Shown piece after piece: positions 1-64,000 of a stretch of DNA of 64,000 bases. This stretch comes from Hydrogenophaga pseudoflava (lineage in GTDB: Bacteria > Pseudomonadota > Gammaproteobacteria > Burkholderiales > Burkholderiaceae_C): assembly GCF_031020795.1 (NCBI RefSeq), contig NZ_JAVHJP010000006.1, positions 1 to 64,000 of the forward strand, given 5' to 3'. The notes under the pieces are model-generated. The model did not search any database. It saw only the letters and a list, made by a program, of their open reading frames with translations, and was not told the origin of the DNA. A program made the translations under genes and the position numbers. Position 1 is the first letter of the stretch; every line of letters starts with the position of its first letter.

Positions 1-166
1 CTGTAAACCCGCGGCTTGATCTCTTGCTAAGCTATCTGTGAGCGGCCCATGTCAAGATGGGATAACCGGACGCATACGCAGCAGCGGCCGTCATCGAAAA
101 ATTCAAATCCAGACTCAAGGTTTAGGCCGTAGTGCGGTACTTGAGGTCGTAGGATGATTTCGCACG

Positions 167-871
167 CTATCGTCCCAAGCTGTGTTTTGCGGCACCCCAG
201 TTAGGGGCGTACTCGAGACCAACAGATGCGAGGTCAGCTGCAATGTCATTCTTAAGGTGGCGGGTGTTCGAAGCGAAGTATTCCTTGGTGTTAGAGGAAG
301 CAAAAACCATGGGCGCCTTCATCCCTGAGGCCCGCAACTGGCTCGCCGCCTCAATATAGGCCTCGACGATCACGCAGTCTTTCATTGATTCCTTGCCGCG
401 TCGCGCTGGCGTGCGAGGCTCGTTGACACGCCGGAATGCCCGACTCGACACGCCGTCGTTGTGCGGCACCACCTGAGCAACCTGCAGCCACCGGTCCAGC
501 ACCGGCCGGGCCCTACTGGTATGGCCATCCAGATGACGGACCTGAATTGGCCCTTGAGCACCATACGCCCCAGCCACATCGTGAATGCGCTGCGCCTGCT
601 CCAAGAATTTCTCCAATGCAACTTGCGCCTCTTCCTCAACGTTCACGATATTGCTTGCAATCTCCAGACTGACCTGCTCGGCCATGAGCACGGTCAGCCC
701 GGACCCCGATTCGGCCATCGCGAGCAGGGCCAGCCCTGCATAGACGTCTTCAGGCATGACGCTTTCGCGAGTGATGTCGCGAACAACGTCAAGCACGGTG
801 CACGTGTCCACGCACAGCACTGGCAACCCCAGTCCCACCAGACTGGAGATCATTTTGGGGCTCAAACTCAT
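167..871 (-). CDS. PIN-like domain protein, possible toxin nuclease
   Basis: A 234-aa protein of unknown function. The N-terminal stretch VLCVDTCTVLDVV (Asp at about residue 22), a central KDCVIVEAY acidic motif and a late FASSNTKEYF segment match the spacing of Asp/Asn metal-ligand motifs in PIN-fold ribonucleases. This is a motif-level call. It overlaps by 4 nt (ATGA) the 3' end of the upstream gene 868-1530, so the two are translationally coupled. The position in mobile-island cargo next to an ABC-3C module suggests a toxin or defence nuclease, but no target can be named. Confidence 0.5.
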   Translation of the reverse strand: MSLSPKMISSLVGLGLPVLCVDTCTVLDVVRDITRESVMPEDVYAGLALLAMAESGSGLTVLMAEQVSLEIASNIVNVEEEAQVALEKFLEQAQRIHDVAGAYGAQGPIQVRHLDGHTSRARPVLDRWLQVAQVVPHNDGVSSRAFRRVNEPRTPARRGKESMKDCVIVEAYIEAASQLRASGMKAPMVFASSNTKEYFASNTRHLKNDIAADLASVGLEYAPNWGAAKHSLGR

Positions 872-1530
872 GAGCGCGAACGGTCGTATTGCTCAAGGAG
901 GCCGAGGGCGAATTCATAGTCGATTGCCAGTTCGTGTGCTTTGTCGTTGGACCATTGCTCAACTTCGACCAGCCAACGAACAAGCTGATCGGTGTCCAAG
1001 CGCTTCGATGCGTCATGTGTCGCGATCAGAAAGGTGTACCAACGATCTCGGTCCATGGGATGCGCGGCACCCGTGGACTTGTTCGCTAGACGCGAGAAGC
1101 GCCTCAGCGCGGCAGCTGGTTCTGCCTCGATCCAGTCGTCAAGGGACTGATAGGGCGAGGACAGCTCGACCTCGAAACCGCCGGTACGGGACGCAGGCTC
1201 CGCGATTCTGGCTGCAAAGTCGCGCAGGATTGCGTTGTACTTGTTGATACCTAATTCGCCGACGTTTCGAGGCACGATGTTTGACACCTTGTAGCCGTCC
1301 CCGTCTTGCCAGAGCACTAGGCCGGATTCGTCGACATCATCGAATGAGTCCCGCACGAGAACTATCGCATCCTCGTCATGAATCGCATGGTCCCGGATGT
1401 CCCTTTCCCGCTCTAGGTCGTGGTGCCATGGCTTTTGGACCTGCGCCAGGATGCTCGCTCGAACCGAGCTCGCCGTTGCGCCCCCCTTGAGGTGAAGATT
1501 TTGGAAGACTTCGATGTTCTTGTCCGTCAT
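868..1530 (-). CDS. Hypothetical protein coupled to the PIN-like gene
   Basis: A 220-aa soluble, acidic protein with no family I recognise. No signal peptide or membrane segment is visible. It is the first gene of a two-gene unit: its stop overlaps the start of the PIN-like gene (ATGA at 868-871), an arrangement common for toxin-antitoxin or other obligate partner pairs. The last 60 residues are rich in Trp, Asp and Glu. If the downstream protein is a toxin, this could be its antidote, but it is longer than usual antitoxins and no DNA-binding domain is evident. Confidence 0.55.
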   Translation of the reverse strand: MTDKNIEVFQNLHLKGGATASSVRASILAQVQKPWHHDLERERDIRDHAIHDEDAIVLVRDSFDDVDESGLVLWQDGDGYKVSNIVPRNVGELGINKYNAILRDFAARIAEPASRTGGFEVELSSPYQSLDDWIEAEPAAALRRFSRLANKSTGAAHPMDRDRWYTFLIATHDASKRLDTDQLVRWLVEVEQWSNDKAHELAIDYEFALGLLEQYDRSRS

Positions 1531-1576
1531 TTCGATTGGGCCGTTGCGAGTCGTTCGGGGAAGGGAGGATAGCCGG

Positions 1577-1608
1577 CTTAGTGAATCGCCCCGGGGCGAT
1601 TCACTAAG
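1577..1608. repeat. Perfect 32-bp palindrome
   Basis: Two exact 16-bp arms, CTTAGTGAATCGCCCC and its reverse complement, meet with no spacer. It lies in the 253-bp gap between the PIN-like pair and the ABC-3C module, upstream of 868-1530. There is no T-run, so it is not a simple terminator. The arm resembles terminal repeats of some IS3-family elements, from memory and unverified. It may also be an operator or a protein-bound cruciform. Confidence 0.85.
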
Positions 1609-1783
1609 GAGCAGACGTTCAAGTTAGAGTCGGAGTGCAGGCCTTGGATGAGCCCTCCAGTCGTTCAACTCCTGAAGCCAAGGTGAGTCACGCACTGAGC
1701 ATACGCGCGTGACCCGGTATCCCTATAGGCGTATTCTTGGACCTAACGCGCGTGCGTCTGCTAGTCATTCGTCATTGGGACGG

Positions 1784-3637
1784 TTATTGCACAAGATACC
1801 AGGACTCAGGGATTAGCCGCTCGCTCCCTCGGAATTCCTGGAGCACATGCACATTCCCCAGGCCCTGAAATGCGTCTGCATTCACATGCTCGAAAACAAT
1901 CATTTGGAATTCTTGCGCGTGCGTGTCTCGCATATCTTGCACAAACCAATCAAGAAGCTCGAATGCAACTCGGACCAGTTCGCCATCCTCGCTTTTGAGT
2001 TGAACACCGTCCATTGGAACTTCTGAAGGATAGTAGGGGCGACTAGGTTGGTCGATAATAAGAAATGCTGGGATGAACGGTGACTTCTCGACCAGGGCAA
2101 TGGCATGCAATGCTAAGAAGTGGAGCAAGTGCATGAACATGTGGTTCGAACTGCTCCCCACGTTCTCAATCACGCTTGATAGTGGTTTGCGAAGCCGCAA
2201 CCGCTTCTCCTTGTAGACGAATTCGGGATGCCAAGTGGCGTAGTTGTAGAGAGCATCGCCGGTCCGTTTAAGCAAAATGGCGGCAATTTCATTGATAAGC
2301 GATAGTACAGCGTTGCGCTTAGTCTGCACATCTTCGACACTTATGTCGTCGATCTGGGACTGGAGCGAGCCGACAAGATTGCTCTCCGGTTCAGCATTTT
2401 GGGGGGTCGATGGGAAAAGTGTTTCTAGGCGACCGAGCGTCTCGCCAACAAAGAGCCATTTTTGCTTCTCGGTCTCAAAAGATTCTGGTGCGGCGGGTAA
2501 CGCCTTCTGCTGCTCAACCAGTTTGGCCCGCTCCTCTATGAGCTTATTTTGAATTGAGCGCACCTGCACTTCGACAGGCTGATTTCGTTGCGTCACTTTT
2601 TTCACTGACGCCAGGTCTGACCTGATGCTGGCAATCAAGTTATCAAAGATAGGTGATTTGACAATGTATTCTGATTGGGCAAGGATTTCCGTTATGGGTA
2701 TCAGGCTGTCGTAGGTTTCAGCACTCTGGCTTTTATATCGCTTAACCTCCGAAGACAGAAGTCGCAATTTACGCAGCCGTCGGTCTAAGTCAAAAATCGC
2801 TGCACTGATTTGGGAGTGTCGGTGAACGGAGTCTTCATTGTCTGGTGTGCGAGCCTCCTGTAAAGCTGCCTTGAGCGTTTGCGGGGAGAGCTGCCGTTCG
2901 TCTATGGCTGGCAATCCAAACGCTGCGGCCTGCGCCGCTAGTTGCCTGAGTTCGCCATCAAAGTCAGCGCGCCCCCTTTCTAGACGATTAGAGCGGCGTT
3001 CCTCTTTGACAAGCTCACGCTCAAGCTTCTCTTTTCTCTCTCTGTTGGCAATGTTCTGCAACGTGTCGATGCCCATTGCCAAGTCAAAAATGCGTGGCAA
3101 TGCTTCACGGTATCGGTCCTCATTTTGCTTGTCGAAATAGGTATCGCGACTCGTAATGATGTCTTCCGAAATGGTATTGAAAAGGAAGAAGTATCTGAAG
3201 GAGACTTTGGAGCCAGACCTGAGTGCCCCGCCACCATAAGCAAGTCGAACTGCCTCATCTATCTTAAATTCCGCCTCAAGTATTAGCTTGAGATCATCAA
3301 TTGCGATGTTTGATGTTGGTTGATCAGGGATGTTGCCAACAGATGAAAAATAGACTTCATTAGAAACTGCGTTGCCATTTGGGCTTTGTCGAGCTATGGT
3401 GTAGTGCTTTTCGTTTATGGCAAAGGTAAGTCCGTACCATGAAGTGTTGTCATTGATGATGTCGAGTGGAATTTTGTGAGAGCTACCCAGGAAGCAGTAA
3501 TCCAAGATATCTAGGATGGCACTCTTGCCGCGATGGCTTCCGCCCGTCAGGATGTTGACTTTTCCGCGTTTGAAGTGAAGCTGCCGCTTTTCGTTGCGAT
3601 GGGACCAGAGAGTAATCGTATCAATCGCGAATTTCAA
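1784..3637 (-). CDS. ABC-3C system ATPase (DUF3732, SMC/Rad50-like)
   Basis: A 617-aa ATPase of the DUF3732 type, the motor subunit of three-component ABC (ABC-3C) systems. The Walker A motif GGSHRGKSA is at residues 32-40. A long charged, coiled-coil-like middle spans about residues 200-420. A late Walker B-like segment FLIIDQPSRPYY carries the DQPS signature. This is the SMC/RecN-like layout, so a nucleic-acid-responsive role is more likely than transport. Its start overlaps the stop of the middle-component gene (ATGA, 3634-3637). Base composition is visibly more AT-rich than the flanking genes, which fits separately acquired cargo. Family identity is from recognition; a defence function is inference from published ABC-3C work. 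Confidence 0.8.
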   Translation of the reverse strand: MKFAIDTITLWSHRNEKRQLHFKRGKVNILTGGSHRGKSAILDILDYCFLGSSHKIPLDIINDNTSWYGLTFAINEKHYTIARQSPNGNAVSNEVYFSSVGNIPDQPTSNIAIDDLKLILEAEFKIDEAVRLAYGGGALRSGSKVSFRYFFLFNTISEDIITSRDTYFDKQNEDRYREALPRIFDLAMGIDTLQNIANRERKEKLERELVKEERRSNRLERGRADFDGELRQLAAQAAAFGLPAIDERQLSPQTLKAALQEARTPDNEDSVHRHSQISAAIFDLDRRLRKLRLLSSEVKRYKSQSAETYDSLIPITEILAQSEYIVKSPIFDNLIASIRSDLASVKKVTQRNQPVEVQVRSIQNKLIEERAKLVEQQKALPAAPESFETEKQKWLFVGETLGRLETLFPSTPQNAEPESNLVGSLQSQIDDISVEDVQTKRNAVLSLINEIAAILLKRTGDALYNYATWHPEFVYKEKRLRLRKPLSSVIENVGSSSNHMFMHLLHFLALHAIALVEKSPFIPAFLIIDQPSRPYYPSEVPMDGVQLKSEDGELVRVAFELLDWFVQDMRDTHAQEFQMIVFEHVNADAFQGLGNVHVLQEFRGSERLIPESWYLVQ

Positions 3638-4122
3638 AGCTCAATCCTCAGGTTTAAGTAAAGCTCGCCCTCAGGGGATGCGAGCAAAGCTGCGATATTC
3701 TTAGCGGCCTTCTTTATTCGCATTGCACGGTCGCCTATCGCGACTGAAAATGTCAAGGTTTTTGCAAGAACGAGTTCGCCGTTAAATGCAATGTACTTTG
3801 CTTCTGCAAGCAACTGGATAGCGTTGAGAGTGGGGGTCAGGCCAGCCAAAAACCTAGAATTGAAATTGAGGAATAGGTCAGGTCGTGTACTCGTCAAAGC
3901 TGACACCTCACGTGCGCGTACGTTCTGTTTTCCTAGGTGTCGCACAGTTGAGTCGTGCATGATGATTGGCATGACCAGTAGCGCTTTAGCCACCGATAAG
4001 GTTTGAGTCTCCTCAAGGATGGCCATAAGCCCGGCGGCGCAGATGGCAAAGTTGTTGTAATTTGACCCTTCGTCGTTGGACGAACGCTCATGTACGTCAT
4101 CGACGCCCTTGAACTCAGTCAT
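3634..4122 (-). CDS. ABC-3C middle component
   Basis: A 162-aa soluble protein in the middle position of an ABC-3C module, between the effector-type gene and the DUF3732 ATPase. I chose the start MTEFKG at 4122 because it gives an ATGA overlap with the upstream stop, matching the ATGA overlap at its own 3' end. A start 12 nt further upstream is possible. The sequence is helical-looking with many Leu/Ala and no catalytic motif. In this family the protein is thought to bridge the ATPase and the effector. Confidence 0.75.
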   Translation of the reverse strand: MTEFKGVDDVHERSSNDEGSNYNNFAICAAGLMAILEETQTLSVAKALLVMPIIMHDSTVRHLGKQNVRAREVSALTSTRPDLFLNFNSRFLAGLTPTLNAIQLLAEAKYIAFNGELVLAKTLTFSVAIGDRAMRIKKAAKNIAALLASPEGELYLNLRIEL

Positions 4123-5327
4123 TTCGTCTCCCAATCTTTATGCCATCCAATCCTACCAATGTCGGAGAGATGGTAGATTTCACCGTTGCTGTGCTGAATA
4201 GACAATACATCGTCACACAATGGAAATGTTGCGCCCAGCATTTCCCTAAGAATTCCACGCCCAATCTTCTCTATGTCTTTGTCTTCGCAGTCAATAAAAT
4301 CTGCACGAAATTTTCCCTGCCACAGAGTCCTCACATTGTCATGGAGGGTAGAAATGTCTTTGCTGGTAACCTCACCCATCTTGTCCCAATGATCTAGATG
4401 CATTGCTAGTTGAAGCTTCTTTGTCGTCAAGTCTGCAGCAATCTCGACATCAACTACATTCAAGTATTTAACCTCCAGCAACCGCTTGATGAAGACTTGA
4501 GAAAAAAGATCGTCAGGCATCGATGGCAAGAAGGATTTGATAGTCAACTTAGTGCTTCTTGCGTCGTTGAAATGCTTCCTAAACTTGGCATGAAAGTCCT
4601 CAAATGAAAGGATGACAGCTTCGCCGTCTTTAACTTTCTGGAATATGTGTGCCCGCAAATTCGAGTCTATCGCGGCTAAAACATCAGGAACCTTCGCCGT
4701 CTCAATGTGAAATTCTTGAACCGCCTGTTTTACCAAGCCAACAATGTCGGCGACATCCAGTTCAAATTTAATAGAAAGTAGAAAGCTTTCTAGAACTGGC
4801 AAATCCAGAGATAAAATTTTATTGATGTAATTTTTGATGCCATCGTCAGTGGTCGATTGCTCAGCCGCCTCCAGTACGAGCTTCGCGGCGTCGGCCGCAA
4901 TTGAGTTTGCCTGCAGCTTACTAATAGCTTCGAATATTGTGTTGGAGTTGCTGTGCTTCTTGTTTGCAACGAGATGAAACTCGGATTGTCGCGTGAACTC
5001 AAGCTGTTTTTCCACTTGTTCGCGACCCGCCACCTTGTCTGTAATGACCATCGCCCAGTTGTAGAACGTTTTCCACATGTCTTTGTCCAGCTTCGTAAGT
5101 GCTACGGGCTGACCATTCGCTGCAACTTGGGTCGTATGTTTTAGCTGGTAGAAAATGTTTCGGTTTTGGCCGAGTTCGGTGTGAACATCGTCTTTGACCT
5201 CAAATCCAACTGACTGACCCACTTTGAGATTAAGAACTTGAAGCAAAAAATAATAGTATTGGTAATCGAAGCCAATACTCTTATCTGCCGCGTTTGTCTT
5301 GTCAGCGTGAGTTGCAGTCGAAGCCAT
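4119..5327 (-). CDS. ABC-3C effector with restriction-endonuclease-like N-terminus
   Basis: A 402-aa protein and the first gene of the ABC-3C operon. The N-terminus has GFDYQYYYFLLQVL, then GFEVKDDVHTE (Asp 46/47), then FYQLKH (Gln 61, Lys 63). This is the D..QxK arrangement of restriction-endonuclease-fold nucleases such as Cap4/DUF4297, so it is probably the DNA-cutting effector. The C-terminal half should carry the conserved C-terminal domain that names these systems. The ATG at 5327 places the motif near the N-terminus; an in-frame extension to 5408 is open but lacks support. A CGTATCA/TGATACG inverted repeat lies about 75 bp upstream. Confidence 0.75.
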   Translation of the reverse strand: MASTATHADKTNAADKSIGFDYQYYYFLLQVLNLKVGQSVGFEVKDDVHTELGQNRNIFYQLKHTTQVAANGQPVALTKLDKDMWKTFYNWAMVITDKVAGREQVEKQLEFTRQSEFHLVANKKHSNSNTIFEAISKLQANSIAADAAKLVLEAAEQSTTDDGIKNYINKILSLDLPVLESFLLSIKFELDVADIVGLVKQAVQEFHIETAKVPDVLAAIDSNLRAHIFQKVKDGEAVILSFEDFHAKFRKHFNDARSTKLTIKSFLPSMPDDLFSQVFIKRLLEVKYLNVVDVEIAADLTTKKLQLAMHLDHWDKMGEVTSKDISTLHDNVRTLWQGKFRADFIDCEDKDIEKIGRGILREMLGATFPLCDDVLSIQHSNGEIYHLSDIGRIGWHKDWETK

Positions 5328-5681
5328 ACTCAAAGTCAGATGTTTGTTACGGTCACCAATGCGCACACGAATGCGCCGGCCCTGGGCTTGAACACGAGTT
5401 CGTATCAATAATGATACGTGTGGTTGAGCGATACGCCCAAGCTATTCGGACCGTGCGCACCTGTTTCCCCAGCCACAGTGTGGAGCTGCACCTGTGAAAG
5501 TGTTGAACACACTTGGCTGCCCTGCTTGTGTCACGGCGCGAACCACGGATACCAACGTCGCGAGTCCGCTACCGAGTCTGCTTCGCGTGCTCTGCCGCCG
5601 TCAGAGCTCTCCCTCTGACCGGCAGCAACCAGCCTTAACGTGCATTCAGGTTCAGCCGGGATGACAGCTGCACTCGCCCCA
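5328..5681. other. Intergenic region upstream of the ABC-3C operon
   Basis: About 350 bp without a convincing gene, between the ABC-3C operon start and the relaxase stop. The left part should hold the ABC-3C promoter. The only clear structure is the inverted repeat at 5401-5418. The rest resembles neither neighbour and shows no ribosome site with a plausible frame. Confidence 0.5.
5401..5418. promoter_or_regulatory. Inverted repeat upstream of ABC-3C, candidate operator
   Basis: CGTATCA, four bases, TGATACG: perfect 7-bp arms about 75 bp upstream of the effector start codon. Position and symmetry suit a repressor operator at the ABC-3C promoter. No regulator gene is obvious next to it. Confidence 0.45.
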
Positions 5682-6653
5682 TTAGCGTCGGTTCTCAGGC
5701 CCAACGGCAGGCACGGGCAATTGTGGAACCTTGCCCACCTCCAGCGATACCTTCTGCTGATTCCACGACGCAGTCGCCTCCTGCACAAAGCTCGCGATCG
5801 AAGCGGCCAGCTTGACATCCCGTGCATCTGGTGACGCCGCCAATGCCTGCCCGATGTGCAACCAGCCCTTTATGGCCTCTTCCCGGCTGGTTCGCGCCTT
5901 GGCTCCTGAGCTATTGACGGGTCGGACCTTTCTCAACCGACCGCCCTCCTTGGCCTTCAGCCACCAGAGTTCCGGATAGCTGGTGTTTCGCCCTCGTGTG
6001 GCTTGTCGGGTTGCCTCGGCCTCGACCCCGTAGCCACGCAGCTTCTCCGCAAAGGTCTCCCGCCACCGCTGCAGGTCGGCCTTGCGCGGGTTGAGGCGCC
6101 TGCCGCTCATCGACTCTGCCCGCACGCTGATGTGTACATGTGGGTTGGCTTGGTGGTCGTGCAGCACCATCACGTACTTGTGGTCAGCCAGCTCGGTCTG
6201 CGCGAACTCGCGCGCCGCTTTCTGCACAATCAGCGGGTCGGTGCCCCGGGGCATGGACAGCATGATGTTGAAGGCCTCGCGACGGTTGCCTTCATCCCCG
6301 ATCAAGCTGCCGCCATAGCGCCAGTCTTCGCCCAGCTCGTGCACAGCGGATTTACCGCGCACCGTGTCGCCTTGTTCGGTCTCGATGTCGAGTCGGCCGT
6401 TTTTGCTGATGTAGCGGATGTGGGCTGCAATGGCCTGCATGCCCCGCCCTCCCCCAGTGACCTTGACCATGACCTGGGGTGCTCTCTTCACCACGGTGGC
6501 TTCAATGCGTTTGCGGATGGCGTCTGCGCGCTGGCGCATGCCTCCATCGCCCAGCTTGGGCTGAGGCTTGACCTTGACCACCCGGTTGCCCGGGTAGAAC
6601 AGGCGATCACCCCACTGGATGAGCACCCCGTCGATTTTGTGCGTCTGGGTCAT
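5682..6653 (-). CDS. Relaxase/mobilization nuclease (MobA/VirD2-like)
   Basis: A 323-aa relaxase that should nick at an origin of transfer and start conjugative mobilization. The stretch AAHIRYISKNGRL (about residues 75-87) resembles the relaxase motif holding the catalytic Tyr. VLHDHQANPHVHISVR (about residues 160-175) is the metal-binding His motif. A strong GGAGG-type ribosome site precedes the start. The gene lies 16 bp downstream of the accessory protein 6670-7242, as in mob operons. It is short compared with relaxases that carry a helicase, and no type IV secretion genes are visible here. The element may therefore be mobilizable rather than self-transmissible, or its transfer genes lie left of the window. 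Confidence 0.85.
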   Translation of the reverse strand: MTQTHKIDGVLIQWGDRLFYPGNRVVKVKPQPKLGDGGMRQRADAIRKRIEATVVKRAPQVMVKVTGGGRGMQAIAAHIRYISKNGRLDIETEQGDTVRGKSAVHELGEDWRYGGSLIGDEGNRREAFNIMLSMPRGTDPLIVQKAAREFAQTELADHKYVMVLHDHQANPHVHISVRAESMSGRRLNPRKADLQRWRETFAEKLRGYGVEAEATRQATRGRNTSYPELWWLKAKEGGRLRKVRPVNSSGAKARTSREEAIKGWLHIGQALAASPDARDVKLAASIASFVQEATASWNQQKVSLEVGKVPQLPVPAVGPENRR

Positions 6654-6669
6654 GGTGTCCTCCTGGTGG

Positions 6670-7242
6670 TCATCGGCTCAGGTGCCGAGAAGTCTGTGCG
6701 GTTGCCCCACGTGGCCGCAGATCGGCCAGCAGAGCCGCGGCCTGGGCGAGGTGTCGCCGAACGTCGCCATCCAGCGTGTCGAGCATGTCCCGATAAACCA
6801 GTGCCCTGGGCACGTTGCTCTGGGTCAGCAGGCGTGTGAGGGCGTGGATGTTGCGACTGAGGTCAGCGAGATGGGCGTTGGAGCCAGTGATAGCGGCCAA
6901 TTGCTCCGCCTTGCTGGCGCCGCTCAGAAGCCAGGGTGCTCCCGCCACCAACTCCGCCACATAGCGACCAGGGCTCAGGCCCGCCTGCTTCGCTGCAGCC
7001 AAGGTGGTCTGAATGTCTTCGCGGGCCATGCGCAGGCACAAACGCGCATTGGCCGGTGCCCGTTTGAAGGCCGTGTGCTCGGATACCGACGCCTCGGGCT
7101 CTGCAAGGCCCCCCAGTGCTTGAATCAGAGCCGTTCTGACCAGGGTCGAGGGCGACATGCCCAAGGCCTGAGACCGGTCCAGCAGCAGACCCTTCAGGCC
7201 TTGCAGGTCGATGCTGATGCGCTCGCGAGAATGGGACTCCAT
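6670..7242 (-). CDS. Mobilization accessory protein (MobC-like)
   Basis: A 190-aa protein. The N-terminus, with RERISIDLQGLKGLL followed by an SPSTLVRTAL segment, looks like the ribbon-helix-helix fold of relaxosome accessory proteins. It would help the relaxase recognise oriT and may repress the mob operon. The start at 7242 has an excellent ribosome site (TGGAGG, 6 nt away). A longer reading from 7287 would run through two palindromes that look like promoter operators, so I reject it. It is upstream of and cotranscribed with the relaxase. Confidence 0.7.
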   Translation of the reverse strand: MESHSRERISIDLQGLKGLLLDRSQALGMSPSTLVRTALIQALGGLAEPEASVSEHTAFKRAPANARLCLRMAREDIQTTLAAAKQAGLSPGRYVAELVAGAPWLLSGASKAEQLAAITGSNAHLADLSRNIHALTRLLTQSNVPRALVYRDMLDTLDGDVRRHLAQAAALLADLRPRGATAQTSRHLSR

Positions 7243-7262
7243 GATCGCCTCCAGACACGTGA

Positions 7263-7303
7263 TCACCCGGGGTGACGTGTCGGACAACCGGCGCCGCGGC
7301 GCC
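7263..7303. promoter_or_regulatory. Two short palindromes at the mob promoter
   Basis: TCACCCGGGGTGA (7263-7275) and the 14-bp self-complementary GGCGCCGCGGCGCC (7290-7303) lie immediately upstream of the mobC-like start at 7242. They are candidates for autoregulation by the accessory protein or for part of the oriT region. Confidence 0.4.
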
Positions 7304-7407
7304 TATCCTGCAATCACCCATGCACTGATGTTCACCGAGGATCGATAGAACCGAGGTGCTGGATTCACCCTGAAATCCAGCAGACTCTGGCAAGCTGGCA
7401 CCCACCG

Positions 7408-7430
7408 GGTTGTCAAACCGTTTGACAACC
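7408..7430. promoter_or_regulatory. 23-bp palindrome, parS- or operator-like (copy 1)
   Basis: GGTTGTCAAAC and its exact reverse complement around one central base. It lies between the mob operon promoter and the 3' end of parB. A near-identical site occurs at 7541-7563. Paired perfect sites beside parAB suit a centromere (parS) bound by the adjacent ParB, or operators of a KorB-like repressor. Confidence 0.65.
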
Positions 7431-7540
7431 GGTGAGGCTGCAGTCCGCGAACTGAGGGGGGATGGGCAGCAGGTCGATGGCGTTCAAGCCAGGGCCTGGC
7501 TGCCAAGAGAAGGACTGGTTTTGGTGGGACCGAACCGGGA

Positions 7541-7563
7541 AGTTGTCAAACGGTTTGACAACT
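7541..7563. promoter_or_regulatory. 23-bp palindrome, parS- or operator-like (copy 2)
   Basis: AGTTGTCAAAC and its reverse complement around one base, sharing the core GTTGTCAAAC with the site at 7408-7430. The two centres are 133 bp apart. The last base overlaps the parB stop codon, so the site lies exactly at the 3' edge of parB. Confidence 0.65.
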
Positions 7564-8519
7564 CATGTCCCGGTCCATCCCAACAAGGTCAGGCGACTGG
7601 CTTGCACCGCTTGCATCTGACCACCCGTCACAGGCATCACATAGACCTGCCCTGCCTGTGCTGGCCTCTGCAAGATGCTGAGCGCTACCTCAACACCATC
7701 CAGGCTGGCCAGCAGTCTCAGCGGAGCATTCATGGGCGCGCGAGGCGTGGATTCCGGGTTGAGGCTTGGGGATTGCCTGGTCTTATCCGTGGCACCTGTT
7801 TGAGCATCCTCCATCCGGCTGGCCTCCATGGTTTCGATCAGTGCCGATGTTCCCCGACGAACACTGCCCGATCCTTCGGTGAGGTCGGTACGCAAGGCCG
7901 CAACGCTTTCTCGGGTGATGGCCTCCCGATCCGAAGCCCAGGCCTCGACATACTGCGGATGCTGACCCGCCAGCTTGCGCAGTTCGTAGAGTTCGGCAAG
8001 CCCTCGACAGCGCCCTTCCCGGTACGCCCCCATCAACCAGTCCGGCGGATCGATCAAGGCCGTCGCCAGCGTCACGTACTGCCGGCTCTTGCCGATGGCG
8101 CGCGCGATGTCGGCCTGCGTCTGCCCCTGGTTCAGCGCCCGTTGCACGAACAGCGCGATCTCCAGTGGGCTCAGGCCCTTGCGCTGTTCGTTCTCGATGA
8201 ACTGGTCCACGCTGTTGGCGGTCTGGTCCACAAAGGCGGGGATCTCGGACAGTCCGACCCGCTTGCAGGCCCGCAAGCGACGAGCGCCGAAGTTGAGCAT
8301 CCAGCGGCCGGACTGTGTGGGATGGGTGCGCACCGAGACCGGTTGGCGCACGCCCCGCTCACGAATGGTCTCCGCCAACTCGGTCAGGCTCTGCTCGTCG
8401 AACTCCTGCCGGGGCTGGTCCGGGTCTTCGTCGATGGTGTCCAGCGGAATCCGCAAAGGGGTTCCGCCCTCCCCCCCGGTCGGCGGCAGCAGGTCCAGAC
8501 TATCCAGCGACAGGGCCAT
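7563..8519 (-). CDS. parB: ParB/KorB-type partition protein
   Basis: A 318-aa DNA-binding partition protein. The ParB N-terminal domain has IDEDPDQPRQEFDEQSLTEL and the FGARRLRACK box (which replaces the GERR motif). A helix-turn-helix follows (TQADIARAIGKSRQYVTLATALIDPP, about residues 130-155). The second half is Ala/Arg-rich. The start at 8519 has a GGAG ribosome site and overlaps the parA 3' end by 20 nt, so the two are coupled. It probably maintains the excised element or represses transfer genes by binding the palindromes just downstream. The symbol reflects family, not orthology to chromosomal parB. Confidence 0.85.
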   Translation of the reverse strand: MALSLDSLDLLPPTGGEGGTPLRIPLDTIDEDPDQPRQEFDEQSLTELAETIRERGVRQPVSVRTHPTQSGRWMLNFGARRLRACKRVGLSEIPAFVDQTANSVDQFIENEQRKGLSPLEIALFVQRALNQGQTQADIARAIGKSRQYVTLATALIDPPDWLMGAYREGRCRGLAELYELRKLAGQHPQYVEAWASDREAITRESVAALRTDLTEGSGSVRRGTSALIETMEASRMEDAQTGATDKTRQSPSLNPESTPRAPMNAPLRLLASLDGVEVALSILQRPAQAGQVYVMPVTGGQMQAVQASRLTLLGWTGT

Positions 8520-9357
8520 GGTCCGCTCCATTGATGGGGGTGATGGGGGTTGTCTGTGTCTGCGCTCCATCCAGCACGGCTTTGGCAATCACGACCATGG
8601 CCACCTCGATCTCGCGCCAGGCGTCCCGCGCGGCGGTCTTCTTCATCTCCCACAGCACCAGGCCTTCGGCCTGCGCTTCGGCCACGGCCGAGCGGCGCGG
8701 CATGGAGGCGTACTGCCCCGGCTTGGTGCCGTAAGGAATCAGGATGGGGTGGAACTTCTGCACCAGTTGCAGGAAGTTCTCCCGCTGGAACGGGTTGGCC
8801 TCCACCATCACCGGGAGCAGCCCGATCAGGTGCAGCTTCGGGTTGAGCATGGTCTTGATCTTGCGCACCCCCACCCGGTGGTGGTTGAGCAGGGCATGCA
8901 CGCCGTCCAGGGCTTCCTGGTTGAGCTGGATCGGGGAGAGCACGAACTCGGCCGAGACCAGCGCCGCGATCATGCGGATGTCCGGGTTGGGGTTGGTGTC
9001 GATGAGGCAGACGTCGAACCGGGCTTCCATGGCCTTCAGGAAGACGCGCAGGTTGTTCGCGAAGGCGTTTTGCAGGCTGGGCTGGCGCTCCAGCCCGGAA
9101 AGATCTTGGTCAGCGGCGACAAGGACGAAGTCCGCGGACGGAATGACCGGGCTCGTCTGCGTGAGCAAGGCGCTGGCCGGGACTTCGGCCACGGCCACGC
9201 GCTGGGACTTGCGCAGCGGGTCCGAGAAATTGCCCTGGTGGTCCAGGTCGATGGCCAGCACGCGGCAGCCGAGTTTGCGGAAGTAGTGGGCCAGCAAGGT
9301 GGCGACGGCGGATTTGCCGACGCCCCCCTTCTGGTTGGCGAGCACAAGGGTCTTCAT
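8500..9357 (-). CDS. parA: ParA-family partition ATPase
   Basis: A 285-aa deviant-Walker ATPase. The KGGVGKSAVATLLAHYF motif lies near residues 10-26, AIDLDHQGNFSD near 40, and CLIDTNPNPD near 115. It should bind DNA non-specifically in the ATP state and position the element with ParB. The start at 9357 has a GGAGGAA ribosome site; a longer frame from 9405 has none. It is followed by parB and preceded by the DUF932 gene, all on the minus strand. Confidence 0.9.
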   Translation of the reverse strand: MKTLVLANQKGGVGKSAVATLLAHYFRKLGCRVLAIDLDHQGNFSDPLRKSQRVAVAEVPASALLTQTSPVIPSADFVLVAADQDLSGLERQPSLQNAFANNLRVFLKAMEARFDVCLIDTNPNPDIRMIAALVSAEFVLSPIQLNQEALDGVHALLNHHRVGVRKIKTMLNPKLHLIGLLPVMVEANPFQRENFLQLVQKFHPILIPYGTKPGQYASMPRRSAVAEAQAEGLVLWEMKKTAARDAWREIEVAMVVIAKAVLDGAQTQTTPITPINGADHGPVAG

Positions 9358-9585
9358 GGGGGTTCCTCCAGCGCGACCGACAAGGGAGGTCGAGGCGAAG
9401 GACAACCGTTCCCGGGCGCCGCGCTCGATGCGCCGGCGGCCGGGATCGCGCGAGCCGGCGCCGGCCGGCGAGCGCGTTTTGGAATTTCACGCGCACGCAC
9501 CGCTCGATGATGGGCGCGCTGCGGCGTGTGGGCGGCGCTGGATTCGGGGTTGAATCCAGCGCCGGGTTCACACAGACCTTGTGGA

Positions 9586-10446
9586 TCAGACCTTGAGTTT
9601 GCGCATCTCTTCAGCCAGCACCCACAGCGCCCGGTTCAGGCTCACGCTGCGGTCAATGCTGGCCACCGGGCGGGTGTGCAGGCGCCGGCCCTTGGCACCG
9701 CGCCCGGGCTGGCCACCACGCAGGGCGTTCTCCTGCACCCGCTGAAATGTGGTCCACAGGCTGTTGCCGAAGTCCTCCGGACGGCGGGCTTCGATCAGCT
9801 GTTCGGCGGTCACCGGGGCCGGTGGTTCGCCCTCCCCTCGTTCACCGTAGCGCAGCGCCAGGGCGGCGGTGGCGAAGGCCTGCTGTTCCTCGCGCCGCAG
9901 CGGCAGGGCTTTCATGCTGTCGGTGGAGGCGTCCACCACCTCGAAGTCCTCCAGCACCCGGAACGCGCCTTCGATCACCTCGTCCTGAATGTTGCCCTTG
10001 TGCGGGATGCGGATGTCGTTGGTGACGTCGCCCACCACCAGACCATTGCAGCAGACAAACCTGAACACGCCCGCCAGCATCTGGTAACTGCTGGCGCCGT
10101 CGTGGCTGTTGATCAGGATGATTTCGTTGGCCTCGGGCCGGGTGTTGACCTGCCCGGCGTGGCGCATGCGGATCATGTGCTTGGTGAACTCGGTCTTGCC
10201 TTCGATGCGGCTTTTGCTCTGGGCCACCATGAAGGGTTCGAAGCCTTCCTGGCGCAAGCCGCGCAGCACGTCGATGGTGGGGATGTAGGTGTAGCGCTCG
10301 GAACGGCTGCCGTGTTTGCCTTCGGCAAAGATGGACGGCGCAGCCCGGCGCATCTGGTCTTCGGCCAGCGGGGTCTCGCTGCGGATCACAAACGTGTTCT
10401 GACCAAAGCGAGCGGCCAGGCGGGGGGAATGGGCGGTAGAGATCAT
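9586..10446 (-). CDS. DUF932 domain protein
   Basis: A 286-aa protein of the DUF932 family, common on plasmids, phages and integrative elements and still without a firm function. Visible family features are the N-terminal phage-like region, YTYIPTIDVLRGLRQEGF, then LINSHDGASSYQMLAGVFRFVCCNGLVVG, and a basic C-terminus. The start at 10446 is supported by AGGAG 7 nt upstream. It lies between ssb and parA in a common transcription direction, so it is part of the element's maintenance module. Confidence 0.85.
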   Translation of the reverse strand: MISTAHSPRLAARFGQNTFVIRSETPLAEDQMRRAAPSIFAEGKHGSRSERYTYIPTIDVLRGLRQEGFEPFMVAQSKSRIEGKTEFTKHMIRMRHAGQVNTRPEANEIILINSHDGASSYQMLAGVFRFVCCNGLVVGDVTNDIRIPHKGNIQDEVIEGAFRVLEDFEVVDASTDSMKALPLRREEQQAFATAALALRYGERGEGEPPAPVTAEQLIEARRPEDFGNSLWTTFQRVQENALRGGQPGRGAKGRRLHTRPVASIDRSVSLNRALWVLAEEMRKLKV

Positions 10447-10522
10447 GGTGATGCTCCTGGTTCTAGGAATGGGGGCAGAAACGGGATGAACGCCGGGCGG
10501 CCGAACCGCCCGGCTTGCGTGT

Positions 10523-10975
10523 TCAGGCATGCGCCGGTTGGCGTTCGCTGCGGGCCTTGCGGCTGTTGTTGGGTGCGCTGGGGGCTGCTGCAGGGGGATC
10601 ACCCGCACCCTCACGCGAGCGGCGGGCTTCGCCCTCGGCCTTGCTGTCGAGGTAGTCGATTTCGTCCACGGTGAAGGCCAGCCCGTAGACCTCCGCCCCG
10701 TCGTTGTCCTGGTAGTTGTTATTGCGCACCCGCCCGACGATGTTCACGTGCGAGCCCTTGCCCAGGTACTCGGCCGCGTGTTCGGCCTGCTTGGCCCACA
10801 GCGTCCACTGGATCGCGGTCGCTTCTTCGGACCGCTCTTCGCCGCTGCCCCGGCGGCTGTTGCTGATGGCGGTCAATACCGCCTTGGCGACCTTGCCTTC
10901 GCGCCCGTTGACGAATTCGAGCTTGACGGCACCGGCCAGGTGCGCGTGACGCTGGATGACTTGAACATTGGCCAT
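10523..10975 (-). CDS. ssb: Single-stranded DNA-binding protein
   Basis: A 150-aa SSB with an OB-fold core: a VAKAVLTAISN strand, an IQWTLWAKQAEHAAEYLGKGSHV-type region and the VNIVGRVRNNNY signature. A flexible C-terminal tail of about 40 residues follows. The tail ends in RQPAHA rather than the acidic DDDIPF tip of housekeeping SSB, so it may not recruit the usual SSB partners. AAGGAG precedes the start. It is the first gene of the ssb-DUF932-parA-parB row and would protect transferred single strands. Confidence 0.85.
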   Translation of the reverse strand: MANVQVIQRHAHLAGAVKLEFVNGREGKVAKAVLTAISNSRRGSGEERSEEATAIQWTLWAKQAEHAAEYLGKGSHVNIVGRVRNNNYQDNDGAEVYGLAFTVDEIDYLDSKAEGEARRSREGAGDPPAAAPSAPNNSRKARSERQPAHA

Positions 10976-11675
10976 GGTGGAACTCCTTGCGAGAGCGACC
11001 AGCCGGACCCCGATCCGGGTTCCTCAAAGCTGATCCTCTCGCTCGGACTCCCTCGCTCCCGCCCACGGGCGGGCGGGGGGTGGGCAAGGCCCCTTCCCTC
11101 GGGAAGGGGTGGGGGATGGGGACACCTTGCAGCACGAAACAGTGAGCCAGTCACCTGGCCCACCGCTGAAAGATCCCCCCACAAGTCCCCCTCATCTGTG
11201 GATGGGGGCGCCGTGGGGGGATAACGGTGGGCCCATTGGCGCACGCGCTGCCCCGAGCCTCTTCGGGCGACCAGCGCAGCGCAGGCGACCGGGTGAACTG
11301 AGCAGCGGCGGCTCTGCGGACGGCGTGACACCAAGCGCAGCGACTGGCGCGGCGTTCGAGCCGCTGCGATCACCTCAGGGGTTCACGGACCCCAAGGCTT
11401 CCAACGGCCCGGCTTCGGGCATGGCGGGTGTCCGGGGGGACGATCTGGCGGGCGGGACGGGACCACAGCGCAGCGGCGGGAGCGGCCTGCACGTCAGTTC
11501 GTCCAGCGGGCTCGTTCCCGCGCAGCGGGAAGGAAACCAGACCGCGATACCGGGCACGGGACAGGGCCGCTGCCCCATGTGCTGCCGGTGAACACCGGCC
11601 ATGCTCCGCCCTCCTCTGCGCTCGTGCGTAGCGCGCTGTTCAGCAACAAGAAAGTTGGGGCTGAAGCCCCATGAT
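10976..11675. other. 700-bp GC-rich non-coding stretch
   Basis: Upstream of ssb and downstream of radC, without a convincing gene in either direction. It holds the ssb promoter and dense secondary structure: CCCGCCC/GGGCGGG (11058-11073) and CCCCTTCCC/GGGAAGGGG (11090-11109), each with a 2-base loop. A 160-codon plus-strand frame (11109-11591) has Gly/Pro/Ser-rich noise composition and no ribosome site. The structure could be a single-strand origin, a regulatory leader or an oriT accessory region. Confidence 0.45.
11649..11671 (-). terminator. Probable radC terminator
   Basis: Stem TGGGGC, loop TTCA, GCCCCA on the minus strand, 5 nt after the radC stop, followed by AACTTTCTT. The U-tract is weak. 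The loop is the same as in the better terminator at 12549-12573. Confidence 0.5.
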
Positions 11676-12212
11676 TTACGCGAGGCCGATTTCTGCCATG
11701 GAGCAGATCACGTCGCCAGCGACGATGAAATGGTCGAGCACCCGCACATCGACAAGCGCGGCCGCCTGCTTGATCGTCTGCGTCAGATGTTCGTCGGCCC
11801 GCGACGGACGGGCCTCGCCACTGGGGTGGTTGTGCACCAGGACCAGGGCGCTGCTGTTGCGCATCAGTGCATCGCGCACCACCTCACGCGGGTAGACCGA
11901 TGTCTGGCTCACCGTGCCCCGGAACATCTCGACGTAGTCCAGCACGCGGTTCTGCGAGTTCAGGTGCACCACGGCAAACACCTCATGCGGCAGGCTGCCC
12001 AGCCGGGCACGCAGAAAGTCCTTCACCACGGCGGGCGAGTCCATCAGGTCGCTGCCGCGCACCTGGGCGGCCAGCAACCGCTGCGCCGCCAGCAGCACCT
12101 CGTCGGCCTCGGCCGGCCGGTACTGGCCTGTGAGGTCGCGGATGAGAAAGCCTCCCGCCCCTGCGGGCACCGACAGGAGGGAATCGAGGGAAGAGAACAG
12201 ATCGTGCTGCAT
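11676..12212 (-). CDS. radC: RadC-family JAB/MPN domain protein
   Basis: A 178-aa RadC-like protein with the JAMM metalloprotease-type motif HNHPSGEARPSRAD (about residues 126-139), preceded by FAVVHLNSQNRVLDYVEMFRGTVSQTSVYPREVV. It is shorter than chromosomal RadC (about 220 aa) because it lacks the N-terminal helix-hairpin-helix part, as is usual for mobile-element copies. The start at 12212 has CCGGAGTT upstream. The biochemical role of RadC is unsettled despite its DNA-repair name. Confidence 0.85.
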   Translation of the reverse strand: MQHDLFSSLDSLLSVPAGAGGFLIRDLTGQYRPAEADEVLLAAQRLLAAQVRGSDLMDSPAVVKDFLRARLGSLPHEVFAVVHLNSQNRVLDYVEMFRGTVSQTSVYPREVVRDALMRNSSALVLVHNHPSGEARPSRADEHLTQTIKQAAALVDVRVLDHFIVAGDVICSMAEIGLA

Positions 12213-14632
12213 GACCAACTCCGGTGATCGGGCGGGATTGCCCGAGACCGGAACCGGCACACCGCAGCGCAGCGGTCACAGGTTCGAAGACGGCCGCAAG
12301 GCCGCCAGCGCCCACAGGGCGCGCAGACCTTGACGGCGAGAACGGTGTGCAAGGATGAAGGGAACAGCAAGCCAGCCCCACCACACCTGCAGGCGTGAGG
12401 CAGGCAAGCGCAGCGCGCAGGCCGGGGCATGCCCCCGGCCGGAGGCGTCAGCGATCGGCGCCCGACAGGGTCGAGACACCGGGACACGCGTGGCCTGGTG
12501 GCTTGATGCGCAGCACCAGAGCGCGGTCCGGCCGCGCCGGAGAGGCACAAAAAATCCCGGCTGAAGCCGGGATGTGGTGGTGCACGTCTGAACTTGTCGC
12601 TGTTCAAGTCGCCTGATGAGCGTCTGTCTCGTGCTCGCCCTGCCCTTCCACCACCTGAACAGGCTCGGTCAGCATCTGCGGCAGCCAGCCCGAGCCAGCG
12701 GCCAGCGGCCAGCCGTTCGGCCTCGGCGGTGATCTGGGTCTTCTTGAGCTTTGCAAGCCGTTGCACCTCACCCGGAGCGAAAACCTGCACCCCTTCCAAC
12801 GCCTTGGCCTTGGACACGTGGTCGAAGTAACCCGCTGCCGTGGGTGTCCACCAGCCGTGCATGTCCAGCCCCACCGCCTGTGCCAGCAGCGCGGCGGGTG
12901 CTTCGTCTTCGTGTTGAGCGAGGGCCGACACCGTCAGGCCCACACACAGGGCCAGCAGCGACAGCAGTTCTTCCTGTTCCATTGCCAGCAGTTCGGCAAA
13001 CAGGGCCTTTGGGTCCCCCGGCAACCGCGCTGCCCAGGCCTCGCGCACGGCGCGCAGGCCCTGCGAAGCCGGGGCCTCTGCAACGTCTGGAGCATGCTGC
13101 TCCAGCCGGTCCTGCGGTGTGGCGCTGATGTTGACCGGCGATGCACCGTAGCTACCCAGGATCACCCGCTGCGTCAACTGGTGCACCAAGGCGACCAGCG
13201 CGATGTTGGGATGACGGGCCACCTCGGCCTGCAGGGCGGCGGTGCGGTGCGCGCTCAAGCGCCGCACCAGCTTCTCTGACAGTCCGCCCCGGCTGGTGGG
13301 TGTTTCTGCTGACTCCACCTCGCCTTCTGCCTGTGCGTCCGTTGTCGGTCGATCCTGCGCTCGCAATGCCTTGACCTGTTCAACGCGCAACAGCCCGCGA
13401 TGCACCACCACAGCCCCCATGGGGTCCACCGACACCACCGCGCCGGCCATGGACACGACGCCGGGTTCGTACACCACCAGGGTCTGTTCGATGGCGTCCA
13501 GTTCATCGCCCAGCCGGTCCAGTTCTTCGTGCAGAGCCTGCGCACCGTCGTCGCTCAGGTCGTCGTCTTCGTCATCGAGTTTGTCCTGGAGCCGCGCCTG
13601 CTCCGCCTCCAGTTTCTCGATACGCTTGGCTTCCGCCTTGCTGGGTTCCCGGCGCGAGCGCCGCGCCCGCTGGAAGGTGTGCAGTTCGGACGAAGACACA
13701 CGCGGCGTGACATCCACCCAGCCCCAGCCTTCGACCCGCACCGACTCGGCCGCATCGGCCAGCCGGTCACGGGCCAGCCTCTCCAGCAAAGCGGCATCGG
13801 TGAGGAACACCCCCTTCTGCTCGTCCGCGAACAGGTCGCGCCGGATGCCACCGCCCGCCGCTTCGTAGGCCTCCACCCCCACGAATCGCGCGAGCGCGTC
13901 GCGGCAAGCATCCACCTCGTCGCGGGTCAGGTGGTCCCGCAGGGATTCCGGACTGCGCTGCCACTGTGGCACCTCATAGAAAGCCGACACCTGCGCTGCA
14001 TGGTCGTCGGTGATCGCCAGGGCCATCAACTGCTCCAGCGTGACCGCTCCCAGCTGGTAGTCCACCAGCAGCCGGGGTGCGACGTTGGCCAGCCGCAGCC
14101 GCCGGTTGACCACCAGCGGTGTGACTCCGAAGTCAGCAGCGATGTCTTCCAGCGACCGGCCTTCGGCCACCAGCGACTTCCAGGCAAACAGTTCGTCCAC
14201 CGGGGACATCGCCTCACGCTGCACGTTCTCGCTCAGGCTCACGGTGCGGGCCGAGGCATCGGGCACCAGCAGGCAAGGCACCGGATGGTCCTTCGCGAGT
14301 TTGTGGCGCTTGACCAGCAGCTTCAAGGCGGCCAGCCGCCGACGCCCGGCCACCACCTCGGACCACTGACCATCGGGCGTGGTGACGACGGTCAGGTTCT
14401 GCAGCAGACCCACGCGGGCGATGCTCGCTGCGAGTTCGGGAATGGCCGTGCCGCCGCTCTGGCGCACGTTGCGGCTGGAGGGCCGCAGCCGCGACAACGG
14501 GATCAGGTGCAGTTCGTAAGGTGCGACCTCTGGCACGGTGACAGATTCGGCTGCAACTGCCGACTCGCCAATGGTCGCAGCGACGGCCACGGCGCTCAAG
14601 GCCAGGGTTTCGGATTGGGTAACGGTGTTCAT
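12044..14632 (-). CDS. Large ParB-like protein with frameshifted 3' end
   Basis: As it stands the frame encodes 862 aa and runs through a terminator and into radC (same strand, other frame). Residues 1 to about 640 are a coherent element-type ParB protein: LIPLSRLRPSSRNVRQ, VVAGRRRLAAL, a helix-turn-helix near SLEDIAADFGVTPLVVNRRLRLANVAPR, and a coiled acidic segment. After AERLAAGRWL the sequence becomes Arg/Cys/Pro noise. At 12694-12713 the plus strand carries GCCAGCG in tandem. Removing one 7-bp unit gives SGWLPQMLTEPVQ and a stop at 12604, for a 673-aa protein, 30 bp before a perfect terminator. The native gene was therefore probably 12604-14632. Core ParB function may survive. The start at 14632 has an AGGAG site. 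Confidence 0.8.
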   Translation of the reverse strand: MNTVTQSETLALSAVAVAATIGESAVAAESVTVPEVAPYELHLIPLSRLRPSSRNVRQSGGTAIPELAASIARVGLLQNLTVVTTPDGQWSEVVAGRRRLAALKLLVKRHKLAKDHPVPCLLVPDASARTVSLSENVQREAMSPVDELFAWKSLVAEGRSLEDIAADFGVTPLVVNRRLRLANVAPRLLVDYQLGAVTLEQLMALAITDDHAAQVSAFYEVPQWQRSPESLRDHLTRDEVDACRDALARFVGVEAYEAAGGGIRRDLFADEQKGVFLTDAALLERLARDRLADAAESVRVEGWGWVDVTPRVSSSELHTFQRARRSRREPSKAEAKRIEKLEAEQARLQDKLDDEDDDLSDDGAQALHEELDRLGDELDAIEQTLVVYEPGVVSMAGAVVSVDPMGAVVVHRGLLRVEQVKALRAQDRPTTDAQAEGEVESAETPTSRGGLSEKLVRRLSAHRTAALQAEVARHPNIALVALVHQLTQRVILGSYGASPVNISATPQDRLEQHAPDVAEAPASQGLRAVREAWAARLPGDPKALFAELLAMEQEELLSLLALCVGLTVSALAQHEDEAPAALLAQAVGLDMHGWWTPTAAGYFDHVSKAKALEGVQVFAPGEVQRLAKLKKTQITAEAERLAAGRWLGLAAADADRACSGGGRAGRARDRRSSGDLNSDKFRRAPPHPGFSRDFLCLSGAAGPRSGAAHQATRPRVSRCLDPVGRRSLTPPAGGMPRPARCACLPHACRCGGAGLLFPSSLHTVLAVKVCAPCGRWRPCGRLRTCDRCAAVCRFRSRAIPPDHRSWSCSTICSLPSIPSCRCPQGREAFSSATSQASTGRPRPTRCCWRRSGCWPPRCAAAT
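12336..12413 (-). repeat. 78-bp direct repeat, copy A
   Basis: About 86% identical (11 mismatches, no gaps by eye) to 15042-15119, same orientation. It lies 124 bp upstream of the radC start. The best-conserved part is CAGCAAGCCAGCCCCACCAC. A shared promoter or activator site for minus-strand element genes is the simplest reading. Confidence 0.7.
12549..12573 (-). terminator. Rho-independent terminator of the ParB-like gene
   Basis: On the minus strand: ATCCCGGC, loop TTCA, GCCGGGAT, then TTTTTT. Perfect 8-bp stem with U-tract. It lies 30 bp after the reconstructed stop at 12604, which supports 12604 as the original gene end. Confidence 0.9.
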
Positions 14633-14932
14633 GTGAAATCTCCTGTCCCACACGGGGACCTTGTTCAAACAATGGAAGACATCGAAAAACAGAGGGGAAG
14701 TCAGTCGGCGTTGTGCATGGGCGCTCTCCTTGGGTGTTGGGCTCCGCAGGGGCCGCGAAGCCCTTCGCGGCCATGGGCAGCAGCTGGGGCCGGCGCGGGT
14801 GCGCCGTCAAGGGAGGAAGCGAAGGCGCTGGCGCGGCCCGCAGGCGCAGCCGAGGACACGGGCGCCGCAGCGGCCCTTGACGGGAGGAGCGCTCGCAGAG
14901 GCCAGGCAAGCCGGCGAAGCTGGCGCGCAGGT

Positions 14933-14954
14933 GGTGCTAAGTCCGCTTAGCACC
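14933..14954. promoter_or_regulatory. Hairpin/inverted repeat in the ParB-like leader
   Basis: GGTGCTAAG, tccg, CTTAGCACC: perfect 9-bp arms about 300 bp upstream of the ParB-like start. No T-run follows on either strand. Candidate operator or structured leader. Confidence 0.45.
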
Positions 14955-15041
14955 TCCGAAGAGAAAAAGGTCAGCCCTTCGGTCGAGGGCCAAACCCAGC
15001 CGAAAGGCCGTCAGCGTTCATAGGATGCACAGACGGTGAAA

Positions 15042-15119
15042 GCGAAAACGGTGAGCTTGGATGAAGGGATCAGCAAGCCAGCCCCACCACACATCTAGGC
15101 GTGACGCACACAAGCGCAG
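15042..15119 (-). repeat. 78-bp direct repeat, copy B
   Basis: Partner of 12336-12413 (about 86% identity). It lies about 410 bp upstream of the ParB-like start, so both copies face minus-strand element genes. It also lies near the junction between backbone and ars cargo. Confidence 0.7.
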
Positions 15120-15281
15120 GACCACTCGGCCGAAAGCGTCAAGGATTGGCGCTTCACGGCCAGGCCCTGTACGGGGAGTGGGGCAAAGCTTGCAAAGCCC
15201 GACGCCTGGACGACATTGCATTTGTGCGTTCCGCCCCTCCTTTCGCTCGCTTCGTGTCACAAAACTTTCATGGCGATCCGT

Positions 15282-15303
15282 TATTATTCAAATAACATTG
15301 AAT
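15282..15303 (+). promoter_or_regulatory. ars operon promoter with ArsR-type operator
   Basis: ATTCAA, six bases, TTGAAT (15286-15303) is a perfect inverted repeat of the type bound by ArsR/SmtB repressors. A -10-like TATTAT (15282-15287) overlaps its left edge. The start codon of the first ars gene follows at 15328 after a TTAGGAG ribosome site. ArsR from 17653-17988 would block RNA polymerase here until As(III) binds. Confidence 0.7.
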
Positions 15304-15327
15304 CGTTGAAAGTTAGGAGTTCCAACC

Positions 15328-16371
15328 ATGAAAGTCGGTATCAACGGCATGGGCCGCATGGGGCGGCTGGCCCTGCGCGCGGCCTTCGGCGCCATCGAAC
15401 GCGAAGCCATCGACCCCCGCCAGGGCAACCGCCTGGAGGTGGTGCACCTCAACGAAATCAAGGGCGGCGCCGCGGCCACCGCCCACCTGCTGGCCTTTGA
15501 CACGGTGCAGGGCAAGTGGCGCGCCGACATCGCGGCCGAAGGCAGCGACGCCATCCGCATCGGCGACCGCCGCCTGTCGTTCAGCGAGCACGCCACCGCC
15601 GCCGAAATCCCCTGGGGCGATCTCGGCGTGGACGTGGTGCTGGAGTGCACCGGCAAGTTCCTCACACCCGAAACCCTGCAGGGCCACCTGGACCGCGGTG
15701 CCAAGCGCGTGATCGTGGCCGCACCAGTAAAGGTTGGTGGCGTGCTGAACATCGTGGTGGGCGTGAACGACCACCTTTACCAGCCGGCGCGCGACCACAT
15801 CGTCACCGCCGCCAGCTGCACCACCAATTGCCTGGCCCCGGTGGTCAAGGTGGTGCACGAAGCCATCGGCATCAGGCACGGCCAGATCACCACGCTGCAC
15901 AACCCGACCAACACCAACCTGGTGGTAGACGCGCCGCACAAAGACCTTCGCCGCGCCCGCAGCGCCATGGTCAACCTGGCCCCCACGACGACCGGCAGCG
16001 CCACCGCCATTGCGCTGATCTACCCCGAACTCAAGGGCAAGCTCAACGGCCACGCAGTGCGTGTCCCGGCGCTCAACGCCTCGCTGACCGACTGCGTGTT
16101 CGAGCTGAACCGCGTCACCACGGCCGAGGAAGTGAACGCGCTGTTCGAAGCCGCCGCCAGCGGCCCGCTGGCCGGCATCCTGGGCTACGAGAACCGCCCG
16201 CTGGTGAGCGCCGATTACGCCCGGGACACACGCAGTTCCATCGTCGACGGCCTCTCGACCATGGTGACCGACGGCACGCTGCTCAAGGTCTACGCCTGGT
16301 ACGACAACGAGATGGGCTACGCAACGCGCATGGTGGACTTGGCCTGCCACCTCGAATCCGTCGGCATCTGA
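15328..16371 (+). CDS. gapdh: ArsJ-associated glyceraldehyde-3-phosphate dehydrogenase
   Basis: A 347-aa GAPDH with the NAD-binding [16 protein letters not shown] at the N-terminus and the catalytic Cys in SCTTNC. Linked enzymes of this kind use arsenate in place of phosphate to make the unstable 1-arseno-3-phosphoglycerate, which ArsJ exports. The pair thus removes As(V) without reduction. Its stop overlaps the arsJ start by one base (TGATG), so the two are coupled. It is the first gene of the ars operon and lies directly behind the ArsR-type operator. A purely glycolytic role is unlikely given this context. Confidence 0.9.
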
Positions 16372-17642
16372 TGAACGCCGCCTCAACGACCACCGCCAGC
16401 CACGCGACGCGCAACTACGCCATCGTCACCGCCGCCTACTGGGGTTTCACGCTCACCGACGGCGCGCTGCGCATGCTGGTGCTGCTGCATTTCTACAAGC
16501 TGGGCTATTCGCCGTTCACGCTGTCTTTTCTGTTCCTGCTGTACGAAGCGGCCGGTGTGCTGGCCAACCTGATCGGTGGCTGGCTGGCCACGCGTTTCGG
16601 CATCCAGCGCATGCTGACCGTGGGCCTGGTCACGCAGATCACAGGATTCACCCTGCTCTCTCTGCTCAACCCGGCGTGGACGGCGGCGATGTCGGTGGCC
16701 TGGGTGGTGCTGGCGCAGGGCATCTGTGGCGTGGCCAAGGACCTGACCAAGACCGCCAGCAAGTCGGCCATCAAGGTCACGCAGGCGCAGGCCAAGGCCG
16801 AAGACAGTGGCAACAACCAGCTCTTCAAGTGGGTGGCCTGGTTCACCGGCAGCAAGAACGCCATGAAGGGCTTCGGCTTCTTCCTCGGTGGTGTGCTGCT
16901 GCAGGCGCTGGGCTTCCAGCACTCGCTCTGGGCCATGGCCAGTCTGCTGGTGCTGGTGCTCATCGGCGTGGTCTCGTCGGTGCCGCCGATGATGGGCAAG
17001 GCCAAGGCCTCCAAGTCGGCCAAGGAACTCTTCGCCAAGAACGCCGGCATCAACGGCTTGGCCGCCGCGCGCGTGGCGCTGTTCGGCGCGCGCGATGTGT
17101 GGTTCGTGGTGGGCGTGCCGGTGTTCCTGTATTCGCAGGGCTGGAACTTCACCATGGTCGGCGGCTTCCTGGCGGCCTGGACCATCGGCTACGGTCTGGT
17201 GCAGGCGCTTGCACCTAACCTTGTCAAACGCAGCCCCGACGGGCTGAGCAGCGAGGTGCCGGCGGCGCGCGGGTGGTCGCTGGTGCTGGCGCTGATCCCG
17301 GTTGGCATTGCTGCTGCCGTGCTGCTGGAGTTGCCGAACCTGCAGTGGTGGGTGGTCGGCGGGCTGGGGCTGTTCGGCTTTGCTTTCGCGGTCAACTCGT
17401 CGGTGCACTCCTACCTGATCCTGGCTTACGCCGGCAGCGAGAAAGCGGCCGAGGACGTGGGCTTCTACTACGCCGCCAATGCGCTGGGCCGTTTCTTCGG
17501 CACGCTGATGTCGGGCCTGCTCTACCAGTGGGGCGGCCTGCTGTACGCGCTGGTGGGCTCGGCCCTGATGCTCTTTACCTGCTGGCTGCTCACGCTGGCG
17601 CTGCCGACCAAGCTGGCTTTGCCGGCGCCCCAAACGACCTGA
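16371..17642 (+). CDS. arsJ: Organoarsenical efflux MFS permease ArsJ
   Basis: A 423-aa major-facilitator protein with about 11-12 hydrophobic segments. Near the N-terminus LTDGALRMLVLLHFYKLGYSPFTLSFLFLLYE is followed by ATRFGIQRML. ArsJ exports the arseno-phosphoglycerate made by the preceding GAPDH; the product falls apart outside into As(V) and 3-phosphoglycerate. Start and coupling are fixed by the TGATG overlap with the GAPDH gene. Confidence 0.92.
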   Translation: MNAASTTTASHATRNYAIVTAAYWGFTLTDGALRMLVLLHFYKLGYSPFTLSFLFLLYEAAGVLANLIGGWLATRFGIQRMLTVGLVTQITGFTLLSLLNPAWTAAMSVAWVVLAQGICGVAKDLTKTASKSAIKVTQAQAKAEDSGNNQLFKWVAWFTGSKNAMKGFGFFLGGVLLQALGFQHSLWAMASLLVLVLIGVVSSVPPMMGKAKASKSAKELFAKNAGINGLAAARVALFGARDVWFVVGVPVFLYSQGWNFTMVGGFLAAWTIGYGLVQALAPNLVKRSPDGLSSEVPAARGWSLVLALIPVGIAAAVLLELPNLQWWVVGGLGLFGFAFAVNSSVHSYLILAYAGSEKAAEDVGFYYAANALGRFFGTLMSGLLYQWGGLLYALVGSALMLFTCWLLTLALPTKLALPAPQTT

Positions 17643-17652
17643 GGAGACTGCC

Positions 17653-17988
17653 GTGGAAGAAGCTCAAGTTGTCAAAGCGCTGGCCGCGCTGGCACAAGAG
17701 ACGCGCCTGCGAATCTTTCGCCTGCTGGTGGTGGCCGGCGCCGACGGGCTGACCCCGGGATACATGTCGGAGGCGTTGGGCACACCGCCAAACGCCGTGT
17801 CTTTTCACCTGAAGGAGTTGAGCCACTCAGGCCTGATCGACGTCGAACGCGACGGTCGCAACTTGATCTACCGCGCCCAATTTGACCGCATGAACACGCT
17901 GCTCGGTTACTTGACCGAGCACTGCTGCGCAGGCCAGCCTTGTGAAATTGCTCCCTCGACCTGCACCGACTGCGGGGACCCGGCGTGA
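17653..17988 (+). CDS. arsR: ArsR-family arsenite-responsive repressor
   Basis: A 111-aa winged-helix repressor. The recognition region is PGYMSEALGTPPNAVSFHLKELSHSGLI. There is no CVC motif in the DNA-binding helix. Instead the C-terminus carries Cys 91, 92 and 97 (HCCAGQPC) plus Cys 104 and 107, an arrangement like the Acidithiobacillus-type ArsR that binds As(III) through C-terminal cysteines. It starts with GTG behind GAGGAG and overlaps the next gene by 4 nt (GTGA). It probably controls the operator at 15286-15303. Confidence 0.9.
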   Translation: MEEAQVVKALAALAQETRLRIFRLLVVAGADGLTPGYMSEALGTPPNAVSFHLKELSHSGLIDVERDGRNLIYRAQFDRMNTLLGYLTEHCCAGQPCEIAPSTCTDCGDPA

Positions 17989-19295
17989 ACCTGGCCGAAG
18001 CGCTGAACCTCGGCTGCGCCTGTCAGACGCTGGAGACAGCGCGTCTGCGAGAACAGCTGGAGACTGAGCCTGCACTGGCTGGTCTGACCATGCGTCTGGC
18101 CGACAGCCACCCACATCTGTTCTCGCGCACGGCGGTCTTCCTCGATGCCCGTGTGATGGCGCAGATCACTGACGCGGTGGCCGCGCTGGAGCGCGTGATC
18201 GCACGGCCCGCCTGGCAACAGCGGGCCCTGGACCGCGCTCCGCAGATTGCCGGTATTGCCCACGGACCCGCCGGAGTCTTCATGGGCTACGACTTCCACC
18301 TGGCCGACGACGGACCGCGCCTGATCGAGATCAACAGCAACGCAGGCGGCGCCTTCCTCAACGCCGCGCTGGCGCGGGCACACCGCGCTTGCTGCGAGTC
18401 GTTTCAGCAGGTGTTCGACCCACAGGACCGGTTGCGCAATCTCGACGAAGCCTTCGTCGCCATGTTCCGAGCCGAATGGCAATCGCAACGCGGCGATGCT
18501 CCGCTGCGCAATGTGGTGATCGTGGACGATGTGCCTGACGCGCAGTACCTGGCACCGGAGTTCCAGATGGCGCGCGCGCTGTTCGCAGCACACGGCCTGA
18601 TCGCCGTGGTAGCCGACCCGCGCGAGCTGCAGTGGCGCGATGGCGCGCTCTGGCACCCCGCCCTGCCCGCAGGCACGCCGGTGGACCTGGTCTACAACCG
18701 CCTGACCGACTTCTACCTGCAGGACAGTGGCCACGATGTGCTGCAACAGGCCTACCGGGCTGGCTCGGCCGTGGTCACGCCGCACCCCCGCACCCACGCG
18801 CTGTACGCCGACAAGCGCAACCTGGCCACCCTGTCCGACGCGGCGCTGCTCGAACACTGGGGCGTGGGCGAAGCGGACCGCGCCCTGCTGCGCCGGGTCG
18901 TGCCCGCGACACAGCGCGTCACCGCCGAAAACGCCGACGCGCTCTGGGCGCAGCGCCGAACCCTGTTCTTCAAACCTGCTGCCGGCTTCGGCGCCCGCGC
19001 TGCCTACCGCGGCGACAAGCTGACCCGACGGGTGTGGGACGAGATCCTGGCCGGCGATTACGTCGCCCAAACCACCGTGCCGCCCAGCGAGCGGCTGGTA
19101 CGTGTGGGTCACGAGACCATGCGGCTCAAGCTCGATCTGCGCGCCTACACCTACCGCGGCCAGATGCAGTTGCTGGCCGCACGCACCTGGTCGGGCCAGA
19201 CCACCAACTTCCGAACCGAAGGTGGCGGTTTCTCGCCAGTGGTGGTGCTGCCGGCCACAGCCTCATTCACTGACATTTCGCCCTCGCAACCCTGA
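17985..19295 (+). CDS. ATP-grasp-like protein of the ars operon, undescribed
   Basis: A 436-aa protein with no established arsenic function that I know of. Residues 96-127 (PAGVFMGYDFHL..LIEINSNAGGA) look like the Mg-binding strand of ATP-grasp ligases. Residues 326-343 (TLFFKPAAGFGARAAYRG) look like the nucleotide-binding Lys-Pro/Gly loop, and AYTYRGQ (387-393) follows. The EIN motif precedes the KP motif, which is the order of circularly permuted ATP-grasp proteins such as glutathionylspermidine synthase. Expected chemistry is ATP-dependent amide or peptide bond formation. The gene overlaps arsR by 4 nt (GTGA) and precedes the arsI-like gene, so it belongs to the ars transcript. A role in making a thiol peptide or modifying an arsenical is inference. 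Confidence 0.6.
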   Translation: MNLAEALNLGCACQTLETARLREQLETEPALAGLTMRLADSHPHLFSRTAVFLDARVMAQITDAVAALERVIARPAWQQRALDRAPQIAGIAHGPAGVFMGYDFHLADDGPRLIEINSNAGGAFLNAALARAHRACCESFQQVFDPQDRLRNLDEAFVAMFRAEWQSQRGDAPLRNVVIVDDVPDAQYLAPEFQMARALFAAHGLIAVVADPRELQWRDGALWHPALPAGTPVDLVYNRLTDFYLQDSGHDVLQQAYRAGSAVVTPHPRTHALYADKRNLATLSDAALLEHWGVGEADRALLRRVVPATQRVTAENADALWAQRRTLFFKPAAGFGARAAYRGDKLTRRVWDEILAGDYVAQTTVPPSERLVRVGHETMRLKLDLRAYTYRGQMQLLAARTWSGQTTNFRTEGGGFSPVVVLPATASFTDISPSQP

Positions 19296-19307
19296 ACGGT
19301 GACCCCG

Positions 19308-19862
19308 ATGAAACGTTTCCACGTCCACCTCCACGTCAACGACCTGGACAAGAGCATTGGCTTCTACTCCGCCCTGTTCAACCAGGCCCCCACCCGCACC
19401 GAGGCCGACTACGCCAAGTGGATGCTGGAAGACCCGCCGGTGAACTTCGCCATCTCCACACGGGGTGAGCAGCCGGGCATCGACCATCTGGGCATCCAGA
19501 CCGACAACGCTGAAGAACTGCAGGCCCTGAAGGACCGCGCCACGGCCGCCGACATCAGCTTGCTGGACGAAGGCGCCACCACCTGCTGCTACGCCCGCAG
19601 CGAAAAGCACTGGATCACCGATCCGCAGGGCATCGCCTGGGAACACTTCCATACGCTGGGCAACATCCCGGTGTTCCGCGAGAAGGCGGACGAGGCCTCG
19701 GCGGTGGCCTGCTGTGCACCCAGCGGTGCGCCCGCCACCCACTGCTGTACACCCGCCGCCGAAGCGGCCGGGTGCTGCTCGCCCACCCTCCCCGCTGCCG
19801 CAGGCGCCCGTTGTGCGCTCTCATCCCCCTCCTCCGCCTCCTCCTCAACCAGCTGCTGCTGA
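19308..19862 (+). CDS. arsI: ArsI/CadI-type dioxygenase with Cys-rich tail
   Basis: A 184-aa vicinal-oxygen-chelate protein (start MKRFHVHLHV; an in-frame GTG lies 9 nt upstream). His 5, His 60 and Glu 112 match the Fe(II) ligands, and Cys 93-Cys 94 match the vicinal pair that binds trivalent arsenic in ArsI C-As lyases. ArsI cleaves the C-As bond of methyl- or aromatic As(III), releasing As(III). From about residue 135 the protein adds a tail with four CC pairs (ACCAPSG, HCCTPA, GCCSP, TSCC), absent from short ArsI proteins. The tail may hold or pass on arsenite. CadI-like metal binding without lyase activity is the alternative. Confidence 0.75.
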   Translation: MKRFHVHLHVNDLDKSIGFYSALFNQAPTRTEADYAKWMLEDPPVNFAISTRGEQPGIDHLGIQTDNAEELQALKDRATAADISLLDEGATTCCYARSEKHWITDPQGIAWEHFHTLGNIPVFREKADEASAVACCAPSGAPATHCCTPAAEAAGCCSPTLPAAAGARCALSSPSSASSSTSCC

Positions 19863-19874
19863 AAGGTTTTCACC

Positions 19875-20369
19875 ATGTCCGTCTACAACGTGCTCTTTCT
19901 GTGCACTGGCAACTCGGCTCGAAGCATCATGGCCGAATCCATCCTCAACCATCTGGGCGGTGGCCGGTTCCGGGCCTTCAGCGCCGGTAGCCACCCGGCT
20001 GGCCAGGTGAATCCGCACGCCATCGAACTGCTGCAACGCAACCACTACAAGACGGACAGTCTGCGCAGCAAGAACTGGAGCGAGTTCGCGCAAGCCGATG
20101 CGCCACACATGAACTTCGTGCTCACCGTCTGCGACAAGGCCGCCGGAGAGGTGTGCCCTGTGTGGCCGGGCCAGCCGATGTCGGCGCACTGGGGCGTGCC
20201 CGATCCTGCCGAAGTCAAGGGTGATGATGAAGCGGCGAAGAAGGCCTTCGCCGACACCTTCATGGTGCTCAGCCGCCGCATCGCGCTGATGGTGAACCTG
20301 CCGTTTGAAAAACTCGACCGGCTGGCCCTGCAGAAGGAACTGGTGGACATCGGACGGCAAAAGGCCTGA
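19875..20369 (+). CDS. arsC: Arsenate reductase ArsC, LMW-phosphatase type
   Basis: A 164-aa reductase with the phosphatase loop FLCTGNSARS (Cys 10, Arg 16), further Cys 86 and Cys 94, and Asp-Pro at 110-111 as general acid. It reduces As(V) to As(III), with disulfide relay to thioredoxin. It follows the arsI-like gene by 12 bp. A strong terminator lies between it and acr3. A second, unrelated ArsC is encoded at 21468-21890. Confidence 0.9.
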   Translation: MSVYNVLFLCTGNSARSIMAESILNHLGGGRFRAFSAGSHPAGQVNPHAIELLQRNHYKTDSLRSKNWSEFAQADAPHMNFVLTVCDKAAGEVCPVWPGQPMSAHWGVPDPAEVKGDDEAAKKAFADTFMVLSRRIALMVNLPFEKLDRLALQKELVDIGRQKA

Positions 20370-20426
20370 CCGGGCGTTTGATGCACACAGCCCGGTCGCT
20401 CAGGCGGTCGGGCATTTTTGCTTTTT
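20368..20426 (+). terminator. Terminator with competing upstream hairpin, arsC-acr3 gap
   Basis: GCCCG-GT-CGC, loop TCAG, GCG-GT-CGGGC (20390-20413), then ATTTTTGCTTTTT, forms a good intrinsic terminator. A second perfect repeat GACCGGGC (20368-20375) pairs with GCCCGGTC (20390-20397) and uses the same left arm, so the two hairpins exclude each other. This could set the ratio of arsC to acr3 expression. Confidence 0.75.
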
Positions 20427-20437
20427 GGGAGATTTGA

Positions 20438-21451
20438 ATGGGTGTGTTTGAGCGTTATCTGACCGTCTGGGTCGGTCTGGGCATTCTGGCCGGTGTGGGC
20501 CTTGGGCTGGTGATGCCCGGCGTGTTCCAGGCCGTGGCCGCGATGGAGATCGCGCAGGTCAACCTGGTGGTCGCCGTGTTCATCTGGATCATGATTTACC
20601 CCATGATGATCCAGATCGACTGGCACGCCGTGAAGGACGTGGGCAAGCGGCCGCAGGGCCTGCTGCTCACGCTGGTGGTGAACTGGCTGATCAAGCCCTT
20701 CACCATGGCGGCGCTGGGCGTGCTGTTCTTCCAGTACGTGTTTGCTTACTGGGTCGATCCGCAATCGGCGAGCGAGTACATCGCCGGCATGATCCTGCTG
20801 GGCGTGGCGCCCTGCACCGCCATGGTGTTCGTCTGGAGCCAACTGGTGAAAGGCGACGCCAACTACACCCTGGTGCAGGTTTCGGTGAACGACCTGATCA
20901 TGGTGGTGGCGTTCGCCCCCATCGCCGCCTTCCTGCTCGGCGTGACCAACGTGACCGTGCCCTGGGAGACGCTGCTGCTGTCCACCGTGCTCTATGTGGT
21001 CTTGCCGCTGCTGGCGGGCATGGCCACGCGCCAGGTGCTGGTGAAACGTTCTTCGTCTGCACTGGGTCAGTTCGTGGCGCGCCTCAAGCCCTGGTCGGTG
21101 GTCGGCCTGATCGCCACGGTGGTGCTGCTGTTTGGCTTCCAGGCCGGCACCATCGTCGAAAAGCCTGGCGTGATCGCGCTGATCGCGGTGCCGCTGATCC
21201 TGCAGTCGTATGGCATCTTTTTCATCACCTGGTGGGGCGCCAAGTGGCTCAAGCTGCCGCACGACATCGCCGGACCGGCCTGCCTGATCGGCACCTCGAA
21301 CTTCTTCGAGCTGGCCGTGGCGGTGGCGATTTCGCTGTTCGGCCTGAACTCGGGCGCCGCGCTGGCCACCGTGGTCGGCGTGCTGGTCGAGGTGCCCGTG
21401 ATGCTCTCGCTCGTGGCCATCGTCAACGCCTGGCGCCCCCGGACCGCCTGA
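20438..21451 (+). CDS. acr3: Arsenite efflux permease Acr3
   Basis: A 337-aa membrane protein with about 10 hydrophobic segments and the Acr3 signature [15 protein letters not shown] with its conserved Cys in a mid-membrane helix. It expels As(III), the product of both ArsC enzymes, using the proton gradient. It lies behind the arsC terminator with its own GGGAGA ribosome site and is followed within 20 bp by the second arsC. Often also named arsB in annotations, though unrelated to ArsB. Confidence 0.92.
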
Positions 21452-21467
21452 ACCCGCAGCGCACCCC

Positions 21468-21890
21468 ATGCCCGACATCACGATCTATCACAACCCGGCC
21501 TGCGGCACCTCGCGCAACGTGCTGGCCATGATCCGCAACAGCGGCGTGGAACCCACGGTCATCGAGTACCTCAAGCACCCGCCCAGCATGCAGCAGATCC
21601 AGGCATGGCTGAGCACCATGGGCGCCACGGTGCGCCAGGTGCTGCGTGAAAAAGGCACACCTTTCGCCGAGCTGGACCTAGGCAACCCGAAATGGACCGA
21701 TGAACAGCTGCTGGCCTTCATCCAGCAGCACCCCATCCTGCTCAACCGCCCCTTCGTGGTCACGCCGCTGGGGGTGCGCCTGTGCCGCCCTTCCGAGGTC
21801 GTTCTCGACATCCTGCCCTATCCGCAGCAGGGCCCTTTCATCAAGGAAGATGGTGAGGTCGTCATTGATGCAAAAGGTCGCCGTGTCTAA
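21468..21890 (+). CDS. arsC: Arsenate reductase ArsC, glutaredoxin-dependent type
   Basis: A 140-aa protein of the ArsC/Spx fold. [10 protein letters not shown] places the catalytic Cys at residue 12. Arg 60, Arg 94 and Arg 107 sit at the same positions as in the E. coli plasmid R773 enzyme. It reduces As(V) using glutathione and glutaredoxin, so the operon encodes two independent reductases with different electron donors. Its end overlaps the arsH start. Confidence 0.92.
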
Positions 21891-22617
21891 GTCCGTTTCC
21901 AAACCCCTGGCCGATCTGCCGCAAGTGCAGGCCGAACATTTCCGTGTGCCCGATCCGTCGCGGCTGTTGCGTCCGCACTCGGCCCATCCTCCGCGCATCC
22001 TGCTGCTGTACGGATCGCTGCGCCCGCGCTCCTTCAGCCGCTTGCTGGTGGAGGAAGCTGCACGGTTGCTGCAGGCCATGGGTGCGGAGACCCGCATCTT
22101 CAACCCCAGCGGCCTGCCCCTGCCCGACGACGCGCCGGAAACCCATCCCAAGGTGCAGGAGCTGCGCGAGCTGACCCTGTGGTCGGAAGGCATGGTCTGG
22201 TGTTCGCCCGAACGCCACGGCGCCATGACCGGCATCATGAAAGCCCAGATCGACTGGATTCCCCTGGCGGCCGGCGCCGTGCGCCCCACCCAGGGCAAGA
22301 CGCTGGCGGTGATGCAGGTCTGTGGCGGCTCGCAATCGTTCAACGCGGTCAACCAGATGCGCGTGCTCGGGCGCTGGATGCGCATGATCACCATCCCGAA
22401 CCAGTCGTCGGTGGCCAAGGCGTTTCAGGAGTTCGACGACCAAGACCGCATGAAGCCGTCGAGTTACCACGACCGGGTGGTCGATGTGATGGAAGAACTG
22501 GTCAAGTTCACCTGGCTCACCCGCGACGTCTCGCCCTACCTGGTGGACCGCTACAGCGAGCGCAAGGAAAGCGCCGAAGAACTCATGCGGCGGGTCAACC
22601 TGCCCAAGGCGGTGTGA
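21868..22617 (+). CDS. arsH: NADPH-dependent FMN reductase ArsH
   Basis: A 249-aa flavodoxin-fold protein with the FMN-binding [15 protein letters not shown] and [21 protein letters not shown]. ArsH oxidises trivalent methylated or aromatic arsenicals to less toxic pentavalent forms. The ATG at 21868 overlaps the upstream arsC by 23 nt; a GTG at 21883 with AAAAGG upstream is an equally plausible start. With the ArsI-like protein it suggests exposure to organoarsenicals. Confidence 0.9.
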
Positions 22618-22724
22618 CCTCCGGCGCGATGACTGACTCAGCATGACGCAAAGCGACGCATGAGCATCGAACGGCCACCCCAAACACGCTCGGCCCCGCA
22701 GCGCACCGCGCGGAGGGTAGCCCA

Positions 22725-24104
22725 GTGAGCCCTGAAGCCGCTTCTGACGGGGGTGTGGTTTCGGCCCGCCGGGCCGTGTTCTCGTTTCTGGTCGCGCTGT
22801 CGCTGTCGCTGGCTTTGGTCGCCTGGCTGCCTTACGAGGCGTCGGTCACCAAGGGCCTGTGCCTGCTGGTCTTCATCGGTGCGCTGTGGCTGACGGAAGC
22901 GATTCCCTTGCCGGTGACCGCGCTTCTGGTGCCGGTGGGTGCGCTGGCGCTGGGGCTTCCGGGCCTGACCACGGTGAAAGCCCTGGCGCCTTTTGCCGAC
23001 CCCATCGTCTTTCTCTTCCTGGGCGGCTTTGCCCTGGCCAGCGCCCTGCGTTCCCAGCAGCTGGACCGCAAGATGGCCGGGTTCCTGCTGACGCTGTCGG
23101 GCGGCCATCTGGGACGGGCCGTGTGGCTGCTGTTTGGCGTCACGGCCTTGCTGTCCATGGGCATCAGCAACACGGCCACGGCCGCCATGGCGCTGCCATT
23201 GACCCTGGGCATCCTGGGGCCGCTCGACCCGCAGCGTGAACGGCGGACGTTTGCCTTTGTGCTGCTGGGCGTGGCCTATTCCGCCAGCATCGGGGGCATG
23301 GGCACCCTGGTCGGCTCACCGCCGAATGCGATTGCGGCGCGCGCGGCGGGCATTGACTTTGCCCAGTGGCTCTGGATCGGCTTGCCCCTGGTGCTGGTGC
23401 TCATGCCCCTGATGGCGTTCACCCTGTGGCTGGTGCTGCGCCCGAACCTGGATCGACGCATCGCCATCACCACGACCGACGTGCCCTGGACCTGGCCACG
23501 GGTTCTGACGCTGGGCGTGTTCCTGCTGACCGCGCTGGGCTGGACCTTTGGGGCCGAGCCTCTCAAAAAGCTGGGCATCCAGAGTCCGGACACGGTGTTT
23601 GCGCTGGCCGCTGCCATCGCCGTGGTGACGCTGCGGTTGGCAAGCTGGCGGGAGGTTTCTGAACACACCGACTGGGGGGTGTTGATCCTGTTCGGCGGTG
23701 GCCTGGCGCTGGGCGAGGTGCTGGCCCTCTCGGGCGCCTCGCTGGTGCTGGGGCAGCAGGTGGCCAGCCTGCTGCAAGGCGCGGCGCCATGGACCATGCT
23801 GCTGGCGGTCGCCGCCTTCATGGTGCTGCTCAGCGAATTCGCCAGCAACACCGCCGCTGCGGCGCTGCTGGTGCCGGTGTTTGCCGCCGTCGCCAGCCAG
23901 ATGGGGCTACCGGTGGAGACGCTGGTGGTCGTGGTCGCCCTGGCCGCGTCCTGCGGTTTTGCCCTGCCCGTGGCCACGCCACCCAATGCCCTGGTGTTCG
24001 GCACAGGCCGGGTGCGCCAGCGCGACATGCTGCGGGCCGGCCTGTCGCTGGACCTGGTCTGTGTGGGGGTGTTGACGATCTGGGGGCTGCTGGTGCGCGC
24101 GTAG
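22725..24104 (+). CDS. SLC13/DASS-family anion transporter
   Basis: A 459-aa membrane protein with about 11-12 segments. It has the two SNT motifs of the DASS family (SNTATAAMALP and SNTAAAALLVP) and ATPPNALVFG. Family members move dicarboxylates, citrate, sulfate or phosphate-like anions, and the larger ion-transporter superfamily also holds ArsB. The substrate is not readable from sequence. It starts with GTG behind GGAGG, 107 bp after arsH, on the same strand, and converges with modE. Oxyanion uptake or arsenical export would fit the neighbourhood. Confidence 0.8.
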   Translation: MSPEAASDGGVVSARRAVFSFLVALSLSLALVAWLPYEASVTKGLCLLVFIGALWLTEAIPLPVTALLVPVGALALGLPGLTTVKALAPFADPIVFLFLGGFALASALRSQQLDRKMAGFLLTLSGGHLGRAVWLLFGVTALLSMGISNTATAAMALPLTLGILGPLDPQRERRTFAFVLLGVAYSASIGGMGTLVGSPPNAIAARAAGIDFAQWLWIGLPLVLVLMPLMAFTLWLVLRPNLDRRIAITTTDVPWTWPRVLTLGVFLLTALGWTFGAEPLKKLGIQSPDTVFALAAAIAVVTLRLASWREVSEHTDWGVLILFGGGLALGEVLALSGASLVLGQQVASLLQGAAPWTMLLAVAAFMVLLSEFASNTAAAALLVPVFAAVASQMGLPVETLVVVVALAASCGFALPVATPPNALVFGTGRVRQRDMLRAGLSLDLVCVGVLTIWGLLVRA

Positions 24105-24158
24105 CCATTTCTGATCACGGTTTCTCAGTTGTGACACCCTGTGCGATCGCCACTGCGG

Positions 24159-24533
24159 CTACGACGTTGGCTGGATCAGCGCTACCAGCTCGCCCAGCGG
24201 TTTTTCAATCGCCTTCTGCGCCTTGAGCTCCACCGAGCGGTAAAGCTGGAGCACCTGCAGTCCCATGGGGGTTAGCGATGTGCCACCTCCGGCGGCCCCG
24301 CCGCGCTGCTTGATCACCAGTGGTTCCACAAAATCGCGGTTCATCGCATCGACAAGCGACCAGACCCGCTGGTAGCTCATGCCCAGGCGCCGCCCGGCTT
24401 CGGCGATGGAGCCGGTTTCGGCAATGCCCTGCAGCACGTCCGCCTTGCCGGGGCCGATGGCCACGGCATGCTTGATCTGGATGCGAAAGCGTGTGCGCTC
24501 CTCCAGGGCAGTGACGTTCAACGTGGGTTTCAT
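24159..24533 (-). CDS. modE: ModE-like single-domain molybdenum regulator
   Basis: A 124-aa winged-helix protein matching the N-terminal half of ModE: VLQGIAETGSIAEAGRRLGMSYQRVWSLVDAMN, then GGAAGGGTSLTPMGLQVL. The C-terminal molybdate-binding (MOP) domains are missing, so metal sensing, if any, must occur otherwise. It is divergent from modABC, with the inverted repeat 24559-24586 between. I chose the ATG at 24533; longer frames have no support. Confidence 0.8.
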   Translation of the reverse strand: MKPTLNVTALEERTRFRIQIKHAVAIGPGKADVLQGIAETGSIAEAGRRLGMSYQRVWSLVDAMNRDFVEPLVIKQRGGAAGGGTSLTPMGLQVLQLYRSVELKAQKAIEKPLGELVALIQPTS

Positions 24534-24558
24534 GGGCCGAATGATAGCTGCGGGAAGT

Positions 24559-24586
24559 TTCGATATACTTTTTTGGAGATATCGAA
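24559..24586. promoter_or_regulatory. Candidate ModE box
   Basis: TTCGATAT, twelve bases, ATATCGAA: perfect 8-bp arms in the modE-modA gap, similar in layout to the E. coli ModE operator (CGATAT-type ends). It probably represses modABC, and perhaps modE, when molybdate is plentiful. Confidence 0.7.
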
Positions 24587-24636
24587 TTTGAAAGATATTG
24601 AACCGATCGTTCGCCTCAACGGACTGGAGCCCGTCA

Positions 24637-25419
24637 ATGAGTACCACCCGTCGCTGCCTGCTGGCGCTGTCCCTGTCGCTGGGTCTTGGCGCCGGGGCGG
24701 CCCGTGCGCAGGCTCCAGTCCCCACCGTGGCCGCAGCCGCCGACCTAAAGTTCGCCCTCGAAGACGTGGCGGCCCAATTCGAGAGAGCCACCGGATACAA
24801 GCTGCGGCTGGTCTTCGGCTCCTCGGGCAGCTTCTACTCACAGCTGTTGCAAGGGGCGCCGTTCCACCTGTTCATGTCGGCCGACGAGGGCTTTGTGTTC
24901 AAGCTGGCCGACGCCGGCAAGACGCGCGACCGTGGCCGTCTCTACGCCTACGGCCGGATCGGCATCATGGTGCCCAAGGGCTCCCCGCTCAAGGCCGACG
25001 GTGAGCTCAAGGACCTGGGCGCCGCGCTCAAAGACGGGCGGCTCAAGAAGTTCGCGATTGCCGCGCCCGACCACGCGCCCTACGGCATGCGGGCCAGGGA
25101 AGCCCTGCAGCACGCCGGCCTGTGGCAGGCCATCGAACCCCGGCTGGTGTTCGGCGAGAACATCTCGCAGACGGCCCAGTTCGCCACCTCGGGGGCCACC
25201 GAGGGCGGCATCATCGCCTACTCGCTGGCGCTGGCGCCGCAGGTGGCCAGGCTCGGGGACTTCGCGCTGATCCCGCAAGACTGGCACCAGCCCCTGGCCC
25301 AGCGCATGGTGCTGATGAAAGACGCCCCCGAAGCCGCGCGTGCGTTCTACGAATACATCGCCACGCCCGAAGCCCAGGCCGTCATGGTCCGCTACGGCTT
25401 CGCCATGCCCAAGCCATGA
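24637..25419 (+). CDS. modA: Molybdate-binding periplasmic protein ModA
   Basis: A 260-aa solute-binding protein. A signal peptide (TTRRCLLALSLSLGLGAGAARAQA) is cleaved near residue 26. Typical ModA segments follow: VAAAADLKFALEDVA, FGSSGSFYSQLLQGAPFHLFMSAD, and ATEGGIIAYSLAL. It captures molybdate for ModBC. Its stop overlaps modB by ATGA. The system would feed the molybdopterin enzyme AioA encoded 12 kb away in the same island. Confidence 0.9.
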   Translation: MSTTRRCLLALSLSLGLGAGAARAQAPVPTVAAAADLKFALEDVAAQFERATGYKLRLVFGSSGSFYSQLLQGAPFHLFMSADEGFVFKLADAGKTRDRGRLYAYGRIGIMVPKGSPLKADGELKDLGAALKDGRLKKFAIAAPDHAPYGMRAREALQHAGLWQAIEPRLVFGENISQTAQFATSGATEGGIIAYSLALAPQVARLGDFALIPQDWHQPLAQRMVLMKDAPEAARAFYEYIATPEAQAVMVRYGFAMPKP

Positions 25420-26090
25420 CGGGCATGGACTGGACCTCGCTGCTGCTCTCGCTGGAGCTGGCGGCGGTGACCCTGGTCGTGCTGCTGCCCCTGGGCCTGT
25501 GGCTGGGGCGCTGGCTGGCGCGCTCGGACTTCAAGGCCAAGGCACTCGTGGAAGCCACCGTGGTGCTGCCGCTGGTGCTGCCGCCCACGGTGCTGGGCTA
25601 CTACCTGCTGGTCTCCCTGGGCGCGGGGTCTCCGCTGGGGCGCTGGATGCTGGAGACCTTCGACATCCGGCTGACCTTCAACTTTCTCGGCCTGCTGATC
25701 GCGTCGGTGATCTTCAACATCCCCTTCCTCGTGCAGCCGGTCCAGCGCGCGTTTGAAGCCATTCCCGCCAACCTGAGCGAGGCGGCGGCGGTCAGCGGCC
25801 TGTCGGCCTGGCAGACCTTCACCAAGGTGGAGCTGCCGCTGGCCTGGCCGGGCATTCTCTCGGGCATGGTGATGACCTTCGTGCACACGCTGGGCGAGTT
25901 CGGCGTGGTGCTGATGATGGGCGGCAGCATCCCCGGCGAAACCAAGACGGTGGCCATCAGCATCTACGACCGGGTGCAGGCCTTCGATCTGCAAAGCGCT
26001 GACCGCATGGCCTTGCTGCTGCTGGCCCTGTCGCTGGTGGCGGTGGCCGCGTCCTTCTTTGCCACCGCGCGCATGGTGAAGACACGATGA
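25416..26090 (+). CDS. modB: Molybdate ABC transporter permease ModB
   Basis: A 224-aa inner-membrane permease with five to six segments. The cytoplasmic EAA loop is EAAAVSGLSAWQTFTKVELPLAWPGI. The start ATG overlaps the modA stop, and its stop overlaps the modC ATG, so modABC is tightly coupled. Confidence 0.92.
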   Translation: MTGMDWTSLLLSLELAAVTLVVLLPLGLWLGRWLARSDFKAKALVEATVVLPLVLPPTVLGYYLLVSLGAGSPLGRWMLETFDIRLTFNFLGLLIASVIFNIPFLVQPVQRAFEAIPANLSEAAAVSGLSAWQTFTKVELPLAWPGILSGMVMTFVHTLGEFGVVLMMGGSIPGETKTVAISIYDRVQAFDLQSADRMALLLLALSLVAVAASFFATARMVKTR

Positions 26091-27262
26091 GCACGGGTAC
26101 GAAGCCGATGGATTCAGGTGGAGCGCTGCAGGTTCGGATCGACCAATCCTCGCCCATGCCCCTGCACGGCGAATTCAGCTGCCAGCCCGGCGAGCTGATG
26201 GCCCTGGTCGGCCCGTCCGGCGCGGGCAAGACCTCGATGCTGCGCTGCATGGCCGGTCTGCTCAAGCCCACCGCGGGCCACGTCGTGGTGGGCGAGCAGG
26301 TGTGGGTGGACACCGCGAGCGGCGTGTGCCTGCCGCCGCAGCAGCGCCATGTGGGGCTGGTGTTCCAGAACTATGCGCTGATGCCGCACATGAGCGCCCT
26401 GGACAACGTGGCGCTGTCTATGCTGCACCTGTCACCCGCGCAGCGACGCGAACGGGCGGCCCGCTGGCTGGACCACGTGCGCCTCTCGACCGATCAGCAG
26501 GCCCGCAAGCCCGCCAACCTGTCGGGCGGGCAGCAGCAACGGGTGGCGGTGGCCCGCGCCCTGGCGCGCGAGCCGCGCCTGCTGCTGCTGGACGAACCCT
26601 TCTCCGCGGTTGACCAGATGAACCGCCAAGGCCTCTACGACCTGCTGGCCGATCTGCGGCAGGACCTGCACATCCCCATCGTGCTGGTGACCCACGACCT
26701 GGTGGAGGCGCGGCACCTGGCCGACAGCCTGGTGGTGATGGATGCAGGCACGGTGCTGCAGCAAGGCACGCCAGCAACGGTCTACAGGTCGCCCCGCAAC
26801 GCCCGGGTGGCCGATCTGGTGGGCGTGCAGAACCGCTTCAAGGGGCGCTGGCTCGGGCCGCTGTTCGGGCAGGATGCGAGCGACCGCGCTGGCTGGCTCG
26901 AATGGCTGTCGCCCGCTGGCCAGGCCACGGGGGTGAAGCTGCGGGTGCGGGACAAGGGGCGGATTGCTGCCGGTCAGGCGGTGACCTGGGTGATCCAGGG
27001 GGATGGTCTGCATCTGGGAGACGAGGCATACACGGCGCTCCAGGACACGACATTCGGGCAGGTGGAACTGCAAACCACCGTCACGTCGGTCCGCCATTTG
27101 GGCGAAACCACGCTGGCCACATTTACCGTCGAAGCGCTCGGCGGCGTCGTACTGCGCCTGATGCGCTCGGGTCCCTTGCGACAGCGTCTCGCGGTGGGCC
27201 AGTCCCAGCTGATGCGGCTGGCGTGCGACTGGGTGCACGTCATGCCAAGCAAGGTGTCCTGA
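26087..27262 (+). CDS. modC: Molybdate ABC transporter ATPase ModC
   Basis: A 391-aa ATPase with Walker A GPSGAGKTS, signature LSGGQQQRVAVARAL and Walker B LLLLDEPFSAVD. A C-terminal extension of about 150 residues should be the TOBE/MOP-like molybdate-binding domain that adjusts transport. It overlaps modB by 4 nt. The following 200 bp to the next gene hold nothing I recognise. Confidence 0.92.
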   Translation: MSTGTKPMDSGGALQVRIDQSSPMPLHGEFSCQPGELMALVGPSGAGKTSMLRCMAGLLKPTAGHVVVGEQVWVDTASGVCLPPQQRHVGLVFQNYALMPHMSALDNVALSMLHLSPAQRRERAARWLDHVRLSTDQQARKPANLSGGQQQRVAVARALAREPRLLLLDEPFSAVDQMNRQGLYDLLADLRQDLHIPIVLVTHDLVEARHLADSLVVMDAGTVLQQGTPATVYRSPRNARVADLVGVQNRFKGRWLGPLFGQDASDRAGWLEWLSPAGQATGVKLRVRDKGRIAAGQAVTWVIQGDGLHLGDEAYTALQDTTFGQVELQTTVTSVRHLGETTLATFTVEALGGVVLRLMRSGPLRQRLAVGQSQLMRLACDWVHVMPSKVS

Positions 27263-27471
27263 AGTCGATCTCCGCCCGGACGCTTGCCCCCAAAGCTGCT
27301 GGAAAGAGTGACACGCGAGAACGTGGCTGATCGTTTGGCTGGCGGTTGATCCGCCGCAAACCATCCAACGAAAGGCTAGTCAGCAGTGGCGGCTATCCAA
27401 AAGTGGCGACGGCCTGAACACTGACTCGTGATTTCCCCAGCTCTGATGCCGATGTTCAGCCCCAGTGCTTC

Positions 27472-27780
27472 CTACCGTGGGGCACAGCCGCATCCTGTCG
27501 CGTTGTGACTCACCGCGCATGCGCTTCCAATAGCTGATTCACATCCACCTGCTCTGCCCCCCTTCCGAGGTCTCCAGACCTGAACACTCCACCACAGTGC
27601 TGCAAAGGATGCCATCACCAATAGCGCCACCAGTTCCAGACCGATCTGGACATTCACACCAAGCCAAGTCTTCAAACCCAGCGCAGCCGCACCCCCCAGC
27701 ATCGGAATCGCCAGGGGAACGGCGCAGCAGGCAGCGCAAGCTCCGGCCACGCCCAACATCGTCAGTACAGGTCTTTTCAC
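27472..27780 (-). CDS. Small MerT/MerF-like metal membrane protein
   Basis: A 102-aa protein with two or three membrane segments. The first has GVAGACAACCAVPLAIPMLGG, a vicinal-Cys-Pro arrangement like MerT/MerF mercury importers. The C-terminal tail is Cys-rich (GGCESAIGSACAVSHNATGCGCAPR). The GTG start at 27780 is supported by TGGAG 7 nt upstream; a longer reading from 27855 would begin inside the promoter. It is divergent from a MerR gene and preceded by a MerR-type promoter. The metal is unknown. Confidence 0.7.
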   Translation of the reverse strand: MKRPVLTMLGVAGACAACCAVPLAIPMLGGAAALGLKTWLGVNVQIGLELVALLVMASFAALWWSVQVWRPRKGGRAGGCESAIGSACAVSHNATGCGCAPR

Positions 27781-27824
27781 AAGTTTTCTCCAGTTGATTA
27801 ACGCGGGTCGATTCCCGTTGCAGC

Positions 27825-27855
27825 ACTCTAAAATCTCAAGCCACTTGAGATGCAA
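27825..27855 (-). promoter_or_regulatory. MerR-type promoter with 19-bp spacer
   Basis: On the minus strand, -35 TTGCAT and -10 TAGAGT are separated by 19 bp. The spacer is filled by ATCTCAAG-tgg-CTTGAGAT (27833-27851), a perfect dyad. The overlong spacer with central dyad is the hallmark of promoters activated by MerR proteins through DNA twisting. Confidence 0.85.
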
Positions 27856-27863
27856 GACCCACC

Positions 27864-28343
27864 GTGAAAAAACCCGAGGTCCCCGCTGCCCCTTCCCCCG
27901 CGTTGCTAACCATCGGCACCTTGGCCAAGCGCGTCGGTTTCGCCGTCTCAGCCCTTCGGTATTACGAGGAAGTGGGTCTGATACCCCCAGCCATGCGCCG
28001 AGAGAGCGGCCATCGTGTCTACCCTGAGTCGGTGCAGGACGTGCTGATCCTCATCCGCCATTGCCGAGACCTGGGCTTTTCCATTGAACAGACCCGCGAA
28101 TTGGTCACGCTATCGACCAGCTCCGAACGCGACTGCGTGGAGGCCAGGGCGATTGCCCAGGCTCACCTCGCGGCCGTGCGGACCAAGATGGCGGAGTTGC
28201 GCCGTCTGGAGCGAAGCCTGTTGCGTTATGTCCGTGCCTGCAGCGAGGGCTGTGCGGGCGGCCCGGCGCCCGACTGCAACATCCTGACCGACTTTAGTCC
28301 TTGCGTGCCCATGCCGGACGGTGCAGCCAGATGCTGTGCCTGA
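27864..28343 (+). CDS. MerR-family heavy-metal regulator
   Basis: A 159-aa activator. The N-terminal winged helix is LLTIGTLAKRVGFAVSALRYYEEVGLIPPAMRRESGHRVY, followed by a dimer helix. Cys 91 and Cys 126 are 35 residues apart, as in MerR, CadR and PbrR, with Cys 130 and 138 near the third ligand position and a final CCA. This indicates a divalent soft metal (Hg, Cd, Pb or Zn) rather than Cu(I). It starts at GTG 27864 next to the dyad promoter and would control the MerT/F-like gene. Confidence 0.85.
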   Translation: MKKPEVPAAPSPALLTIGTLAKRVGFAVSALRYYEEVGLIPPAMRRESGHRVYPESVQDVLILIRHCRDLGFSIEQTRELVTLSTSSERDCVEARAIAQAHLAAVRTKMAELRRLERSLLRYVRACSEGCAGGPAPDCNILTDFSPCVPMPDGAARCCA

Positions 28344-28569
28344 TCGTGCGCTCGCGATACGGCACCGTGCGAAACGACGTGGGTGTGCTGCAAACGGTGC
28401 TGACCGTGTTGACACGGTTCCTGTTCGCAACGACCCTGTTGGCCAAACGCTTGGAGTTGTTCGGGTAGCGTGCATCTGGGTGACACCCATGCACCTGTTC
28501 AGGTCAGGCGGCCCCGCCGACGGAACTCTGCAAAAGACAGTGCCACGCAGACCCAACAGCAATCGCACC

Positions 28570-29556
28570 TCACAGCGGGTGGGGATGACCGACCCCATGA
28601 TTCGAGGCCAAGTCGACATGGGGTTTAGGCTCTTGGGTCTGGCGAAAGGCGCCATGCCAGTCGCCACAAGGCTGCGTGAACGGCACTTGCACCACCTGTA
28701 GGGTGGCATGGGTGATTTCAAACCGGTCGTGCAGCAGCTCGGTGGCCCGCTGGATAAATCGATCATCAGCGTTGCCCTCTGGCATCACCAAGTGGGCCGT
28801 CATCGCCACCTGCGAGGTGTCCATGGCCCAGATGTGCAGATCGTGTACGCGGCTAACCCCTGGCAGTGAGGCCAAGCAGTCGTGCACTGCCTGTGGGTCC
28901 ACGCGGTCGGGCACACCGTCGAACAGCAGGTGCAAGGATTGCCGGAACAGGCTCCAGGTTCCCCAAAGGATCACCGCCGCGATCAACAAACTCACCACCG
29001 GGTCGAGCCAGACCCAGCCCATCCAGAGCGTCAGCGCACCAGCCAACACCACCCCGGCCGACACCAGCGCATCGGCGGCCATGTGCAAGAAGGCGCCGCG
29101 GATATTCAGGTCGTGCGCGCGCCCGCGCATGAACAGCAGGGCCGTCACGGTGTTGACCACGATGCCGACACCGGCCACGGCCATGATGGTCAAGCCTTCG
29201 CTGCCCGCCATCGGCTCTGACGCCAACAGGCGGCCGACGGCCTCCCACGCCAGCGCGCCCATTGCCACCAGCAGCAACAAGGCATTGGCAAACGCAGCCA
29301 GGATGCTGCCGCGTTTCCAGCCATAGGTGTGGCGGGCGTCGGGCCGCAGCCTGCCGGCCAAGGCACCACCCCAGGCCAGCACCAGCCCGGCCACGTCGCT
29401 GAGGTTGTGTCCGGCATCGGCCAGCAGGGCCAGCGAGTTGATCTTCCAGCCGTAGAAGGCCTCGACGCCGACAAACGCCAGGTTCAGCGCGATGCCGATG
29501 GCAAAGGCCTTGTCGAAACTGGTGGATGCATGGCTGTGGTCGTGTCCGGCGCTCAT
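28570..29556 (-). CDS. Cation diffusion facilitator exporter (CzcD/ZitB-like)
   Basis: A 328-aa CDF transporter with a His-rich start (GHDHSHAS), six membrane segments, the metal sites LADAGHNLSDV and HMAADALVSAG, and a C-terminal cytoplasmic domain (VSRVHDLHIWAM). It exports Zn(II) or related ions against protons. It is the last gene of a row of closely spaced minus-strand genes reaching back to aioX, with only 15 bp to the OsmC gene. Confidence 0.88.
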   Translation of the reverse strand: MSAGHDHSHASTSFDKAFAIGIALNLAFVGVEAFYGWKINSLALLADAGHNLSDVAGLVLAWGGALAGRLRPDARHTYGWKRGSILAAFANALLLLVAMGALAWEAVGRLLASEPMAGSEGLTIMAVAGVGIVVNTVTALLFMRGRAHDLNIRGAFLHMAADALVSAGVVLAGALTLWMGWVWLDPVVSLLIAAVILWGTWSLFRQSLHLLFDGVPDRVDPQAVHDCLASLPGVSRVHDLHIWAMDTSQVAMTAHLVMPEGNADDRFIQRATELLHDRFEITHATLQVVQVPFTQPCGDWHGAFRQTQEPKPHVDLASNHGVGHPHPL

Positions 29557-29571
29557 CGGTGTTGCACTCTC

Positions 29572-29991
29572 TCAGGCGCGGCGCATCACGCCGCTCAAAT
29601 CTGTACCCGGAGCCACCGTGTTGAACACCGTTCCGTACTTCTTGACGTTGTCGTGCAGCAGGTCGATGCGCCGGTCCGTTTCATCGGTGTCCACGATGAT
29701 CTGATAGCGGATGCTTTCCATCTTTGGTGGCACGTCCTGTCGAACACCGTCCACGATCACCCGCACGCCTCGCAGCTGAAACTTCAGGATAGGCACCACT
29801 CGCTCGATGCCCTTGATCATGCAAGCCGACAGCGCCGACAGCAGAAGCTCGGCCGGGTTGAACGCCTCTGGGTTGCCGACCAGGTCGGTGTCCAGGGTGA
29901 TCCGGGCTGACTTGCACAGGGACTGGCTGTGGTGCGCATCGATACGTTCGGATTCAACGTGAAAGCGCATCTTGGTGGGGTTGTCGGTCAT
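29572..29991 (-). CDS. OsmC-family protein
   Basis: A 139-aa protein with the OsmC fold: NPEAFNPAELLLSALSACMIKGIE carries the conserved redox Cys. A second Cys (SQSLCKSA) lies near residue 26. Family members reduce organic peroxides or act as thiol-dependent stress proteins. The start at 29991 has AAGGAAA upstream. It sits between the rhodanese and CDF genes in a block of sulfur/thiol genes. Confidence 0.8.
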   Translation of the reverse strand: MTDNPTKMRFHVESERIDAHHSQSLCKSARITLDTDLVGNPEAFNPAELLLSALSACMIKGIERVVPILKFQLRGVRVIVDGVRQDVPPKMESIRYQIIVDTDETDRRIDLLHDNVKKYGTVFNTVAPGTDLSGVMRRA

Positions 29992-30034
29992 GGCTGGTTT
30001 CCTTTTTTGGCCAAATGCATTCCCAACTCCGTTC

Positions 30035-30442
30035 TCAACAGCAGCCTGTTGAGGAAGCTTGACCCGCAGGGGCGCTGCAGCAGCAGGACGACGAGGCAGC
30101 TGCGGGCACCTCAATGCACTGGCCGATCACCGGGAAGTTCTTGCGCATCCATTTGAGGATGCCGCCTTCCATGTTGCTCACACGGGTATAGCCGTGGTAC
30201 TGCAGAAAGTAGGTGGCCTTGAGGCTGCGAGCCCCACTCTCGCAGACCAGCACCAACTCGCGGTCCTTGGGCAATTCGTTCCAGCGCTGTTCCAGCTCGG
30301 ACAGAGGGATGTTCACGATGGTCGGTACGTCAAAGGCGGTGCGGGCCACTTCGGCGCGCTCGCGCACGTCCACCAGCCAGGCACCCTCGTCCACCAGACG
30401 GCGCGTAGTGGTGGGGCAGACCTGTTTCGCTTCGTCCAGCAT
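30035..30442 (-). CDS. Rhodanese-like sulfurtransferase with Cys-rich tail
   Basis: A 135-aa single rhodanese domain (EGAWLVDVRERAEV, LVLVCESGARSLKATYFLQ, YTRVSNMEGGILKW). The active-site Cys is in the loop CESGARS. The C-terminus adds SSSCCCSAPAGQASSTGCC, a tail with five cysteines unusual for this family and reminiscent of the ArsI-like tail. A perfect AAAGGAGG ribosome site fixes the start. It may carry persulfide sulfur to a metal(loid) or thioredoxin partner. Confidence 0.82.
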   Translation of the reverse strand: MLDEAKQVCPTTTRRLVDEGAWLVDVRERAEVARTAFDVPTIVNIPLSELEQRWNELPKDRELVLVCESGARSLKATYFLQYHGYTRVSNMEGGILKWMRKNFPVIGQCIEVPAAASSSCCCSAPAGQASSTGCC

Positions 30443-30456
30443 GTTGCCTCCTTTGC

Positions 30457-30690
30457 TCAAGCCGACAGCCACTGTTCGATCTTCTCGCGGCTGGGCACAC
30501 CACCGGCGTGCACCACCTTGCCGTTGATGACCACACCAGGCGTGCTCATGACGCCGTAGCCCATGATGTCGCGCAGCTCTTCCACCTTCTCCAGCTTCAC
30601 TTCGACGCCATTGGCTTTGGCCACCTGGTCGATCAGCGCGATGGTGTTCTTGCAGTTGGCACAACCCGTGCCGAGTACCTTGATGTCCAT
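30457..30690 (-). CDS. Mini-thioredoxin (redox-active disulfide protein)
   Basis: A 77-aa thioredoxin-fold protein: MDIKVLGTGCANCKNT with a CANC active site at residues 10-13 and the cis-Pro loop STPGVVINGKVV. Such proteins commonly neighbour PF03773 permeases in metal and arsenic clusters. The ribosome site is AGGAG. It lies 14 bp upstream of the rhodanese gene and 3 bp after the MBL gene. Confidence 0.88.
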   Translation of the reverse strand: MDIKVLGTGCANCKNTIALIDQVAKANGVEVKLEKVEELRDIMGYGVMSTPGVVINGKVVHAGGVPSREKIEQWLSA

Positions 30691-30693
30691 GAT

Positions 30694-31632
30694 TTACTCC
30701 TGTTCCATTTCGAGATAAGTGCGGTTGGCCAGTTGGGGCAGCCAGACATCCACGTGTTTGAGGTGCTTGAAGGGGGCCGCGTCAAAGCTCTTGATCGCGG
30801 AACTCATGTCGGTGCCCGCCTCCACCGCCTTACCCATGTGCGCCCGGAGGGCCTTGAGCAGATCGCCGGTGTCCTTCTGCGCCTGCGCCAGCGTGGTCAC
30901 GCGGCCATGGCCGGGCACCACCACCTTGGGGTTGAGCGCTTCCAGCACCTCGAACGATTCGACCCAGGTCTTGGTCTTGCTCACCGGGTGCAGGCCCAGG
31001 ATGCGGTCCACGTAGACCACGTCACCCGTGAACACCACACCGCTCTGCGGCAGCCAGACCATGCTGTCGCCCGGCGTGTGGCCGCCTTGGCGGTGCAGCA
31101 CCTGCACGGCGACGCCGCCCAGGTCCAGCTTCGTGTCGGCCTCCTTGAGCCAGCGGGTGGGCAACACGATCTCGGTGCCGTTCATCTTCTCCTTGAGCAC
31201 CGGCGCGTTCGCTTTCAGGTGCTCGGGACCACGGGCCTTCATGTCGGCATCGGCGTTGGCATGCGCCATGATCTCGGCGCCCTGCGCCTTGAAGTAGCCG
31301 TTGCCCAGCCAGCGGTGGTCCTGCCCGCCGGTGTTGATGACCCATCGGATTGGCTGCGGGGTCACCTTCTTCACAGCCTCGGCGATTTGCTTCGCGCCCT
31401 GAAAGCTGGCACCGCTGTCAATCAACAGTGTCCCCGCCGGCGTCACCACCAGACCGATGTTGGCGTTGAGGGCTTCGTTCTCGTAGGTTCGACCTTCGGT
31501 GTCGCCTACGTAGGCATACACGTTGGGTGCTACAGGTTTGAAAACGATCTCCACCGCCTGCGCGGACCAGACCACGCTAGCAATCAAGCCAGCGGTCAGC
31601 AGTTGTTTGAGCCGCATGGATGGGATGTGCAT
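30694..31632 (-). CDS. Exported MBL-fold metallo-hydrolase
   Basis: A 312-aa protein with a signal peptide (LKQLLTAGLIASVVWSAQA) and a metallo-beta-lactamase fold. The first zinc motif HxHxDH is replaced by NTGGQDHRWLGN, keeping only DH. GGHTPGDSMVW, FTGDVVYVD and VVPGHG are intact. This variant resembles SoxH/quinoprotein-relay-type hydrolases, whose substrates are unclear. It stands between the permease and mini-thioredoxin genes, so a periplasmic thiol or sulfur substrate is a guess. Confidence 0.75.
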   Translation of the reverse strand: MHIPSMRLKQLLTAGLIASVVWSAQAVEIVFKPVAPNVYAYVGDTEGRTYENEALNANIGLVVTPAGTLLIDSGASFQGAKQIAEAVKKVTPQPIRWVINTGGQDHRWLGNGYFKAQGAEIMAHANADADMKARGPEHLKANAPVLKEKMNGTEIVLPTRWLKEADTKLDLGGVAVQVLHRQGGHTPGDSMVWLPQSGVVFTGDVVYVDRILGLHPVSKTKTWVESFEVLEALNPKVVVPGHGRVTTLAQAQKDTGDLLKALRAHMGKAVEAGTDMSSAIKSFDAAPFKHLKHVDVWLPQLANRTYLEMEQE

Positions 31633-31665
31633 GCCAGTGGGTTTCCGTAAACTGAGGAAAGAAAA

Positions 31666-32712
31666 TCAAAGCACTGCGTTGAACACGAATCCAACGATCA
31701 GGATGCCGGTGGCGACCACGCCCACGAAGGTGGCGATCAGCCGGACCTTGAGGACCTTGCGCAGGATGATCATTTCGGGCAACGACAGCGCGATCACGCT
31801 CATCATGAAAGCCAGCACCGTACCCAGCGCCGCGCCCTTGGCCAGCAAGGCCTGCACGATGGGAATGACCCCGGCCGCGTTGGTGTACATAGGCACGCCG
31901 ATCAGCACCGCCAGCGGCACCGACCACCACGCGTCCTTGCCCATGAAGCTGGCCATGAAGTCCTGCGGCACCCAGCCGTGGATGCCGGCACCAATGGCGA
32001 TGCCAGCCAGGATGTAGGGCCATACCTTGCCCACGATTTCGCGCACCGAGGCAAAACCCGCCTGCATCCGGTCGGCCAGCGTGGTTTCGGCCGCCTCGTA
32101 ACCGGCCGACATCTTCGGCATGTCGCGCACCCAGTCTTCGAGGTGCGCCTCCATCTTCAAGCGTCCAATGATCCAGCCCGCCACGATGGCCACCGACAAG
32201 CCCAAGCCCAGGTAAAGCGCGGCGATCTTCCAGCCGAACAGGCCGAACAGCAGCGCCAGCGCGACTTCATTGACCATGGGCGCGGAGATCAGGAACGAGA
32301 AGGTCACGCCCAGCGGCACACCGGCCTGCACGAACCCGATGAACAGCGGCACCGCCGAGCAGGAACAGAACGGGGTGACGATGCCCAAGGTGGCCGCCAT
32401 CACATTGGCCAGGCCCTCGGTGCGCCCGGCCAGCAGCGCGCGCGTACGCTCGGGCGTGAAGTAGCTGTTGACCATGCCCATGACGAATACCACGCCGGTT
32501 AGCAGCAGCAAGACCTTGGGCGTGTCGTAGAAAAAGAACTGCAGCGCGCTGCCCAGATGGCTGCTGCGGTCCACCGGCAGCGCGGCGACCAAAGCCTCGG
32601 ACACCGGGATCAGCGACTGGTACAGGCCCCACCACAGGGCGGCGGCGGCCAGCAGAAACAGCACCGGCTGCTTCTGCGGCCAGCGGGTCAGGTTCGATGT
32701 GAGGGTGCTCAT
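31666..32712 (-). CDS. PF03773 permease (ArsP/YraQ-like)
   Basis: A 348-aa membrane protein with about eight segments. Two halves carry the family repeats: TPFCSCSAVPLFIGFVQAGVPLGVTFSFLISAPMVNEVAL and GVPMYTNAAGVIPIVQALLAKG. ArsP, a member of this superfamily, exports trivalent organoarsenicals; others are linked to Cu/Zn. The context (mini-thioredoxin, arsenic island) makes an arsenical substrate plausible but unproven. Confidence 0.8.
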   Translation of the reverse strand: MSTLTSNLTRWPQKQPVLFLLAAAALWWGLYQSLIPVSEALVAALPVDRSSHLGSALQFFFYDTPKVLLLLTGVVFVMGMVNSYFTPERTRALLAGRTEGLANVMAATLGIVTPFCSCSAVPLFIGFVQAGVPLGVTFSFLISAPMVNEVALALLFGLFGWKIAALYLGLGLSVAIVAGWIIGRLKMEAHLEDWVRDMPKMSAGYEAAETTLADRMQAGFASVREIVGKVWPYILAGIAIGAGIHGWVPQDFMASFMGKDAWWSVPLAVLIGVPMYTNAAGVIPIVQALLAKGAALGTVLAFMMSVIALSLPEMIILRKVLKVRLIATFVGVVATGILIVGFVFNAVL

Positions 32713-32762
32713 GCCTCAGAAGACGAGGCAGGTGCAAAAAGGATGCAGGAAAGACGGCTCTT

Positions 32763-33308
32763 TTAGCGAGACGGTGTTCGCGGAACAAAGTCGTCCACCC
32801 GCCCCTCACTGTCAAACGACACCTGGCAGGCTGAGGTCATGCGCTCGCGCATACGTTTGCGTGCACGCTGCAGACGCGACTTGACCGCGGGCAGGGAAAG
32901 CTGCCTTTGCCGAGCGAACTCGGCCTGCGTCATGCCCTGCAGGTCGCACAGCTCGATGACCTCACGGTCCTGCGGATCAAGCTCAGAGAGAACACGCGGC
33001 AGGCAGGCCTGTGCCAGACCGTCCAGTGGGTGTTCAGACACTACCGCATCCAGCAGCTCGTCCAGCCCTTCGGGCAGCGGCAACCCTTCGTGTCGGGTGC
33101 GCAGGCGGTCGGTCAGGGTATTGCGCGTGACCTCGAACAGCCAGGCCCTTGGCTGTACCACGGAAGAAAGCGACTGACCCTGACGCAGGATCTTGATGAA
33201 CACGTCTTGCAGGATGTCGTCCACTTCACTGCGTATCGACACGCGCGACAGCAGCCATCGGCGAAGCTCCGTTTCGTGGCGGGCCCAGAGCGACAACGGG
33301 TCGTTCAT
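32763..33308 (-). CDS. ECF-type sigma factor (SigZ-like)
   Basis: A 181-aa sigma-70 family protein with region 2 (VDDILQDVFIKILRQ, PRAWLFEVTRNTLTDRLR) and region 4 (LDPQDREVIELCDLQGMTQAEFARQRQLSLPAVKSRLQRARKRM). No anti-sigma gene is adjacent. It lies 47 bp after aioR and 50 bp before the permease gene, same strand, so it may direct transcription of the following six genes. A Cys in the tail (SACQVSF) resembles the ends of SigZ-like factors. Confidence 0.85.
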   Translation of the reverse strand: MNDPLSLWARHETELRRWLLSRVSIRSEVDDILQDVFIKILRQGQSLSSVVQPRAWLFEVTRNTLTDRLRTRHEGLPLPEGLDELLDAVVSEHPLDGLAQACLPRVLSELDPQDREVIELCDLQGMTQAEFARQRQLSLPAVKSRLQRARKRMRERMTSACQVSFDSEGRVDDFVPRTPSR

Positions 33309-33355
33309 ATCAGTTTCACAGCAAGTGCGGTCAGGAACATAGACTGGTCAACTCT

Positions 33356-34663
33356 TCAAGCGGAGATGGCAAGCTTTTTCATTTTCTCCCACAGGGTCTT
33401 GCGACTGATGCCCAGCACTTCCGCAGTTTTTCCAACACTACCCTCGCAATGCTGCAGCGCTTTCTGGATGTGGGAACGTTCCACGGTTTCGACCACACGT
33501 TGCAGGGTCACGATGCCATTGCCTGAAGCCTCGACTGCTGCGGAGGACCAGGCGGGTTGACCTTCGGGAAGGTCCAGCATTCCGCCGTCGCTCAGCACCA
33601 CGGCCTCCTCCAGGAACGAACGCAGCTCCCGCACGTTGCCCCGCCACTCCCGCCCCATCAGATCGCGCACAAAGGGCTCGGACATGGCCAGGGGCCGACC
33701 CTGCTCCAGCACGATCTGGGCCAGCAGCTTCTCGGTCAGCCAGCGGATGTCTTCTGGCCGCTCGCGCAGCGGTGGCAACTCGATCTTGATGACCGCCAGC
33801 CGGTAGAACAGGTCTTCACGGAAGGCACCCGCGTTCATGTCCGCGTACAAGTCGCGGTTGGTGGCGGCCAGGATGCGGAAGTCACTCTGTGTGGTGCGCT
33901 CGGCCCCCAGTCGGAAGAAGCACTTTTCCTGCAGGGCGCGAAGCAGTTTGGCCTGCATGCTGGCGGGCAACTCACCCACTTCGTCCAGAAACAAGGTGCC
34001 CTTGTTCGCCCGCTCCAGATAACCCTTGTGGGTACGCACGGCTCCTGAGAACGCGCCTTTTTCATAGCCGAAAAATTCGGCTTCCATCATGGTCTCGGGA
34101 ATCGCCGCGCAGTTCACCGCGACGAACTCGCCCTTGCCCGCTCGGGGGTCGAGGCTGTGGATGAGCTGGGCCGCCACCTCCTTGCCCACGCCCGACTCGC
34201 CCGTCAGCAGCACCGACACACGCTGACTCGCCACCTTGTGCACCATGGTTTCGACCCGGCGCATGGCGACCGACACGCCGAGCAGGGCATCGTCATCGGG
34301 TGCCACGGACAGGTCCACCGCCTCCCGGATCTTCGCCACCAGACTTTCGATGTCGAACGGCTTGGTCAGGTACTCCCTTGCACCGGCGCGCACCGCCGCG
34401 ACCGCATCGTTGACGCTGCCGTAGCCCGTGAGAAAAAACCAGGGCAAGGCTCGCACAGTGGCGGGCAAAGCCACGAACCATTCGGTGGCCAGACCGTCGG
34501 GCAGCCGGACATCGCTGACCACGGCATGGGGCAGCGACAACAGCGCATCGCGCGCTTCGCTGAGCCGCCGGCACCAGCTCACCTGCAAGCCCTCCAGTTC
34601 AAAGCGTTGCATCAGCGACTCACCCATGATGGGGTCGTCTTCAATCAACAGGATGGATGTCAT
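33356..34663 (-). CDS. aioR: Sigma-54-dependent response regulator AioR
   Basis: A 435-aa NtrC-type regulator. The receiver domain has phospho-acceptor Asp 51 (VVSDVRLPDG) and a TKPF lysine. The AAA+ domain has Walker A GESGVGKE. The sigma-54 contact loop reads GAFSGA instead of GAFTGA, and LFLDEVGELP follows. The C-terminus is a Fis-type helix-turn-helix (GKTAEVLGISRKTLWEKMKKL). It activates the sigma-54 promoter of aioB by binding upstream. It overlaps aioS by ATGA. Confidence 0.92.
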   Translation of the reverse strand: MTSILLIEDDPIMGESLMQRFELEGLQVSWCRRLSEARDALLSLPHAVVSDVRLPDGLATEWFVALPATVRALPWFFLTGYGSVNDAVAAVRAGAREYLTKPFDIESLVAKIREAVDLSVAPDDDALLGVSVAMRRVETMVHKVASQRVSVLLTGESGVGKEVAAQLIHSLDPRAGKGEFVAVNCAAIPETMMEAEFFGYEKGAFSGAVRTHKGYLERANKGTLFLDEVGELPASMQAKLLRALQEKCFFRLGAERTTQSDFRILAATNRDLYADMNAGAFREDLFYRLAVIKIELPPLRERPEDIRWLTEKLLAQIVLEQGRPLAMSEPFVRDLMGREWRGNVRELRSFLEEAVVLSDGGMLDLPEGQPAWSSAAVEASGNGIVTLQRVVETVERSHIQKALQHCEGSVGKTAEVLGISRKTLWEKMKKLAISA

Positions 34664-36105
34664 GTCTGGCCTTCCGGCGCCTCCCGGTTCGGCACTTCGA
34701 ACAGGAGGCAGGTTTGTGTGGTTTCGGTGATGTCCAGCTCGAACCGGCCGCGCAGGTGGCTGGCGAGTTCCTGGCAGACCCATAGGCCAAAGCCGCGTGG
34801 GTCTTTGCCGCTTTCGGCGGCCAGCGTGCTTTTGAACTTGTCTTCGCTCAGCACCGGTCCGCTGTTGCTGATGCAGAACCGCACCCGGGATTCATCGGCC
34901 TGAAGCCTTGCGGCAATCACGCCGTGTTCACCCGCCGCCTTGAGCGCATTGAGCAGCAGGTTGAGCATGACTTGACGCAGTGGCGCGGACGGCACCCTCA
35001 GGGCTGACTCCACATCGACCTGAACCCGAATTTCTGCCCGGTGCTTGTCGGCCGTGCTCTTCACCAGAGCCACGATGTCTTCCAGGTCACCCGGCTCCAG
35101 AGGGCGATCCTCAATGCGCGCCTGTGGCAACAGGGCTGCGACGGTGGTGCGAATCTGCTGCAGGCCCCGGTCGAGCAGGTCGATGGTGCGCAGGCGGATA
35201 GCCTCATTGCCCCCGTGCAGACGCAGCGTCTGGGTGGCGGTCAGCATGCCCGCCAGGGGGTTGTTGATTTCGTGCGCGACGGCCGCCGTCATCTTGCCCA
35301 CCGCCGCCAGGCGTTCGGCCGACAAGGCGCGTTCTTCCGCCACCTTGCGACGTTCGAGTTCGCCCATCAGCTGTGCAACGGCATCGCCAATGCGGCTGAG
35401 TTCGGGGTCGGTGGTCTTGGGCACATCGGCGCGCAACACCCCGGGGTCGTCACGTCCGATGCGCTCGATCACGGCCACCAGCCGGCCCACCGGACGGGCC
35501 ATGCGCTTGCCTACCCACCACCCAAGGGGGCCGAGCACCGTGACCGCCAAGACGATACCGATCAGCGCTGTGCGGGCCAGCGAGGCCCAGTCAGGTGCGA
35601 AGGCGGCCGACTCCACCTCGGTGAAGACAAAGCCCAGAGTCTGACCGTCTTCGCTGCGGATCGGGTCGATCAGCACCACTGAACCATCGGGCCTGTTGAG
35701 CAAGGCCCGCCGTTCGATTGCCATCGCAGTCAACAGCGGCTGCTCGCGCCAGGGCTCGCCCAGCACCTGGCGCCCGGTTTCCAGCTTCACCGGGTCCGAA
35801 GCGGCGAACACTGCTCCGTCCGGCGTCAGGATCGCCAGCCGTGCCAGGTCCGCATCCGCCCCCGGCACCAGCTGCGCAGTGTCGCGCAGCAAGGAAAACA
35901 CGCGCCAGGTGTCGTCGGCAGCCAGCAGGGGGCGCACCTGCGCGATCACCAGCACCACCGCCCGGTCTAGCAGTGACAGCGTGTCGCGCCGCGCGTTCTG
36001 CGCCTGGACCCGCGCCGTGATGGCCGTGACCAGCACGGCCGCCAGCAGCACGGCCAGTGACAAGCCCAGCGGAATCTGCACCCGATAGGGCAGGCGCCGG
36101 AGCAT
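34660..36105 (-). CDS. aioS: Arsenite-sensing histidine kinase AioS
   Basis: A 481-aa membrane kinase. Transmembrane helices flank a periplasmic region of about 150 residues. HAMP and dimerisation segments follow, with the phosphorylated His in AVAHEINNPLAGML, then N box LLLNALKAAGEHG and GFGLWVCQELASHL. It receives the arsenite signal from AioX and phosphorylates AioR. The start shares a base with the aioX stop (TGATG), so aioXSR is translationally coupled. Confidence 0.92.
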   Translation of the reverse strand: MLRRLPYRVQIPLGLSLAVLLAAVLVTAITARVQAQNARRDTLSLLDRAVVLVIAQVRPLLAADDTWRVFSLLRDTAQLVPGADADLARLAILTPDGAVFAASDPVKLETGRQVLGEPWREQPLLTAMAIERRALLNRPDGSVVLIDPIRSEDGQTLGFVFTEVESAAFAPDWASLARTALIGIVLAVTVLGPLGWWVGKRMARPVGRLVAVIERIGRDDPGVLRADVPKTTDPELSRIGDAVAQLMGELERRKVAEERALSAERLAAVGKMTAAVAHEINNPLAGMLTATQTLRLHGGNEAIRLRTIDLLDRGLQQIRTTVAALLPQARIEDRPLEPGDLEDIVALVKSTADKHRAEIRVQVDVESALRVPSAPLRQVMLNLLLNALKAAGEHGVIAARLQADESRVRFCISNSGPVLSEDKFKSTLAAESGKDPRGFGLWVCQELASHLRGRFELDITETTQTCLLFEVPNREAPEGQT

Positions 36106-36971
36106 CAGCTGCCCACTCCGCTGCCCGGCACCTGCTGGGCCTGTCGGCGAATCGAGTCGAACAGGCTGGTCTGGCCCGGCGTGAATCCAGACAGGTTCAA
36201 GGAGGCCAGCAGGTCGCGACCGACCTTGTCGTCGCCCATGCGCAGCAAGGCCTGGCGCAGTGCTTCCATCTGCGGGTGTTCACGCCCCTTGCGCGCGACC
36301 AGCGGCGGAAACCCGAACGGCTCCGACTTCCAGATCACTTCGGTCTTGGCGATGGCGGGCATGGCCTGTGCGCGCATCGTTTCCCACACATAGCCGTCGA
36401 TGGAACCTGCCTGGGCCAGTCGGGCGGCCACTGCCTCGGCCACGTTGCGGTGACCGTGGGTGAAAAAGCCGCGCTTGAGTTCGCGTGTAGCGACACCGGC
36501 CTTGGCCAGCTGCGCCTGGGCCACCAGCCAGCCGGAGTTGGACAACGGATCGGAGTAAGCCAACACCCTTCCCTTGAGATCTGCCCAGCCCTGCACCTCG
36601 GGGGCGGGCGTCTTGGAGCGGATCAGGTAGGCCTGGTAGAACGGCTGGCCCTGGTACAGCGGCACCGCGAGCAGGCTCAGATCGCTCTCGAAACGCACGA
36701 AGGGGTAACCACAGATCCACGCCGCGTCGATCTGCCCCGAGAACAGCAAGTCCAGGATGCTCTGGTAGGACTCGCGGGCCACGAACTCGACCTCGATGCC
36801 CACCCGGCTGCTGAGATAGCGCCCCCAGCGCGACAGAAAGGCGACCTGGTCGGCCAGGATCACCGGGGTCAAACCGATGCGCAGTCGATCCGCCCCCCAG
36901 CTGGGCAGGGGTACAGCGGCTGAGACGGCGCTGCAGAGGCCGGCGGTCAGGGTGCTTCTTCGATTCACCAT
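36105..36971 (-). CDS. aioX: Periplasmic arsenite-binding protein AioX
   Basis: A 288-aa PhnD-like periplasmic binding protein with a signal peptide ([24 protein letters not shown]). Cys 87 in AAWICGYPF is the only Cys in the mature part and fits the essential arsenite-binding Cys of AioX. It presents As(III) to AioS. The gene is divergent from aioB, and the intervening 163 bp hold the control sites. Confidence 0.9.
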
Positions 36972-36983
36972 CGTACGTGGGGT

Positions 36984-37025
36984 GTTACGTTTTCGTAACT
37001 TTGATTTTGGTCATGGTTACGAAAA
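36984..37025. promoter_or_regulatory. AioR upstream activating sites
   Basis: GTTACGTTTTCGTAAC (36984-36999) is a perfect 6-4-6 dyad. A half-site GTTACGAAAA (37016-37025) lies 32 bp on, about three helical turns. Both are about 60-100 bp upstream of the sigma-54 promoter, the usual range for an NtrC-type activator. The start codon of aioX is 13 bp from the dyad, so binding may also repress aioXSR. Confidence 0.75.
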
Positions 37026-37082
37026 ATTCACAACGGACAAACCCCAGTGTTGCAAGTGCTTGTTTTTAAACACATCCACCCC

Positions 37083-37097
37083 TGGCACGGGCGTTGC
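37083..37097 (+). promoter_or_regulatory. Sigma-54 promoter of aioBA
   Basis: TGGCACG, four bases, TTGC: an exact -24/-12 RpoN promoter with GG and GC 12 bp apart, 38 bp before the aioB start. Arsenite oxidase operons of other betaproteobacteria use the same promoter type with AioR. Confidence 0.93.
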
Positions 37098-37134
37098 GAA
37101 GAGTGGCCGCCTTTGTTCAAAACCAGGAGACAAC

Positions 37135-37659
37135 ATGGACGACGTCAAAATCGGCCGCCGCTTCTTTCTGAAGTCCGGTGGCGCTGCCGCAGCCGTAGCC
37201 GGTTCGGTGGTCATTCCCATCCGCAACGCCAACGCCGCCACCCCGGCCACCGCCAGCGGCACCACCCTGCCCTACCCCAAAAAGGCCGTCGGCTCAGCCA
37301 AGGGCATGCCACTCAACCAGGCGGTGAGTTTTGCCTACCCCGATGACAGCTCGGCCTGCCTGGCCATCCGCATGGGCTCGCCTGTGCCCGGCGGCGTCGG
37401 CCCCAACGGCGACATCGTGGCCTACAGCTCGTTCTGCACCCACATGGGCTGCCCGGTCGGCTACGAACCCGGCACCAAGACCTTCAAGTGCGGCTGCCAC
37501 TTCTCCATCTTCGACCCCGAGAACGGCGGTCAGATGGTCACTGGCCAGGCGACCGAAGACCTGCCGCGCATCCTGCTGGAGTACGACGCCAAGACCGACA
37601 GCGTGCACGCCGTCGGTGTCGACGGCCTGATCTACGGCCGCCAGTCCAACGTCCTGTAA
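37135..37659 (+). CDS. aioB: Arsenite oxidase Rieske subunit AioB
   Basis: A 174-aa protein with a Tat signal ([11 protein letters not shown]) for folded export. The Rieske [2Fe-2S] ligands are Cys 101, His 103, Cys 119 and His 122. Cys 106 and Cys 121 are also present, so the loop-linking disulfide of bc1-type Rieske proteins, missing in some AioB, can form here. It passes electrons from AioA to cytochrome c. GGAGA precedes the start; aioA follows in 10 bp. Confidence 0.95.
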
Positions 37660-37669
37660 GGAGAGCAGC

Positions 37670-40153
37670 ATGACCACCCAGATCAACGACCGCATTGCGC
37701 TGCCCCCGAAGGACGCGCAAAAGACCAACATGACCTGCCACTTCTGCATCGTCGGATGTGGCTACCACGCCTACAAGTGGGATCACAACACTGAAGGCGG
37801 TCGCGCCCCGGACCAGAACGCGCTGGGCTTGGACTTCCGCACACAACTGCCGCCGTTTGCCACCACCCTGACCCGGGCGATGACCAACACCATCACTGAC
37901 AAGGGCGGCAAGAAGTGGAACATCATGATCGTCCCCGACAAGGAATGTGTCGTGAACAGCGGCCTGTCGTCCACACGCGGCGGCAAGATGGCCAGCTACA
38001 TGTACACGCACGACGGCATCGGTCGCGAGCGCCTGAAGCACCCGCGGGTCAAGCGCGGTGACCAATGGCTCGACACCAGTTGGGAACAGGCTTTGGCCCT
38101 GTATGCAGGCCTGACCAAAAAGATCCTCGACAACGACGGCCCTGACGGCCTGTTCTACGACTGCTTCGACCACGGCGGCGCTGGTGGCGGTTTTGAGAAC
38201 ACCTGGGGCACCGGCAAGCTGATGTTCAGCGCGCTGAAAACCCAGATGGTGCGCATCCACAACCGCCCGGCCTACAACTCCGAGTGCCACGCCACGCGCG
38301 ACATGGGCGTGGGCGAACTCAACAACAGCTACGAAGACGCCCAGCTGGCCGATTGCATCCTGTGCACCGGCGCCAACCCCTACGAAACACAGACCAACTA
38401 CTTCCTGAACCATTGGGTGGCCAACCTCTCGGGCTCCACCGTGGACAAGAAGAAAAAGTGGTTTCCGGGCGAAACGGCGGCTGCGGCCAAGATCATCATC
38501 GTGGACCCGCGCCGCTCGGCCACGGTGGCGATCTGCGAACAGGTGGCAGGCAAAGAGAACGTGCTGCACCTCGATATCCAGCCGGGCACCGACACGGCGC
38601 TGTTCAACACACTGTTCACCTATGTCGTGCAGCAAGGCTGGATGGCCAAGGACTTCATCGCCAAACACACCAGCGGCTATGACGATGCAGTCAAGACCAA
38701 CCGCATGAGCCTGGAAGACGGCGCCAAGGCCACGGGCCTGACGGTGGCCCAGATCAAACAGGCGGCGGAATGGGCCTACAAACCCAAGGCCAGCGGCCAC
38801 CGCCCGCGCACCTTCCACCCCTATGAGAAGGGCATCATCTGGGGCAACGACAACTACGTCATCCAGAGTGCACTGGTGAGCCTGGTGCTGGCGACCGAAA
38901 ACGTCGGGCGCCGCGGCACCGGCGTGTGCCGCCTGGGCGGCCACCAGGAGGGATACACCCGTCCGCCCTACCCCGGCAGCAGCAAGATCTACCTGGACCA
39001 GGAAGTCATTGCCGGCAAGGGCCTGATGTACACCCTGTGGGGCACCAACCCCTACCAGACCACGGTGAATGCAGAGCAACACCGCCTGGTGCTGAGCAAG
39101 CGCGCCAAGATCGTGGACGAAGCCATCGCCCGAGCCCGCGGCGCCAGTGTGGAGCAACTGGTGGAAGTGATCTACAACGCCTGCAAATACCAGGGCGGTA
39201 TGTTCGTGGCGGCCATGAACCTCTACCCCACGCAGCTCGCCGATGACGCGCACCTGCTGTTCCCGGCCACCCAGCCAGGCGAAATGAACCTGACCTCCAT
39301 GAACGGCGAGCGCCGCCTGCGCCTGTCCGAAAAGTTCATGGACCCTCCTGGCTCGGCCAAACCCGACTGCCTGATCGCTGCTGACATCGCCAACACCCTG
39401 AAGGCGATGTACCAGAAAGACGGCAAGGCGGACATGGCCAAACGCTTCGACGGCTTCAACTGGAAGACCGAAGAAGACGCCTTCAACGACGGCTTCCGCC
39501 GCGCCGGTCGTCCAGGGGTCGAACCCATCGACAGCCAAGGAGGACCGACAGGCTACCTGGCCACCTACGAACTGCTGCGCAAGGCGGGCACCAACGGTGT
39601 GCAACTGCCCATCAAGGAAGTCAAGGACGGCAAGCTGATCGGCACCGAAATGGAATACGCCGATGGCAAGTTCAGCACCGGCGACGGCAAGGCCCATTTC
39701 AAACCCGCACCGTGGAACGGCCTGCCCAAGATGGTGGCTGATCAAAAAGCCAAATTCAAGTTCTGGATCAACAGCGGTCGCGCCAACGAAGTCTGGCAGA
39801 CCGCCTACCACGACCAATACAACAGCTTCGTGCGCGACCGCTTCCCGATGGCCTTCATCGAGATGAACCCGGACGATGCCAAGGCACTGGGCGTGGCGGC
39901 TGGTGACGTGGTCGAGGTCTACAACGACTTCGGCAGCACCTACGCCATGGCCTACCCGCTCAAGGCGCTCAAGCCGGGCCAGACCTTTATGCTCTTTGGC
40001 TATATCAAGGGGGTGCACGGTGACGTGGTGACCTCCTGGGTGGATCGCAACGTGGTGCCCTACTACAAGGGCACCTGGGCTGGCATCAAGCGCGTGGGCA
40101 GTGTGGACGACTACAAGAAGTCGATCTCGTTCAAAGACCGCCGGTTCGCTTGA
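37670..40153 (+). CDS. aioA: Arsenite oxidase catalytic subunit AioA
   Basis: An 827-aa molybdopterin enzyme of the DMSO-reductase superfamily. Cys 23, Cys 26 and Cys 30 (CHFCIVGC) bind a [3Fe-4S] cluster, and the fourth Cys is absent as in other AioA. It oxidises As(III) to As(V) in the periplasm. It has no signal of its own and should travel with the Tat substrate AioB. Cofactor supply comes from modABC and moaA in the same island. Length is normal for the family. Confidence 0.96.
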
Positions 40154-40166
40154 GGATGGCTGGGTT

Positions 40167-40196
40167 GCGGGCGGCCGGTGGCTGCCCGCCTTTTTT
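40167..40196 (+). terminator. Intra-operon terminator after aioA
   Basis: GCGGGCGGC, loop, GCTGCCCGC, TTTTTT. A good intrinsic terminator between aioA and the cytochrome gene. It probably lowers expression of the downstream genes or separates units. Confidence 0.85.
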
Positions 40197-40217
40197 AATA
40201 GAACGTTCGGAGACAAC

Positions 40218-40532
40218 ATGATTCGCAAGTTCGGTGCCGTGATAGCACTCGCTATTTCGGCTTCTCTGCCCGCCGTGGGCCACGCCAGCACGGAGCTGGC
40301 TCAAAAGAACGCCTGCATGGCCTGCCATGCCGTGGACAAAAAACTGGTTGGCCCCGCCTATGCCGAAGTGGCCAAAAAATACGCCGGCCAGAAAGACGCT
40401 GAAGCCACCTTGGTGGCCAACATCAAGAAGGGTGGATCGGGCAAATGGGGCCCCATTCCCATGCCGGCTCAGGCCGCGCTGAGCGAGGCGGATGCCAAGA
40501 CCCTGGCCAAGTGGATTCTGTCCAGCAAGTGA
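40218..40532 (+). CDS. aioC: Cytochrome c (aio electron acceptor)
   Basis: A 104-aa class I c-type cytochrome with a signal peptide ending in GHA and a single haem site CMACH. The methionine ligand is probably in PIPMPAQ. It resembles c551/c552 and is the likely acceptor of electrons from AioB on the way to an oxidase. The ATG at 40218 has GGAGA upstream. It is flanked by two terminators, so it may be a semi-independent unit. Confidence 0.92.
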   Translation: MIRKFGAVIALAISASLPAVGHASTELAQKNACMACHAVDKKLVGPAYAEVAKKYAGQKDAEATLVANIKKGGSGKWGPIPMPAQAALSEADAKTLAKWILSSK

Positions 40533-40540
40533 TGTGTTGA

Positions 40541-40570
40541 GAAGACCGATGTTGCATCGGTCTTCTTTTT
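40541..40570 (+). terminator. Terminator after the cytochrome gene
   Basis: GAAGACCGATG, ttg, CATCGGTCTTC, TTTTT: perfect 11-bp stem with U-tract, 9 bp after the cytochrome stop. Confidence 0.93.
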
Positions 40571-40584
40571 CAGGAGACAAGAAC

Positions 40585-41232
40585 ATGGGACATGTCGGAC
40601 TGGAAAGCCCCCTTGCTGCGTCCCAGTTGGCTCTGCGTCACACCACAGAGCCACAAGCCAGTGCGTCTTCGTTTGCGGATGCTTTGATCACATCCCGCCA
40701 GAACATTTCCCCCAAGCGCCTGGTGGAGCCAGGCCCGAATGTGTTTCAGCTGGACCAGATTTTTCGCAGCGCAGCTTCGGCACCCGACCACGGTCTGGTC
40801 AAGCCTTGGCGGTTCGTCATCGTGCCGCAGGACAAACGAGCCTTGCTGGCCGAGGTCTTCGCACTCGCGCTGGTGGACCGCGACCCGGGCGCGACGCTGG
40901 AGCAGATCGAGACCGCCCGGGAGAAGGCGCACCGCGCCCCAGTGCTAATGCTGGTGGTGGCCCGGCTGGGCGCCTGCGAGCCACCCATCCCCGCGTTGGA
41001 GCGCATGGTGTCCGTGGGTGCAGCCGTGCAGAACATGCTCCTGATGGCGCATGGCCAGGGCTTCGGCAGCAGCCTCACCAGCGGTCAGGCCATGCAGTCC
41101 CCCCGCATGCGCCAGCTGTTTGAACTCGCCACAGGTGAAGAAGCGGTCTGCTTCCTGAACATCGGCACCGTCTCCAAACGCAAAGCCCAACGTCTGCACC
41201 CTGAGACAAGCAGCTTTGTAAGCACGCTGTGA
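40585..41232 (+). CDS. Nitroreductase-family flavoprotein of the aio cluster
   Basis: A 215-aa nitroreductase-fold protein: SRQNISPKRLVEPGPNVFQLDQIFRSAASAPDHG..KPWRFVIV at the FMN site and GAAVQNMLLMAHGQGFGSSLTSG later. Similar genes accompany aioBA in other bacteria, but their function is not settled; FMN-dependent reduction of a quinone, nitro compound or arsenical is possible. AGGAGA precedes the ATG, which comes just after the terminator. Confidence 0.82.
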   Translation: MGHVGLESPLAASQLALRHTTEPQASASSFADALITSRQNISPKRLVEPGPNVFQLDQIFRSAASAPDHGLVKPWRFVIVPQDKRALLAEVFALALVDRDPGATLEQIETAREKAHRAPVLMLVVARLGACEPPIPALERMVSVGAAVQNMLLMAHGQGFGSSLTSGQAMQSPRMRQLFELATGEEAVCFLNIGTVSKRKAQRLHPETSSFVSTL

Positions 41233-41286
41233 CCGTCTCGCGTCCGCAGAACCTATCAGCGTCCGTCACAACAATGGAGACATGCC

Positions 41287-42447
41287 ATGGGTGAACCTCT
41301 GCTGGCACGCGTCATTCCCCTGCTGGACCATCGCCAGTTCGTGGAACGACAGTCGGCGCATTCGTTCGCGGAACCACTGGTCACCGGAGAAGTCCGGGAT
41401 CGGCTTCAGAGACCCCTGCGTGACCTGCGCATCAGCGTGACCGATCGCTGCAACTTTCGGTGCGCCTACTGCATGCCCAAGGAAGTCTTTGGCAGCGACT
41501 ATCAATACCTCCCGCACTCATCGCTGCTCAGCTTCGAAGAGATCACCCGGGTGGCCCGACAGTTCGTCGCTTTGGGCGTCAGGAAGATTCGGCTGACCGG
41601 TGGTGAACCGTTGTTGCGCAAGAACCTGGAAGAGCTGCTGGTTCAGCTTACAACGCTGAACACGCCCGATGGCGATGCGATCGATCTGACCATGACCACC
41701 AACGGTTCGCTGCTGGCGCGCAAGGCGGTGGCACTCAAGGCCGCCGGCCTCAACCGTGTGACGGTCAGTCTCGATGCACTGGACGACCGCGTATTCAAGC
41801 GCATGAACGATGTGGACTTTCCGGTGGCCAAGGTGCTGGATGGCATCGAGGCAGCGCAGGCTGCCGGTATCACCAATATCAAGGTCAACATGGTGGTCCA
41901 GCGCGGCGTCAACGACCAACAGATCATGCCCATGGCACGCTTCTTCCAGGGCTCCGGTGTAGCACTGCGATTCATCGAATTCATGGACGTGGGGTCCACC
42001 AACGGCTGGAACATGGACGCTGTGCTGCCCAGCGAAGCGGTGATTCGCACCATCTCCGAACACATGCCGCTGGTGCGCCTGCAGGCCAGCGCTGCGGGCG
42101 AAACCGCGCAGCGCTGGGGCTATGCTGGACCGAACGGTCAACACCAACCATCTCTGGGCGAGATTGGCGTCATCAGCAGTGTGACCCAGGCGTTCTGTGG
42201 CGACTGCAACCGGGCCAGGCTGTCCACCGAAGGACGCTTGTTCACCTGCCTCTTCGCAGGTCAAGGCTTCGATCTCCGGCACATCCTCAGGGGCACGACC
42301 ACGGCAGAGGATGAACAGCTAACCAGGGTCATCAACTCAGTGTGGCGTGGACGCGCGGACCGCTATTCGCAGATGCGCTCATCCGTGCGTCAACAAAACA
42401 ACAGTACCCATCAGCGAAGGCCAGAGATGAGCTACATCGGTGGCTGA
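41287..42447 (+). CDS. moaA: GTP 3',8-cyclase MoaA
   Basis: A 386-aa radical-SAM enzyme for the first step of molybdopterin synthesis. CNFRCAYC binds the first [4Fe-4S] cluster; [21 protein letters not shown] supplies the second. It is about 50 residues longer than many MoaA at the N-terminus, and it ends in YIGG, as is usual for functional MoaA tails. The copy inside the arsenite oxidase cluster is probably an accessory paralogue that raises cofactor supply under arsenite. Confidence 0.93.
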
Positions 42448-42469
42448 AAGCGACCGGCCAGCCATCAAC

Positions 42470-42491
42470 AAAAAAGCCCGCCGAAGCGGGC
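42470..42491 (-). terminator. Terminator of phoX (possibly bidirectional)
   Basis: Minus strand: GCCCGC, TTCG, GCGGGC, TTTTTT. Lies 20 bp after the phoX stop and also between it and the convergent moaA. Confidence 0.9.
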
Positions 42492-42512
42492 TGAAACCCA
42501 CACAAACCAACT

Positions 42513-44726
42513 TTACACCCCGATCAAGCCACCGTCGTTCTTGGTGATGACAATGGTGGCCGAGCGCGGGCGTTTGCCGGCGCCGTACCCGGCGTTGGTC
42601 GGCCACTGGCTGGTGTATTTGGACGGGTCGTTCACATCCGCCATCGCGGTGTTCTCCCCCGGGTGCTGGATGTTGATGAACACAGCGCGGCCGTCGGGCG
42701 TTTCGCACCAGCCCGTGATCTCGCAGTCTCGGGGGCCGACCAGAAAGCGTGCCAGCGTGGTGGGCGTCGGAGTCTTGCCCACGTAGGTGGTGACTTCCTT
42801 GTCGCCCTGCTTCACTGTGCGAGGACCACCGTCGCCGAGTTTGCCCGGAATGGCGGCCAGCATCATGCAGTTGGTCTGGTCGGTGTAGGCGCCGTCGTCG
42901 GTCTGGATCCAGCAGATGCCGGTGGCCGGGCTGAACACCAGTCCATCGGGCGACGACATGTCGTTCTCGTCGGTCAGGTTCGACAGGTTGACGCTGGATT
43001 TGTCGGCGCCAGCCTCGGCGCCGAACACGTAGATGTCCCACTTGAAGGCGGTGCTGGTGGGCGAGGCGTCGGCCATGCGCACGATATGTCCGTTGACGTT
43101 GCCCTTCTGCTCTTTGTTGCCCTTCATGTCGGTGTAGACGCGCGGGTTGGCGGCGTCGATCTTCTCCACCGTACGGCTGCTGTTGTTGGTCAGCGTGCTG
43201 TAGAACTCGCCGGTGCGCGGGTGCACCCCACCCCACTCGGGGCGGTCCATCTTGGTGGCACCAGCGACATCGGCCGCCAGACGGGTGAAGACAGCGATGT
43301 CGGCATCGCTCTTGAACTCGAAGTAGGAGCTGTTGGCGATCTTCGGGTTGTCCATCGACAGTTCCAGCCACTCGCCGGCACCGTCGTCTTTGAAGCGGGC
43401 GGCGAACAGCGTGCCCTTGTCCAGGTACTTGTCACCGGCGGCCAAGCGGTTGGCCGGGCTGGCGTCCTTCGGGTCCCACTTCGCAGCGGACACGAACTTG
43501 TAGATGTATTCGTTGCGTGCGTCGTCGCCCATGTAGCAGACGATGGGCTGGCCCGCCACCGGCTTGGCAAACGCCACGCTCTCGTGCGCGAAGCGGCCCA
43601 GGCCGGTGCGCTTGCGCATCGGGGCGGCGGTGTCGTATGCGTCCACCTCGACCACATAACCGAAGGTGTTCATCTCGTTGCGGTAGTCGTCCTTGGCACT
43701 GGCGCCGATGGCGCTGTTGTTCCAGCGGGCGTACTGGTCTTGCGGACCTGCGCTTTCCCAGCCGTGGCGGCTGGCGGCCCCGGCGTTGCGACCGTAGCGC
43801 TTGAGGCCTTGCACCTGCTTGTCCTTCTTGCGTGCGTCGTCGTCTTTGGCGTCGCGAGAGAAGTAGCCGAACCAGTTCTCTTCACCGCTGACAAAGGTGC
43901 CCCAGGGCGTCTTGCCGGTGCCGCAGTTGTTCAGCGTGCCGCGGCACAGGGTCGCGTCGGCGCTGAACTTGGTCACCAGGTGTTCGCTGCCGCGGGCCGG
44001 GCCGTGGATGGCGGCGGTGGTCATGGCGGTGATGCGACGGTTGAACGGCGAGGTGGGCTTGTAGGCCCACTGTTTGCCGCTGGCCTGCACTTCGACGAAG
44101 GACAGGCCGTGGATGGCCAGTTCCTTGTCCACTTCCGATGCGGGGCGGGGCAGCGTGGAGGCACCGCCGTTGGCGTGGATGAAGAAGGAGGCGAGTTTTT
44201 CGTCGGTGGTGGCTTCGTGGTTCACGCCCAGGATGCCGCGGGTGTTGAAGCTGTCGGACGGTTTGCCAGCGGCATCGAGACCGAACCATTCCATACCGTC
44301 GTGGTGGTCACCGGCGCGTTGCTCAAACGCGGTGTCGGTGCCGTCGTTCTTGTAGGCGGGCACACCGGCGGCCAGCGGGTCGCCCAAGGCGTAAATGATC
44401 TGGGCGGTGTAGCCCTCGGGGATGCTCACCTTGTCGGCGGTGCTCTTGGCCACGGGCTTGAAGCCCAGGCCGTCCACAGAGGCGCCGCTGCCGCCGCTGC
44501 CGGTGGTGGCGCAGCCGGTGACGGCCGTGGCACCCAGTGCGGTGGCGGTCAGGCCAGCGCCACGGAACAGGCTGCGGCGAGTCAGGCGGCTGCCCAGAAC
44601 TTCTTCAAAGTACGGGTTGGCGCTGGTGTTGGAGTTCTCGTCGTTGAAGAGATCGCTGGGGCGTGTTGTCTGTGATTTCACAATGGTCTCTGAAGGGTTG
44701 AACAGTCCCTTGAGCATCGACAACAA
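42513..44726 (-). CDS. phoX: PhoX-family alkaline phosphatase
   Basis: A 737-aa secreted phosphatase of the PhoX (DUF839) family. The Tat signal LTRRSLFRGAGLTATALG is placed about 50 residues in, as is typical for PhoX, and is followed by a lipobox-like TGC. Family segments include GVNHEATTDEK, TPWGTFVSGEENW and PEWGGVHPRTGEFY. It releases phosphate from organic esters using Ca and Fe. Presence beside aio genes fits co-management of phosphate and arsenate. No clear Pho box was found upstream. Confidence 0.9.
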   Translation of the reverse strand: MLSMLKGLFNPSETIVKSQTTRPSDLFNDENSNTSANPYFEEVLGSRLTRRSLFRGAGLTATALGATAVTGCATTGSGGSGASVDGLGFKPVAKSTADKVSIPEGYTAQIIYALGDPLAAGVPAYKNDGTDTAFEQRAGDHHDGMEWFGLDAAGKPSDSFNTRGILGVNHEATTDEKLASFFIHANGGASTLPRPASEVDKELAIHGLSFVEVQASGKQWAYKPTSPFNRRITAMTTAAIHGPARGSEHLVTKFSADATLCRGTLNNCGTGKTPWGTFVSGEENWFGYFSRDAKDDDARKKDKQVQGLKRYGRNAGAASRHGWESAGPQDQYARWNNSAIGASAKDDYRNEMNTFGYVVEVDAYDTAAPMRKRTGLGRFAHESVAFAKPVAGQPIVCYMGDDARNEYIYKFVSAAKWDPKDASPANRLAAGDKYLDKGTLFAARFKDDGAGEWLELSMDNPKIANSSYFEFKSDADIAVFTRLAADVAGATKMDRPEWGGVHPRTGEFYSTLTNNSSRTVEKIDAANPRVYTDMKGNKEQKGNVNGHIVRMADASPTSTAFKWDIYVFGAEAGADKSSVNLSNLTDENDMSSPDGLVFSPATGICWIQTDDGAYTDQTNCMMLAAIPGKLGDGGPRTVKQGDKEVTTYVGKTPTPTTLARFLVGPRDCEITGWCETPDGRAVFINIQHPGENTAMADVNDPSKYTSQWPTNAGYGAGKRPRSATIVITKNDGGLIGV

Positions 44727-44809
44727 CAGTGAAACTCTCGTGACGCTTTCGAGGCAGCTGTGTGTCCGACCCAGGCGCTACCAGGCGCGTAGCCAGATAT
44801 TGCGCCCGC

Positions 44810-46216
44810 CTACAGGTTCATGCCTTCTGCGTCGTGCGCCGCCGCGTCGATCTTCGCCTTGCCCCTGACGATGACCTCCCTCGCGGATTCCCCGCGCATC
44901 CAGCAATCCACCATGTCCGCCCATACCTGCATGAGGACTCGCCGAGGCCCGGACAAGCGAGCGTGGTTGTAGGCCGCTGCGACTTGGTCTTTTTTCTGGT
45001 GTGCCAGGCAGGCTTCCACCAATGCCTCAGGGAAAAGCGCGTCGTTGAGGCGTGACGAGAACGTTCGGCGTAGATCGTGCACAGACACTGGCAGAAACAG
45101 CTCCTGACTGGGTGTTCGATCCTTGTTGATCCGGTCCACCGAAGCGGCGATCGTCCGGTTCAGCGTGGCCTGGCTGATCGGCTCGGCGGAGTCATACCGG
45201 CTTGGATGGAGAAAGTCGCTCGACGGGAAACAGGTCCGAAGCGTTGTCAGTATGTCCAGGGCCTGCTCGGCCAAATACACCGTGTGAGGCTTGCCTGCCT
45301 TCATCCTCTCGGCTGGGATCAGCCACTGTGCCCGATCCCAGTCCACTTCTGCCCAAGTAGCCCCGATGAACTCACCTTTGCGCACACCCGTTAGCAACAA
45401 GAACCTGACGGCCAGCCGAAGTGTCGGCGCAGTCCCAGTCATCTCCAGACCGTCGAGCAAGGTCTTGATTTCATGCCGGTTCAAGTTGCGCTCGCGCGGG
45501 ACAAACGTGGCGTAGGCCTTGCGTGCAAGTGCTTCTGCCGGATTGGCGATTTCGACGCCTTTGCCGTTGGCGAACCGGTAGACCTGCAACACCAGTTCCC
45601 TGGCGTGCACGGCCGGACCTGGGCCTCGCTCCTTCTTGACGCGGTCGAGCAACTCACCCAGTGCAATCGGCTTGATTTCATCAAGATTCAGCTTCCCGAA
45701 CGGACCAGCCAGGATGCGGTCATAGATCGATCGCCGTAGCGCCAGTGTGCTGTCGGCCAGCCGCTCGGCGCCGCTCTTAGTGTCGGACTTGAATTCAAAG
45801 TACCGCGCCACCCAGCGCCCAAAGCTCATGGCGTCGGCGACTTCGCTCCGCTGCTCAACCTTGGCACGAGCTGGCGACCGCCCAGAACTGACATCAACCC
45901 GCGCACGAGCCAGCAGCAGGCGCGCTTCCTCCAGCGTCACATCCATGCCATAGGCCAAGTGAGATCGCTGGGCATAGCGAGCAACCGGTTCATGGCGTCC
46001 GATGGTCAACGTCTCGCGTCGGCCGCTCAATCGATAGTCATAGCGGAAGGACCTACTGCCGCTGGGCGAGACCACGACGTACAGACCGTTGCCTCCGTCG
46101 CTGACCTTGTAGGCCCGTTCACCCGGCAGCAGTTCTCGCAGTTTTGCTTCCGTCAATCCGTGGCGTGTTCTCGCGCTCGCCAGCCCAACCCGCGCCCGTT
46201 CCATCAAGGTGTCCAT
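44810..46216 (-). CDS. int: Tyrosine integrase of the genomic island
   Basis: A 468-aa phage-type integrase with an N-terminal DUF4102 arm-binding domain (GLTEAKLRELLPGERAYKVSDGGNGLYVVVSPSGSRSF). Catalytic residues: Arg in LTGVRKGEF, His-x-x-Arg in VHDLRRTF, His in CLAHQ and the nucleophile Tyr in AAYNHARL. The start at 46216 has GGAGA upstream. It lies 226 bp from the guaA stop, reading away from it, with dyad repeats between: the layout of an island integrated at the guaA 3' end. Confidence 0.93.
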   Translation of the reverse strand: MDTLMERARVGLASARTRHGLTEAKLRELLPGERAYKVSDGGNGLYVVVSPSGSRSFRYDYRLSGRRETLTIGRHEPVARYAQRSHLAYGMDVTLEEARLLLARARVDVSSGRSPARAKVEQRSEVADAMSFGRWVARYFEFKSDTKSGAERLADSTLALRRSIYDRILAGPFGKLNLDEIKPIALGELLDRVKKERGPGPAVHARELVLQVYRFANGKGVEIANPAEALARKAYATFVPRERNLNRHEIKTLLDGLEMTGTAPTLRLAVRFLLLTGVRKGEFIGATWAEVDWDRAQWLIPAERMKAGKPHTVYLAEQALDILTTLRTCFPSSDFLHPSRYDSAEPISQATLNRTIAASVDRINKDRTPSQELFLPVSVHDLRRTFSSRLNDALFPEALVEACLAHQKKDQVAAAYNHARLSGPRRVLMQVWADMVDCWMRGESAREVIVRGKAKIDAAAHDAEGMNL

Positions 46217-46250
46217 GAGGTCTCCGATCCGTTGCTTGTCGCAGGACCGA

Positions 46251-46328
46251 GATACCGTCATGGGGTCTGACGGTATCGCTGCAGGCCTGCCAGCTTAGGT
46301 GCCCGGATACCGTCAGGTCAACCGTCAG
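46251..46328. repeat. GATACCGTCA repeats in the attachment region
   Basis: GATACCGTCA at 46251-46260, its reverse complement at 46268-46277 (7-bp spacer, perfect dyad), a direct copy at 46306-46315, and a partial ACCGTCA at 46322-46328. Just beyond, TGGGA(C/T) recurs several times up to guaA. They probably bind integrase arms or an excisionase, or control int. Confidence 0.75.
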
Positions 46329-46428
46329 ACCGCCTGGGACGCCCTGGGATTCGATGGGACGCTATGAAACGCTAAGTCCTTGTCCCTGCAGCGAAATCGG
46401 GTTTTCCTGGGATGTTCCGAAACACCTT

Positions 46429-46460
46429 GGGACGATCTTGACTCATTCCCACTCGATGGT
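46429..46460. other. Probable att site at the guaA 3' end
   Basis: The last guaA codons (ATCGAGTGGGAATGA on the minus strand) face the integrase. Islands of this type recombine into the guaA end and restore the final codons. The core limits cannot be set, because the other att copy is not in the window. Confidence 0.6.
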
Positions 46461-48053
46461 CGCCGGTGGCTTCGAGCTCACGTCGTAGGTGACACGGTTG
46501 ATGCCACGCACCTCGTTGATGATGCGGCTGCTGACCTTCTTGAGCAGCGCGTACGGCAGCTCGGCCCAGTCGGCGGTCATGAAGTCGCTGGTCTGCACCG
46601 CGCGCAGCGCCACCACGTAGTCGTAGGTGCGGCCGTCGCCCATCACACCCACGCTCTTGACCGGCAGGAAGACCGTGAAGGCCTGGCTGGTCAGGTCGTA
46701 CCAGCTTTTGCCACTGTTGTGGTCGATGGTCGAGCGTAGTTCCTCGATGAAGATGGCGTCGGCCCGGCGCAGCAGGTCGGCGTATTCCTTCTTCACCTCG
46801 CCCAGGATGCGCACACCCAGACCCGGCCCCGGGAATGGGTGGCGGTAGACCATGTCGTGCGGCAGGCCCAGCGCCACGCCCAGTTCGCGCACTTCGTCCT
46901 TGAACAGATCGCGCAGCGGTTCCAGCAGCTTCAGGCCCAGCTGCTCCGGCAGGCCGCCTACGTTGTGGTGGCTCTTGATCGTGACGGCCTTCTTGCTCTT
47001 GGCGCCGCCGGACTCGATCACGTCGGGGTAGATGGTGCCCTGGGCCAGCCACTTCGCTCCCTTGGCGCCATCGCCTTTGAGCTTGGCGGCCTCCGCCTTG
47101 AACACATCGACAAACAGGCCGCCGATGATCTTGCGCTTCTTCTCGGGGTCGGTCACACCGGCCAGTTGGCCCAGGAACAGCTCGCTGGCGTCCACCCGGA
47201 TCACCTTGGCGTGCAGTTTGCCCGCGAACATGTCCATCACCATGTCGCCCTCGTGCAGGCGCAGCAGTCCGTGGTCCACGAACACGCAGGTCAGCTGGTC
47301 GTCGATGGCGCGGTGGATCAGGGCGGCGGCCACGGATGAATCCACGCCACCGGACAGGCCGAGGATCACCTCCTCGTCACCCACCTGCTCGCGGATCTTC
47401 TGCACCGCTTCCTCGATGTGGTCGCGCATGATCCAGTCGGGTTGCGTGCCGCAGATCTCCAGCACGAAGCGCTCCAGCAGCGCCCGGCCCTGCACGGTGT
47501 GCGTCACCTCGGGGTGGAACTGCACGGCGTAGTAGCCGCGCGACTCGTCGGCCATGCCGGCGATAGGGCAAGCGTCGGTGCTGGCCATAAGCTTGAAGCC
47601 CGGCGGCATTTCAGTGACCTTGTCGCCGTGGCTCATCCAGACCTTGAGCATGCCGTGGCCTTCGGGCGTGGTGAAGTCGGCGATGTCCTTGAGCAGCGCC
47701 GTGTGCCCACGGGCGCGCACTTCGGCGTAACCGAACTCGCGGGTCTTGCCGGCCTCGACCTTGCCGCCCAGCTGCTGGGCCATGGTCTGCATGCCGTAGC
47801 AGATGCCCAGCACCGGTATCCCCAGCTCGAACACCGCATCGGGTGCCTTGTCGTCCACCTCGTAGACGCTCGCGTGGCTGCCCGAGAGGATCACACCCTT
47901 GAGCTGGCCATCGGCCGCGAACTCGCGCACCCAGTCGCTGCTGACGTCGCAGGGATGCACTTCGCAGTACACGTGGGCTTCGCGCACGCGGCGAGCGATG
48001 AGCTGGGTGACCTGGGAACCGAAATCGAGGATGAGGATTTTCTGGTGCTGCAT
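46443..48053 (-). CDS. guaA: GMP synthase (glutamine-hydrolysing)
   Basis: A 536-aa enzyme converting XMP to GMP. The glutamine amidotransferase domain has the Cys nucleophile in [15 protein letters not shown] and the FHPEV His. The ATP-pyrophosphatase domain has [14 protein letters not shown]. The C-terminal dimer domain ends in PPATIEWE, the usual ending, so integration of the island has not damaged it. It is downstream of guaB with a terminator hairpin in the 71-bp gap. Confidence 0.97.
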
Positions 48054-48083
48054 GGCGATGGAAGCTCGTGTGAATCAGAAAGC

Positions 48084-48108
48084 AAAAAGGCCGTCCGGCG
48101 GGACGGCC
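48084..48108 (-). terminator. Terminator between guaB and guaA
   Basis: Minus strand: GGCCGTCC, cgcc, GGACGGCC, TTTTT. Perfect 8-bp stem, 17 bp after the guaB stop. It limits read-through into guaA or acts as an attenuator. Confidence 0.9.
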
Positions 48109-48124
48109 TCTGGGGCGATAGTGA

Positions 48125-49759
<1,635 letters not shown>

Positions 49760-49773
49760 TTAAACTGAGTCGC

Positions 49774-50331
49774 ATGCCCAGCCGTCACACATTCCCCGCG
49801 TACTGTCGAGCGCTCGCGTTCGCTTCCTTCGCCGTCCTGTTCAGCGGATCAGCCCTCGCTCAATGGGTCTGGGTGGATGCATCCGGCAACAAGGTGTTCA
49901 GTGACACGGCTCCGCCGCCGGGCACGCCCGAAAAGAGCATTCTTCGCAAACCCGGAAGCTCGCGCCAGGCCGCTCCGGCGAGCCCCGCGCCGACCGGAAC
50001 CGACTCCGCTGGCGCGCAGTCTGTGGACGCGCCAAAGGTGACGGGTCGCGATGAACAGCTCGAGGCCAAGAAAAAGCAGGCAGAAAAGCAGGCACAGGAA
50101 GCCGCCCAAGCCAAGAAGAAAGCCGAGGACGACCGGCTGGCCGCGGCCCGCGCTGGGAACTGCGAGCGTGCCCGCCGCGCCAAAGCCACGATGGATTCCG
50201 GTGTTCGCATCGCCACCACCAACGCCAAAGGCGAGCGAGAAATCATGGACGACAAGGCGCGCGCCGCCGAGGTGCAGCGCATTGAGGGCGTCATTCGCTC
50301 GGACTGTGCTCCGGCGTCGGTGAGCAACTGA
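49774..50331 (+). CDS. DUF4124 domain protein, exported
   Basis: A 185-aa protein with a signal peptide (CRALAFASFAVLFSGSALA) and then the DUF4124 motif QWVWVDASGNKVFSDTAPPPGTP. A charged Lys/Gln/Ala coiled region and two Cys near the end (NCERARRAK, SDCAP) follow. Function is unknown; the family is common in Burkholderiales and often lies next to guaB. It is divergent from guaB. Confidence 0.82.
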   Translation: MPSRHTFPAYCRALAFASFAVLFSGSALAQWVWVDASGNKVFSDTAPPPGTPEKSILRKPGSSRQAAPASPAPTGTDSAGAQSVDAPKVTGRDEQLEAKKKQAEKQAQEAAQAKKKAEDDRLAAARAGNCERARRAKATMDSGVRIATTNAKGEREIMDDKARAAEVQRIEGVIRSDCAPASVSN

Positions 50332-50350
50332 GGACAGGGCCGGGGCCTGT

Positions 50351-50683
50351 TCAGTAGCCGGCCTTGGAGTTGGGGCGCCGTTGGGCAAACAGGCCGGCGC
50401 TGCGCGCGCCCTGCCCCACAAACCGCTCCCGTCGTGCCACCTTCGGATCTACCCTCAGATCGCGGTAGAGCTCCACGCGGTCACCGTCCCTGAGCGGGGT
50501 GTCTGGCGCGGCCTTGCGCCCCCACACGCCACTGGTCCAGCCCGGCTCGAGCGGATTCACCGCGCCAGTGGACCATCCGGCAACGCTCAGCGCCTGAGCG
50601 AGCGTCGTACCTTCGGCCAGTTGCAGTGGCAACTCTTCCACCACCCGAGGCCGGGTGGATCGCACCAGCACCACGGAGATCAT
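50351..50683 (-). CDS. rnfH: RnfH-family ubiquitin-like protein
   Basis: A 110-aa beta-grasp protein (VLVRSTRPRVVEELPLQLAEGTTLAQALSVAG, DGDRVELYRDLRVDPKVARRERF). The family is linked with ratA in many proteobacteria; its molecular role is not established. Its start overlaps the ratA stop by 4 nt. Confidence 0.88.
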   Translation of the reverse strand: MISVVLVRSTRPRVVEELPLQLAEGTTLAQALSVAGWSTGAVNPLEPGWTSGVWGRKAAPDTPLRDGDRVELYRDLRVDPKVARRERFVGQGARSAGLFAQRRPNSKAGY

Positions 50684-51123
50684 GCGCCGTACACCTGGTC
50701 TGCGCGCTTGACAAAAGCGTCCACAAGACTGCCGGCGATCCGGTCGAACACAGGCCCGACCAGTGTGGCCAAGGCCTGGCTCGAGAACCCATAGGTCAGC
50801 GTGAACTCCACCTTGCAGGCCCGCTGACTGCCATCGCCCAGCGGAGTGAAGTTCCAGACCCCTTCCAGATGGGAAAACGGGCCATCGACCAGCTCCATCA
50901 GCACCTGGCGGTCATCGACGTGCCGGTTGCGCGTGGTGAAGCTCTGCTTCAGTCCGCTGATCGACATGCCGACACGCGCCACCATGCCGCGCTCATCGCG
51001 CTCCATCACCTCGCTGTGGTCACACCACGGGAGAAACTGCGGATAGTGCTGCACATCGGTGACCAGCGCGAACATCTCGTGGGCGCTGTGCCAGAGCAGG
51101 ACGGACTTCTGAATCGTTTTCAT
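50680..51123 (-). CDS. ratA: RatA/COQ10-type START domain protein
   Basis: A 147-aa polyketide-cyclase/START protein: [39 protein letters not shown] is the family start. Related proteins bind ubiquinone (COQ10) or, in E. coli RatA, inhibit 70S ribosome formation. It forms a pair with rnfH and is divergent from smpB, the usual proteobacterial arrangement. Confidence 0.9.
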
Positions 51124-51172
51124 ACAATCGGCGCCCATTGTATGGGTCGCCTGCGGCCCCATTTACCGCGCC

Positions 51173-51664
51173 ATGTCCACCAAACCCAGCAAATCTGCCA
51201 CCAAGAGCTCTGACAGCCGCATCGCGGACAACAAGAAGGCCTTGTTCAACTACGCCATCGAGGAGCGCTTCGAGGCGGGCATGGTGCTGCAGGGTTGGGA
51301 AGTGAAGGCGCTGCGCGAAGGCAAAGTGCAGCTGACCGACGGCTATGTGGTGATCCGCGAGGGCGAGCTGTTCCTGATCGGTTGTCAGATCAATCCGCTG
51401 CGGACCGCGTCGACCCACGTCAGCCCGGACTCGGTGCGCACCAAGAAACTCCTGCTGCACAAGGACCAGATCCGGCGCCTGATCGGCAAGGTCGAACAGA
51501 AAGGCCACACCTTGGTGCCGCTGAACCTGCACTGGAAAAGCGGCAAGGTGAAATGCGAGATCGCCCTCGCCAAGGGCAAGGCGGAGCACGACAAGCGCGA
51601 CACCATCAAGGACCGCGAGGGCAAGCGCGAGGTCGAGCGCGCGATGAAGCAGCGCCAGCGCTGA
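51173..51664 (+). CDS. smpB: SsrA-binding protein SmpB
   Basis: A 163-aa OB-fold protein that brings tmRNA to stalled ribosomes. Typical segments: [29 protein letters not shown], then [11 protein letters not shown] and the basic tail [26 protein letters not shown]. No tmRNA gene was seen in the window. Confidence 0.96.
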
Positions 51665-51686
51665 AGCACGCCAGCCTGGCGCGGTT

Positions 51687-52787
51687 TCAGCCGAGGTGGC
51701 GCAACGGATGGGCGCTGGCCGGCCAGGGACTGGCGAAAAACGCCTCGACGTCGGCATCCCCCACTTCTTCGACGCGGGACGGGTTCCAGCGCGGCGCGTG
51801 GTCCTTGTCCACCGCCAAAGCTCGGATGCCTTCGACGGTCTCGCTGGCCGCACCGGGCCGCAGATGGAAACACCGGCGCACCAGGTCGCGCTCCATGCGC
51901 AACTCCTCGGCCAGCCCCATGCCGCGCGCCCGTCGAACCTGCTCCAGCACCACATGCAGCATCAACGGGGACCGCTTGCGCAGGAGCCGTGCGGTGTCGC
52001 GGGCCCAGTCGCCCTCGGCGTTCTCCAGCGCCAGGACCACCGCTTTCACGCTGTCCAGGGCGAACACGCGGTCGATGTCGGCCTGTGGAAAGTGGGCCTT
52101 GTGGGGCGCCTTTTGCACGTGGTTCAGGCACCAGCGCTCCACCGCATCGCCACTCTCGTAGGGCGTCTGGCCCAGGCTTTCCCACAGGCCCGCCAAGCGG
52201 CCGCTGTCCATCATGGCATCGGCCAGGCCAGCTGTCAGGGCACGGGCCCCGTCGAGCACCAGGCCTGTCAGTGCGAGGTATTCCCCCAGACGGCCCGGGC
52301 AGCGGCTGAGGAAGTAGCCGCCCCCCACATCCGGGAACAGGCCGATGCCGGTTTCGGGCATGGCGATCTTGCTGCGCTCCGTAACAAGCCGCAGGCTCGC
52401 CCCCTGGCTGATGCCCATGCCGCCGCCCATGCAGATGCCATCCATGAAGGCGATGTACGGCTTCGGGTACGTGTGGATCAGGTGGTTGAGCGCGTATTCC
52501 TCGGTGAAGAAGTCTTCGAGTTCCGGGTTGCCAGAGAGCGCCGCCCGGTGAAAGAAGCGGATGTCGCCGCCCGCGCAGAAGCTGCCGAAAGGTCCTTCCT
52601 TGCCCATGCCGCGGACCGCCACCGCCAGTACCTGAGGGTCTTCTCGCCAACGCAGCAAGGCGGCGCTGATGTCGCGGATCATGCCCAGGGACAGGGCGTT
52701 GAGTGCGGCGGGGCGGTTCAGAGTGATGCAGCCGACGCGGCCTCGCAATTCCGCCAGGACAAGGCTCTCGGTGGGGGTGGCGTTCAT
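51687..52787 (-). CDS. Enoyl-CoA hydratase/3-hydroxyisobutyryl-CoA hydrolase family
   Basis: A 366-aa crotonase-fold enzyme. The oxyanion-hole segments are SFCAGGDIRFF and DGICMGGGMGISQG. PETGIGLFPDVGGGYFLSR and the length match 3-hydroxyisobutyryl-CoA hydrolase of valine breakdown better than simple hydratases. AGGAG precedes the start. It converges with smpB. Confidence 0.87.
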   Translation of the reverse strand: MNATPTESLVLAELRGRVGCITLNRPAALNALSLGMIRDISAALLRWREDPQVLAVAVRGMGKEGPFGSFCAGGDIRFFHRAALSGNPELEDFFTEEYALNHLIHTYPKPYIAFMDGICMGGGMGISQGASLRLVTERSKIAMPETGIGLFPDVGGGYFLSRCPGRLGEYLALTGLVLDGARALTAGLADAMMDSGRLAGLWESLGQTPYESGDAVERWCLNHVQKAPHKAHFPQADIDRVFALDSVKAVVLALENAEGDWARDTARLLRKRSPLMLHVVLEQVRRARGMGLAEELRMERDLVRRCFHLRPGAASETVEGIRALAVDKDHAPRWNPSRVEEVGDADVEAFFASPWPASAHPLRHLG

Positions 52788-52810
52788 CTCGACGTCTCCT
52801 TATTGAGGAC

Positions 52811-53824
52811 TCAATGCGGCGCAGCACCGCTTTCATCGGGCATGGGGCCTCCCCCCTGCCGGTCGTGCCAGGCCAACAGCTCGTTGAGCAGCAGCGCGCC
52901 GATCACCACACTGCCGCCCAGCATGACTTCGTGGCCGGGGATCTCATTCGCCCAAAGCCAGGCCCACACAATGCCGAAGATCACTTCGAGCAGCGCCAGC
53001 AGGGATACCTCAGGCGCTTTCAGCGAACGTGCACAGACAACAGCCAGCGCACAGGGAATCGCCAGTTGCACCAGACCCAGCATGGCCAGCCATGCGATGT
53101 CGCCCCCGGTGGCCTGGAACGGGAACGCCAGGGGAAACGTCGCGGCGGTGGAAATGAGCGCGCCCACCAGCACCGACGGGACCAGGTCGATGGATTCGCC
53201 ATGCTGCTGGCCACGCTGCACCACGGTCCAGTTGATGGCACCGGCCACCGGTACGCACAACGAAGCCAGCGAGCCCAGCACCAGGCCCGAGGCGTTGGCC
53301 GCCGGGTCGGTGAAGGCTGCCCACATCTGGCTGCCATACATGTAGAAGATGCCCGCTCCGGCCGCCACGATGGCGGCCCAGGTGCGCGCAGGCAGGCGCT
53401 GCCCGATGAACACGCGCGCGATCACCGCGGTGAACAGCGGCCCCGCCGCCATGATGACCAGCACGTTGGCCACGCTGGTGAACGTGAGGGCCAGCATGAA
53501 GGCGGTGAACATCACGCTCCAGCACACCCCGGACACCCAGAAGGCGCGCGAGCCCCCGAGGATGCCCCAATGGTGGCTCAGCGGGCCCTGCCCTGACGGC
53601 GCATCGGCCAGGACTCCGGATGCCCGGTCGGCCGCCCGCCACAGGGGCAGGATGATCAGGAGCGACACGGCGGTGAATGCGCTGCGCCAGAACGTGACCT
53701 CGAAACGCGCCGCCGACTCCAGCTGACGCGAGACCACGCCGGCGATCGACCACATCAGGGTCACGGCGACCATGAGAAACACCGCCTGGGTGTGGCTCAG
53801 TCGGTTGAGCAGCTTGAAAGGCAT
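52811..53824 (-). CDS. EamA/DMT-family transporter
   Basis: A 337-aa protein with ten membrane segments in two EamA halves (VAVTLMWSIAGVVSRQLE at the start; ALLEVIFGIVWAWLWANEIPGHEVMLGGSVVIGALLLNEL at the end). It probably exports a metabolite or amino acid; the substrate is unknown. The ATG at 53824 fits the family start, and a GTG 33 nt upstream is possible. Confidence 0.87.
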   Translation of the reverse strand: MPFKLLNRLSHTQAVFLMVAVTLMWSIAGVVSRQLESAARFEVTFWRSAFTAVSLLIILPLWRAADRASGVLADAPSGQGPLSHHWGILGGSRAFWVSGVCWSVMFTAFMLALTFTSVANVLVIMAAGPLFTAVIARVFIGQRLPARTWAAIVAAGAGIFYMYGSQMWAAFTDPAANASGLVLGSLASLCVPVAGAINWTVVQRGQQHGESIDLVPSVLVGALISTAATFPLAFPFQATGGDIAWLAMLGLVQLAIPCALAVVCARSLKAPEVSLLALLEVIFGIVWAWLWANEIPGHEVMLGGSVVIGALLLNELLAWHDRQGGGPMPDESGAAPH

Positions 53825-53839
53825 GGACTGGACACGATA

Positions 53840-53881
53840 GAAGCCCCCATCCAGCACACGCCGAGGCGCAGTGGGGGCTTC
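53840..53881 (-). other. Inverted repeat between typA and the EamA gene
   Basis: 10-bp arms (GAAGCCCCCA on the minus strand and its complement) around a 22-base loop, just after the typA stop. No U-tract. Weak terminator, processing site or attenuator. Confidence 0.5.
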
Positions 53882-53885
53882 AGAT

Positions 53886-55708
<1,823 letters not shown>

Positions 55709-55712
<4 letters not shown>

Positions 55713-56674
55713 GTTGCAGGTTCCAGGATTTGCTGTATTTCGATGGGGCTCAGCAGCCGCCCCGGGATGAGTTCGCCGGCCTCGGTGTGGCCGCTGCCCA
55801 GCAGGACCGGCGAATGGGAAGTGCCCGGCGGCGGGCCGTAGATCGCCACCCGGGACAGGTCGGCCCAGGTCCCACGGCGGCGCACGCCGCTGAGGAAACG
55901 CGCGGCATTGTCGCTGTCGAGCGTGACAGCCGTGTGGTCTGGCAGCAGCGCCTGGACCGGCAGCAGCCGTTGCAGGCGCTGTTCTTCCGGCAGGACCTCC
56001 AGGGCTTCGACCGTGATGCACTGATCAGCCGTGAACGGACCGGTCTGCACCCGGCGCAGCAGGCGCAAATGGCCACCACAGCCCAGCGCCGCCGCGATGT
56101 CTTCGCCCAGCGTGCGGATGTAGGTGCCCTTGGAGCAGCGCACACGCAGGTGCAGACAGGGCTCATCGCCCTCGAGCTGAAACTCCAGCAGCTCCAGCTC
56201 GTGGATGGTGACCGCGCGTGGCTCACGCTCCACCGTGACACCTTCACGGGCGTACTCGTACAGCGCCTTGCCGTCCTTCTTGAGGGCACTGTGCATGGGC
56301 GGAACCTGCATGATCGGACCGGTGAAGCGGTCCAGCACCTCGACCACCTGCCCCACGCTGCAGGTCACCGGACGGGTTTCCAGCACATCGCCCTCGGCAT
56401 CGCCGGTGGTGGTGGTCACGCCCAGGCGCACCACGGTCTCGTAGGTCTTGTCAGCGTCCAGGTGCTGCTGGCTGAACTTGGTGGCCGCACCGAAGCAGAT
56501 GGGCAGGACGCCCGTGGCCAGCGGATCCAGCGTGCCGGTGTGACCGGCCTTTTCGGCGCGCAGCAGCCACTTGGCCTTTTGCAGCGCCTGATTGCTGGAG
56601 AAACCCAGCGGCTTGTCGAGCAACAGCACCCCATGCACAGGGCGCCGTGGCACCCTGGTGCTGTGGCGCTGCAT
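55709..56674 (-). CDS. truB: tRNA pseudouridine-55 synthase TruB
   Basis: A 321-aa enzyme making pseudouridine 55 in the tRNA T-loop. The catalytic Asp is in [28 protein letters not shown] follows, and a C-terminal PUA-like region is present. The second of two nearby ATG codons (56674) is correctly spaced from GAGGA; the first (56680) overlaps the rbfA stop. Part of the infB operon. Confidence 0.95.
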
Positions 56675-56676
56675 GA

Positions 56677-57051
56677 TCATTCCTCGTTCTTGGAACGCGA
56701 CGCAACAGCCTTGGAGATCAGCGCATTCATGTCCGCCGCCCGTTCGGTGGTGCGGTCGAACACGAAGTGCAGCGTCGGCACAGTGTGGATGTGCAGGCGC
56801 TTGAACAGGCCGTTGCGCAGGAACCCCGCCGCCGCGTTCAGTCCCTGTGTCGTCTCGTCCGGATTGCCGGTGAGCAGGCTGAAAAACACCTTGGCGTGGG
56901 CGTAGTCGGGCGTGACCTCGACCGCATTGATCGTGACCATGCCCACCCGTGGATCCTTGAGCTCGCGCGCAATCAGCTCGGCCAGATCGCGCTGGATCTG
57001 GTCGGCCACGCGGAAGCCGCGGTTGGGGACGGAGGAAGCCTTGCGGGGCAT
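56677..57051 (-). CDS. rbfA: Ribosome-binding factor A
   Basis: A 124-aa KH-like 30S maturation factor ([45 protein letters not shown]). It lies 14 bp after infB and is coupled to truB. Confidence 0.95.
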
Positions 57052-57065
57052 GGTGGTGTCGATCC

Positions 57066-59921
57066 TTACAGCGTCCGCGCCACTTCCTTGACCTCGAAGA
57101 ACTCCAGCTGATCACCTTCCTTGATGTCGCTGTAGTTCTTGAGCTTGATACCGCACTCGAAGCCTTCCTTGACTTCGCGCACGTCGTCCTTGAGGCGCTT
57201 GAGGGTGTCGATCTCGCCGGTGTAGACCACCACGTTGTCGCGCAGCAAGCGGAAGTGCGCATTGCGGGTGACCATGCCCGAGGTAACCATACAGCCTGCG
57301 ACGGTACCGATCTTGGATGCCACGAACACGGTGCGGATCTCGGCCGAGCCGATGACCTCTTCCCGCTTTTCGGGGGCCAGCAGGCCGGACATGGCCGCCT
57401 TCAGATCGTCCACGGCGTCGTAGATGATGTTGTAGTAGCGCAGGTCGACGTCGTTGCCCTCGGCCAGCTTGCGCGCACCGACGTCGGCGCGCACGTTGAA
57501 GCCGATGATCACGGCCTTCGAGGCGATCGCCAGGTTGACGTCGGACTCGCTGATGCCGCCCACGCCGGAGAACACCAGCTGCACCTTGACCTCGTCGGTC
57601 GAGAGCTTGAGCAGCGAGGCACCCAGCGCTTCCTGCGAACCCTGCACATCGGCCTTGACGATGATGGGCAGCACCTTGACCTCGCCGGCCGACATGTCGG
57701 TGAACATGTTCTCCAGCTTGGCGGCCTGCTGCTTGGCCAGTTTGGTGTTGCGGAACTTGCCCGCGCGGTAGGTGGCGATTTCGCGCGCACGGCGCTCGTC
57801 GGCCATCACCATGAAATCGTCGCCGGCCTGAGGCACTTCGGACAAACCCTGGATCTCCACCGGAATCGACGGCCCGGCTTCCTTGATGGGCTTGCCGTTC
57901 TCGTCCAGCATGGCACGCACACGACCGGAGGTCTGGCCCACCAGCACCACATCGCCGGTCTTGAGCGTGCCGCTCTGCACCAGCACCGTGGCCACCGAGC
58001 CGCGGCCCTTGTCCAGGCGCGCTTCGATCACCAGGCCCTTGGCCATGGCATCGACCGGCGCCTTGAGTTCCAGCACTTCGGCTTGCAGCAGCACCTGCTC
58101 CAGCAGCGCGTCGATGCCTTCGCCGGTCTTGGCAGACACACCCACAAACGGCACATCACCACCGAACTCTTCGGGCACAACTTCTTCGGCCACCAGTTCG
58201 GAGCGCACACGTTCGAGGTTGATGCCCGGCTTGTCGATCTTGGTCATGGCCACCACCATGGGCACACCTGCCGCCTTCGCGTGTTTGATGGCTTCCTTGG
58301 TCTGCGGCATCACGCCGTCGTCGGCCGCACACACCAGGATGACGATGTCGGTGGCCTGGGCACCGCGGGCACGCATGGCGGTGAACGCCTCGTGACCCGG
58401 GGTGTCGAGGAACGACACCATGCCACGCGGAGTTTCTACGTGGTAGGCGCCGATGTGCTGCGTGATCCCGCCAGCTTCGCCCGCCGCCACCTTGGAGCGA
58501 CGGATGTAGTCCAGCAGCGAGGTCTTGCCGTGGTCCACGTGACCCATCACGGTGACCACCGGCGCACGCGGCTTGAGTTCGGCCTGATGCTGGCCGGCTT
58601 CCTCGTCGGTGAAGGCTTCCGGATCGTCCAGGGCCGCCACCACAGCGGTGTGTCCCAGTTCTTCCACCACGATCATGGCGGTGTCCTGGTCCAGCGGCTG
58701 GTTGATGGTGACCATCTGGCCGAGCTTCATCAGCTGCTTGATCACCTCCGAGGACTTCAGGCTCATCTTGTGCGCGAGTTCGGCCACCGTGATGGTTTCC
58801 GGCACGTGCACCTCGATGACCTTGGCTTCAGTCGGGGCCACGAAGCTGCTCTGGGCATTGTCCCGGCTGTCGCGGTCGCCGCGGCGACCACCGCCCTTGG
58901 GACCACTGCGCCAGTTGGAGCGACCGGCGCTGGTATCGCCTCGCGTCTTGATCTCTTTCTTCTTCGCAGCGTCGTCCTTCCAGGTCGACGACAGGTTCTC
59001 GGACTTGACTTCCTTCTTGCCACCAGCGCCAGGGGTTGCCGGTGCACCCGCGGTGGCCGTCTTGGCGGCCGGCGTGCCCGCCGGCTTGTGCAGCGTGCCT
59101 TTGATGGCCTTCGGATCGGGCGTTGGTTCCGGTTTCTTGGCCACCAGGGTCTTGGCGGGGGCGGCCATCATCGCGCGGATGTTGGCGGCCTCGGCCTCGG
59201 CCTTGCGCCGACGCTCCAGCAGGTCTTGCGCACGCGACTCTTCGGCCTTGCGGGCTTCGGCCTGTTTGTCGGCCTCGGCCTTGGCAGCGGCTTCGCGCTC
59301 GGCCACCGCAGCAGCCCGGCGCTGCTCTTCCTTGGCCGCCTCTTCCTTGGCAGCGTCGACGGATGCAGCCGTCTTGGCCGCCGCCTGCTGTCTCGCCTGC
59401 GCAGCGGCCTCTTCGGCCTCGGCGGCCTGGCGCGCGAGTTCCGCCTGACGGGCTTCTTCCGCCTCACGCTGCTGGCGCTTGACCAGCAGTTCTTCTTCCT
59501 GACGGCGCAGCAGATCGGCTTGGCGGCGGGCCTCTTCCTCCCGGCGAGCGAGCTCGACCGGATCCACCGCCGGGGCTGCAGGTGCTTCAGCCTCCATCGG
59601 CGCTTCCGCCGCCACCTCGTCGTCTCGCTTGACGAAGGTACGCTTCTTGCGCACTTCAACCTGGATGGTGCGGGCGCGCCCGGTGGCGTCGGCCTGCTTG
59701 ATTTCCGTGGTGGACTTCTTCACCAGGGTGATCTTCTTGCGCTCGGCACCGGCGGTTCCGTGACTGGCCTTGAGGTGGCCCAGCAGCTTCTGCTTGTCGG
59801 TCTCGGTGACCACATCGGTCCCTGCGGTTTTGGGCACCCCGGCAGCAGACAGCTGCTCCAGCAGGGTGGTGGTGGGCTTGTTCAGCTCAGCGGCCAATTC
59901 GGCGACGGTGGTACTGGTCAT
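57066..59921 (-). CDS. infB: Translation initiation factor IF-2
   Basis: A 951-aa GTPase delivering initiator tRNA. It has an N-terminal IF2_N region, then a long charged Ala/Glu/Arg coiled stretch (about residues 120-250). The G domain has [33 protein letters not shown] and AMTKIDKPG, and domains II-IV follow. Size is normal for beta-proteobacteria. It sits between nusA and rbfA. Confidence 0.97.
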
Positions 59922-59953
59922 AGGTGTGTGTTCTCCGCTCGGGCCTGCGCGGG

Positions 59954-61453
59954 TCAGTTGGAGGCAGGCGACTCCTCACCGGAGAACCAGTGAGCGCGGG
60001 CGCGCATGATCAGGTTGGTAGCCTCTTCAGGCGTCTGTCCGGTCATGTCGGTCAGTTCGTCGGTGGCCAGATCGGCCAGCTCGTCGCGGGTGTGCACGCC
60101 GCCATCGGCCAGCTTGGCCACCAGCTCGGGCGTCATTCCTTCGAGGTCGCGCAGATCCTGCGACACCTCTTCCACACTTTCCTCACGGGCGATTTCCATC
60201 GTCAGCAGTGCGTCCTTGGCACGGGCACGCAGCTCGTTGACGGTGTCCTCGTCGAAGGACTCGATCTCCAGCATTTCCTGCAGCGGCACATAGGCCACCT
60301 CTTCGAGGCTGGTGAACCCTTCTTCGATCAGGATGTCGGCAATTTCCTGGTCCACATCCAGCTTGGACATGAACAGCTTGCGGATGCCGTCGGCCTCTTC
60401 GGCCTGCTTCTGCGCCGACTCGTCGGCGGTCATGATGTTGATGCGCCAGCCGGTCAGTTCCGAGGCGAGGCGGACGTTCTGGCCGCCACGGCCAATGGCG
60501 ATCGCCAGGTTTTCCTCGTCCACCACCACATCCATGGCGTGTCGTTCTTCGTCGACCACGATGGACACGACGTTGGCCGGCGCCAGCGCGCCGATCACGA
60601 ACTGAGCCGGGTCTTCGGACCAGAGCACGATGTCCACGCGCTCGCCCGCCAGCTCGTTGGTCACCGCGTTGACGCGGGAACCACGCACGCCGACACAGGT
60701 GCCGATGGGGTCGATGCGCTTGTCGTGCGAGAGCACGGCGATCTTGGCGCGCGAACCGGGGTCGCGGGCGCAGGTCTTGATCTCCAGCAGTCCCTGCTCG
60801 ATTTCGGGCACTTCCTGGCGGAACAGCTCAATCATGAATGACGGCGCCGAGCGCGACAGCAGAATGGGCGCACCGCGCAGCGTCAGATCGACCTCCATGA
60901 TCATGGCGCGCACGCGGTCACCGGTGCGGAAATTCTCTTTCGGGATCATCTCGCCGCGCTTGAGGCGACCTTCGACACGGCCGCTCTCGACGATCAGGTC
61001 GCCCTTGTCCATGCGCTTGACGGTGCCGACAAAGATCTTGTCGCCGCGGCTCATGAAGTCGTTGAGCAGCATCTCGCGTTCGGCGTCGCGGATCTTCTGC
61101 AGGATCACCTGCTTGGCGGCCATGGCGCCGATGCGGCCGATCGGCACGCTCTCCACCGGCTTCTCGATGTAGTCACCCTCTTCGATGTCCGGAATGTCGT
61201 CACGGGCGTCGCTCAGCAACTCCTCGGCGTCGGGGTTCTGCAAACCGGCCGAATCGGGCACCACGAGCCAGCGGCGGAAGGTTTCGTAGGCGCCGGTGTC
61301 CGGATCCATCGCGACACGGATGTCGACCTCACCCTTGTAGAGCTTTTTGGTCGCCGAGGCCAGCGCCTGTTCGACAGCACCGAGCACGACGTCGCGTTCG
61401 ACGTTCTTCTCGCGCGAGATGGCATCGATCAGCATCAACATTTCGCGATTCAT
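59954..61453 (-). CDS. nusA: Transcription termination/antitermination factor NusA
   Basis: A 499-aa RNA-polymerase-binding factor with an N-terminal domain ([23 protein letters not shown]), an S1 domain, KH domains ([27 protein letters not shown]) and two acidic C-terminal repeats as in E. coli. It lies 48 bp after rimP. Confidence 0.97.
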
Positions 61454-61501
61454 TTCAGTCGCCTACCTTTCCGTATCTCTTCTCTCAAATCACACAAAAA
61501 C

Positions 61502-62077
61502 TCAGGAGCCGGCACGCCGCCCCTTGAAATTCACAATCGGCGCCAAACGGGCCTGCTGGACATCGGCCAAGGCAAACGTCAGCGCCTGAAGGGGCGCGGG
61601 CTCGCGCTTCTTGCTCACGCGCTGCCCCGGTTTGACGGGTGGCTCGTCGCTCCAGACCACTTGCCACATCACCCCGTCGGCGGCCCGCTCCAGCGTGCCG
61701 CGAAACTTTTTCCTGTTGGCGGCCACCGCACCGCCCGTGGCGCCGATCGGCGCCTTCAGGGTCAGATCAATGACCTCGCCCTGGAACCGCTGGTAGTCCA
61801 CCTCGTGGCGCAGCGGCCGGTCGATGCCGGGCGAACCCACTTCCAGTCGCCGGTAATCCAGACCTTCGACCTCCAGCAGGTACTGCAGCTGCCGGGTGAC
61901 CGTCTCGCAGTCTTCGACCGTCACGAACTGCTCGGGGGCGGCAGGCTCGCCGGGCTGCGGCGCGTGCCATGGCAGATCGATCGTCACCCGGAGCAAGCCA
62001 CCAGCCGAACGCTCCAGATCCACCAGGTCAAAACCCAGTCCTGTCACGGTTTGCGCAATGGTGTCCTGCCAGCTCAT
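61502..62077 (-). CDS. rimP: Ribosome maturation factor RimP
   Basis: A 191-aa 30S assembly factor (VDLERSAGGLLRVTID, VTVEDCETVTRQLQYLLEVEG, RLEVGSPGIDRPL). It is the first gene of the rimP-nusA-infB-rbfA-truB-typA series. The start MSWQDTI at 62077 fits the family. A terminator-like hairpin lies in its leader. Confidence 0.95.
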   Translation of the reverse strand: MSWQDTIAQTVTGLGFDLVDLERSAGGLLRVTIDLPWHAPQPGEPAAPEQFVTVEDCETVTRQLQYLLEVEGLDYRRLEVGSPGIDRPLRHEVDYQRFQGEVIDLTLKAPIGATGGAVAANRKKFRGTLERAADGVMWQVVWSDEPPVKPGQRVSKKREPAPLQALTFALADVQQARLAPIVNFKGRRAGS

Positions 62078-62134
62078 CGGTTGTGTTGCAGCCTTGTGGG
62101 TGGATGGAATCGATATTCCGGAAAGCGTTCGGCC

Positions 62135-62163
62135 AAAAAAAAAGGGCCGGTATTTACCCGCCC
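62135..62163 (-). terminator. Hairpin plus T9 upstream of rimP
   Basis: Minus strand: GGGC-G-GGTA, AA, TACC-G-GCCC, followed by nine T. It lies 58 bp before rimP and 72 bp after the DUF2788 gene. It ends the upstream transcript or attenuates the rimP-nusA operon, which NusA could then autoregulate. Confidence 0.8.
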
Positions 62164-62234
62164 ATTTGGTCGTGAAGCCAGCATTGTACTCTGTACGGCA
62201 CCTTTCTTGCAATAGCAATGAAGCCGGGAACCTC

Positions 62235-62456
62235 TCAGATCCCGAGCACCCACTGGATGACGTTTTTGGCCATGAAACCCATCATTCCGAGCGAAAGCAC
62301 CAGAAAAATGATGAAGGTGCCGAATTTGCCGGCTTTGGACTCCAGTGCCAGGTTCAACACGATGAACAGCATGTAGAGAATGAAGGCCCCGACTCCAAAG
62401 GTCAGGCCGAACTGGGCGATCTGACCCTCGGTCAGACCAAATATCGTGTTTTCCAT
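62235..62456 (-). CDS. DUF2788 small membrane protein
   Basis: A 73-aa protein with two membrane segments (FGLTFGVGAFILYMLFIVLNLAL and GTFIIFLVLSLGMMGFMAKNVI). MENTIFGLTEGQIAQFGLTFGV is the DUF2788 start. Function unknown. It lies 19 bp after the DUF2189 gene. Confidence 0.85.
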   Translation of the reverse strand: MENTIFGLTEGQIAQFGLTFGVGAFILYMLFIVLNLALESKAGKFGTFIIFLVLSLGMMGFMAKNVIQWVLGI

Positions 62457-62475
62457 GACAGGGAAGCCGTCCGGC

Positions 62476-63255
62476 TCAGTGGGCAGAAGCCGGTGATGGG
62501 ATGCCAGTGAGGTCGCGGTAGGCGTGCCAACTGGCATGGGCGATCAGCGGGATGACCACCACCAGCCCGACCAGAGCGGTGACCATGCCCAGTCCGACCA
62601 GCATTGCGATCAGGACCGCCCACCAGACCAATGGCCCTGGATGGTCGGCCACCGCACGCCAGCTGGCGTTCACCGCCATGCTCACGGGCACGCTCTTGTC
62701 GATCAGCATGGGAATGGCGACCACACTGGATGCAAAAACAGGAGCCGCCAGCAGCGAGCCCAGCACGAGCCAGGCCTCGAAAAGGCCGACCTCCTTGACC
62801 AGCACCACATGCCGGAAGAAGTCCACAGGCTTGAGGATGGGCGTCGTCGACCAGAGGGTGATCAGTCCAGCCGAAGCCATGACCCAGCCTGTTCCTGCCA
62901 GTCCCAGCAACACCCCGAAACGCACCAGCCGGCCGTCGAAGGAGCGCCAGAGCGCGACCACATCACGGAGCCCCGCCTTGCGGCCGGCGGCCCGCTCGCG
63001 GCTGATGTGATACAGGCCCGTCGCCAGCACCGGGGCCACGATCAGGAAGCCCGAAAACGCACCAGCCAGGAGCCAAAAGCGGTCCGCCGCCAGCCAGAGC
63101 AGCAGCCATCCGAACAGTGCCAGGGCCAGCCCATGCACCAGGCCCGGCAGCGGGTTTGCTCGCAAATCCTCCCAGCCGCGTTCGATCCAGCGGGTCGGCG
63201 AAATCATGTCCACGGGCATGGTACGTGTCGTCGCGGGCTTGGGAGCTTGGGTCAT
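62476..63255 (-). CDS. DUF2189 integral membrane protein
   Basis: A 259-aa protein with six predicted membrane segments. The start region ISPTRWIERGWEDLRANPLPGLVHGLALALFGWLLL is typical of DUF2189. Function unknown; some relatives are linked to cytochrome oxidase genes. I chose ATG 63255; a longer frame from 63294 lacks a ribosome site. Confidence 0.83.
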   Translation of the reverse strand: MTQAPKPATTRTMPVDMISPTRWIERGWEDLRANPLPGLVHGLALALFGWLLLWLAADRFWLLAGAFSGFLIVAPVLATGLYHISRERAAGRKAGLRDVVALWRSFDGRLVRFGVLLGLAGTGWVMASAGLITLWSTTPILKPVDFFRHVVLVKEVGLFEAWLVLGSLLAAPVFASSVVAIPMLIDKSVPVSMAVNASWRAVADHPGPLVWWAVLIAMLVGLGMVTALVGLVVVIPLIAHASWHAYRDLTGIPSPASAH

Positions 63256-63329
63256 GGAAGGCAGCGTGTGGACGGGGGCGAGGCAGCTCGGCAAGGCGTC
63301 TGTGCGCCGGCTCTGATCCTAATGGAAGC

Positions 63330-64000
63330 TCAGGACGCGGCGCTGACAAGTGCCTGCGTGTATGCGTTTTTCGGGGCCCGAAGCACCTGCTCGACCGGGC
63401 CGCGCTCCATCACGACACCGTCCTTGAGCACCAGCACCTCGTGGGCCATGGCGCGGATCACCGCGATGTCGTGGGTGATCAGCAGGTAGCTCAGCCCGAG
63501 CTCCCGCTGCAGTCGCTGCAGCAGAGCCAGCACCTGCTGCTGGACCGTCACGTCCAGCGCGCTGGTGGGCTCGTCCAGCACCAGCAGCTGTGGCTGCACG
63601 ATCAACGCGCGCGCGATCGCCAGGCGCTGGCGCTGTCCGCCCGAAAACTCATGCGGATAGCGCTGCAACCAGTCATCGGCCTGGCTCGGTTCGGGCACCA
63701 GGCCCACATCGGCCAGCGCCGCCCTCACCCGCTCCCGGCGCTGCGTGGCGTCCAGTCCGGGCTCGTGAACACTCAGTCCTTCGCCCACGATCTGCTCCAC
63801 CGTCAGACGGGGTGACAGCGATGAGAACGGGTCCTGGAACACCACCTGCACCCTCCGGCGCAGCGCCTTGTCCCCTCCCGACTGGCGCGCCTGCGCCCAG
63901 CCGGTCTCGCCCACCCGCAGTTCGCCACTGTGGGGGAGAAGGCCCAGCGCAGCGAGTGCCAGGGTGGACTTGCCCGACCCGGACTCGCCGACCACTCCGA
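63330..64000 (-). CDS. Peptide-type ABC transporter ATPase, partial
   Basis: The C-terminal part of an ATPase that continues beyond the window end. Walker A GESGSGKST, VVFQDPFSSLSPRLTVEQIV, signature FSGGQRQRLAIARAL and Walker B LLVLDEPTSALD are visible. The C-terminus YTQALVSAAS lacks the long oligopeptide-binding tail, which suggests the second half of a fused YejF-type ATPase rather than OppF. Only 223 residues are present. Confidence 0.88.
   Translation of the reverse strand, partial: GVVGESGSGKSTLALAALGLLPHSGELRVGETGWAQARQSGGDKALRRRVQVVFQDPFSSLSPRLTVEQIVGEGLSVHEPGLDATQRRERVRAALADVGLVPEPSQADDWLQRYPHEFSGGQRQRLAIARALIVQPQLLVLDEPTSALDVTVQQQVLALLQRLQRELGLSYLLITHDIAVIRAMAHEVLVLKDGVVMERGPVEQVLRAPKNAYTQALVSAAS

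Follow-up and report, generated by a model that had tools for sequence, protein, structure and literature searches.

Gene X, which lies within an array of arsenic resistance (ars) genes in the window (the whole stretch of 64,000 nucleotides of Hydrogenophaga pseudoflava DNA that was analyzed), encodes a protein with a circularly permuted ATP-grasp fold, and it is rather likely to be an ArsR-controlled ligase of the glutathione synthetase type, whose thiol-peptide product would bind As(III) and serve the glutaredoxin-type ArsC. The thiol supply for ars operons is normally left to housekeeping genes; if this reading is true, a thiol-synthesis step has been added to an ars operon, and one enzyme family serves arsenic, copper and perhaps mercury resistance. 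Gene X was not described in the open-access literature searched, among the matches listed, and the single mentions of ATP-grasp in the accessible parts of PMC6016940 and PMC10092412 are table rows for other organisms.

The array runs, with all genes co-directional, in the order GAPDH-arsJ-arsR-X-arsI-arsC(LMW)-acr3-arsC(glutaredoxin)-arsH (Table 1). The NCBIfam cut-offs were passed by every gene of the array except X and the LMW-type arsC, and the neighbors of X proved to be ars genes according to NCBIfam and Pfam, as the initial annotation had proposed. It had also described a 4-nt overlap with arsR and an arsI-like gene next to X, and the coordinates and the NF041414 match (137 bits) agree with both: arsR ends at 17,988 and X starts at 17,985, so that the two genes share 4 nt (GTGA), and the ArsI/CadI-type ORF begins 3 nt after X. 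A second copy of X, 88% identical, was found elsewhere in the same genome in an arsR-X-arsC-acr3 arrangement. Among the 127 loci surveyed, 17 (including the window) carried an arsR-like gene on the same strand no more than 100 bp upstream of X; in one of these 17 (L181), the arsR-like gene showed only 34% identity. The window X would be produced with the ars operon under the control of ArsR, so that arsenic would turn on the synthesis of extra thiol. A long ORF on the minus strand (12,044 to 14,668) has a start that resembles that of a ParB-type protein, a hint that the array is perhaps carried by a mobile element.

Table 1. Features of gene X and of the surrounding ars array (positions in the window)
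Feature	Position	Strand	Basis
ArsJ-associated GAPDH	15328..16371	+	NF033735, 538 bits, cut-off 450
arsJ (start approximate)	16371..17642	+	NF033734, 516 bits, cut-off 400
arsR	17653..17988	+	NF033788, 62 bits, cut-off 55; shares 4 nt with X
Gene X, permuted ATP-grasp ligase of glutathione synthetase type (predicted)	17985..19295	+	GTG start, 436 aa, frame open
CxC, residues 11-13, first half of Cys quartet	18015..18023	+	Alignment
GYDFH...EIN, residues 101-117, predicted Mg/ATP site	18285..18335	+	N-terminal to KP loop, the permuted order
CC, residues 136-137, second half of Cys quartet	18390..18395	+	Alignment
KP nucleotide loop, residues 330-331	18972..18977	+	K330, P331 identical in 123/123 rows
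RTxGGG loop, residues 410-415	19212..19229	+	Like RT...EGG loop of potato glutathione synthetase (compared by hand)
ArsI/CadI-type VOC protein	19299..19862	+	NF041414, 137 bits, cut-off 116
LMW-phosphatase-type ArsC	19875..20369	+	PF01451 (LMWPc), 66 bits, passes; TIGR02691, 64 bits, below cut-off 174
acr3	20438..21451	+	TIGR00832, 411 bits, cut-off 283
Glutaredoxin (glutathione)-dependent ArsC	21468..21890	+	TIGR00014, 135 bits, cut-off 106
arsH (start approximate)	21859..22617	+	TIGR02690, 410 bits, cut-off 292

The AlphaFold model of X (pLDDT 91.7) showed a circularly permuted ATP-grasp fold over its full length. The nearest folds were those of YgiC/YjfC, the (homo)glutathione synthetases and glutathionylspermidine synthetase, and the top of the Foldseek list was occupied by glutathione and homoglutathione synthetases. 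The permuted fold had been suggested earlier from an EIN motif (residues 115-117) preceding a KP loop (residues 330-331); both motifs were located at these residues, and their order agrees with the modeled fold. The ExN motif and the KP loop were conserved throughout the alignment, with D103, H105, E115 and N117 also identical in all 123 aligned rows. The metal role of the motif at residues 101-117 is assumed by us from glutathione and glutathionylspermidine synthetases. In the RTxGGG loop, R410 was conserved in 119, G413 in 121, G414 in 108 and G415 in 123 of the 123 rows.

The eukaryotic-type (homo)glutathione synthetases (2hgs, 1m0w, 3kal and 5oes) have the same full-length permuted ATP-grasp fold as X, and in a comparison by hand with the potato enzyme the ExN, YxR, KP...YG, Q and RT...GG motifs followed in the same order; however, identity was 10-13%, and no match of X to their Pfam family (PF03917) was found at E ≤ 1. 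By sequence, the connection to glutathione synthetases is thin: hhalign did not align the window-type profile A2 with the eukaryotic-type enzyme in its bacterial copies (probability 1), and the profile of a distant clade of X gave an hhalign probability of 80 (E 1.4e-5) against a eukaryotic-type template of two sequences. E. coli YgiC/YjfC and glutathionylspermidine synthetase (7uka, 7uk6 and 2io9) stood lower on the Foldseek list, with 9-13% identity; the 436 residues of X leave no space for an amidase domain, and the search with PF03738 (glutathionylspermidine synthetase) returned nothing at E ≤ 1 and an hhalign probability of 2.6. The likeness to glutathionylspermidine synthetase that had been claimed thus holds for the fold but not for the sequence family. 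CP_ATPgrasp_2 (PF14403) is likewise permuted, but X is not a member, since it scored 16.7 bits (E 0.0036) against a Pfam gathering cut-off of 32; hhalign aligned the two over 188 columns with a probability of 93.5, and two PF14403 genes above the cut-off lie at other places in the same genome. The NCBIfam search with X, in which bacterial GshB (TIGR01380) was included, gave no match at E ≤ 0.1, and phmmer of X against the PDB returned zero matches. Searches of solved structures with the profiles yielded two candidates that were not retained: a purine repressor fragment at 0.47, the sole match of A2, was discarded, and 3n6x, a putative glutathionylspermidine synthase matched by the distant-clade profile at 0.04, was too weak by itself.

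The family to which X belongs is large and unannotated. It was found in 16 of the 60 genomes of the relatives sample (the genome of the window counted), in 12 of 274 in the class sample, in 128 of 398 in the phylum sample (by profile search) and in 32 of 72,556 plasmid records, there with less than 60% identity; a pattern scan of genome contigs confirmed at least 588 relatives. The plasmid copies were annotated as “(conserved) hypothetical protein” in 30 of the 32 records and had no listed feature in the other two, which, with the absence of an NCBIfam match, leaves X with no family name, in keeping with its earlier description as undescribed.

Marker genes (proteins of the window and of the loci, at an identity of at least 30%, raised to 38% or 35% for some of them, with 45% of the marker covered) were located around X in the 127 loci, some of which end early at contig ends. 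Eighty of these loci are the best 80 of the at least 588 relatives, and the share of ars loci is therefore biased toward the clade of the window. An ars marker was present within 6 kb of X in 37 of the 127 loci, 29 of which had two or more; counted per flank side, ars markers occurred in 46/232 at 0-3 kb and in 7/210 and 5/110 farther away. Copper markers lay within 6 kb in 13 of the 127 loci when CueR was left out and in 17 when it was counted, and were not concentrated nearest X (8/232, 12/210 and 2/110 per flank side). Within 2.5 kb of X, asnO was found in 13 loci, moeA in 12 and a particular MFS gene in 11. The initial annotation had locked X to arsenic and had named homologs lying mostly outside ars loci as a refutation; this survey does not support the lock, as most of the homologs surveyed lie outside ars loci and copper, mercury, asnO and other contexts were also seen. 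In the tree of X (inferred rapidly under LG+G4, with long-branch warnings, and with the rows L073, L110, L162 and L175 excluded), the contexts grouped by clade, but the supported branches require the ars label to have been gained or lost at least nine times and the copper label at least six times, so that the association has been altered repeatedly. The coupling of an amino acid to an organoarsenical, such as the product of the ArsI, ArsJ or ArsH branch, would suit an operon that includes arsJ and arsH and in which X is placed between arsR and arsI, but X with the same invariant motifs is also present in copper, mercury and other loci that lack nearby ars genes, and we regard this activity as very improbable.

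Eighteen of the 32 plasmid regions were read: genes named for copper were present in 12 of the 18, and genes named for ars in 0 of the 18. The remaining six contained a heavy-metal ATPase together with asnO (one region), RND (two), CDF (one), DUF305 as the sole hint (one), and the mercury genes of pMR68 from Pseudomonas sp. K-62 (L241, 514-7143), namely merA, merF and an alkylmercury lyase gene, with merA and the lyase gene upstream of X. The enzyme type would have been acquired by copper loci and by at least one mercury locus, in which a thiol binding Cu(I) or Hg(II) would be useful. A “flavoprotein” gene was noted immediately upstream of X in pMR68.

The form of X found in metal loci carries four cysteines, C11, C13, C136 and C137, an extra feature relative to the eukaryotic-type (homo)glutathione synthetases. 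This quartet was complete in 100 of the 108 rows outside the distant clade and in 0 of the 15 distant rows; by context, it was complete in 33/33 ars, 12/12 copper, 13/13 asnO and 10/11 moeA rows. The quartet may bind metal. The quartet-bearing form occurs mostly in genomes that also have GshB, which was over the cut-off in 44 of the 50 genomes of the best-80 loci; the six others were G720, G738 (with a split match), G740, G750, G757 and G759. When the loci with an incomplete or unaligned quartet (L064, L073, L079 and L108) were left out, the share was 42/46.

The strongest clue to what X makes comes from the distribution of the two housekeeping enzymes of glutathione synthesis, GshA and GshB. 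The search for GshB covered TIGR01380, and GshB was counted as present when this profile was over the cut-off. Distant X occurred in 112 of the 398 genomes of the phylum sample, all of them outside the class of the window and probably Alphaproteobacteria; they were assigned to the distant form from profile score and family rather than from the tree, which, like the cysteine count, included 15 of them. GshB was over the cut-off in 0 of the 112 and in 258 of the remaining 286 genomes, and GshA was present in 101 of the 112 (100 through PF04107 and one more through PF08886). In five of the 112 (G336, G361, G413, G428 and G432), TIGR01380 matched near 1e-57 but below the cut-off, over the full length in G336, and these may be diverged GshB; the other 107 had no TIGR01380 match better than 5e-21. 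Distant-X genomes and GshB genomes belong to separate families throughout, so the complementary pattern may reflect one old event.

The same combination was found nearer to the window. In the complete genomes G055 and G059, X and GshA were present with no TIGR01380 match and no gshB remnant around gshA (in G141 and G145, by contrast, gshB directly follows gshA), and the X proteins of both lack the cysteine quartet. The X of G055 falls in a supported clade, with weaker inner branches, together with nine other moeA-type rows, all nine of which have the quartet; GshB was over the cut-off in seven of the eight moeA-type genomes checked, one of which (L106) lies outside that clade. The presence of X with GshA and without GshB, in the 112 genomes as in G055 and G059, indicates that glutathione or a close analogue is the probable product of X, and the overall reaction is thus probably shared with bacterial GshB, with a complementary distribution in the distant clade. 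About 100 of the sampled genomes have gshA with gshB not over the cut-off, and X is a candidate for their missing step. GshA with neither GshB over the cut-off nor X was found in 13 genomes of families without GshB (G394, G435, G454, G459, G479, G482, G487, G490, G525, G534, G570, G573 and G593), of which 10 are less than 90% complete, the three exceptions being G394, G435 and G482.

Genomes with quartet-type X mostly have GshB (44/50 as above, and 14/16 for the genomes of the phylum sample with non-distant X), so X there need not make plain glutathione. With glutathione on hand in these 44 genomes, X could instead join finished glutathione to an amine or amino acid, as GspS does or as in an extended glutathione, and the resulting thiol, charged or lengthened, would have a firmer hold on As(III) or Cu(I). 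This comes near to the activity proposed in the initial annotation. GspS, YgiC and YjfC are among the top fold matches, and the accessible part of PMC12568646 terms YgiC and YjfC peptidylpolyamine synthetases; yet this activity would not account for GshA without GshB in G055, in G059 and in the majority of the 112 genomes, X has no PF03738 match, and an AsnO adjoining X (see below) points to a free carboxylate on the product. We therefore consider it unlikely. Of the substrates named initially, glutathione or an arsenical, either is possible, but the co-occurrence with GshA without GshB and the leading Foldseek matches favor gamma-glutamylcysteine.

According to the thiol-peptide synthesis that we prefer, X would be an ADP-forming ligase. 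A substrate of the gamma-glutamylcysteine type would be phosphorylated by ATP at its C-terminal carboxylate, and glycine or a similar small amino acid would then attack the acyl phosphate through its amine, to give glutathione or a close analogue. The thiol product could serve as a ligand for As(III) and as a supply for the glutaredoxin-type ArsC encoded by the same operon.

An amidotransferase of the NAGGN type (AsnO) adjoined X in 13 of the 127 loci, and two of the 13 were scored on TIGR03104 (977 and 988 bits, cut-off 570). The two genes overlapped by 1-7 nt at the end of X in 12 loci (L051, L056, L057, L060, L061, L062, L065, L069, L071, L072, L077 and L113) and had a common frame in one (L081, 2992-5322), where X and AsnO form a single 776-aa open frame; the usual MCGI start of the amidotransferase is missing there, and the fusion may therefore be a deletion or an assembly fault. 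On the plasmid pPNAP02, an X-amidotransferase pair adjoins heavy-metal genes. Ngg, which is the usual ligase (TIGR03103, cut-off 569), was over the cut-off in 0 of the 10 asnO-X genomes tested, all 10 of which had sub-threshold matches, the best at 206 bits. Since AsnO adjoins X and Ngg is not over the cut-off, X may be the ligase whose product AsnO amidates, and a new amidated-peptide pathway is possible in these loci; in the Rhodoferax-like clade, the AsnO-type partner would probably amidate the product of X. The same pair could mean that X acts in NAGGN-like osmolyte or small-peptide metabolism, as a peptide ligase that replaces Ngg beside AsnO, with a non-thiol peptide or the modification of a protein tail as its role in ars and copper loci: the abutting asnO gene with its 977-bit match and the ngg result in 10/10 genomes would fit. 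The pairing, however, is confined mainly to one clade and one metal plasmid, and the ars, copper and mercury contexts and the GshB pattern point toward thiols, which makes such a role quite improbable. Glutathione amide is present in some purple bacteria (PMC8877833, accessible part), and in A. vinosum it could not be detected (PMC4213376, accessible part); the accessible parts of these two papers name no enzyme for it.

Taken with thiol-peptide synthesis, these distributions raise a broader scheme, which we put forward tentatively. X would be the founder of a separate bacterial class of glutathione (or glutathione-analogue) synthetases, of which the cysteine-poor form would have replaced GshB in many species outside the class of the window and again in two lineages near it, and the form with the cysteine quartet would be a mobile metal-response enzyme of arsenic, copper and mercury loci; combined with AsnO, it would yield a thiol peptide amidated at the C-terminus, similar to glutathione amide.

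Two minor features of the loci were recorded. In G055, an extra copy of X (L175), truncated at the N-terminus and 59% identical over residues 192-423, lies in a repeat-bearing stretch. In 11 of the 15 loci of the distant clade (L151-L160 and L166), a gene for an MFS_1_like transporter lies no more than 340 bp upstream of X, as measured from the match ends; the long ORFs that appeared to be transporter-X fusions in L154 and L160 were recognized by eye as out-of-frame artefacts of ORF calling. The transporter may export or import what X makes.
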